A stretch of DNA of 32,382 nt from Candidatus Collierbacteria bacterium (lineage in GTDB: Bacteria > Patescibacteriota > Microgenomatia > UBA1400 > MFAQ01): NCBI GenBank assembly GCA_903873735.1, contig CAIQPO010000067.1, positions 1 through 32,382 of the forward strand. Direction: 5' to 3'. Of the stretch, positions 1 to 32,382 are shown one piece after another (the first letter of the stretch is position 1; the number at the start of each line of letters is the position of its first letter). The notes under the pieces are model-generated. The model was not told the origin of the DNA and made no database searches. It saw nothing but the letters and a program-made list of their open reading frames with translations. A program made the position numbers and the translations under genes.

Positions 1-462
1 ATGCTTGAAGATATCCCACTTTCGGGTACAGTCGACCGAATAGACCAGATAAGTGAAAGTAGCAAAAGCGTCAGAGTAATCGACTACAAAACCGGTAAGC
101 CAAGATCAAGAAATGAAATCGAGGGCAACAACAAAAATTCCACTGGTGACTACAAACGACAGCTCGTTTTCTACAAACTACTTGCTCAGCTAGATAGCTC
201 ATTCCATTATCAGGTTACAGAAACCGAGATTGATTTTATCGAACCATACACCACCGGTGAATTTAAAAAGGAAAATTTCAATCCTTCAGACGATGAAGTT
301 GGTGAACTTAAAAAACTAATAAAAACTGTTTTTGGCAAAATCAGGAATCATAGCTTTGAAAAAACTACCGACACTAAGGTTTGTCAGAAGTGCCCCTTAG
401 TTGATCATTGCTATCCTGAAGGTTTAGACGAAGCAGCTTCATTTGGAGAAGAAGTTCTCTAA
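1..462 (+). CDS. C-terminal part of a RecB-like PD-(D/E)XK nuclease, probably the tail of a UvrD/AddB-type helicase (partial)
   Basis: Only the last 153 residues are in the window; the ATG at base 1 is an internal methionine, because the domain begins abruptly. The segment has the nuclease core order expected of RecB-family domains: a G-x-V-D-R-I-D strand near residues 9-15, the D-Y-K-T-G-K catalytic strand near residues 28-33, and a Q-x-x-x-Y-K motif near residues 54-59. A C-x-x-C-x5-C cluster near residues 128-137 resembles the iron-sulfur staple of AddB/Cas4-type nucleases. In such proteins this domain cuts DNA in double-strand-break processing and sits behind a superfamily 1 helicase, which would lie left of the window. 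The gene ends two bases before the stop codon of the convergent acyltransferase gene. Confidence 0.75.
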   Translation: MLEDIPLSGTVDRIDQISESSKSVRVIDYKTGKPRSRNEIEGNNKNSTGDYKRQLVFYKLLAQLDSSFHYQVTETEIDFIEPYTTGEFKKENFNPSDDEVGELKKLIKTVFGKIRNHSFEKTTDTKVCQKCPLVDHCYPEGLDEAASFGEEVL

Positions 463-464
463 TA

Positions 465-1214
465 CTATTTCCACACCCCTCTCATTTCCTCTGGAAGTGT
501 CAGTGCAAGTTTGTACATCAACTCTTCTACACTAGGATACACTTTTGGATCAGTCTGTGTGGTGACCTCACCCACAGATAATCGTACTCTTCTTCCAATA
601 TTTATAGTGTCTCGATCATACTTTCCTAAATAAGATACACCCACGGGGACATAAATTACCGGCGCTAGCATTCTACCTGCAGCCACTACGCCTGGTTGTG
701 CCAAAATCATCTCTCCTGTTTCGCTACGGTGTCCTTCTGGACTAATCATGAATCCAGTTGGGACTCCTTCTGACCTAAGTTGCTTAAGTCGTCGCATCAG
801 ATCCATATATGTAGATCTAGCTTGCTCTTCTGTATATCCATATTTTGGATTGTTTACCTGATACGACTGAATCACTCTAATTATTTCTACGCCACATTTT
901 TTTGCCATCTCCACCAAAAAAGAAAAACCTTTACTTTTGGGATCATCGGGATCAGTATGAGAAAAAGATGCTGGAGCAAGTAAATGCCTCGTGTGGTGCG
1001 GGTCAATCCTCTCAGCAATGTGTGCTGCTACTGCTGGATCGTTGTAGGAAATGTGATTGAAGTAAAGAATAAAGCTATACTCTCTATTCTCGTCTAAAAA
1101 TTCCCTTACTTCTGTGATTCTACTTTTTGTTTCGCTTCCAATCTCCGGGCAATAAAGCAAACGCGGCGTTCCGTCTAGTAATATTTTCCTGTTTAGGTCT
1201 TCAATACTAGCCAT
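465..1214 (-). CDS. PlsC-like 1-acylglycerol-3-phosphate acyltransferase family protein
   Basis: The 249-residue protein carries the two acyltransferase signatures: N-H-x4-D (H54 to D59, in F-N-H-I-S-Y-N-D) and P-E-G-H-R (residues 159-163), which bind and acylate a glycerolipid hydroxyl in the PlsC superfamily. There is no obvious membrane span, so it may be peripheral; the true acceptor cannot be told. A longer reading opens at a TTG at 1223, but the ATG at 1214 is preferred: an extended -10 element (TG-A-TATAAT, on the minus strand at 1232-1224) ends nine bases before it and overlaps the stop codon of the upstream alkyltransferase gene. The mRNA would then be leaderless or nearly so. It probably is also read through from the alkyltransferase gene. 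Confidence 0.8.
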   Translation of the reverse strand: MASIEDLNRKILLDGTPRLLYCPEIGSETKSRITEVREFLDENREYSFILYFNHISYNDPAVAAHIAERIDPHHTRHLLAPASFSHTDPDDPKSKGFSFLVEMAKKCGVEIIRVIQSYQVNNPKYGYTEEQARSTYMDLMRRLKQLRSEGVPTGFMISPEGHRSETGEMILAQPGVVAAGRMLAPVIYVPVGVSYLGKYDRDTINIGRRVRLSVGEVTTQTDPKVYPSVEELMYKLALTLPEEMRGVWK

Positions 1215-1224
1215 ATTCGCCAAA

Positions 1225-1551
1225 TTATATCAGTTTGAATTTATGCCGAATTTTCTCAAAATTTACACACTTTCCGTTTTCAAATCTGACACCCTCTCTT
1301 TCAAGCAGCTTAATTTTTTCAGTGATTTTTACACCCACAATCTCACCACAAAAACCTCCGATTTTGCCACTTGCAGATACTACTCTATGACAGGGTACCT
1401 TTGGAGCAAATGGATTCTCTCGCAGAGCATTTCCCACCGCCCTAGCTCCACCACCCACTACTTTAGCCAAATCTCCATAAGTAGTTACCTCTCCCTGACT
1501 CACCTCCATTAGTTTTGAGTACACTTTGCTTTGGAATTCACTCATTTTCAT
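1225..1551 (-). CDS. O6-alkylguanine-DNA alkyltransferase, DNA-binding domain protein (MGMT/ATL family)
   Basis: The 108-residue protein is the C-terminal domain of the Ogt/Ada/MGMT family alone, with the helix-turn-helix segment ending in R-A-V-G-N-A-L and the active-site motif P-C-H-R-V (C54). The cysteine is kept, unlike the alkyltransferase-like proteins that have tryptophan there, so real methyl transfer from O6-methylguanine is plausible. The N-terminal domain of full-length Ogt is missing. A TTG-started reading from 1569 would begin inside the T-tract of the upstream terminator; the ATG at 1551 is preferred, six bases after a TATGAT -10-like element (1563-1558). The ATG at 1545 is another option. 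The gene leads into the acyltransferase gene ten bases downstream. Confidence 0.85.
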   Translation of the reverse strand: MKMSEFQSKVYSKLMEVSQGEVTTYGDLAKVVGGGARAVGNALRENPFAPKVPCHRVVSASGKIGGFCGEIVGVKITEKIKLLEREGVRFENGKCVNFEKIRHKFKLI

Positions 1552-1561
1552 ACCTAAATCA

Positions 1562-1592
1562 TAAAACAAAAACCCACCCTAATAGGGTGGGT
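1562..1592 (-). terminator. Intrinsic terminator after the 1600-2091 gene
   Basis: A nine-base perfect stem (ACCCACCCT at 1572-1580 with AGGGTGGGT at 1584-1592) with a three-base loop is followed on the minus strand by TTTTTGTTTT. It ends transcription of the membrane-protein gene just before the alkyltransferase start. Confidence 0.9.
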
Positions 1593-1599
1593 AAATTCA

Positions 1600-2091
1600 T
1601 TACCAAGGCCTGTTCCATATCAGTGAGTACATGAGGAATATCCCTGTACCCACCAAGACAAAGGCGTAAAAGGTTCGAGAAAAGGCTGAAGTGGCTACTG
1701 CATCACGCACTGCCCGGAAGCTTCCGTATGTGCTGCAGTACAGTCTGTAGCAGACCTCTATCATGGCGATTGTGGCGAAGATGTGAACCGCAAACACCGA
1801 AATTAGGAAGGCAATCTTGAGGATAATCCCACCGCCTTCGGCCGGCGTGGAAATAAGCAATCCAAATGACACCACTGCCGCAAGCCAGAAGCTGATTTTG
1901 CCAAGAAACAGCCAATGTGATCGCTCCGACAGCCAATCATCATTCTCTCTTACCCAATTTCGTGCCCATCCCAAAATCCCCATGGAGTAGGGTAATGTAA
2001 GCAGGATAAAAATCATCGGGTCCTTGGTCGTGTGATACATCCAAGCACCCAAAAGGTACATTATCGAGTTGAAAATGAGTAGACACACCAT
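1600..2091 (-). CDS. Orphan membrane protein with about four spans
   Basis: I do not recognise this 163-residue protein. Four hydrophobic stretches are visible (about residues 2-17, 26-40, 65-82 and 87-107, with a further one near 140-158), separated by a charged W-A-R-N-W-V-R-E-N-D-D-W segment around residues 42-53. The start is well supported: GGGAG lies nine bases before the ATG. The gene is a single-gene transcript, with a TAGACA/TATAAT promoter upstream and a strong terminator downstream. Its base composition is visibly richer in G and C than the neighbouring methyltransferase region. It shares this build (private promoter, strong ribosome site, private terminator, no known family) with several other small genes in the window. 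Confidence 0.7.
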   Translation of the reverse strand: MVCLLIFNSIMYLLGAWMYHTTKDPMIFILLTLPYSMGILGWARNWVRENDDWLSERSHWLFLGKISFWLAAVVSFGLLISTPAEGGGIILKIAFLISVFAVHIFATIAMIEVCYRLYCSTYGSFRAVRDAVATSAFSRTFYAFVLVGTGIFLMYSLIWNRPW

Positions 2092-2160
2092 GGCAATCTA
2101 CTCCCTTCTAGTGGTTTTGGCACACATCAATCAATGTGCTGGCGGTCAAGCCTTTTCTGG

Positions 2161-2190
2161 ATTATATCCCATATTCAGTATAAATGTCTA
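2161..2190 (-). promoter_or_regulatory. Sigma70-type promoter for the 1600-2091 gene
   Basis: On the minus strand TAGACA (2190-2185) is followed after 18 bases by a perfect TATAAT (2166-2161). The transcript would start near 2154, about 60 bases before the ATG at 2091. Confidence 0.65.
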
Positions 2191-2214
2191 ATATATAGGG
2201 TCAGTAATTTACAC

Positions 2215-2239
2215 AAAAAACCTCTCCGAGGGAGAGGTT
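2215..2239 (-). terminator. Intrinsic terminator after the 2251-2505 gene
   Basis: CCTCTCC (2221-2227) pairs with GGAGAGG (2231-2237), extended by AA/TT, with a three-base loop; six U residues follow on the minus strand. Confidence 0.9.
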
Positions 2240-2250
2240 CATCAAATCGA

Positions 2251-2505
2251 TTACCCAGCTGAAAGGAGCCATGCTGTCAGAAACGCAGTGGCTGCTGCTG
2301 AAGAAATCAAACCAAGAACAGTAAGAATAATCACCAGGGTACCAGAAACGGTGACATCGCCGGTGCTCCGGCCTCTTACTGCTGCCACTGTCTGTGAAGC
2401 AGCCCACAGGATCATTTTGATCGTCATGGAGAAGAGGTTGCCAATGCCAAAGAAGAGGCAAATAGCAGCAATGAAATAGAGTAAGACCGAAATCCAGAGA
2501 TACAT
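2251..2505 (-). CDS. Small two-span membrane protein, orphan
   Basis: The 84-residue protein has two hydrophobic helices (about residues 3-34 and 53-81) joined by a short loop with R-G-R-S-T-G-D near residues 44-50, so both ends probably face the same side of the membrane. I recognise no family. The start is fixed by GGAGG four bases before the ATG. A textbook promoter (TTGAAA, 17-base spacer, TATACT) lies at 2580-2552 on the minus strand and a strong terminator directly follows the stop, so it is transcribed alone. A longer reading in another frame over the same bases (2201-2539) has no such signals and is rejected. Confidence 0.75.
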   Translation of the reverse strand: MYLWISVLLYFIAAICLFFGIGNLFSMTIKMILWAASQTVAAVRGRSTGDVTVSGTLVIILTVLGLISSAAATAFLTAWLLSAG

Positions 2506-2551
2506 ATGTCCTCCAATGGAATGTGCTTGATCGGGTCAATCGAACGTAACA

Positions 2552-2580
2552 AGTATATCACCCAGCCACAATATTTTCAA
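2552..2580 (-). promoter_or_regulatory. Sigma70 promoter for the 2251-2505 gene
   Basis: On the minus strand TTGAAA (2580-2575), a 17-base spacer and TATACT (2557-2552). Transcription would start near 2545, leaving a leader of about 40 bases with GGAGG. Confidence 0.75.
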
Positions 2581-2593
2581 TATATAGGATAAA

Positions 2594-3784
2594 TTACTCT
2601 AAAAAAGTAATGGCAAAGCCTTTCTTTCCAGCTCTACCTGTTCTTCCGATTCTGTGAACATAATCCTCATAGGTTGCAGGTTGGTCGTAGTTGATTACAT
2701 GAGTAATGTCTTTTACATCAATTCCGCGAGCAGCTACATCAGTGGCAATCATCACCTTGATGTCGTTATTCTTAAACAGCCTCAAAGCCTGCTCTCTTTG
2801 CGATTGGCGTTTATCACCATGAATAGCATCCACAGCAAAACCGTCTTTCTTAAGAGTTTCGGCTAGCTTTTCTACACCCCATTTGGTTCTTCCAAATACC
2901 AATGCTTTTGATACGTGTTCGCTTCTAAGCAAATCCTTGAGCACTCCAATTTTGTTTCCAGAAGTTTTAATAACGTTCTGTTCCACATTTTGTGAGGTTG
3001 CTCCAGTTTTTACTGAAATCTTCATCGGATTGGTCATAAACTCACGAGCGATGTTTTCTACTCTATCGTCAATAGTGGCAGAGAATAGGAGAGTTTGTCT
3101 CTCTCTTGGCACGAAAGATAATAGCTTGGTGATTTCTTTTACGAAACCCATATCAAGCATTCTGTCTACCTCATCGAGCACCACTGTCTTTACATCATCA
3201 AATCTCAACACTCTTCTAGTGTGCAAATCAGCGACTCTTCCTGGTGTTCCAATTATGATGTGATGAGTTTTTCTCAAATCAAAGATTTGTCTTTGAATAT
3301 TGGAGCCTCCTATAAGGAGCACTGTCCAAATACCCATACCTTCAGACACTTTTCTGAATTCATCTCTAATTTGTACAGCCAATTCTCTAGTTGGGGCAAG
3401 AATCAATGCTCTGTGATTGGGGTTTTGCAAGAGCTTCTGGACGATAGGCAAGGCAAAAGCCATTGTCTTACCGGTTCCAGTATCTGCAAGTCCAATCAAA
3501 TCACCACCCTTAATAGTTAAGGGTAATGTTTTGTCTTGAATAGGAGTTGGTTTTTCCAGTCCTAAGTGGGTAAGTCTTTCCAAAATCTTGGAATCAAGAC
3601 TGTGATCCGCAAACTGACTAACCACCATATCTTCGATGTCATCAGCTTCTACAGCTGGTTTTACAAACAGCCTAGGATCTAGAGCTTTAGGCGCAAACCT
3701 AGCTCTTCTTTGAATATTATGATTTTGGCCATGGCCAAAATTTCGTGGTCCATTTTGACCACCAAACCTTCTTGGTTTAAACAT
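2594..3784 (-). CDS. DEAD-box ATP-dependent RNA helicase
   Basis: All family motifs are present in order: Q motif (P-T-P-I-Q near residue 80), motif I A-D-T-G-T-G-K-T, Ia P-T-R-E-L-A, Ib T-P-G-R, motif II as D-E-V-D rather than D-E-A-D, III S-A-T, and VI H-R-I-G-R-T-G-R-A-G. The first 40 residues are basic, glycine/asparagine/arginine rich and probably bind RNA. The protein stops right after the second RecA-like domain, with no C-terminal RNA-binding tail. Such helicases unwind structured mRNA or rRNA, often in the cold. The leader (about 3785-3900) is long for this genome and can form a hairpin just before the ATG (3813-3792), with one mismatch, so post-transcriptional control is possible. 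Confidence 0.93.
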   Translation of the reverse strand: MFKPRRFGGQNGPRNFGHGQNHNIQRRARFAPKALDPRLFVKPAVEADDIEDMVVSQFADHSLDSKILERLTHLGLEKPTPIQDKTLPLTIKGGDLIGLADTGTGKTMAFALPIVQKLLQNPNHRALILAPTRELAVQIRDEFRKVSEGMGIWTVLLIGGSNIQRQIFDLRKTHHIIIGTPGRVADLHTRRVLRFDDVKTVVLDEVDRMLDMGFVKEITKLLSFVPRERQTLLFSATIDDRVENIAREFMTNPMKISVKTGATSQNVEQNVIKTSGNKIGVLKDLLRSEHVSKALVFGRTKWGVEKLAETLKKDGFAVDAIHGDKRQSQREQALRLFKNNDIKVMIATDVAARGIDVKDITHVINYDQPATYEDYVHRIGRTGRAGKKGFAITFLE

Positions 3785-3939
3785 TTTATAGTGGGGAGGA
3801 TATTGCCTCTCCAGATGTCCTTTAGAAAAATCAAGTAAGACAACTGGGAGCCGTCAAACAAGTGAGCATAAAATCGCTCGCTCTAAGAACAATATAGGGT
3901 ATTGTATCACAACATAATCAATATTTCAAAATTAGCCAC

Positions 3940-3962
3940 AAAAAACCGGGACTGGCCCGGTT
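3940..3962 (-). terminator. Intrinsic terminator after the 3971-4462 gene
   Basis: AACCGGG (3944-3950) pairs with CCCGGTT (3956-3962) around a five-base loop, followed by a U-rich run on the minus strand. Confidence 0.88.
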
Positions 3963-3970
3963 GATGATTA

Positions 3971-4462
3971 CTACACTTTTTCCAAATAACCCAGTTCCAC
4001 AAGCTGGTTGATCATCGCCTGCATTTCTTGGGTGATTTTGTCTTCGGCGTATGCCAAGGCATAGAGCTCTATGACAAATACCATGAGCATATTCTTGTGG
4101 TCGTACCACAGACTTTGATCCATCTGTGCCCTGGTAATGCCGTTTAGGTAGGTGATCAACATGTCTACCCGGGTGCTAATCGATGAGGCTTCGGGGATGG
4201 AGTTTCTAAACGGTTTGAGTGATACCCTTTCGCAAAAGGCGCGGATCGTAGCATTACTCTCGCATACTTCAGATTCCAAAAACGCCTTGCGAATGACCAT
4301 CAAGACTGCCGATGGAATTCCCCGGGCAAAGTCCTTTTGGATAATGAGTTTCAGAGGGGACTTTGTCCCATTGTTAACCAAACCAACACCACAATAATTA
4401 CATTGTGTATCTGTGATCTTGGCAGGTCCTCCACAGTTTGGGCAAAATACAGCGGTAAGCAT
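3971..4462 (-). CDS. Zinc-ribbon protein of unknown function
   Basis: The first 25 residues form a zinc ribbon with two C-x-x-C knuckles (C-P-N-C-G-G and C-N-Y-C-G). The remaining 135 residues look helical, contain no motif I recognise, and end in a compact helical stretch. The zinc ribbon suggests binding to nucleic acid or a protein partner, but no role can be assigned. The start is well fixed: AGGAG lies eight bases before the ATG. Upstream is an extended -10 element (TG-C-TATAAT, minus strand, hexamer 4512-4507) and downstream a strong terminator, so this is another singly transcribed small orphan gene. Confidence 0.7.
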   Translation of the reverse strand: MLTAVFCPNCGGPAKITDTQCNYCGVGLVNNGTKSPLKLIIQKDFARGIPSAVLMVIRKAFLESEVCESNATIRAFCERVSLKPFRNSIPEASSISTRVDMLITYLNGITRAQMDQSLWYDHKNMLMVFVIELYALAYAEDKITQEMQAMINQLVELGYLEKV

Positions 4463-4506
4463 AATGGCATCTCCTATTATGTTTGTCTAAAAGTGCACGT
4501 TTAGTT

Positions 4507-4533
4507 ATTATAGCATAGATTATAGGATGACAA
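4507..4533 (-). promoter_or_regulatory. Promoter of the zinc-ribbon gene
   Basis: Minus-strand TATAAT (4512-4507) preceded by TGC forms an extended -10; TTGTCA (4533-4528) lies 15 bases upstream as a weakly spaced -35. Confidence 0.55.
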
Positions 4534-4639
4534 ACAATAAAAAAGGGTGGGTTTGCCTTAAAACACAAGCTCCCGTATATGCTTATTACAAAAATAAACA
4601 AGTCAATCGAGGCATATATAATCGAATTAACTCAATACC

Positions 4640-5320
4640 ATGAAATATCACTACGACGAACTTAATCGAAATCCATTTGAGTCACACATGCTCGCAATTG
4701 ACTCAATTAAATCAAATACTAGTATTTTGGATATTGGATGTGCCACTGGTTATTTTGCTAAAGAGCTAGCTAAAAAGGGCTGTGAAACATATGGCGTTGA
4801 TAAGGATAGAATTGCCCTAAAAAAAGCTTCAAAATACTGTAAAGAAGTCATCCAGTGTGATCTAGACAATATCAAGATTTGCCACGCTCCCAAGAAACAC
4901 TTCGATTATGTTCTGATGCTTGATGTTTTAGAGCATCTTCAAAATCCAAAACTAGCTATTTCCCAAGTAGGAAAATTTTTGAAAAAAGATGGAAGATTGG
5001 TTGTTTCAGTTCCAAATATTGCTCATGCGTCTATAAGATGGGGTCTGCTTAAGGGAGATTTTGACTATACAAACACTGGAATTCTAGACTCTACCCATGT
5101 CCACTTCTACACCCTAAAAAGTATTTCCAGACTTCTTGAAAAGGAGGGGTTTAGGATATTGAAAATCAAACCCACAAACGGAATGTGCAAGGTTCCCTTC
5201 TTGTATAAAATTACCGATAGATTGCCAGCTACCTGGCAATACAAACTCGTCCAGAAATTTCCAAATTTATTTGCATACCAATTTATTATTATCTCTCGCC
5301 CAATCAAGCCCTTAAAGTGA
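4640..5320 (+). CDS. Class I SAM-dependent methyltransferase (UbiG-like)
   Basis: The 226-residue protein has the Rossmann methyltransferase core: motif I I-L-D-I-G-C-A-T-G-Y-F (residues 29-39), the acidic end of strand 2 in Y-G-V-D-K-D (about 52-57), and Y-V-L-M-L-D-V-L-E-H-L at motif IV (about 91-101). The D-V-L-E-H-L signature is typical of the family acting on small molecules or glycans; the substrate is unknown. A TATAAT at 4617-4622 precedes the ATG by 17 bases and there is no Shine-Dalgarno. The last four bases overlap the GTG start of the radical SAM gene, so the two are translated as a coupled pair. The pair is distinctly AT-rich. Confidence 0.85.
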   Translation: MKYHYDELNRNPFESHMLAIDSIKSNTSILDIGCATGYFAKELAKKGCETYGVDKDRIALKKASKYCKEVIQCDLDNIKICHAPKKHFDYVLMLDVLEHLQNPKLAISQVGKFLKKDGRLVVSVPNIAHASIRWGLLKGDFDYTNTGILDSTHVHFYTLKSISRLLEKEGFRILKIKPTNGMCKVPFLYKITDRLPATWQYKLVQKFPNLFAYQFIIISRPIKPLK

Positions 5321-6678
5321 AAAAAATTAAATTTTTGCTCATAAATGCTATAGATATCTCAAAGTCATTGCAAACTTCTCTGCCACCGCTCGGTCTTGGA
5401 TATTTGGCATCTTCTCTTAGAAGAAAATATGGTGAAAAACTAATTAAGTTTAAAATTATTGATCGTGATGTTCTACAAGAAATCCAAAATTTTAAACCAG
5501 ACCTCGTTGGGATTACCTGTGTTTCTCAAAATTATAACTATGCAAAAGAATACGCTCATGCCGCCAGGCGTTTCAAAGTACCAGTAATTATTGGTGGTAT
5601 TCATATTACCGTTCTACCAAACACCCTATCGAAGGATATGGATGTCGCAGTCCTGGGAGAAGGAGAAGAAACGATTCTAGACCTCTTTGATGTTTTCATC
5701 CAAACGCGAAAATTTTCTCCAAAAAATCTGAAAAGCATCAGAGGCATCGCATACAGAGACGCAGGAAAAATCATCCAAAATGAAAAAAGACCACCGATAT
5801 CCGACATGGACTCAATTCCACTCCCAGCAAGAGATTTAATGAAGATAGAAAAATGTACCCATGTGTTTTCATCAAGAGGTTGTCCTTATCGCTGCGTGTT
5901 TTGTGCCTCATCGAGATTTTGGAATAGTACCAGATTTTTTTCTGCAGAATATGTTGTCAAAGAAATTAAATACTTATACGAAAATTATGGTGTTAGGGAA
6001 ATCGACTTCTGGGATGACTTGTTTATTGTCAACCGCCAAAGGATAAAAAACATTATCAAGCTACTAAAAGAAGAAAACTTACTTGGAAAGCTTAGATTTA
6101 GCTGCGCAGTACGATCAAACCTGATAGATGAAAACATGGCATCACTACTTAAGGAACTTAATGTGAAGGGTGTATCGATGGGTCTAGAATCAGGGACACC
6201 TGAAATATTAAATTTCCTAAAAGGTCATACTGTAAAAATTGAGGATCACAAACGAGCAATTCGAATATTTAAAGAAAATGGAATAGAGCCTAGTGCCTCA
6301 TTTATTATTGGATCTCCTCAAGAGACAAGAGAACAAATAATGAATACCTTCAACTTCATCCGAGAGAGTAAACTAAGAGGTTTTGGGGTGTATGTCCTCA
6401 CACCACTACCGGGGACACCAATCTGGGATTACGCTAAAGAAAAAGGCTTTGTGGATGAGAAAATAGATTGGAGCAGATTGAATGTTGAGTTTATGGATAA
6501 TCATCAAGATGCAATTATTCTCTCAGAAACTCTTTCAAGGGACGAAATATATGAAATGATGCGCAAATTCAAAGCGGAGCAAAAACGAAGAGAAATTCTA
6601 GATTATGTAAAGCATCCAAAAAATATACTCCGTAAAGCATACCACCAGGCAAAAAAATATCTTTCTGTCAATTCCTAA
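5317..6678 (+). CDS. Cobalamin-binding-domain radical SAM protein
   Basis: The 453-residue protein has an N-terminal cobalamin-binding-like Rossmann domain (P-P-L-G-L-G-Y-L near residues 23-30, a G-G-I-H strand near 90-93, G-E-G-E-E-T near 111-116), then a radical SAM barrel with C189-x3-C193-x2-C196, which would hold the SAM-cleaving 4Fe-4S cluster. Further features include the G-L-E-S-G strand around residue 290 and P-L-P-G-T-P near 365. This is the BchE/MiaB-like B12-radical SAM architecture, whose members methylate or rearrange unreactive carbons. The usual D-x-H-x-x-G cobalamin ligand is not visible, so B12 may bind base-off or not at all. The GTG start overlaps the methyltransferase stop by four bases. 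Confidence 0.85.
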   Translation: MKKIKFLLINAIDISKSLQTSLPPLGLGYLASSLRRKYGEKLIKFKIIDRDVLQEIQNFKPDLVGITCVSQNYNYAKEYAHAARRFKVPVIIGGIHITVLPNTLSKDMDVAVLGEGEETILDLFDVFIQTRKFSPKNLKSIRGIAYRDAGKIIQNEKRPPISDMDSIPLPARDLMKIEKCTHVFSSRGCPYRCVFCASSRFWNSTRFFSAEYVVKEIKYLYENYGVREIDFWDDLFIVNRQRIKNIIKLLKEENLLGKLRFSCAVRSNLIDENMASLLKELNVKGVSMGLESGTPEILNFLKGHTVKIEDHKRAIRIFKENGIEPSASFIIGSPQETREQIMNTFNFIRESKLRGFGVYVLTPLPGTPIWDYAKEKGFVDEKIDWSRLNVEFMDNHQDAIILSETLSRDEIYEMMRKFKAEQKRREILDYVKHPKNILRKAYHQAKKYLSVNS

Positions 6679-6761
6679 GCAAAATTATCTTTATAAAAGT
6701 TCAACGCTATAGAAAATAATATGCTAATTAACACAGATTTAACTATATAAAGACCTATAGG

Positions 6762-6790
6762 TTGAAATTTAAGGATTTATATAGTATATT
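6762..6790 (+). promoter_or_regulatory. Sigma70 promoter for the 6844-7173 gene
   Basis: TTGAAA (6762-6767), a 17-base spacer and TATATT (6785-6790). The rest of the 165-base gap after the radical SAM gene is plain AT-rich sequence. Confidence 0.7.
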
Positions 6791-6843
6791 AATGTATCCT
6801 GAAAAATAAGTAGTACTTTAACCAAAAAAATGGGATTTAGACA

Positions 6844-7173
6844 ATGAGCACTGGAATCGAATATCTGCAAACTCACGCCCGGCTGAAGCAGGTTGCTATT
6901 AAAGAGCTAGGTGAAATGGCAATTGGAGGCCAGCCCTACTCATATTTCATGGGGCTTGCACGACAAACTTCGGAAGCCACGGGCATCAAAAACCCCAAAA
7001 TCATGCTCGCTATCACTTTCAAGCCTGGTATGAGCCCTGTCGGGACACCTGAAATCGTGTATCCTATTGCAGACTTCGAATGGGATGCATTCGTTGCTGA
7101 TATCAAATCCTACTGCGCCATGAACCCAACTGTCTGGGTAGTAGACGGTGATAAGTATACTGCCCCAATTTAA
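6844..7173 (+). CDS. Small soluble orphan protein
   Basis: I do not recognise this 109-residue protein. It has no signal peptide or membrane span; the N-terminal 50 residues look helical, followed by a strand-rich half with K-I-M-L-A-I-T-F and P-T-V-W-V-V-D-G-D. It is transcribed alone, from the promoter at 6762-6790 to the terminator at 7178-7220. A GGGA at about ten bases before the ATG is the only ribosome-site candidate. Its codon use is GC-richer than the radical SAM pair upstream. Confidence 0.65.
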   Translation: MSTGIEYLQTHARLKQVAIKELGEMAIGGQPYSYFMGLARQTSEATGIKNPKIMLAITFKPGMSPVGTPEIVYPIADFEWDAFVADIKSYCAMNPTVWVVDGDKYTAPI

Positions 7174-7177
7174 CCAA

Positions 7178-7220
7178 CCCCTTCAACAGAAGACCCTCTT
7201 CTCTTGAAGGGGATTTTTTT
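7178..7220 (+). terminator. Intrinsic terminator after the 6844-7173 gene
   Basis: CCCCTTCAA (7178-7186) pairs with TTGAAGGGG (7204-7212) around a 17-base loop, followed by ATTTTTTT. Confidence 0.88.
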
Positions 7221-7284
7221 GACATAATTTTCACTCACATAATACCAGTTATATAAATATACATTCCCAAATGAATTTACTAAC

Positions 7285-7309
7285 AAAAAATCTCTCGGCA
7301 AGCGAGAGA
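7285..7309 (-). terminator. Intrinsic terminator closing the second tRNA-linked segment
   Basis: On the minus strand TCTCTCG and CGAGAGA (7309-7303 and 7297-7291) form a stem with a five-base loop and are followed by six U residues (7290-7285). Confidence 0.88.
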
Positions 7310-7316
7310 CTTTTCA

Positions 7317-7337
7317 TTGTGACCCCGGCGGGATTCG
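7317..7337. repeat. Copy of the tRNA-Glu 3' end (21-bp direct repeat, copy 1)
   Basis: These 21 bases are identical to 7463-7483, which hold the last part of the tRNA-Glu T-arm and acceptor plus three flanking bases. The copies are 146 bases apart in the same orientation. Confidence 0.9.
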
Positions 7338-7431
7338 TCTTCAGTCGAATTATGTTCGCTTCAGGACCCGGCTCGACAGGTTCGTTACGAAACTGTCTCC
7401 GCCATGTTCTCATCCCGCTGCTATTACAAAC

Positions 7432-7455
7432 AAAAAAGTTTGGACAAGCCAAACT
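7432..7455 (-). terminator. Intrinsic terminator of tRNA-Glu
   Basis: AGTTTGG/CCAAACT stem (7455-7449 with 7443-7437 on the minus strand) with a five-base loop, followed by six U residues. It starts about 11 bases after the tRNA 3' end. Confidence 0.88.
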
Positions 7456-7462
7456 CTTTTAT

Positions 7463-7483
7463 TTGTGACCCCGGCGGGATTCG
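7463..7483. repeat. tRNA-Glu 3' end (21-bp direct repeat, copy 2)
   Basis: Partner of 7317-7337; this copy belongs to the intact tRNA gene. Confidence 0.9.
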
Positions 7484-7539
7484 AACCCGCGATCTATTGG
7501 ATGAGAACCAATTATCCTAGACCACTAGACGACGGGGCC
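7466..7539 (-). tRNA. tRNA-Glu (anticodon CUC)
   Basis: The 74-base minus-strand segment folds as a full cloverleaf. The acceptor GGCCCCG pairs with CGGGGTC (one G-U pair), the anticodon stem ATTGG/CCAAT holds the seven-base loop TTCTCAT with anticodon CTC, and the T-arm is GCGGG-TTCGAAT-CCCGC. The discriminator is A and CCA is not encoded, so the tail must be added enzymatically. It has its own terminator just downstream. Confidence 0.96.
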
Positions 7540-7594
7540 AAAGATCGAGCCCTTATATTCTACCAAAGACAAGCACATTTTTGGTGGGGGAAAC

Positions 7595-7623
7595 TTGACA
7601 AGTATAGCCAATAAATGTAAAAT
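7595..7623 (+). promoter_or_regulatory. Near-consensus sigma70 promoter for a short RNA
   Basis: TTGACA (7595-7600), 17-base spacer, TAAAAT (7618-7623), the best promoter match in the window. No ORF follows before the terminator at 7682-7706. Confidence 0.75.
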
Positions 7624-7629
7624 ACCAAT

Positions 7630-7706
7630 CGATTCTTGAATTACCTCGCTGAAATTCGAAACCTGCCCGGTTTCCATTTAATAGCCTACGAGGCTAATTT
7701 TTTTTT
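7630..7706 (+). ncRNA. Candidate small RNA of about 77 nt with three hairpins
   Basis: The transcript predicted from the promoter at 7595-7623 contains three successive hairpins: GAATT/AATTC (7638-7642 with 7653-7657), GAAACC/GGTTTC (7658-7663 with 7669-7674) and the terminator TAGCC/GGCTA (7682-7686 with 7692-7696) followed by nine U residues. It encodes no plausible peptide. greA, 90 bases further on, has its own promoter at 7731-7758, so this looks like an independent RNA rather than a greA leader, though an attenuator role cannot be excluded. Confidence 0.5.
7682..7706 (+). terminator. Intrinsic terminator of the short RNA
   Basis: Five-pair stem TAGCC/GGCTA with a five-base loop and nine consecutive U residues. 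Confidence 0.85.
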
Positions 7707-7730
7707 GAATGAACCAGTTGTATTTGATTG

Positions 7731-7758
7731 TTGACAATATCAAAACAACCTTTATATT
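7731..7758 (+). promoter_or_regulatory. Sigma70 promoter of greA
   Basis: Perfect TTGACA (7731-7736), 16-base spacer, TATATT (7753-7758). The start point would be near 7765, giving a 32-base leader without a Shine-Dalgarno. Confidence 0.7.
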
Positions 7759-7796
7759 TAATAACTATTGTCAAAAATAATTGCTAAAAAAATTAT

Positions 7797-8267
7797 ATGA
7801 AACAAGACAATCAGAGAGTTCAAATGACGCCAGTTGGCTACAACCAGCTAGTCGATGAGCTCAAACAACTAGAAAACATCAAGCTTCCTGAAGCTATTGA
7901 TCGCGTGGCAAAAGCCCGTGAATTTGGTGATCTCTCCGAGAACGCCGAATATCACTCAGCCAAAGACGACCTTTCAGCCCTTGAGGGTAGAATTGATGAG
8001 CTAAAAGACATAATCGCCAGGGTTCAAGTTGTTGACCTTAAAAAAGGTGACAGTGAGGTAACCATTGGCTCCACCGTTCACATCGAAGTTAATGGTTCAG
8101 AACATCAATTCACCATCGTAGGTGAGTGGGAAGCTGATCCAGCTGCTAAAAAAATCAGCCATGAATCTCCTCTTGGTAAAGCTCTAATGGGAAGGAAAGT
8201 CGGAGATGTAGTTGAAGTTGAAGCTCCTGCTGGAAAAATCTCATACAAAGTGAATCAAGTTAAATAA
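7797..8267 (+). CDS. greA: Transcription elongation factor GreA
   Basis: The 156-residue protein matches GreA throughout: an N-terminal coiled coil (about residues 10-80) whose tip carries R-E-F-G-D-L-S-E-N-A-E-Y, with the acidic residues that sit in the RNA polymerase active site and trigger cleavage of backtracked RNA, and a C-terminal FKBP-like domain (about 85-156) with S-P-L-G-K-A-L-M-G and the typical G-D-x-V-E-V ending. Length is normal for the family. It is transcribed alone from the promoter at 7731-7758 to the terminator at 8289-8310. No Shine-Dalgarno is seen; the region before the ATG is A-rich. Confidence 0.97.
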   Translation: MKQDNQRVQMTPVGYNQLVDELKQLENIKLPEAIDRVAKAREFGDLSENAEYHSAKDDLSALEGRIDELKDIIARVQVVDLKKGDSEVTIGSTVHIEVNGSEHQFTIVGEWEADPAAKKISHESPLGKALMGRKVGDVVEVEAPAGKISYKVNQVK

Positions 8268-8288
8268 TAACTAACAGTTCTAAAAAAG

Positions 8289-8310
8289 GCGGCGAATAGC
8301 CGCTTTTTTT
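8289..8310 (+). terminator. Intrinsic terminator of greA
   Basis: GCGGC (8289-8293) pairs with GCCGC (8299-8303), five-base loop, seven U residues. The T-tract doubles as part of the next gene's -35 element. Confidence 0.92.
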
Positions 8311-8337
8311 GACTAAACACAAGTTTGAAAGTATAAT
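8309..8337 (+). promoter_or_regulatory. Sigma70 promoter of the lipoprotein gene
   Basis: TTGACT (8309-8314), 17-base spacer, perfect TATAAT (8332-8337). The 44-base leader contains a GAAA-capped hairpin (CCAC/GTGG, about 8354-8365) and GGAG ten bases before the ATG. Confidence 0.78.
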
Positions 8338-8388
8338 ATAGGATATCAGTTATCCACGAAAGTGGCGCACCTTTGGAGTATTAAATAG

Positions 8389-8751
8389 ATGAAACACATT
8401 CCATTGCTGATTTTAGTTTTGTTTGTGGCTGTTTTTGGCCTTGCCTGTTCTCCACAAGATCAATCAACTACGGCATTGTCCAAAGTCTATCTCGCAGATT
8501 GTTACCAGTTCAAGCTTGAGAATTCTCCCCCAGGCTGCGTCGAGCAGTTGGTTGATAGTTATCTTGTTGTTGTTCTAAGCTCTGGAGTCATCCAAGAAAA
8601 ACAACCCGCGCTCATCGGAGAAAAAGGTGAAAAGACAGTATTTGTCGGCCAAGAAGAAGAAAAGTTGATATTCTTTGTCGATGGTCCAGTTAAATCAAAT
8701 AAGTGGACAATTACAACCGACAAGCAGATCTTCATTTTTAATACCAAATAG
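8389..8751 (+). CDS. Small predicted lipoprotein, orphan
   Basis: The 120-residue protein begins with a lipoprotein-type signal: M-K-H, a hydrophobic stretch (residues 4-19) and a cysteine in G-L-A-C-S. The -3 residue is glycine, not the usual leucine, so the lipobox is imperfect. The mature part has two more cysteines (in A-D-C-Y and P-G-C-V), which could form a disulfide outside the cell, and is strand-rich. I recognise no family. It is a single-gene transcript between its own promoter and terminator, with GGAG ten bases before the ATG. Confidence 0.72.
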   Translation: MKHIPLLILVLFVAVFGLACSPQDQSTTALSKVYLADCYQFKLENSPPGCVEQLVDSYLVVVLSSGVIQEKQPALIGEKGEKTVFVGQEEEKLIFFVDGPVKSNKWTITTDKQIFIFNTK

Positions 8752-8760
8752 TCAAACAAA

Positions 8761-8787
8761 CTACCCTAATACAGGGTGGTTTTTTTA
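8761..8787 (+). terminator. Intrinsic terminator of the lipoprotein gene
   Basis: CTACCCT (8761-8767) pairs with AGGGTGG (8773-8779, one G-U pair) and is followed by eight U residues. Confidence 0.88.
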
Positions 8788-8790
8788 CAT

Positions 8791-8813
8791 AAAAAAGCCC
8801 GCATGAAGCGGGC
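8791..8813 (-). terminator. Intrinsic terminator of the 8821-9093 gene
   Basis: Minus-strand GCCCGC/GCGGGC stem (8813-8808 with 8802-8797), five-base loop, six U residues. It lies back to back with the terminator at 8761-8787. Confidence 0.9.
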
Positions 8814-8820
8814 ATTCGTC

Positions 8821-9093
8821 CTAGCGAGGTCCGAAGAGAGATTGAACCAGAGCAGGGTTGAAGAAGAGCACTGCTCCAGCCACAATCACCAGGAGGATGA
8901 ACAAACATCCCATTCTGGATATGATATTTCCCAGGCCATCAAGTAGGGTGTGAAGTAGCTGGCTGGTCCAATGCAGTTTGGCACGCGCCTCAAGCACTTT
9001 GGCATAGGCTTCATGCTCCATCGCTTCTGCACGGCCTTTGGCCTCGATCACTTCTGGACGATTTTCTTCATCTTCGTAATCATAATCACTCAT
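8821..9093 (-). CDS. Small single-span membrane protein with acidic N-terminus, orphan
   Basis: The 90-residue protein starts with a very acidic tail (M-S-D-Y-D-Y-E-D-E-E-N), continues with an alanine/glutamate-rich, probably coiled-coil helix (residues 15-40) and ends in one membrane span (about 60-80) with only a short outer tail. It would be membrane anchored by its C-terminal region with the acidic part in the cytoplasm. No family recognised. The start is fixed by GGAGG five bases before the ATG; promoter and terminator are both strong and private. Confidence 0.75.
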   Translation of the reverse strand: MSDYDYEDEENRPEVIEAKGRAEAMEHEAYAKVLEARAKLHWTSQLLHTLLDGLGNIISRMGCLFILLVIVAGAVLFFNPALVQSLFGPR

Positions 9094-9129
9094 AGCAACC
9101 TCCGTATGGAAAAGTTCTTGGTAACGGGC

Positions 9130-9158
9130 ATTTTATCACGCAACCTATATAAGTTCAA
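9130..9158 (-). promoter_or_regulatory. Sigma70 promoter of the 8821-9093 gene
   Basis: On the minus strand TTGAAC (9158-9153), 17-base spacer, TAAAAT (9135-9130). Confidence 0.75.
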
Positions 9159-9186
9159 TTTATGCCCCTGTTATACAATCAATCCT

Positions 9187-9774
9187 ATGGAAGAAAAATA
9201 CAAGCAAGCTCTAGAAAAACAACTTGACATTAAAATATTCACACACTCACTCGCCCTTGAAGCTTGCATGTCTGGTTTGTTTGATTATTTTCAAAAAAAT
9301 GGGCTTCTATCTCCCCAAGACCCTCCCAAGGAAGATTGGCAACTAGCCGGATTAATTCACGACATCGACTATTCCGAGCCATACAAGGAAGATCATCCAA
9401 ATAAAACCAAAGAAGCCTTGGCTAAATACGATCTAGATATTTCTGATTCTATTCACTCAATCATCAAAGCTCACGCCCCGGAACTAACAGGGTACCAACC
9501 CAAAAACAAAGCCGAATGGTCAATCTTCTGCGCCGACTCCCTCACTGGTTTGATTATGGCAGTGGCTTATGTCTACCCGTCAAAAAAACTAGCTGATGTC
9601 CAGCTAAGTTCTGTAATGAAACGCTTCTTAAAAGAGCCGAAATTTGCAGCAGGCACAAGAAGAGATGAGGTAGCTATGTGCGCCAACCCTGAAGGTTTGA
9701 ATCTTCCTCTGGAAACGTTCGTCTCCATCTGCCTAGATTCGATGAAATCTGTTGCTCCATCTCTCTCGCTTTAA
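9187..9774 (+). CDS. HD-domain phosphohydrolase-like protein
   Basis: The 195-residue protein has an HD-superfamily layout: a first histidine in F-T-H-S-L-A-L-E, the H-D pair in L-I-H-D-I-D-Y (about residues 55-61), later histidine A-H-A-P-E and a final aspartate in C-A-D-S-L-T-G. These would bind one or two metals and hydrolyse a phosphoester, often a nucleotide; the substrate is unknown. An open frame extends upstream to 8971 but would overlap the opposite gene. The ATG at 9187 is chosen because an extended -10-like TG-T-TATACA (9169-9177) ends nine bases before it, consistent with a nearly leaderless mRNA. Confidence 0.82.
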   Translation: MEEKYKQALEKQLDIKIFTHSLALEACMSGLFDYFQKNGLLSPQDPPKEDWQLAGLIHDIDYSEPYKEDHPNKTKEALAKYDLDISDSIHSIIKAHAPELTGYQPKNKAEWSIFCADSLTGLIMAVAYVYPSKKLADVQLSSVMKRFLKEPKFAAGTRRDEVAMCANPEGLNLPLETFVSICLDSMKSVAPSLSL

Positions 9775-9776
9775 TC

Positions 9777-9785
9777 TGCTAAAAT
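9777..9785 (+). promoter_or_regulatory. Extended -10 promoter of the serS leader
   Basis: TG-C-TAAAAT (9777-9785) just after the HD-gene stop; no convincing -35. Transcription would start near 9792, at the foot of the leader's first stem. Confidence 0.6.
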
Positions 9786-9791
9786 ACAAGC

Positions 9792-9943
9792 TACAAGCGT
9801 TAAGACAGCCTCCAACTGTCAAGCTCTTCCGGGTAGCAACGGAAGCGGGAAAGCCCGTAATCGCTAAATTGAGTATTGTTATATGGTGGCAACTGTTTTG
9901 CGAAAGCAAAGCCCGATAACACGCAGTCCTGGCGTGTTTTTTT
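9792..9943 (+). promoter_or_regulatory. T-box-like leader of serS with antiterminator/terminator switch
   Basis: The 150-base leader folds into a first domain closed by AGCGTTA/TAATCGCT (9796-9802 with 9858-9865), holding three hairpins: GACAG/CTGTC with loop CCTCCAA, CTTCCG/CGGAAG with loop GGTAGCAA, and CGGG/CCCG. A second element has GTTAT/ATAAC (9878-9882 with 9916-9920), a GG/CC pair, a seven-base one-sided bulge TGGCAAC (9887-9893) and a GAAA-capped TTTGC/GCAAA helix. T-box antiterminators have such a seven-base bulge, UGGNACC, whose UGGN pairs with the tRNA NCCA end; UGGC here fits tRNA-Ser with discriminator G. The 3' arm ATAAC is shared with the terminator AACACGC/GCGTGTT (9918-9924 with 9932-9938, U run after), making the two exclusive. 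The serine codons UCC and AGC occur in hairpin loops, each followed by AA. A canonical long stem I is absent. Confidence 0.55.
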
Positions 9944-9980
9944 GTATCTTCAGGGCAAATTAGTAATAAAATAAACTCAA

Positions 9981-11240
9981 ATGATAGACATTAACTATAT
10001 AAGAGAGAACCAAGACAGCCTCAAAACAGCCATTGCTCACAAACAAATGGATCCGTCGATCGTAGATCGAGTATTGGCTGCAGATGAAATAAGAAGAACG
10101 CTAATAAAAGAGGTTGAAGAACTTCGGTTTCAGGGAAACGAAAACATTGCTGGAGTAAAAGGTAGACCAAGTGATGAACAAATTGCCAAAGGAAAAGAAA
10201 TCAAACAAAAACTCCAAGAACTGGATCCCAAGCTGCAAGAAGCTGAAAAAAACTTTTCTGAATTAATGCTCTATGTTCCCAATCCTTCAGCATCAGATGT
10301 TCCACTCGGAAAAGACGAATCGGGTAATACTGAGGTGAAGAAATGGGGAGAACCTCCGACCTTCGACTTTCCTGTTTTACCTCATGAGGAGCTAGCAGAC
10401 AACTTAAATCTCTTAGATAACAAGCGAGCCGTAAGAATTGCTGGCAACCGGGCTTTCTTTACCAAAAATGATTTAGTTCTTTTGGAATATGGCTTGCTGA
10501 TGTACGCCCTCAAAAAAATGATTGCCAAAGGCTATACACCCATGACAGTTCCCTGGATGGTAAACGACGATGCTATGTGGGGCACTGGATACTTCCCCTG
10601 GGGTAAAGAGGATCACTACCAAACACAAGATGGTCAAAAGCTAATTGGCACCGCCGAAGTGTCTCTTACGGCCTTCTACAAAGATGAGACTCTCGACGAA
10701 AAAGACCTGCCGGTAAAGATGGTTGGGATTTCTCCTTGTTATCGTAGAGAAGTTGGATCATATGGAAAAGACACTAAAGGAATTTTCAGGGTTCATCAAT
10801 TCAACAAAGTTGAACAGGTTGTGTACACAATTGCAGACGAAGAAACAACTAGGGCAATGCACGACGAAATGCTTTCTCACACTGAGGAGTTGCTTCAGGA
10901 TCTCAAACTTCCTTATCACGTGCTTCTTATGTGTACTGGTGACATGGGTGCAGGCCAGCGACGAAAGTACGATGTTGAGGTCTGGTTCCCTAGCCAAAAC
11001 ACATACCGAGAGACCCATTCGGACTCGTATTTCAATGATTTTCAAAGTCGTAGATTAAATATCAAGTACAGATCCAAGGATGGTACTATCAAATTTGTTT
11101 ACACCCTAAACAACACCGTAGTGGCAACTCCAAGAATCCTAGGTGCTATTCTTGAAAATTATCAACAAGCCGATGGCTCAGTCAAAGTGCCCGAGGTGCT
11201 AGTCCCATTTGTCGGCAAAGAAGTCATAACACGTGCTTAA
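9981..11240 (+). CDS. serS: Seryl-tRNA synthetase
   Basis: The 419-residue protein has the full class II seryl-tRNA synthetase build: an N-terminal antiparallel coiled coil (about residues 1-110) that grips the long variable arm of tRNA-Ser, then the catalytic domain with the T-A-E-V-S serine-binding segment, motif 2 C-Y-R-R-E-V-G-S-Y-G-K-D-T-K-G-I-F-R-V-H-Q-F, and motif 3 near the C-terminus (N-T-V-V-A-T-P-R-I-L-G-A-I-L-E-N-Y-Q). It charges tRNA-Ser (and the selenocysteine tRNA where present). Expression is probably set by the T-box-like leader at 9792-9943. Its last eight bases overlap the GTG start of the carboxypeptidase gene, so the two are coupled. Confidence 0.98.
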   Translation: MIDINYIRENQDSLKTAIAHKQMDPSIVDRVLAADEIRRTLIKEVEELRFQGNENIAGVKGRPSDEQIAKGKEIKQKLQELDPKLQEAEKNFSELMLYVPNPSASDVPLGKDESGNTEVKKWGEPPTFDFPVLPHEELADNLNLLDNKRAVRIAGNRAFFTKNDLVLLEYGLLMYALKKMIAKGYTPMTVPWMVNDDAMWGTGYFPWGKEDHYQTQDGQKLIGTAEVSLTAFYKDETLDEKDLPVKMVGISPCYRREVGSYGKDTKGIFRVHQFNKVEQVVYTIADEETTRAMHDEMLSHTEELLQDLKLPYHVLLMCTGDMGAGQRRKYDVEVWFPSQNTYRETHSDSYFNDFQSRRLNIKYRSKDGTIKFVYTLNNTVVATPRILGAILENYQQADGSVKVPEVLVPFVGKEVITRA

Positions 11241-12297
11241 AAAAATTCTTTCACTTATCCCCATTTTGATTCTCGTTGGCATATATCTTGCCTATACCTA
11301 TACCGAATCAAACAAACCATCTCTATCACCATTCGGTGGACAAATAAATGATGGAGGTGAAGCAATTAAAAAAAGAATTTCCGCTCCTCTCAATCTGGAC
11401 TTTGCCATGTCTACAGAAATAGAAAGTCTGTCTACTCTCCCGAGATATATGGTCTACAACGCCGACACCGGTAAAGTGTATTACTCTAAAGCCACAAGTG
11501 ATTTTATTTCTCCTGCTTCATTTACCAAGCTAATGTCTAGTATGGTGGCTATCGATCTAATTCCTCTCGACACCGAAATTACAGCAACTCCAGAGTCCAT
11601 CAATAAAGTACCTACCATTCTTGAGCTTAAGGCGGGTGAAATTATGCCCGCGTCCGAACTTCTAAGAGCAGCAATTGCCACCAGCGCCAATGACGCAGCC
11701 CAAACTTTAGCCGACGGAGCAGCCAAGAAAGCAGGGTTAACTCAAAAAGAATTTATCAAACTAATGAATCAAAAAGCCCAGCTAATCGGGATGAAAACTA
11801 GCCGCTTTGCCAATCCCGATGGACTTGATGATGATAATCAGTTCTCAAGTCTCACTGATATCGCCCAAATGACTCACAATGTATTGGAAAACTATCCTGA
11901 AATTTCGTCTGCCGCAGCCACAGACCGACAAGATATCGAAAAAACCGACAAGCACGGTAGATACTACTTGCCAAACTGGAACGGACTCCTTGGAATCTAC
12001 CCCGGAGTGAATGGTCTAAAAATCGCCTACACCGAAAAAGCAGGGTACTCAACCATTGTCACCGCCAAAGTCAACGACAAAAATTTTGTCGCCATCGTCT
12101 CAGGAGCCGATTCTTACCTTGAGCGAGACAGGGCGGCTGCAGATTTACTCGACGCTGCTCTAATCGCTGAAAAAATTTCACCCAAAAAAATCAATCGCTG
12201 GGCACTAAACAAAAAATACAAAGAGTGGGGAGATCTGGCAAGACAGATTAGGGCAGAAATTGAAGCTACCAAATCAGCCAAAAATGTCACTGATTAA
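11233..12297 (+). CDS. D-alanyl-D-alanine carboxypeptidase-like protein (peptidase S11), divergent third motif
   Basis: The 354-residue protein has an N-terminal membrane anchor or signal (residues 5-24) and then the penicillin-binding fold: S96-F-T-K99 as the nucleophile motif (S-x-x-K) and S151-A-N153 as S-x-N. The third motif, normally K-T-G, reads K263-I-A in G-L-K-I-A-Y-T, so threonine and glycine are lost while the rest of the strand is kept. Such enzymes trim the terminal D-alanine of peptidoglycan pentapeptides outside the cell; with K-I-A the activity may be reduced or changed. The GTG start lies within the end of serS, and the next gene starts 14 bases before this stop. Confidence 0.85.
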   Translation: MLKKILSLIPILILVGIYLAYTYTESNKPSLSPFGGQINDGGEAIKKRISAPLNLDFAMSTEIESLSTLPRYMVYNADTGKVYYSKATSDFISPASFTKLMSSMVAIDLIPLDTEITATPESINKVPTILELKAGEIMPASELLRAAIATSANDAAQTLADGAAKKAGLTQKEFIKLMNQKAQLIGMKTSRFANPDGLDDDNQFSSLTDIAQMTHNVLENYPEISSAAATDRQDIEKTDKHGRYYLPNWNGLLGIYPGVNGLKIAYTEKAGYSTIVTAKVNDKNFVAIVSGADSYLERDRAAADLLDAALIAEKISPKKINRWALNKKYKEWGDLARQIRAEIEATKSAKNVTD

Positions 12298-12910
12298 CTA
12301 CTTTTTCCCCAAAGTGATCCATTTGGGAGATACAAAATTCAATCGGAATATTAGTGTAAATATTTGGGGAGGGGAACCCACCATCATTGTAGATGGCCTG
12401 ATAGAGTCTGGGTCTATCATGACTCATATTTGGAAATCAGGCATACACCAGCTAATACCCAAAAGCTATACTCCCAAAAAGATTCTACTTCTTGGGCTTG
12501 CTGCTGGTTCAAATGCAATTCTCATAAACAAGCTCTATCCCAAAGCCAAAATTACCGCTGTTGAAATAGATCCCGATATGGTGGAAATTGGTAAAAAATA
12601 CGGTCGTCTCAATCAGGTAAAAAATCTACAAATAATAACCGACGACGCAGAAGACTTTGCTCAAAAAAACCAAGAAAAATTTGATATTTGTTTGGTCGAT
12701 TGTTTTGTGGGCAAAGAGATACCAGTCAGACTAGAATCTCTCACATTTATTGAAAATCTGAAAAACAACTGCCGTTTCGTACTGATCAATCGCTTGTGGT
12801 ATCAAGAAACAAAGAATGTCTCGCAAAAGTTTCTAAACAAGCTGAATACTAAGTTTCTGGCACTTAAAGCCCATACTGGCACAAACATTATTATCTCTCT
12901 TGTCGCGTGA
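12284..12910 (+). CDS. Spermidine-synthase-like Rossmann methyltransferase-fold protein
   Basis: The 208-residue protein has the spermidine synthase-like fold: motif I L-L-L-G-L-A-A-G-S-N-A (about residues 73-83), the nucleoside-binding acidic residue in A-V-E-I-D-P-D-M-V (about 96-104), T-D-D-A-E-D-F and the D-I-C-L-V-D-C-F strand. It lacks the N-terminal beta-domain and the usual D-S-S/T-D-P gate, so polyamine synthesis is doubtful; many small relatives have unknown roles. A longer frame opens at a TTG (12260); the ATG at 12284, overlapping the carboxypeptidase end by 14 bases, is preferred. It is the last gene of the serS operon. Confidence 0.75.
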   Translation: MSLINYFFPKVIHLGDTKFNRNISVNIWGGEPTIIVDGLIESGSIMTHIWKSGIHQLIPKSYTPKKILLLGLAAGSNAILINKLYPKAKITAVEIDPDMVEIGKKYGRLNQVKNLQIITDDAEDFAQKNQEKFDICLVDCFVGKEIPVRLESLTFIENLKNNCRFVLINRLWYQETKNVSQKFLNKLNTKFLALKAHTGTNIIISLVA

Positions 12911-12916
12911 AACCTT

Positions 12917-12922
12917 TATAAT
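12917..12922 (+). promoter_or_regulatory. -10 element of secA
   Basis: A perfect TATAAT nine bases before the secA ATG, with no -35 match and no ribosome site after it, suggesting a nearly leaderless secA message in addition to readthrough from the serS operon. Confidence 0.5.
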
Positions 12923-12931
12923 AACCTCGAT

Positions 12932-15556
12932 ATGATAAATTTCATTACCAGCCTTCTCCAACCAAATAAAGTTGAGATAGAGAAACTTTCCAAAATTGTT
13001 AAAGAGATAAACTTGCTTGAAGAAAAAGCCAAGGCGCTAAAAGATGATGAATTTGCTCCAGAAATCGGCAAGGTAAGAGAAGAAATCCAAAATGGCAAAA
13101 CACTCGATGATGTGTTGCCCTGGGTATTTGCCCTTACCAGAGAAGCCTCATTTAGAGTTCTTAAAATGCGCCCCTTTGATGTTCAGCTTATGGCTGCCAT
13201 TGCTTTTCATCAGGGAAAAATCTCCGAACAAAAAACAGGAGAAGGAAAAACGCTTTCTGCAGTCCCCGCCATGGTTCTCAACGCAATCACCGGAGAGGGT
13301 GCACATCTAGTCACTGTTAATGATTATCTTGCCCGAAGAGACGCTGGCTGGATGGGACCGCTATACGCCTTCCTCGGTCTTTCAACAGGCGTCATTTATT
13401 CAGGATCTGGAGATTTACCCGCCTCAATTTACGATTCCGAATTTGTCGACTCAACCCACACAGACAGAAGGCTTCAGCACTTGAAGCCAGTATCAAGGTC
13501 CGAGGCTTATCGTGCTGATATTACCTACGGTACCAACAACGAATTTGGCTTTGATTACCTCCGTGACAACATGGCCAGATCGCCACAGTCTCTAGCCCAG
13601 CGATCGCATCATTTTGCTATTGTTGATGAAGTCGACTCTATCTTGATTGATGAAGCTCGCACCCCACTCATTATCTCCGCTCCAGATACCGAAGCCACCG
13701 ATAAATACTACCGTTTTGCCGAACTAGTAAAAGCTCTTTCATCAGATACTGACTTTGAAGTAGATGAAAAACAAAGATCAGCCACCCTTACAGACCATGG
13801 TTTGCGAAAAATTGAAAAGATCCTGAATGTAGAGAATCTTTATCAGCAGGAATACGACACCCTTCATCATCTAGAGCAAGCTCTGAAAGCCCAAAGCCTT
13901 TTTATAAAAGACAGAGATTATGTCGTCAAAGACGATGAGGTAATAATTGTAGATGATCATACCGGCAGATTAATGTTTGGTAGGCGATATTCAGATGGTC
14001 TTCACCAAGCAATTGAGGCCAAAGAAGGAGTCAAAATCCAGCAGGAGAGCCGCACCCTTGCTACCATTTCCCTCCAAAACTATTTTAGACTCTACAAGAA
14101 GCTCGCTGGCATGACTGGAACAGCTGTCACCGAAGCAGAGGAATTCAAGAAAATCTACAATCTTGATGTCATTGCCATTCCTACCAACAGGGCGATCCAA
14201 AGGCTAGATCATCCAGATGTTGTCTACAAAACTCAAAGAGCTAAATACTCTGCTATCATCGCCGAAGTTGCCGAAAAATTCCAAATTGGTCAGCCTGTTT
14301 TGATAGGCACCAAATCCATCGAACAAAACGATATCGTCACTCAATATCTCAAGAAAAAACACATTCCCCATCAAGTTCTAAACGCCAAAAACCATGAAAA
14401 TGAAGCCTCAATTATCGCCGAAGCTGGTAGATTAAAGGCCGTTACAGTTGCCACCAATATTGCAGGTAGAGGTGTAGATATTGTGCTTGGAGGAGACCCA
14501 ACCGGCAGAGACCAAGATGAATGGAAAAAAGAGGCAGACAAAGTCCGTGAGCATGGGGGACTTCACATCATTGGTGCAGTAAGACACGAATCGCGACGTA
14601 TAGATAATCAGCTAAGAGGTAGATCAGGGCGTCAGGGTGACCCTGGATCTTCCAGATTCTATATCTCCCTTGAAGACGACATCATGAGAATCTTTGGAGG
14701 AGACCAAGTTAGTAGACTCATGGACTTTCTTAAAGTCCCCGAAGATCAACCCCTAGAAGCCGGTATGGTTACCAAGGCTATCGAAACCGCCCAGGCAAAA
14801 GTTGAGTCGTTTTACTTTGATCAAAGAAAACACTTAGTAGAGTACGACGACGTCATGAACAAACAGCGCCAAATTTTCTACAAACGCCGCGCCAACATTC
14901 TCAATGGTAGTCCTGAGATAGTTGCAGGAGTTGTAGACGAGGCGATACTTAAAGCCGTCGATCAAGTGGTGCTTTCCTACTCGGCTTCAGGAATCTCCAA
15001 AGAAGAGTCGGACAATCTTGTCAAAGAGTTCCAGTCCATCCTGCCTCTTGATCCACAATCAGCCAAGCTCATAGAAAAGACCATCGCCGGCCAAGATTAC
15101 CTCACTGTCAAGACAAATCTAGAAAATATCATCAAACAGGCTCGCGCAGACCAAAGACAGCGTTTTGGAGAGGACTTGATGAATCAGATTAATAAGATCG
15201 TTACACTAGATTCATACGACGAACTTTGGATGAGTCATCTAGATGCCATTGATAATCTCCGTGATGGTATCGGGCTCCGAGGCTATGCCCAAAAAGATCC
15301 ATTGGTTGAGTACAAACAAGAATCTTTTTCCATGTTCGAGTCACTTCTTATGAGAATTGATGATCTAGTGGCACATAGAATTTTCCGCGTTCAAGCTATG
15401 CCCAGCGCAGTCCCTGCTCAAACACCAAAAGACAACAAGACCGACAAAAAAACTGGCAATGAGGAAAAAAACGCTCAATCTCTTGGAAGAAACGATCCTT
15501 GCTGGTGTGGTTCTGGGAAAAAATGGAAGAAATGTCACTATCCCAAGGTGGGTTAA
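12932..15556 (+). CDS. secA: Preprotein translocase ATPase SecA
   Basis: The 874-residue protein is a full SecA: Walker A G-E-G-K-T at residues 103-107, the D-E-V-D-S-I-L-I-D-E-A-R Walker B region, the preprotein cross-linking domain after it, the second nucleotide-binding fold with V-A-T-N-I-A-G-R-G-V-D-I and G-R-S-G-R-Q-G-D-P-G, the helical scaffold around residue 640, and a C-terminal zinc-binding tail C-W-C-G-S-G-K-K-W-K-K-C-H that contacts SecB-like partners or the ribosome. It drives unfolded proteins through SecYEG with ATP. Length and domains are standard. It ends before a 150-base gap with only a weak hairpin (15615-15631). Confidence 0.98.
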   Translation: MINFITSLLQPNKVEIEKLSKIVKEINLLEEKAKALKDDEFAPEIGKVREEIQNGKTLDDVLPWVFALTREASFRVLKMRPFDVQLMAAIAFHQGKISEQKTGEGKTLSAVPAMVLNAITGEGAHLVTVNDYLARRDAGWMGPLYAFLGLSTGVIYSGSGDLPASIYDSEFVDSTHTDRRLQHLKPVSRSEAYRADITYGTNNEFGFDYLRDNMARSPQSLAQRSHHFAIVDEVDSILIDEARTPLIISAPDTEATDKYYRFAELVKALSSDTDFEVDEKQRSATLTDHGLRKIEKILNVENLYQQEYDTLHHLEQALKAQSLFIKDRDYVVKDDEVIIVDDHTGRLMFGRRYSDGLHQAIEAKEGVKIQQESRTLATISLQNYFRLYKKLAGMTGTAVTEAEEFKKIYNLDVIAIPTNRAIQRLDHPDVVYKTQRAKYSAIIAEVAEKFQIGQPVLIGTKSIEQNDIVTQYLKKKHIPHQVLNAKNHENEASIIAEAGRLKAVTVATNIAGRGVDIVLGGDPTGRDQDEWKKEADKVREHGGLHIIGAVRHESRRIDNQLRGRSGRQGDPGSSRFYISLEDDIMRIFGGDQVSRLMDFLKVPEDQPLEAGMVTKAIETAQAKVESFYFDQRKHLVEYDDVMNKQRQIFYKRRANILNGSPEIVAGVVDEAILKAVDQVVLSYSASGISKEESDNLVKEFQSILPLDPQSAKLIEKTIAGQDYLTVKTNLENIIKQARADQRQRFGEDLMNQINKIVTLDSYDELWMSHLDAIDNLRDGIGLRGYAQKDPLVEYKQESFSMFESLLMRIDDLVAHRIFRVQAMPSAVPAQTPKDNKTDKKTGNEEKNAQSLGRNDPCWCGSGKKWKKCHYPKVG

Positions 15557-15670
15557 CCTATATTTTGCTAAGATGGATTATTGTTATAAAACAGGCCTCT
15601 AGACTACAATTTCTGGGAGTGATGTACTCTCTTTAATAGTAGGTCAGTAACCACTCTTCTCTTGTATATG

Positions 15671-15685
15671 TAATAATGATTACTA
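15671..15685. promoter_or_regulatory. Fur-family-box-like sequence upstream of the micro-ORF
   Basis: TAATAATGATTACTA matches the 7-1-7 consensus TGATAAT-N-ATTATCA of Fur/PerR/Zur repressors at 11 of 14 positions. The site is AT-rich, so chance is a real alternative. Confidence 0.25.
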
Positions 15686-15703
15686 TTACCAATCAATAGT
15701 AAT
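15679..15703. repeat. Perfect 9-bp inverted repeat directly before the micro-ORF
   Basis: ATTACTATT (15679-15687) and AATAGTAAT (15695-15703) are perfect inverted arms separated by seven bases; the second arm ends three bases before the ATG at 15707. It could be an operator or an RNA hairpin that controls access to the start codon. Confidence 0.7.
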
Positions 15704-15706
15704 ATT

Positions 15707-15751
15707 ATGTGTTCAACTTGCGGATGTAAGGGTCCTAAGAAACCCAAATAA
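15707..15751 (+). CDS. 14-residue cysteine-rich micropeptide resembling the HypB nickel-binding N-terminus
   Basis: The reading MCSTCGCKGPKKPK has three cysteines in the first seven residues. M-C-x-T-C-G-C is the start of many HypB proteins, where it forms the high-affinity nickel site used in NiFe hydrogenase maturation; here it stands alone, followed only by a basic K-G-P-K-K-P-K tail. It has its own strong terminator five bases after the stop and a perfect inverted repeat just before the ATG. No Shine-Dalgarno is seen. Its position 45 bases upstream of the energy operon, in a genome with a NiFe hydrogenase, makes a nickel or other metal role plausible but unproven. Confidence 0.5.
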   Translation: MCSTCGCKGPKKPK

Positions 15752-15755
15752 AACG

Positions 15756-15779
15756 AAAGCGGCTAAAAGCCGCTTTTTT
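15756..15779 (+). terminator. Intrinsic terminator after the micro-ORF
   Basis: AGCGGCT (15758-15764) pairs with AGCCGCT (15768-15774) around AAA, followed by six U residues. Confidence 0.92.
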
Positions 15780-15780
15780 C

Positions 15781-15789
15781 TGCTAACAT
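15781..15789 (+). promoter_or_regulatory. Extended -10 promoter of the acyl-CoA synthetase operon
   Basis: TG-C-TAACAT (15781-15789) ends six bases before the ATG at 15796, with no room for a ribosome site; the mRNA would start at or next to the start codon. Confidence 0.55.
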
Positions 15790-15795
15790 AAATTA

Positions 15796-18639
15796 ATGCC
15801 CATAGATTTACGTGCCCTAATCGAGCCAAAAACGGTTGCGGTAATAGGAGCCTCTAGATCACCAGAAAAAGTTGGAGCTATAGCTCTAAAAAACATTCTG
15901 GAATCAGGCTTTACCGGTACCATTTATCCAATTAATCCCAATTCCGAAGAGATATCTGGCTTAAAGTGTTACCCAGATATTGCCTCACTTCCAGAAATCG
16001 TGGATGTTGGCGTTATTGCTCTCCCCACCGAACTTGCTATCGAGTCACTAAAAAATCTTGGAGAAAAAGGTGTAAAAAACGCCGTCATCTTTACTGCAGG
16101 ATTTAAAGAAATTGGACCCGCGGGGGAGATACTTGAGGAACAGCTAAAAGCCATTGCCAATCAGTATCAGATAAATATCATTGGTCCTAATTGCCTAGGT
16201 TTTGCCAACAACGACTTACCCATAAACATCACATTCGGACGCATAGTCAAACAGTCAGGAAATCTTCGTGTCATTTCACAGTCTGGAGCTTTAGCCACTA
16301 GCCTCTTCGACTGGTGCCAAGCTAGCAATCTAGGTTTTAGTCAATTTATTACCATCGGCAACAAAACCGTTATCAATGAAAATCACTTACTGGAATACTT
16401 CGAAGCCAATCCAGGATCAAAAAACACCTCCCCAGGCATGTCTGATGTCCACCCTATTGGTTTGTATCTAGAGTCTATAAGCGATGGCAGAGAATTCATA
16501 AAAATTGCTTCAAAAATTACTTCTAAAAATCCAATTTTTATCCTCAAGCCAGGAAAGTCGAAAGCTGCCGCCCAATCAATGAGGTCGCATACAGGATCCA
16601 TCGCTGGTGCAGACTCTGTGCTAGATATTGCCTTAAAAGAGGCGGGTGTTATTCGCTGTCACGAGTTGGGTGATTTCTTCGATCTAGCAAGAGGTTTTGC
16701 TTGGGAAAAATGCCCTTCGGGTCCAAGAGTTGCAGTCATATCAAATGCTGGTGGTCCGGCAGTTTTAAGTACCGACACAATTTCAGAAGTTGGACTTGAA
16801 TTGGCAGATCTATCTCAAGACGCAAGAGGCAAACTCTCCGATTTTTTACCTAGAATGGCCAGCTTCTTAAACCCAATTGATGTTTTGGGTGACGCTCTTG
16901 CCGACAGATTTGGTCAAGCCTTGGAGATAGTCTTACAAGAGAGTTCAGTTGACTCTGTCGTCGTAATCCTCACCCCTCAGCTAATGACCCAGATTGCCAA
17001 AACTGCAGAAATCATTAGCGATCTCTCCAAAAAATATCATCAGCCCATTATGTGCTCCTTTATTGGAGGTGGCCTCACTGCCGAAGGTGAAAGCATTCTA
17101 AATAATAATCGAATTCCCAGTTTTCCTTTCCCAGAAAGGGCGATAAAGACTTTAGCTGCCATGTACCACTGGCATCTTTTTAAGAATAGGGCACAAGACA
17201 ATGATATTGTCTGTCAAATTCCTGCTCCAGATATTTCATCAGCCAAGTCCATCATTATTTCTGCCCAATCAAAAAATTTACCCGGTCTTGATGGCTTTGA
17301 AGGTGAATCACTTTTGAGGTCGGTAGGTATTCCTACCCCCCAATCACAAATAGTCGTCGACGAAAACGAGGCTTCAATATTTGGCGAAGAAAATAGTTTC
17401 CCCATTTTGATCAAAGCCGCCTCCCCCAATCTCCTCCATAAGGCGGAAATTGGTGGGGTGGTGGCAAACCTAAACGACAGAGATTCGGTCGTTCGTGAAT
17501 GGCATGCCCTTTGGCAGAGGATTGATTCAAAAGCTTCAGATATCAAACCTTCTATTAGAATTCAAGCACAAAAACAAATACCAGTTAGTCATGAGTTAAT
17601 TGTTGGAGTAAAAAGAGATCCTACTTTTGGCAATGTTGTCTTGTTTGGTGCAGGAGGAAAGTTGGCGGAGCTAATTCAAGACCGCAATCTGGCGCTTGGT
17701 CCACTTACAGAGACAAAGGCTAGGACTCTCATAGAAAAATCCAAAGCGTTCAAGTTACTATCAGGCTTCAGAGGCGAAGAGCCATTCGACTTAAACCCCA
17801 TTGTTGATGTACTCATTAAACTATCTTCACTGGCCGACTCTTGCCCATCAATTAAGGAAATTGAAATTAATCCCTTGATTGTAAACAGAGATGGAGTTTC
17901 TGCCGTTGATGTTAAAACCATTTTCACCGATACTAAAGAAACCATGCCCGGACCAAAATTCAAAAACGCCACTGTAATTACTCACAAAACTCTTGCCAGC
18001 ACATTTCACTATTTCCTACTTAAGCCAGATGAGCCACTCAGCTTTACTGCCGGACAGTTTATCAGCATCAAGGTTTCCGATACTAAGCTAAACTCTTACT
18101 CCATCGCCGGCCAAACCCCTGACAAAAACATAGAGTTGATTATCGACACTGCTCCCGGGGGAGTTGGTTCCCAGTTTTTCGAGAAAGTAGTTGAAGGTCA
18201 AAAGCTAGAATTCCTTGGTAGCTTTGGCTGTTTTACCTACAAAGAAGATGATTCAGAAAACTTGGTTTTTCTTGCCACTGGTTCAGGTATTAGTCCCTTA
18301 AGGGCGATGATCCACGACCTGCTAGCAAACAACAAAACTTCAAAACCAATTACCCTTTACTTCGGTATGCGCTTCCAAGCCGACATCATACTCAGAGAGG
18401 AATTTGAGTCACTTGCTGCTGCACATCCAAATTTCAACTTCAAGCTTTGCCTTTCTAGGCCAGAGCCAGACTGGACCGGACTTCATGGCCACATTACCGA
18501 TATCTTAAATCAAGACTATCCCGACAAAACCAAAATTTCCGCATACATCTGTGGGGGGAAATCTATGGTGGAAGAATCAAATAAAATTCTCCTGGAAGGC
18601 GGCTGTCCCGAAAAACATATTTATCAAGAAAAATATTAA
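15796..18639 (+). CDS. ADP-forming acyl-CoA (acetyl-CoA) synthetase fused to a FAD/NAD(P)-binding ferredoxin-reductase-like domain
   Basis: Residues 1-460 form the alpha part: CoA-binding Rossmann domain (V-A-V-I-G-A-S-R near 14-21, G-P-N-C-L-G at 130-135) and the ligase domain with the phosphorylated histidine H265 in R-S-H-T-G-S. Residues about 495-715 are the ATP-grasp beta part (K540-A-A-S-P-x3-H548-K, G-G-V). This enzyme makes ATP from acyl-CoA, ADP and phosphate. From about residue 722 to 947 follows a ferredoxin-reductase-type domain: flavin motif N766-S-Y-S (arginine of R-x-Y-S replaced by N), NAD(P) motif A-T-G-S-G-I-S-P-L at 827-835, C919-G-G and a C-terminal aromatic Y947. It has no 2Fe-2S cysteine cluster of the PyrK type. 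The fusion is in one uninterrupted frame. The next gene follows with no gap. Confidence 0.9.
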   Translation: MPIDLRALIEPKTVAVIGASRSPEKVGAIALKNILESGFTGTIYPINPNSEEISGLKCYPDIASLPEIVDVGVIALPTELAIESLKNLGEKGVKNAVIFTAGFKEIGPAGEILEEQLKAIANQYQINIIGPNCLGFANNDLPINITFGRIVKQSGNLRVISQSGALATSLFDWCQASNLGFSQFITIGNKTVINENHLLEYFEANPGSKNTSPGMSDVHPIGLYLESISDGREFIKIASKITSKNPIFILKPGKSKAAAQSMRSHTGSIAGADSVLDIALKEAGVIRCHELGDFFDLARGFAWEKCPSGPRVAVISNAGGPAVLSTDTISEVGLELADLSQDARGKLSDFLPRMASFLNPIDVLGDALADRFGQALEIVLQESSVDSVVVILTPQLMTQIAKTAEIISDLSKKYHQPIMCSFIGGGLTAEGESILNNNRIPSFPFPERAIKTLAAMYHWHLFKNRAQDNDIVCQIPAPDISSAKSIIISAQSKNLPGLDGFEGESLLRSVGIPTPQSQIVVDENEASIFGEENSFPILIKAASPNLLHKAEIGGVVANLNDRDSVVREWHALWQRIDSKASDIKPSIRIQAQKQIPVSHELIVGVKRDPTFGNVVLFGAGGKLAELIQDRNLALGPLTETKARTLIEKSKAFKLLSGFRGEEPFDLNPIVDVLIKLSSLADSCPSIKEIEINPLIVNRDGVSAVDVKTIFTDTKETMPGPKFKNATVITHKTLASTFHYFLLKPDEPLSFTAGQFISIKVSDTKLNSYSIAGQTPDKNIELIIDTAPGGVGSQFFEKVVEGQKLEFLGSFGCFTYKEDDSENLVFLATGSGISPLRAMIHDLLANNKTSKPITLYFGMRFQADIILREEFESLAAAHPNFNFKLCLSRPEPDWTGLHGHITDILNQDYPDKTKISAYICGGKSMVEESNKILLEGGCPEKHIYQEKY

Positions 18640-20364
18640 ATGGATCAATCAATCTCATATTCTCTCAAGATAGGTGGGCAGGCGGGGCAGGGTGTTAAGT
18701 CGGCGGGTTTGGTCTTTTCCAAAATTGCCGTGAGATCTGGCTACAACATCTTCAACTATGTTGAGTATCCTTCTCTCATTAAAGGTGGACACAACGTAAT
18801 TCAAACCATCTTCTCCGAGGATGTCGTAAATAGTCCAGTACAGAGTGTAAATTTTTTAATTGCTCTAGATCTTGCGACAATCAAGATTCATCAGCCAGAG
18901 CTGGTAAATCAGGCGGGAATTGTTTATGAAGAAGAGGCCAATTACGACCTAGGAGATCTCTCCACTAAAACAAGGTTATTCCCCATACCTCTCAAAAAAA
19001 TTGCCAAAGAATCAGGAGCACCTGAAATCGCCTCAAACTACGTTGCCATGGGGGCGACAGTGTCACTTCTTGGGGCCGAATTTGCTCTCCTTAAGGACCT
19101 AATCGCAGAAGACCTCGCCGGAAAAGACATTTCACTAATCGAAGCCAACCAAAAGGCCGCCGAAACCGGATTCAACTACGCCGAAGAAAAATTTGCCTTT
19201 GGCTTTGAACATATTCTCCAAAAAAGAGATGTTGTTTCACCCAAAATGGTTATCAATGGCAACGAAGCTATTGCCTTTGCCGCTATCTCAGCCGGTCTGC
19301 AATTCGCTTCCATATATCCCATGTCTCCTGTATCAAATGTAATGCATGTACTGGCTGCCAATCAAAGAAAATATGGCTATATTTTCAAACAAGCCGAAGA
19401 TGAAATATCTGCTATAAACATGAGCATAGGTGCTTCATTTGCCGGAGCTAGATCAATGACCTCCACATCAGGCGGAGGATTCTGCCTTATGACTGAAGGT
19501 TACGGACTTGCTGGCATGACCGAAACTCCGTTGGTCATTATTGAAGGTATGAGAGCAGGGCCAGCCACAGGTATGCCAACTTGGAGCGAGCAAGGAGACC
19601 TGCGCTTTATTCTTCACTCCCACCAAGGTGAGTTCCCCAGGATAGTCTTGGCCGCCGGAGATCCAAAAGAAGCCTTTTATCTCACCCAAGAAGCCTTCAA
19701 TCTCGCTGATAAATACCAAACCCCAGTGGTAGTAATTACCGACAAAAATATCTGCGACAGCGAGCAAAGTTACGAAGATTTTGATTACTCAAACTATCGT
19801 ATTGATAGAGGCCAAACCACCACTGTTATCGACTCTGAATACAAAAGATACCAAATCACCCAATCAGGGGTTTCCCCTAGGTCATTCCCTGGTTTTGGTA
19901 ATCATTTCATCGGCAACTCCGACGAACACACCGAGTTTGGTTACGATACTGAAACCATTTCCGACAGAAATGCCCAGATGGAAAAGAGATTAAAAAAACT
20001 AGATCTTTGCGCCAAAGAGGATATGGCAGCTCCAGAGATTTTTGGTCCTGCCGACGCTGATATTACCCTAGTTTCCTGGGGAAGTACCAAAGGAGGTGTC
20101 CTTGAGGCACTCAAAAGACACCCCAATGTAAATTATGTACATGTAAAGTGGCTTAGTCCTTTTCCAGTCGGTCCTCTAAAAGAAATTCTTGAGAGGGCTA
20201 AGTATCTAATTGCCGTAGAAGCAAGTAGCACCAGTCAGCTAGCAGGTCTTATACGCGAAAAAACCGGTGTCGACATCCTCGACAAATTACTGAAAAACGA
20301 TGGCAGGCCATTTTTCCCCGAAGAAATTTCCGACAGGATTACCAGTGTTTTAACTTCAAAATGA
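18640..20364 (+). CDS. korA: 2-oxoacid:ferredoxin oxidoreductase, fused gamma-alpha subunit
   Basis: The 574-residue protein carries the gamma domain first (G-G-Q-A-G-Q-G-V-K-S-A-G at residues 12-23, P-S-L-I-K-G-G-H-N near 45-53), which binds CoA and links subunits, then the alpha domain from about residue 200 (Y-P-M-S-P-V-S-N substrate-binding loop near 226-233). With the beta subunit it converts a 2-oxoacid (pyruvate, 2-oxoglutarate or a branched-chain oxoacid) plus CoA to acyl-CoA, CO2 and reduced ferredoxin. Which oxoacid is used cannot be read from the sequence; the neighbouring acyl-CoA synthetase is compatible with pyruvate. Its ATG follows the previous stop directly and its TGA overlaps the beta-subunit ATG. 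Confidence 0.92.
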   Translation: MDQSISYSLKIGGQAGQGVKSAGLVFSKIAVRSGYNIFNYVEYPSLIKGGHNVIQTIFSEDVVNSPVQSVNFLIALDLATIKIHQPELVNQAGIVYEEEANYDLGDLSTKTRLFPIPLKKIAKESGAPEIASNYVAMGATVSLLGAEFALLKDLIAEDLAGKDISLIEANQKAAETGFNYAEEKFAFGFEHILQKRDVVSPKMVINGNEAIAFAAISAGLQFASIYPMSPVSNVMHVLAANQRKYGYIFKQAEDEISAINMSIGASFAGARSMTSTSGGGFCLMTEGYGLAGMTETPLVIIEGMRAGPATGMPTWSEQGDLRFILHSHQGEFPRIVLAAGDPKEAFYLTQEAFNLADKYQTPVVVITDKNICDSEQSYEDFDYSNYRIDRGQTTTVIDSEYKRYQITQSGVSPRSFPGFGNHFIGNSDEHTEFGYDTETISDRNAQMEKRLKKLDLCAKEDMAAPEIFGPADADITLVSWGSTKGGVLEALKRHPNVNYVHVKWLSPFPVGPLKEILERAKYLIAVEASSTSQLAGLIREKTGVDILDKLLKNDGRPFFPEEISDRITSVLTSK

Positions 20365-21218
20365 CCACTCTACAAGATCTAGCAACTCCCATCACTCCAA
20401 ATTTCTGCCCCGGCTGTGGCAACTTCGGTATCTGGGCGGCTTTCAAAAATGCAGCCGTCAAAGCTGGTTGGGACAACCACAACACCGTTTTCACTGCCGG
20501 CATTGGCTGTCATGGTCACATGGTCAACTTCGTCAAACTAACCTCTTTTGAAGGCCTACATGGTCGAGCTATCCCTGTCGCTAGTGGCATGAAATTTGCC
20601 AATCACGCGCTAAATGTTTTTGTCTTTACCGGAGATGGGGACTGTCTGGGAGAGGGTGGTAATCACTTCATTCACGCCTGCAGGCGCAACCACAACATCA
20701 CCATTCTTCTCCACAACAACAGTATTTATGGCCTAACCACCGGTCAAACCTCGCCAGCTACCTACAAAGGTCAGAAAACCAAATCTACCCCTGATGGTAA
20801 CCCAGACGAGCCATTCCTGGTTTCGCATTTAGCGGTTGCTGCTGGTGCCACTTTTGTCGCCAGAGGGTTTACAGGTGACATTGCCGGACTTACAGACTTA
20901 ATGATTGCAGCCAACAACCATCAAGGACTTTCGGTGGTAGAAATTCTTCAACCCTGCGTCACCTTTAATAAAGAGTGTTCTCCCTCGTTTTACATGGAAA
21001 ATACCTACAAACTTCCAGAAGATTACGATCCTGAAAACAAAGCTCTTGCTCTAGCCAAAGCCATTGAATGGGGGCCAAAACAAATTCCCCTTGGCATAAT
21101 TTATCGCCAAAACAGACCAGTTGCAGAAAGCGAATTCCCTCAAATTGCCGAAAATACTTTGATTAGTAAAGAGGCAAGTGTGAGAGATATCAGCGAGCTC
21201 TTTACCAAACAACATTAA
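20361..21218 (+). CDS. korB: 2-oxoacid:ferredoxin oxidoreductase, beta subunit (thiamine diphosphate binding)
   Basis: The 285-residue protein has the cluster-binding start C-P-G-C-G (about residues 14-18), the C-H-G-H segment, the thiamine diphosphate motif G-D-G-D-C-L beginning near residue 91 and ending in H-N-N-S-I-Y-G-L-T-T-G-Q, and a later cysteine in P-C-V-T-F that usually completes the 4Fe-4S cluster. It holds the cofactor that decarboxylates the 2-oxoacid and passes electrons to ferredoxin. It overlaps the alpha gene by ATGA and is followed after 19 bases by a ferredoxin gene, the likely electron acceptor. Confidence 0.94.
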   Translation: MTTLQDLATPITPNFCPGCGNFGIWAAFKNAAVKAGWDNHNTVFTAGIGCHGHMVNFVKLTSFEGLHGRAIPVASGMKFANHALNVFVFTGDGDCLGEGGNHFIHACRRNHNITILLHNNSIYGLTTGQTSPATYKGQKTKSTPDGNPDEPFLVSHLAVAAGATFVARGFTGDIAGLTDLMIAANNHQGLSVVEILQPCVTFNKECSPSFYMENTYKLPEDYDPENKALALAKAIEWGPKQIPLGIIYRQNRPVAESEFPQIAENTLISKEASVRDISELFTKQH

Positions 21219-21237
21219 TCATTAATAATAGAAAACT

Positions 21238-21510
21238 ATGGACGATCAAAACCAAACCCAAACACCACAAGACAAGGAAGTACAAATTGGCAAATACAAG
21301 GTAAAAGTAATACGCAGTATGTGTATCGGTGCTGGCACTTGCATTGCCGTCTCCCCAAACATCTTCAAGCTTGATGAAGAAAACAAAGCAATTATTCTAG
21401 AAGGCAACACCGATACAGAGGCTAATATTCTTATGGCAGCCCAAGCTTGTCCAGTTAGAGCGGTTGAAATTGTAGACACCGAAACAGGTCAAAAAGTCTG
21501 GCCCATCTAA
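21238..21510 (+). CDS. Single-cluster ferredoxin with three cysteines
   Basis: The 90-residue protein has the one-cluster ferredoxin fold with C29-I-G-A-G-T-C35 and C71-P. In 4Fe-4S relatives the loop is C-x2-C-x2-C; here position 32 is alanine, so three cysteine ligands remain, as in 3Fe-4S ferredoxins. The first 17 residues are a polar Q/N-rich extension. As the last gene of the oxoacid oxidoreductase operon it is the obvious electron carrier between that enzyme and the hydrogenase or the reductase domain fused to the acyl-CoA synthetase. Its stop overlaps the stop of the opposite gene by four bases. Confidence 0.88.
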   Translation: MDDQNQTQTPQDKEVQIGKYKVKVIRSMCIGAGTCIAVSPNIFKLDEENKAIILEGNTDTEANILMAAQACPVRAVEIVDTETGQKVWPI

Positions 21511-22223
21511 CTTATTAAACCACTCTCCACGACCAAGCTATTCCAGTATCTGATACTTTCCATTTCATATTGGGAAATTTTTTGAGTCACAAATCCCAAG
21601 TGCACAGCCACGAAGTCTCCCATTTCCAAAGTGGTTACTAAATCAGGATCAAGAATTTCCACAATCCGTTTAGTTCCCATTTGGAATCTTTCATCATTTT
21701 TCATCAACCAGTCTCTTTCGACTACCACCTTACCATCACCAAATTTCTGAACAATACCAGCGCCCACCATGCACTTGTTTATCACCGCCAGCCTCTCGTT
21801 AAAGCCATAATCGGTTGCAGCTACTAGAGCTACCTGGCTAAAATGAGTTAAATAAATCTCTCTGGGTAGTACTCTATTCAAGGCATCGGCAAAAGGCTTC
21901 CCCATATTTTTCTCATATGCTTCAACTAGATATTTTCTCCCTTCAGCTGATTTCATAGCCAGGTCTCCACCCAGCCAGTAACTCCTTACCACTTCCGGGT
22001 CGTATGAATCTTTTCCTCTTAACTTTCCAATTGCCTCGACAAAGGAATTCAAATGGGGAAAGCCGTGGTTTTCCAAAATTTCTCTAGCTGTCTCTTCGCC
22101 CTCTACACCAGCAAGAAACTGCCTTAAAACCTTCTGACACTGATCGTCACCACAAAAGCCTAGCATGTTTGGCTGAAGTGCATACCTGGCAGCAATCTCA
22201 ATTCCTACTTTTTCTTTTGTCAT
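21507..22223 (-). CDS. Hydrogenase-associated protein with C-terminal HypC-like domain (DUF6390-like)
   Basis: Residues 1-145 are helical, with A-R-Y-A-L-Q-P-N-M-L-G-F-C-G near residues 12-25, a start I associate from memory with DUF6390 proteins beside NiFe hydrogenases. Residues about 150-222 align by eye with HypC: C151-M-V-G-A-G-I-V matches the HypC start C-L-A-I-P-G-K-V, and M-G-D-F-V-A-V-H-L-G-F-V-T-Q-K (201-215) matches its V-G-D-Y-V-L-V-H-V-G-F-A. The cysteine is internal, not N-terminal as in true HypC. HypC carries the Fe(CN)2CO group to the large subunit, so a chaperone role is inferred. A TATGAT (22240-22235) lies 11 bases before the ATG, without a ribosome site. Confidence 0.7.
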   Translation of the reverse strand: MTKEKVGIEIAARYALQPNMLGFCGDDQCQKVLRQFLAGVEGEETAREILENHGFPHLNSFVEAIGKLRGKDSYDPEVVRSYWLGGDLAMKSAEGRKYLVEAYEKNMGKPFADALNRVLPREIYLTHFSQVALVAATDYGFNERLAVINKCMVGAGIVQKFGDGKVVVERDWLMKNDERFQMGTKRIVEILDPDLVTTLEMGDFVAVHLGFVTQKISQYEMESIRYWNSLVVESGLIS

Positions 22224-22233
22224 TTATCTTTTG

Positions 22234-22240
22234 TATCATA
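22234..22240. promoter_or_regulatory. Shared dyad of two divergent -10 elements
   Basis: TATCATA gives TATCAT (22234-22239) for the rightward protease gene and TATGAT (22240-22235) for the leftward HypC-like gene. Both starts lie within 17 bases, so the two polymerases would compete for the same DNA. Confidence 0.45.
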
Positions 22241-22256
22241 ATTAATAAAACAAAAT

Positions 22257-22652
22257 ATGAAAAATATCTACTTTTTGGGTAATGAAGATGTAGAAATAGA
22301 CAACCAAGCTACCAATGTCCTCAAACACCTAAAACCCATAAACGACACCATCTACGTCCACATAAAGCCAAATGATGATATTCCCAGTGAAGATTTTCTT
22401 ATAATTGTTGATACCGTTGTTGGTATCGACAAAATCGTCCAAATTACCGAAGAAAATCTTTCCCAATTTACTCTTCCACCTCGCACTAGCGCCCATGATT
22501 ACGATCTAGGTTTTCAGCTAAGATACCTCCACAAAATCGGTAAGGTCAAACACTTCACCATTATTGGTATACCACCTTCAAGCTCTCCAGACTACGATCT
22601 AATCCACTCAATCTTGAGAAAGTTGGTGGCGCATGACATACAAGGGTCGTAA
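22257..22652 (+). CDS. Hydrogenase maturation protease (HycI/HybD family)
   Basis: The 131-residue protein is slightly short for the family but keeps the layout: G8-N9-E-D with acidic residues E13/D15 in the first loop, D52 in I-V-D-T-V-V-G, and H80 in S-A-H-D-Y-D-L. In HybD the equivalent Glu, Asp and His bind the nickel of the precursor so that the C-terminal peptide of the large subunit can be cut off. The exact first acidic ligand is uncertain because the usual D-D/E-G-x-G is not conserved. The target is surely the neighbouring large subunit, whose gene lies opposite and overlaps the last 61 bases of this one. Confidence 0.82.
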   Translation: MKNIYFLGNEDVEIDNQATNVLKHLKPINDTIYVHIKPNDDIPSEDFLIIVDTVVGIDKIVQITEENLSQFTLPPRTSAHDYDLGFQLRYLHKIGKVKHFTIIGIPPSSSPDYDLIHSILRKLVAHDIQGS

Positions 22653-23893
22653 GCTCTAATTATCTTTTCGGCTTCTAGTCGAAGGACATTCTCATCCTTC
22701 TCCAGATTTTCCTGAAAATATTTTTTCAAATCATTCTCAATATTTATCTGGTTCTGTGCAGTCGGCACTATCACATCGTAATTTACGATCATTCCTTTTT
22801 CATCCACTTCTGCCAGGTGATACAGAGTGCCTCTTGGTGCTTCAATGACTCCCACTCCCACCCCGTGTTTAGCCGGGACGGTTACTGGTTTTTCTTCTAC
22901 CATAGTAATTTCCTTTAAAACATCCAAGGCGTCATCTACACAGTGAAGAATCTCAAGCGCCTGGGCTAGATTATTGTGGTACACATTGTTTGAAGGGAAA
23001 AGGGCAAGGTACTTCGCCGCATCAGCTTGTGTTCTTTTGTTTAGCAAATCTTTATTTAGGTTTATACGAGCAAGTGAGCCCACCAGATAATCTTCATGGC
23101 TGTCAGAAAAAACGTATCCCTCTGCTTGTGAATATGGAATTATCACTGACTTTAAGAAATCATGGAAGTTTTCTTCAGCTATCTTCTTACCGCTGGTATT
23201 TACCACCTGGCCCTCGATAAAATCAAATCCAGCATCATTTCTTAAAGCTAGGTAATCAGAATTCCTGGTTAGCACATCTTTACAGTTTGCAAAAGCATCA
23301 ATTCCTCGAAGCACTAAAGGGCGAATTGCCTCAAGCCTAGAGATAAGTTCTGGAAACTTAGACGCATCTGGTAAGCGCAAGAAGCCGCCTACTGTAGGCA
23401 GTGGTGCGTGTATTGCTGCTCCAGCCATTGCCACTGATAAATCATTTCCTAGTCGCTTAATGTCAAAAGAGTCGTGTAGCAATTGGTGGCCCAAGTTTCC
23501 TTCCTCATCTGGGATATCCAAGATTGAATCAATTCCAAGCAAATCAGGTAACACAAAGAAATATAGATGCAGCGCATGATCTCTAATCATCAGGCCGTCA
23601 TAAGCTAACTTACGCAGCTTTTTAGTTTGTTCAGTCACTACAATTCCTTGAGATTTCTCAATAGCCTCAATCGAGCAAAAAAGATGCGAAATTGAGCAAG
23701 TACCACAAATTCTCGACAGGAAAGACGGCACAGCCATAATAGGCCTGCCCTTTACCGCCTCTGTGTAAAATCTTCGGTAATCCTTAATAATAAATTTTAA
23801 GTCAGTTACCTTCCTCTCTTGTACCGTCACTTTCAAACCCGCAGACCCTTCAATTTTAGTAATATTTTCTATCGTAATCTCTCCTGTATGCAT
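22592..23893 (-). CDS. NiFe hydrogenase large (catalytic) subunit, group 3-like
   Basis: The 433-residue protein has both nickel-binding motifs: R61-I-C63-G-T-C66-S-I-S-H70 and D416-P-C418-M-S-C421 near the end. The motif H-A-P-L-P-T-V-G-G-F is typical of group 3 cytoplasmic hydrogenases; there is no signal in the partner subunit, so the enzyme is cytoplasmic. After C421 come A-T-N and nine more residues, a short tail that the maturation protease would remove; the usual histidine before the cut is asparagine (N424). It takes up or makes H2, probably exchanging electrons with ferredoxin or NAD(P)H. It starts two bases after the small-subunit stop. Its 3' end is antisense to the protease gene over 61 bases. 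Confidence 0.94.
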   Translation of the reverse strand: MHTGEITIENITKIEGSAGLKVTVQERKVTDLKFIIKDYRRFYTEAVKGRPIMAVPSFLSRICGTCSISHLFCSIEAIEKSQGIVVTEQTKKLRKLAYDGLMIRDHALHLYFFVLPDLLGIDSILDIPDEEGNLGHQLLHDSFDIKRLGNDLSVAMAGAAIHAPLPTVGGFLRLPDASKFPELISRLEAIRPLVLRGIDAFANCKDVLTRNSDYLALRNDAGFDFIEGQVVNTSGKKIAEENFHDFLKSVIIPYSQAEGYVFSDSHEDYLVGSLARINLNKDLLNKRTQADAAKYLALFPSNNVYHNNLAQALEILHCVDDALDVLKEITMVEEKPVTVPAKHGVGVGVIEAPRGTLYHLAEVDEKGMIVNYDVIVPTAQNQINIENDLKKYFQENLEKDENVLRLEAEKIIRAYDPCMSCATNFLKIEWIRS

Positions 23894-23895
23894 AT

Positions 23896-24387
23896 TTATT
23901 GAGTTATATTAAACAATTTTAAATACTTGCCCACCGCTTCTACAAAAGCCTTTGGATCCATGGGGCAACCGTTCACCTGATCATCAACCTTTATAAAATC
24001 ACTGATTTTTTGTACATTCTTGCTGTAATCAAAGTGACACATATAAAAAGCAATTTTGTAATTTATTTCATCAGACACGAAATTATTTCTACTTGCCGAA
24101 GGCTGACCAGTACAGGCACAGGCTCCTATTGCAACCACATACTTGCTATTCTCTCTGATTTTTTTCAGCTCATTTGCTTGCACTTCCGAAGAAATTGCTC
24201 CTTCTACAAATGCCACATCCAGTCCCTCAATCCTGTTATTCGACTTCAGTGGTTTCATGTACCTAAACTCAATAAGTTTCTTCCACTCGGTCAGATGGTC
24301 GTTCAGCATTTCTGTCAGAAGTATTGTGCTATCTTCACAACAAGTAAATGAAAACCAACCTATCACCAGTTTCTTATTTGTATCCAT
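23896..24387 (-). CDS. NiFe hydrogenase small subunit, single-domain
   Basis: The 163-residue protein is the flavodoxin-like domain that holds the proximal iron-sulfur cluster, without the second cluster domain of classical small subunits and without a Tat signal. Candidate ligands are C16-C17 in S-F-T-C-C-E, C90/C92 in G-A-C-A-C-T-G and C141 in N-G-C-P. The first motif is C-C instead of the usual C-x-x-C, so the cluster may be bound differently. The frame has an ATG at 24399, but the -10 element TATAAT (24403-24398) overlaps it, so the ATG at 24387, ten bases after the -10, is chosen. It is directly followed by the large-subunit gene. Confidence 0.88.
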   Translation of the reverse strand: MDTNKKLVIGWFSFTCCEDSTILLTEMLNDHLTEWKKLIEFRYMKPLKSNNRIEGLDVAFVEGAISSEVQANELKKIRENSKYVVAIGACACTGQPSASRNNFVSDEINYKIAFYMCHFDYSKNVQKISDFIKVDDQVNGCPMDPKAFVEAVGKYLKLFNITQ

Positions 24388-24403
24388 GTTAATATCCATT
24401 ATA
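24387..24403. promoter_or_regulatory. Overlapping divergent promoters of the hydrogenase and hypC
   Basis: Rightward: extended -10 TG-T-TAATAT (24387-24395), nine bases before the hypC ATG. Leftward: TATAAT (24403-24398), ten bases before the small-subunit ATG. The two -10 elements are only two bases apart, each lying at or beside the other gene's start. Confidence 0.55.
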
Positions 24404-24404
24404 T

Positions 24405-24608
24405 ATGTGCCTTGCTATCCCAGGAAAAGTGATTAGAGTGACAGACAAACAAGTTGAAGTAGCTTATCCTTCTGAAAACCGTCTGGTTTTTTTATCAGGC
24501 GACAAGCCAAAAGTAGGGGACTATGTCTTGGTGCAGATGGGGATTGTGGTAAAGATACTCACCCCTGAGGAAGCGAAAAAATCTCTATCAGCCTGGAAAG
24601 AGTTATAA
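24405..24608 (+). CDS. hypC: Hydrogenase assembly chaperone HypC, missing the conserved histidine
   Basis: The 67-residue protein begins with the invariant M-C-L-A-I-P-G-K-V, whose C2 (exposed after methionine removal) carries the Fe(CN)2CO unit with HypD. The second conserved segment, normally V-G-D/Q-x-V-L-V-H-V-G-F, reads V-G-D-Y-V-L-V-Q-M-G-I: the histidine required in E. coli HypC is glutamine (Q44). The protein also lacks the longer C-terminal tail. It starts divergently from the hydrogenase subunits, from an extended -10 nine bases upstream. HypA, HypB, HypD, HypE and HypF are not in the window. Confidence 0.9.
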   Translation: MCLAIPGKVIRVTDKQVEVAYPSENRLVFLSGDKPKVGDYVLVQMGIVVKILTPEEAKKSLSAWKEL

Positions 24609-24643
24609 TATCCACAAAACCGCAACTTAACTAGGAGGTGGCC

Positions 24644-24877
24644 ATGGCAATCAAAACTATTTCCGAGATCGGCTTGGAGCAGTGGCAATCAGAATATGTT
24701 CAACATCTTTTCGATCAAGGAATGAGGTGTGCGAATCTTGGTGACCAACCCGCTCCTTGGGTTCTTCATGGGCTTCGCCGCCTGGAAGAAGGAAAAACCC
24801 TCACAGCAACTGATGTAGAAGACATTAACCTTGCTGGTGGTACTGATCACCCTGACCCTTGGGTCGGTAGGCTTTAA
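24644..24877 (+). CDS. Small soluble orphan protein
   Basis: The 77-residue protein is helical in its first half (E-Q-W-Q-S-E-Y-V-Q-H-L-F) and contains W-V-L-H-G-L-R-R-L-E-E-G, with a glycine/aspartate/proline-rich tail ending in D-P-W-V-G-R-L. I recognise no family. AGGAGG lies five bases before the ATG at 24644; an in-frame GTG at 24638 overlaps that site and cannot be the start. A TATAAT at 24604-24609 overlaps the hypC stop and a strong terminator follows, so it is probably transcribed alone. Confidence 0.72.
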   Translation: MAIKTISEIGLEQWQSEYVQHLFDQGMRCANLGDQPAPWVLHGLRRLEEGKTLTATDVEDINLAGGTDHPDPWVGRL

Positions 24878-24881
24878 TCTT

Positions 24882-24905
24882 AGCCCGTCAATAGACGGGC
24901 TTTTT
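24882..24905 (+). terminator. Intrinsic terminator after the 24644-24877 gene
   Basis: AGCCCGTC (24882-24889) pairs with GACGGGCT (24894-24901) around AATA, followed by a U run. Confidence 0.92.
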
Positions 24906-24921
24906 GTTGTACACTTAAATC

Positions 24922-26973
24922 ATGAATCTTAGAAAAGGTCTGATTGGGTTATTCGTCCTCACCTTTTTACTGTCCGGTCTGGGGTTTGGTATGCTCATGT
25001 TGGATGAGCAGAAAGATCTCTCCAGCCGAGCGAGTGGGGGAGTTCCATCTCAAAAAAGACAAGCACTAAATGATGTAGTTTTGCTTGAAGATGCACCTTA
25101 CTGGGATGGTACTAAAGCTGGCCTACCAGTAAAAGTCACCTACAACGATACCCTCTGGCTTTCTCCCCAAGATAAAGAGCCAGTGTTTTCTCATCGCCAA
25201 AATACAATCACTGTCCGTTTTGATTTAAGTACCAACCTTACCTCCTCAGCTCTTCCAAAGCTTCTAGGAGAAAACTTTGTTTTGTATAAGAAAAATGTTG
25301 ATCCAGGAACTAGTTTGTATAAATTTTACGGAGAAACTAAAGCAGTCACCGTTTTGCCTGTAATCGACAATGTATCAGCTCTAGCAGTTGCTCCCTTGGG
25401 TACATCCCTAGATGACGTCAAAGATCTCATTTCGGGGGCTACTCCGTCAGCAGCTCTTGCCAAAGTAAAAGGCGCTAGTACTTCAAGTGATGAAAGTGCT
25501 AGGCTAGCAGCCTTAGTTCGACCATCAGTGGTGATGATTCTCACCGGTTACTGTGCTAATGCAAAATTAGGGGAGCTCCCAGGTACCGCTATCTCCGGAA
25601 AGCAATACCCATTCTGTCTAGCCGCTTCTGGTAGTGGTTTCTTCTTAAATTCTGAAGGACATATTGGTACCAATGGTCATGTGGTTAAGTTGGGTGGAGA
25701 TTCTGCCATTGTTGCTGCTGTTACCACTGGTCAGATGGATAACCTTCTTGTCGACTTTACTCAAGAATATCTCAAGCAAACCACTGGTCAGGAAGTGCCC
25801 AAAGAGCTAATTGCTCAAAAAGTCAAAGAAGCTCACAACAGCAAAGAATCCATTTATCAGCTTGCGGGGGCAATTCTACAGCTCAAAGAAAAAAACTTAC
25901 TTTCTGTCACCGACGAAAAATACAAATACTTTGTCCAAGCCGGATCCACTCCCATCACCATTTCCAAAACCACAGGAGTAAATGCAGGCGAAGATATTTT
26001 GGCTGCCCAGCTAATCGATTCTGATTACAAAGAGCTCGATATCAAGAAAGGTTTTACCTCATCAGATGTTGCCATAATCAAGGTAGAAGGCAAAGGTTTC
26101 CCAGCCCTACCTCTCGGAGATAGTTCTAAAGCTTCAGTTGGGAGCTCGCTTCAAGTCATTGGTTTTCCAGGCGTAGCAGCAGGCACTGGCAGCATGCTTC
26201 TTGATACTTCTGCCAATGCTGAACCCACAGTTACGAGAGGTGTAGTCTCTGCCCTCAAAAAAGCCAAGGGAGATCAAAAAAATCTAATCCAAACCGATGC
26301 CTCCATTACACACGGCAACAGCGGTGGTCCAGCCGTAAACGCCGATGGAGAGGTAATTGGAATAGCCACATATGGACTTACTCCGGAAGACGGAGGCGGT
26401 AACTACAACTTCCTAAGAGACATAAACGATCTAAAAGCCTTGATGGAAAAAAACAACATAAAAAATGAATCTGGAAACACTTACACATCTTGGAAGCAAG
26501 GACTCGAGAGTTTCTGGCTCAACTACTATCGCTATGCCAAGGACGACCTGTCTAAAGTAGATAATCTATATCCCATCCACCCCACCGTCGATAAATATTT
26601 AGCTGAAGCCAAAGAAAAGGTTGGTACAGCATCCGACCTTACCCCAATGTTTTCTCGTACGCAAAGAAAAATTTACATGACCATATCCGGAGTGGTAATG
26701 GCCTTCTCACTACTAGCCATAATTGTCTTGTTTGTTTTGGACAAAACTGCCAAGACTAGTCTTGCAGGTACCCTAGCCCAAGTGGGAGTTGCCTCACAAC
26801 CAACAGCTAGTCAGCCAGTGTCTACCCCCACACAGACTGCTGCATCAATGAGTCTACCACCACATCTATCAAACGAAGCTCCTCCACCCGCCCCTCCAGA
26901 AGACAGCGTTACCCATCCAGCTCCCCAGGGTGAAAATGCACCTCCACCGCCTCCTCCGGCTCAGACATTCTAA
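24922..26973 (+). CDS. Membrane-anchored trypsin-like (HtrA-type) serine protease with proline-rich tail
   Basis: The 683-residue protein has an N-terminal span (about residues 7-27), an extracytoplasmic part, a chymotrypsin-fold protease with H253 in T-N-G-H-V-V, D382 in S-S-D-V-A-I-I-K-V and S467 in G-N-S-G-G-P, a second span (about 584-606), and a 75-residue tail ending in proline runs. About 100 residues, helical and charged, are inserted between the histidine and aspartate strands. No PDZ domain is visible, unlike classical HtrA. With two spans both ends lie inside the cell, so the proline-rich tail is cytoplasmic. It may degrade damaged or signal proteins at the envelope. A TACACT element (24910-24915) ends six bases before the ATG; no ribosome site. 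Confidence 0.85.
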   Translation: MNLRKGLIGLFVLTFLLSGLGFGMLMLDEQKDLSSRASGGVPSQKRQALNDVVLLEDAPYWDGTKAGLPVKVTYNDTLWLSPQDKEPVFSHRQNTITVRFDLSTNLTSSALPKLLGENFVLYKKNVDPGTSLYKFYGETKAVTVLPVIDNVSALAVAPLGTSLDDVKDLISGATPSAALAKVKGASTSSDESARLAALVRPSVVMILTGYCANAKLGELPGTAISGKQYPFCLAASGSGFFLNSEGHIGTNGHVVKLGGDSAIVAAVTTGQMDNLLVDFTQEYLKQTTGQEVPKELIAQKVKEAHNSKESIYQLAGAILQLKEKNLLSVTDEKYKYFVQAGSTPITISKTTGVNAGEDILAAQLIDSDYKELDIKKGFTSSDVAIIKVEGKGFPALPLGDSSKASVGSSLQVIGFPGVAAGTGSMLLDTSANAEPTVTRGVVSALKKAKGDQKNLIQTDASITHGNSGGPAVNADGEVIGIATYGLTPEDGGGNYNFLRDINDLKALMEKNNIKNESGNTYTSWKQGLESFWLNYYRYAKDDLSKVDNLYPIHPTVDKYLAEAKEKVGTASDLTPMFSRTQRKIYMTISGVVMAFSLLAIIVLFVLDKTAKTSLAGTLAQVGVASQPTASQPVSTPTQTAASMSLPPHLSNEAPPPAPPEDSVTHPAPQGENAPPPPPPAQTF

Positions 26974-26978
26974 TTCGT

Positions 26979-27007
26979 TTGAAAACTTACAGAATAGGGT
27001 GTAATAA
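26979..27007 (+). promoter_or_regulatory. Sigma70 promoter of the 46-residue peptide gene
   Basis: TTGAAA (26979-26984), 17-base spacer, TAATAA (27002-27007), nine bases before the GTG start. Confidence 0.65.
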
Positions 27008-27016
27008 TTAGACAAG

Positions 27017-27157
27017 GTGAGACAATCTGCATTGTTAAACATAATTCTTTTCATTGCCCTTCTTCTTACGGCTCTCGTGTTTGTCCTCACTTCACCCCAG
27101 ACCTACATTGAAGAAAACGACTCTGGCCAAGTCTCTGGTGCCTCCTCAACAAAATAA
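27017..27157 (+). CDS. 46-residue single-span membrane peptide
   Basis: A GTG-started frame reads a short basic start (M-R-Q-S), one hydrophobic helix (about residues 5-26) and a polar tail (Y-I-E-E-N-D-S-G-Q-V-S-G) that would lie outside the cell. It sits between the protease and the proline-rich protein genes in the same direction. Support comes from a good promoter placed so that the transcript begins almost at the GTG, and from the clear signal-anchor pattern; there is no Shine-Dalgarno and no family match I know. Confidence 0.6.
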   Translation: MRQSALLNIILFIALLLTALVFVLTSPQTYIEENDSGQVSGASSTK

Positions 27158-27217
27158 CTAAAACAAATTTCCAATTTGTTATACACTTAAATTAGGACTT
27201 AATTGCCACAAAAGCTA

Positions 27218-28096
27218 ATGGATAACAATCAACCGAACGGAATCAATCTAGACCCAAATCTAATCACTAACCAGGGGTTACCTCCCCAAATGCCACAAGG
27301 TCAACCTCAGTACCCTCCACAAGCCCAGTATCCTGGTTATCCTCAATATCCTCCCCAAATGCCACAGGGCCAACCTCAATACGCCGGACAAACACAATAC
27401 TACAACCAACCAAACACAGGCCAGTTACCTCCCCAAATGCCACAAGGTCAACCTCAGTACCCTCCACAAGCCCAGTATCCTGGTTATCCTCAATATCCTC
27501 CTCAAGCTTATTACCCCCAGCAATCTCCAGCACCCCAAGCACCACCCTCCACCCCTACCACCACACCAAACCCAAACTCCTTATCGGAAAAACTACTTTC
27601 TGGCGCTATAGACATTCCCAAGCCAGTAGCAGGCTCTAGTGCTCCACTCCCCAACCAACCCTCACTAATGGCAGCTCAAGAAGAAAAACCTGCCATTCAG
27701 GAAGTCCCAGAGGTTACCAGCCAACCCGCCCCAATTGTTCCCGTTCAGGTACCTCCAGCTCCTCTTGTGGTTCAGTCAGCCCCCCCAACCCCAGAAGTCC
27801 CTCCAGCTCCTCCTCAAATTACTGCCGCCCCACTTCCAGTAGTAGAAGCCAAGCCTGTAGAAGAGCCAAAAGTAGATACTCAAGCCCCGGCACCCTTAAT
27901 AGCCCCAGCTGTGGACGCTCCCCAAGCTCTTCCGGATCTCCCCCCTGCCTTGGTTAGTGACCTAGTGACCAAACAAGCAGTTCAGGATGCACCTGATGGC
28001 GCTGCCCCATCACAGAATCAAGAAAATGTTTTTACAGTTGACACCAGTAGTCCTCTCTATGAAGATCCTGATAAAGTAGTTCTTCAGAAGAAATAA
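27218..28096 (+). CDS. Proline/glutamine-rich low-complexity protein with internal repeats
   Basis: The 292-residue protein has no signal peptide or span and looks disordered. Residues about 20-100 consist of P-P-Q-M-P-Q-G-Q-P-Q-Y / P-P-Q-A-Q-Y-P-G-Y-P-Q-Y units, present in two exact copies and one degenerate copy between them; the middle is P/A/V rich, and the end (about 235-292) is more ordinary and acidic. Tyrosine- and proline-rich repeats of this kind act as flexible or condensing linkers in other proteins; no function is assigned. The start is taken as the ATG at 27218; the frame also opens at a TTG at 27203. A TG-T-TATACA element lies about 30 bases upstream. Its stop overlaps the next ATG by one base. 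Confidence 0.75.
   Translation: MDNNQPNGINLDPNLITNQGLPPQMPQGQPQYPPQAQYPGYPQYPPQMPQGQPQYAGQTQYYNQPNTGQLPPQMPQGQPQYPPQAQYPGYPQYPPQAYYPQQSPAPQAPPSTPTTTPNPNSLSEKLLSGAIDIPKPVAGSSAPLPNQPSLMAAQEEKPAIQEVPEVTSQPAPIVPVQVPPAPLVVQSAPPTPEVPPAPPQITAAPLPVVEAKPVEEPKVDTQAPAPLIAPAVDAPQALPDLPPALVSDLVTKQAVQDAPDGAAPSQNQENVFTVDTSSPLYEDPDKVVLQKK
27277..27354 (+). repeat. 78-bp exact direct repeat, copy 1
   Basis: Identical base for base to 27424-27501, 147 bases downstream and in frame with it, inside the proline-rich gene. Confidence 0.95.
27424..27501 (+). repeat. 78-bp exact direct repeat, copy 2
   Basis: Second exact copy of 27277-27354. A degenerate partial copy of the first 30 or so bases lies between the two, from about 27351. 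Confidence 0.95.
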
Positions 28097-28440
28097 TGGC
28101 AAAAGTAATCTGGACAAATCACCTTTACGAAAGAATCAAACAACGTGGCCTGGATCCTTCTTGGGTGGATAGTGCCGTCCGCTTCCCCGATAGAATTGAG
28201 AGAAGCTCGACCACCGACTCAAACAAACACATTAAAATTGTTAATGGTTATGAAATAGTCGCCGCAGTAAAAAGACAGGGTGGCGACTGGGTAATTACTT
28301 CTGCTTGGTGGAAAGAACCATATGGAGCTAGAAACACACACTCCCATCCCAGCCATCACAAAAACCAATTTTTCCTAGAAAGATGGATCTATCAAGGGGT
28401 GCTATGGCTAGAAAAACTAATTACGGGTAAAAAAAACTAG
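28096..28440 (+). CDS. Small DUF4258-like protein
   Basis: The 114-residue protein opens with W-T-N-H-L-Y-E-R-I-K-Q-R-G-L, then a W-V-D-S-A-V helix and P-D-R-I-E-R, and continues with strands I-V-A-A-V-K and W-V-I-T-S-A-W-W, the general order seen in DUF4258/BrnT-like small RNase-fold proteins. The C-terminal 40 residues are histidine-rich (H-S-H-P-S-H-H-K) and then helical and basic. Some relatives are toxins, but no antitoxin partner is seen here. It is coupled to the proline-rich gene by a one-base stop/start overlap, and its last four bases overlap the opposite gene's end. Confidence 0.6.
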   Translation: MAKVIWTNHLYERIKQRGLDPSWVDSAVRFPDRIERSSTTDSNKHIKIVNGYEIVAAVKRQGGDWVITSAWWKEPYGARNTHSHPSHHKNQFFLERWIYQGVLWLEKLITGKKN

Positions 28441-28805
28441 TTGGTTTGATCAAAAATATATACGCTGTCATCCTCAATCTGATCCTCCTCTTTGGGAACA
28501 GCCACCGTTTCTTTCCTAAATGTCGACTCCGCTGACGCCTTTATTCTTCTAAAGTCATCACAATTAAGTGATGCAAATATTCCCTCTCTTTCCTCATTGG
28601 GACACTCATATGCATAGGCAAGACCCAAGAAAGTGCCGGTCACCAAAACCAAAGAAATCAAACAAGCGGAAATTATTCTGTATTTAAAAAATGCATCATC
28701 AAGGACAAATTCTCCCCATCCAGCAATCAAATTATAAAACCACCCCGAAAAAGAGATTATAAAAACCAAAGCCACGATAACTCCAACAACCACCGGCATC
28801 TGCAT
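28437..28805 (-). CDS. Two-span membrane protein, orphan
   Basis: The 122-residue protein has two hydrophobic helices (about residues 4-28 and 43-66) followed by a 55-residue charged, acidic C-terminal tail (E-E-D-Q-I-E-D-D near the end) with two cysteines in A-Y-E-C-P-N and L-N-C-D-D. By the positive-inside rule the side of the tail is unclear. No family recognised. It diverges from the TPR gene with 22 bases between the starts, and ends with a four-base overlap against the gene on the other strand. Confidence 0.65.
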   Translation of the reverse strand: MQMPVVVGVIVALVFIISFSGWFYNLIAGWGEFVLDDAFFKYRIISACLISLVLVTGTFLGLAYAYECPNEEREGIFASLNCDDFRRIKASAESTFRKETVAVPKEEDQIEDDSVYIFDQTN

Positions 28806-28812
28806 ACTCTCA

Positions 28813-28821
28813 TGTTATCAT
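28813..28821 (+). promoter_or_regulatory. Extended -10 promoter of the TPR-nfo operon
   Basis: TG-T-TATCAT (28813-28821) ends six bases before the ATG at 28828, with no space for a ribosome site. Confidence 0.5.
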
Positions 28822-28827
28822 AATTAA

Positions 28828-29538
28828 ATGACACCCGAGCTTGAAAAAAGACTGAGTGAGGCAGGAAATCAAAGAGAGTCCGAACACTTCTCTGAAGCCA
28901 TAAAGCAATATACAGACATCCTTTTTGATGCACTTTCTCAAGGAGATTATTCTGCTCAAATTCATTGCCTTTGCGGTCAGTCACTTACTTATAAAATTCT
29001 AGCCAGACACACCAGTCATGCCCTCTATCAAAAGCTCACAGTTGAGTTCTCACATCAAGCCATATATATTCTTGAAGACCACCAGGAGCACATCGATCCT
29101 CGCACTCACTCTATAGCTTTAAGTACTCACGCCGACGCCCTACTCATCAGCAGTCAGGCAGCTGAAGCTTTGCCATTCTTTGAGAAATCACTCCTTGTCA
29201 CCAATGCCGATGTACCAGAAAAAGGTAGACTAAAGGCTCATATTGGCAAGGTAAAATATCTCACCGGTCTCCATCAGGAGGGTAAAGACATGATCATCTC
29301 TGGTCTAGAAGACATTCGCACCGGCGACATGAATCAATATCACATTAGGGTTTGGGAGACAGGTGCTCTAAATGACCTTACTAGAATCGCCCTAAAAGAA
29401 GGAGACTTTACCAAAGCCTCAACTCTTAATAGCCAGTCAGTTAAAATTGCCACTGATCACAATCTTTCAATTAGGCTAAAAGAATCAGAAGCTCTCCAAA
29501 AAAGTATTAACAATCAAGACAAAAATATTGTTCTCTAA
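28828..29538 (+). CDS. TPR-like helical repeat protein
   Basis: The 236-residue protein is helical throughout with tetratricopeptide-like spacing: E-A-I-K-Q-Y-T-D-I-L near residues 24-33, A-L-P-F-F-E-K-S-L-L near 121-130, and K-A-S-T-L-N-S-Q-S-V-K-I-A near 201-213. No catalytic motif is seen, so it is probably a protein-binding scaffold in the cytoplasm. It is the first gene of a three-gene operon with a cyclophilin lipoprotein and endonuclease IV; the next ATG follows its stop by one base. Confidence 0.7.
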   Translation: MTPELEKRLSEAGNQRESEHFSEAIKQYTDILFDALSQGDYSAQIHCLCGQSLTYKILARHTSHALYQKLTVEFSHQAIYILEDHQEHIDPRTHSIALSTHADALLISSQAAEALPFFEKSLLVTNADVPEKGRLKAHIGKVKYLTGLHQEGKDMIISGLEDIRTGDMNQYHIRVWETGALNDLTRIALKEGDFTKASTLNSQSVKIATDHNLSIRLKESEALQKSINNQDKNIVL

Positions 29539-29539
29539 A

Positions 29540-30211
29540 ATGAAGACTCTTCCTCTAATCACTCTATCAGCAATACTACTCGCTGGCTGTACTTCTACCA
29601 ACACAAAAAACACTCTCGAGTTAACCGACAGTAAAATATCAGTAATTACCCCCACTGAAACAATTAATAATCAAACTCCCACACCCATGGCCAAAAACAT
29701 TACCGCAATCCTTCATACGACAGAAGGAGACATTACCATTGCCCTTTACCCCGACAAAGCCCCAGTTACTGTCTCAAACTTTATTGATTTGTCTAAGGGC
29801 ACTCGTGAATGGATAAATCCCAAAGATGGCAAAAAAATGACCAATACCCCTCTCTACAACGGCACTATTTTTCATCGTGTGATTGCCGGCTTTATGATCC
29901 AAGGTGGAGATCCAGCAGGTAGCGGTATGGGTGGACCTGGATATAGATTCAAAGATGAGTTCGATCCAAGCCTAACTTTTTCAGAACCATATCTTCTAGC
30001 CATGGCAAATGCCGGCCCGGGCACAAACGGCTCACAGTTCTTCATCACCGTCGAAAAAACTCCTCATCTAAACAATCGCCACACAATTTTTGGCAAGGTA
30101 GTTAAGGGTACAGAAGTAGTCGACAAAATTGCCAATACCAAAACTGATATGAGTGATAAGCCCTTAAAGGACGTTGTCATTTCTTCTGTCGACATTATTG
30201 AGGAAAAATGA
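29540..30211 (+). CDS. Cyclophilin-type peptidyl-prolyl isomerase, lipoprotein
   Basis: The 223-residue protein starts with a clear lipoprotein signal (M-K-T, hydrophobic core, lipobox L-L-A-G-C), a 35-residue threonine/asparagine-rich linker, and a cyclophilin domain: F-H-R-V-I-A-G-F-M-I-Q-G-G-D-P with the catalytic arginine, G-T-N-G-S-Q-F-F-I-T and H-T-I-F-G-K-V. It would be tethered outside the membrane and speed folding of exported proteins at proline bonds. The frame opens earlier at a TTG (29528), but the ATG at 29540 gives a proper signal peptide. Its stop overlaps the start of the endonuclease gene (ATGA). Confidence 0.92.
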   Translation: MKTLPLITLSAILLAGCTSTNTKNTLELTDSKISVITPTETINNQTPTPMAKNITAILHTTEGDITIALYPDKAPVTVSNFIDLSKGTREWINPKDGKKMTNTPLYNGTIFHRVIAGFMIQGGDPAGSGMGGPGYRFKDEFDPSLTFSEPYLLAMANAGPGTNGSQFFITVEKTPHLNNRHTIFGKVVKGTEVVDKIANTKTDMSDKPLKDVVISSVDIIEEK

Positions 30212-31044
30212 GGAAGATTGGAGGTCATGTATCCATCGCCGGGGGCATCTCTAATGCCATAGACAATACGATCTCAATTGGCGGAAACTGTATGCAAATC
30301 TTCGCCGGCTCTCCCAGACTTTGGGCAAGAACGCCATTTCCGCCAAGCCAGGTCGAGGCTTTTCTTGCTCGGAAAAATGAGCTTCACCTGGACCCCATTT
30401 TCATCCATGCACTCTATCTTGTAAATCTGGCCACCGACAATCAAGACTTGCTTGAAAAATCCATAAACTCACTAATAGCCGACCTAAACAACGGTACTTT
30501 AATTGAGTCTGCTGGTGTGATAGTTCACATTGGCTCCCACCAAGGAAGGGGATTTGATTCTGCTAAAAAACAAATTATCGAAAGTATAAACAAAATTCTT
30601 TCATCAACCACTAGTACCAACCTAATTCTTGAAAACGATGCCGGTCAAAATGGGAAAATCGGGTCCATTGAAGAAATTGAGACGCTAGTGGTGGAGTTAA
30701 AATCCGACAGAATTAGATTGTGTCTAGACACAGCCCATCTGTTTGAATCGGGAACTGACCTTCGCAATAAAGACATAGTAGATTTATTTGTATCCGATTT
30801 AGATAAGAGGGGACTCTTGGAAAAAATTTCATGTATCCATCTAAACGATTCAGCCACAGAGCTAGATTCTCACCGTGATAATCACGCTAATATCGGTGAA
30901 GGAAAAATTGGATCTAGCGGTCTTTCAAACTTCATCAATCACCCCCGCCTATCTCATTTGCCTTTACTTCTCGAGGTACCAGGCGAAAACAAAGCCGGAC
31001 CCGACAAAACAAACATCGAAAGAGTCATCTCTCTCACAAAATAA
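30208..31044 (+). CDS. nfo: Endonuclease IV (deoxyribonuclease IV, AP endonuclease)
   Basis: The 278-residue protein has the family 2 AP endonuclease barrel with the three-zinc ligand set in order: G-G-H-V-S at the start, F-I-H-A-L-Y, V-I-V-H-I-G-S-H, L-I-L-E-N, C-L-D-T-A-H, C-I-H-L-N-D-S, H-R-D-N-H-A-N-I-G-E-G and L-L-E-V-P-G. It nicks DNA 5' of abasic sites in base excision repair. The length is normal. It closes the TPR/cyclophilin operon and runs into the convergent ABC permease gene with no gap. Confidence 0.95.
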   Translation: MRKIGGHVSIAGGISNAIDNTISIGGNCMQIFAGSPRLWARTPFPPSQVEAFLARKNELHLDPIFIHALYLVNLATDNQDLLEKSINSLIADLNNGTLIESAGVIVHIGSHQGRGFDSAKKQIIESINKILSSTTSTNLILENDAGQNGKIGSIEEIETLVVELKSDRIRLCLDTAHLFESGTDLRNKDIVDLFVSDLDKRGLLEKISCIHLNDSATELDSHRDNHANIGEGKIGSSGLSNFINHPRLSHLPLLLEVPGENKAGPDKTNIERVISLTK

Positions 31045-32253
31045 TTATTCGTACCTAATCGCATCAATTGGTGAAAGATCTGCCGCTTTTTTGGCAGGAA
31101 ATACTCCAAAAATTACACCAATAGCACTAGAAGTACCTACTGCGAGGGCAACTGCTTCAATACTAATATATGCAGGGAATATCGTCTGTATAAGGGCCAC
31201 AATAACTGCAGCGAGGGCTAAGCCAGCTATACCTCCAAAAAGAGATAACACAACCGCTTCCATCAAGAACTGCCATAAAATGTCATTTCTCCTTGCCCCC
31301 AAAGCTCTCCTTATTCCAATTTCCTTTATTCTTTCAGAAACTGTTACATACATGATGTTTAAAATTCCGATTCCGCCCACAACAAGTGATATTGCAGCGA
31401 TTGCTACGAGCACCACATTTAATATATTAAAGATTGAACCAATAGCGTTTAGTATTTCAGTAGACTCCACTACTGAGAATTCGTCATCCTTAAATCTTTT
31501 AAGCATGACATTACTAATTTCCTCTTTTACTTTAGGAATATCTTCGGCTGATTGCGCCTTAATAATGAAAGTTGAAAACTTTTTGTCTGTATTGAATATG
31601 TATCCTGTTTTGTAGGGGATATACACAAATGAGTCAAAATCGGGTCCACCCAAGCCACCTCCGCCCTTTGATTCAGCCACGCCGATCACTCTAAATATCT
31701 GCCCAGAAAGTCTCACCTGCTTCCCTACAGATAATGCTTTATTCACAAATAGTTTTTCCGCCAGCTTGGGACCAATAACAGCAATTTTGTCTCTTTTCTG
31801 AACATCACTAACTGAAAAGACCTCACCATACTCTGCCTTAATATTCCTTGAATCAAAAAATTCATTTGAGGTTGAATAAATCGTCCCTGCCTCAGACTTC
31901 CCATTTGCCTCTACCTCCACACTTTTAGAGTACACAGGTACTGCATAAACGACTTCTGGTATTCTCTTTATTGCCACTAAATCCCTTTCCTCAAAGGTAG
32001 GACCAATGGTCGCAGAGCTGTTGCTAAAACCTCCACCCCTACTCAACACGCTTCCAGGTAAAAGATAGACCAAGTTAGTACCCAAACTATTAAACTGTTG
32101 CTTTATATATTCTTTTAGCCCTAAGCCAAAAGAAATTAAAAGCACCACAGACAAAACTCCAATCAAAATTCCTAGAGATGTCAGAATTGTGCGACCTTTA
32201 TTTTTTCCGAAATCTATCAAAGCTGACTTTAAAATATTTGAGAAGTAGTTCAT
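31045..32253 (-). CDS. MacB-type ABC transporter permease (FtsX superfamily)
   Basis: The 402-residue protein has the MacB layout: a first span near residues 20-45 (I-L-T-S-L-G-I-L-I-G-V-L-S-V-V), a large extracytoplasmic domain (about 50-275), then three C-terminal spans (about 280-310, 330-355, 365-390) with the FtsX motif E-I-G-I-R-R-A-L-G-A-R-R near 311-322. Such permeases do not move substrate through the membrane but pass ATP-driven motion to periplasmic or surface partners, exporting peptides or lipoproteins. It overlaps its ATPase gene by ATGA. Confidence 0.93.
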   Translation of the reverse strand: MNYFSNILKSALIDFGKNKGRTILTSLGILIGVLSVVLLISFGLGLKEYIKQQFNSLGTNLVYLLPGSVLSRGGGFSNSSATIGPTFEERDLVAIKRIPEVVYAVPVYSKSVEVEANGKSEAGTIYSTSNEFFDSRNIKAEYGEVFSVSDVQKRDKIAVIGPKLAEKLFVNKALSVGKQVRLSGQIFRVIGVAESKGGGGLGGPDFDSFVYIPYKTGYIFNTDKKFSTFIIKAQSAEDIPKVKEEISNVMLKRFKDDEFSVVESTEILNAIGSIFNILNVVLVAIAAISLVVGGIGILNIMYVTVSERIKEIGIRRALGARRNDILWQFLMEAVVLSLFGGIAGLALAAVIVALIQTIFPAYISIEAVALAVGTSSAIGVIFGVFPAKKAADLSPIDAIRYE

Positions 32254-32382
32254 TTTGCCACCTCCCCGTCTTTTATCTTTATTTGTCTTCTTGTTCTTTC
32301 GGCAACATCTAGCTCATGAGTCACCACCAAGACTGTAACCTTCTCCGTTCTATTTAGTTCTTCAAAAAGCTCCATAATTTCA
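32250..32382 (-). CDS. ABC transporter ATPase, MacB type (C-terminal 43 residues only)
   Basis: Read on the minus strand from the right edge, the frame gives E-I-M-E-L-F-E-E-L-N and then V-L-V-V-T-H-E, the switch histidine (H-loop) of ABC ATPases, ending in K-D-G-E-V-A-K. The Walker motifs and signature lie beyond the window. It powers the permease encoded immediately downstream, whose ATG overlaps this stop; G-G-G-G-A-G-G-type purine sequence before that ATG serves as the permease's ribosome site. Confidence 0.88.
   Translation of the reverse strand, partial: EIMELFEELNRTEKVTVLVVTHELDVAERTRRQIKIKDGEVAK

Follow-up and report, generated by a model that had tools for sequence, protein, structure and literature searches.

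Behind a tRNA-Glu(CTC) gene in the window, a 32,382-nucleotide stretch of DNA from a Candidatus Collierbacteria genome (G000), lies a GC-rich segment that can fold on itself and that ends in a copy of the 3' end of the tRNA. This raises the question of what the segment is and how it came to carry part of its neighbor. Read along the minus strand, the order is the tRNA gene, a terminator-like hairpin, the GC-rich fold, the 21-nt tRNA 3'-end copy, and a second hairpin. We refer to the folded element as E and distinguish the following features:

7465..7539, minus strand: tRNA-Glu(CTC), the host gene, CCA not encoded (ARAGORN; Rfam RF00005, 62.9 bits)
7430..7455, minus strand: terminator-like hairpin 1, AGTTTGG-CTTGT-CCAAACT plus a T-run, with a CTNRY pentaloop; it opens the inserted unit and is missing at empty sites (from the sequence)
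7406..7418, minus strand: 5' arm GCGGGATGAGAAC, a near-inverted copy of the T-loop and 3' strand of the T-stem of tRNA-Glu (GCGGGATTCGAAC) with 2 mismatches (from the sequence)
7370..7403, minus strand: arm B, GGCGGAG-ACAG-TTTCGTAACGAAC-CTGT-CGAGCC, a stem with a GGA/GA internal loop
7338..7368, minus strand: arm C, GGTCCTGAAG-stem-ACTGAAGA, a stem with a GA/GA tandem
7317..7337, minus strand: direct copy of the tRNA-Glu 3' end from the T-loop onward, 21/21 identical to 7463-7483 (from the sequence; equivalent copies occur at other loci)
7284..7309, minus strand: terminator-like hairpin 2, TCTCTCG-CTTGC-CGAGAGA plus a T-run (from the sequence)
7318..7424, minus strand: the whole element E, as matched by covariance model R1 (109.1 bits, E 9e-35; the model includes the window sequence)

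An earlier note on this DNA had described a GC-rich fold closed by GCGGGAT/ATCCCGC and placed between two terminators, all of which we confirmed from the window sequence. The closing stem pairs GCGGGAT at 7418-7412 with ATCCCGC at 7334-7328 (minus strand), and this ATCCCGC belongs to the direct 3' copy, which thus closes the stem with the 5' arm. The exact 21-base copy that had been reported is also there (7337-7317 against 7483-7463 on the minus strand, 21/21 identity) and reads TTGTGACCCCGGCGGGATTCG on the plus strand. So is the second terminator with a similar loop (7309-7284); hairpins 1 and 2 share a pentaloop type, CTTGT and CTTGC respectively. Hairpin 2 probably begins a second unit that is truncated, comparable to what is seen behind tRNA-Gly in L008. 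The segment has no 5' acceptor arm, as had been remarked, and no D- or anticodon arm either. At this locus ARAGORN and Rfam called the tRNA and returned no match for the folded segment. The RNA fold energy of the window copy gave a z-score of -1.4 for the segment and -3.1 with the second terminator included, and its DNA fold energy gave -2.6. The fold energy of the single copy is just moderately unusual, and the case for an element rests on recurrence and covariation.

A DNA search of G000, a genome whose SecA has its best matches in Microgenomates/Patescibacteria, located related segments behind tRNA-Gly(CCC), tRNA-Thr(CGT), and tRNA-Lys(CTT) and at contig ends, and a covariance model built from five copies raised the count in this genome to 15. 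When 89 related genomes were searched, copies were found in G000 and 12 others, with well over 100 matches in total. Of the 15 further genomes in the family of G000, 11 carry E at 2-23 copies each (20 in G007, 11 in G006), and one carrier in this search lies outside the family, a genome of a different family with a single copy. A second model, built from 79 copies, detected E in 7 of 374 genomes of the class with ten candidates scored per genome, and all seven belong to the same family. With every candidate scored, this model still found no E in the family members G001, G003, G004, and G008. The tRNA ends of G001, which is of the same genus as G006, are essentially clean, with decayed remnants at tRNA-His and tRNA-Gln. 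E is therefore common but lineage-restricted, being confined to one Microgenomates family apart from the single copy noted above. Many of these genomes are fragmented, and repeats break the assemblies at E sites. Exact-pattern searches of IMG/VR (three patterns) and of plasmid and phage records found no match to E, although such narrow patterns make these weak negatives; Rfam holds no family that matches the element.

In general form, a unit consists of a terminator-like hairpin with a CTNRY loop followed by a three-way junction of ~100 bases, E, with the intact host tRNA on one side and, on the other, a displaced copy of its 3' end. Such E-units measure ~130-230 bp without an ORF, and most of them are geneless. 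E begins 33-51 nt behind a tRNA or tmRNA on the same strand in 56 of 74 copies, and one copy lies 48 nt behind a tmRNA. The 5' arm repeats, in inverted orientation, the T-loop and T-stem 3' strand of the host tRNA, and the 3' part of the unit is a direct copy of the same tRNA from the T-loop to its end. The core between them, made up of arm B (GNCGGA-stem-GAGNC, often with a GTAAC loop) and arm C (TCCTGAGG-stem-ACCGAAGG), is common to all copies and unrelated to tRNA. The match of both arms to their own tRNA was equaled in none of 10,000 permutations over 56 loci, and the T-arm of the adjacent tRNA was the best or tied-best match at 44 of these 56. The CTNRY pentaloop occurs in 36 of 39 hairpins between a tRNA and E as against 11 of 117 hairpin-T-run sites elsewhere. 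The first four copies had suggested that tRNAs with C34 (NNG-reading) were the sole hosts; this idea was dropped, as all kinds of tRNA and tmRNA carry E. Since many of the 3' copies show decay, some of the units may be relics.

The core forms a three-way junction in which 90.9% of the alignment cells are paired. Its covariation score was 0.600 compared with 0.214 ± 0.008 in shuffled alignments and at most 0.098 in slid controls, with the proviso that the alignment was fitted to the covariance model, which favors a high score. Double-sided changes were seen in 25 of 28 pairs. Both DNA strands of E fold into the same junction, with z-scores of -2.5 to -4.3. Together, the copies beside tRNAs in relatives and the covariation of their fold bear out the earlier view that the segment is not random sequence, and they answer the objection that it might be present in this genome only.

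Comparison of the same tRNA sites across genomes showed filled and empty states. At tRNA-Thr(CGT) the next gene starts 3 nt behind the tRNA in G010, compared with ~145 bp of hairpin and E in G002 and G014. At tRNA-Arg(CCG) the site is empty in G010 and G012, and in G009 a 228-bp insert holds an inverted E together with its hairpin and another copy of the tRNA 3' part, after which backbone of the G010 type follows directly. What the empty relatives lack, precisely at the tRNA end, is a unit of 145 bp at tRNA-Thr(CGT) and one of 228 bp at tRNA-Arg(CCG). G006 has an equivalent insert at tRNA-Arg(CCG) with a longer tRNA copy that starts in the anticodon loop. At tRNA-Arg(TCT), a site that is empty in G010 and filled in G007, the native terminator of G010 stands behind the displaced tRNA copy in G007, which shows that the CTNRY hairpin arrived with the unit. 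The displaced fragments start in the T-loop, or in the anticodon loop for inverted units. Both loops are classical sublocations of tyrosine-recombinase crossover.

Some sites also hold genes. At tRNA-Ser(GGA) there is no insert in G009, E with a response-regulator ORF in G014, and E with a different ORF in G006, with the same backbone afterwards; at tRNA-Ser(GCT), E is followed by three different ORFs in three genomes. Two units carrying the 3' copy of the same tRNA enclose a 124-aa ORF at tRNA-Asp (L085), a 249-aa ORF plus a Y1 (IS200-like) transposase gene at tRNA-Gln (L086; transposase gene at L086:3792-4223, minus strand), and a Na/Ca exchanger ORF at tRNA-His (L083). Many arrays have one unit and one ORF, with the last ORF not closed by another E. 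The tandem and inverted copies, together with the small ORFs between or behind copies, indicate what appears to be cassette turnover at E-units. One contig of G000 (C57, locus L013; 3.9 kb, with a radical-SAM gene) has the same E at both ends, and this 3.8-3.9 kb sequence may be a cassette in one or several copies, or a circle.

From these results we consider it somewhat probable (roughly 0.6) that the window segment is one of the E-units, small mobile DNA elements that, in a single Microgenomates family, insert at tRNA 3' ends and also at those of tmRNA and 5S rRNA genes, with the folded single strand acting as an attC-like recombination site. At ~140 bases, it has the look of a mobile element, anchored at tRNAs and similar to integrons, that has not been described before. 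When a single-stranded integron attC site folds, its two ends come together as a double-stranded core site on which the recombinase acts (PMC2727003). By the same logic, folded single-stranded E would be the recombination site, and its closing stem, formed by the inverted and direct copies of the host T-arm, would present half of a double-stranded T-loop target to a tyrosine recombinase. A T-loop crossover is documented for mycobacteriophage Ms6 (PMC1762012). Recombination with the tRNA would regenerate the tRNA, add a terminator, and leave a boundary for cassette exchange. The tRNA would then be both the target and the repaired product, and gene cassettes could be captured beside it. Candidate enzymes are the two Xer-type recombinases, the sole tyrosine recombinases that the carriers have in common, acting in trans, or an activity supplied by visiting elements. 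A bolder form of this proposal is tentative: that the T-loop serves as an attI-like landing site and the folded three-way junction with host-matched arms as attC, so that a resident Xer-type recombinase loads cassettes behind most tRNA genes with no integron integrase.

An unlikely explanation is that the segment is an ordinary tRNA-site scar, the remnant of classical islands or prophages whose att sites contain conserved hairpins by coincidence, with a fold that has no role of its own. A displaced tRNA 3' fragment beside an intact tRNA is a hallmark of islands and a sign of site-specific integration, in most cases through a tyrosine integrase (PMC4383910), and tRNA-Asp of G002 indeed houses a classical integrase element. 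However, this element, with its 333-aa integrase, entered a tRNA-Asp already bearing E, and this E matches the older 3' end of the gene; we therefore rejected it as the owner of E. Passive scars would not be expected to show strong covariation over dozens of different tRNAs or a 5' arm that tracks the host tRNA, and there is no gene in most units.

Quite unlikely is a MITE- or REP-like element moved by a transposase (HUH Y1 or another) that makes a long target-site duplication, with the 5' arm as a target-pairing guide. This would fit a small, non-coding, multicopy, hairpin-rich element with a 22-nt duplicated target, and the 5' arm mirrors upstream sequence at some non-tRNA sites too. Y1 transposases are present in several carriers, but their distribution does not match: they are absent from the carriers G000, G005, G006, and G014 and present in the E-free G001, G003, G004, and G008, and we rejected Y1 as the mover on these grounds. 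The length of the duplication also varies, since it starts in either the T-loop or the anticodon loop and runs to the end of the tRNA, a pattern shared with tyrosine recombination. No transposase family is known to make such duplications.

Other candidates for the mover fared no better. A serine recombinase was rejected since G007 has none despite its 20 copies, and a retro-mechanism was rejected since no reverse transcriptase (PF00078) was found in 12 genomes, carriers among them. We found no recombinase linked to E; the two Xer-type proteins common to carriers also occur in E-free genomes. They scored 113 and 83 bits with TIGR02249, below the integron-integrase cut-off of 265. Carriers of the family have no extra PF00589 protein except in G002.

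It is improbable that E acts as a functional non-coding RNA behind tRNAs, such as a read-through transcript that would use its 5' arm to pair with the T-arm or its copy and so regulate tRNA processing or level. Its constant place behind tRNAs and tmRNA, its complementarity to the T-arm, and the strong covariation of its secondary structure would suit such a role. By contrast, a terminator lies between the tRNA and E, and E is cleanly absent in close relatives with the same tRNAs. G-U pairs are nearly absent in arm B: at the DNA level, 4 of 853 pairs are G-T compared with 30 of 673 in tRNA acceptor stems (p 1e-7). Wobble is more frequent in arm C and in the closing stem than in arm B. The depletion in arm B and the terminators between tRNA and E make a folded DNA recombination site more likely than an RNA gene, with the wobble depletion as indirect support. 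The earlier note had read the segment as a functional RNA with its own terminator. Recurrence and covariation uphold a conserved folded element; the RNA reading is disfavored because of the clean empty sites, the inverted, tandem, tRNA-less, and 5S copies, the G-T depletion, and the fact that terminator 1 is part of the inserted unit. The further suggestion that the segment was perhaps derived from a tRNA is right for the host-specific arms but not for the core. A decayed tRNA duplicate, despite the genuine 3'-end copy, is refuted by the multicopy non-tRNA core shared by all copies, the lack of any other tRNA arm, and the negative ARAGORN and Rfam results.

We then compared the favored reading, a mobile E-unit with a folded recombination site, with known systems. 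The consensus of the integron core boxes is RYYYAAC for R'' and GTTRRRY for R'. The arms of E read NNTTCGAAC / (GTT)CGAAN, are set by the host T-loop, and have just GTT/AAC in common with the R boxes. Integron attC sites (~60-140 nt) resemble E in folding into a conserved structure with unpaired stem bases although their sequence is poorly conserved, in recurring between small variable ORFs (as E clearly does at tRNA-Asp, tRNA-Gln, and tRNA-His), and in having a GTT-adjacent boundary (GTTC in the T-loop of E, GTT in the R box of attC; PMC2727003). In contrast to integrons, E has no IntI gene and no R'/R'' consensus boxes, forms a three-way junction rather than a single hairpin, and is anchored at tRNA genes and not at attI; its ORFs are of mixed orientation and most units are geneless. 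We therefore rejected membership of E among the integrons, given that carriers have Xer-type recombinases only, no IntI, and no R boxes.

Islands that target tRNAs (Islander, PMC4383910) share with E the regenerated intact tRNA, a displaced 3' fragment that marks the distal end, crossover in one of two tRNA loops (T-loop or anticodon loop), and empty sites in relatives. They differ in that the E-unit is ~130-230 bp with no integrase, has a folded core with a host-matched inverted arm, and occupies the ends of many tRNA genes in the same genome simultaneously. Tycheposons are likewise tRNA-anchored with variable cargo and a tyrosine recombinase, but they are 4-200 kb long and encode the recombinase, and no conserved folded element is reported there (PMC10872708). 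MITEs and REP (BIME) elements resemble E in being short, non-coding, multicopy, hairpin-forming, and non-autonomous, whereas E targets the tRNA 3' end with host-specific arms, and comparison of the Y1 distribution gave no matching transposase. Going by its sequence features, the E-unit appears to be neither an integron nor a standard genomic island and would work partly like both. In the open-access literature we found no earlier description of such elements, nor of integrons in this bacterial group. If the favored reading is true, it would explain how streamlined Patescibacteria gain and lose small genes without obvious integrases, it would add a second case, independent of integrons, of folded DNA serving as a recombination site, and it would show a single family of elements fitting its arms to many different tRNAs per genome. 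E-units also explain the assembly breaks behind tRNA genes in these genomes.

A few copies occur at non-tRNA sites without an obvious 3' copy. In G009, an inverted E lies at the 3' end of an apparent 5S rRNA gene (L311:1850-2210, contig C7), with the 3' end of the 5S gene and its terminator directly repeated on either side, so the targets extend beyond tRNAs. The same genome has arm-B-like copies outside a tRNA context at L312:1850-2067, L313:1850-2069, L315:1850-2055, and L316:1900-2071. Each of these copies is preceded by a hairpin, and its 5' arm mirrors what lies immediately upstream of that hairpin; three of the four have a common GTCATTGCGGGGTTT...GTGGCAATC frame.

Other observations concern single loci. 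The element in tRNA-Asp of G002 (L278:4296-10148, contig C1, ~664.3-670.1 kb) is 5.7 kb long, encodes the 333-aa tyrosine recombinase, and splits the gene close to the anticodon stem, with the former 3' half and its two E-units now at the far end of the element. Both ends of contig C57 (L013) and the end of contig C34 (L015) have exactly 77 bp within E in common, as at an assembly-graph junction. Between L103:1643-1761 and L261:5438-5556, from the genomes G000 and G006 of two different genera, 119 bp are identical and the flanks diverge right behind the tRNA copy; this reflects either recent transfer or a mis-binned short contig of G000. Behind tRNA-Lys(CTT) of G000 (L014, minus strand, 1202-1010), two degenerate elements are apparently fused, or one has an insert of ~100 bp. 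Finally, a second GC-rich palindrome (like TGCCTGCCGGCAGGCAGG) lies at the CCC of displaced tRNA 3' copies and is apparently a nested small mobile repeat (L083 ~9030-9065; L101 ~780-810, minus strand; L102 ~1480-1530, minus strand; L309 ~2125-2155).
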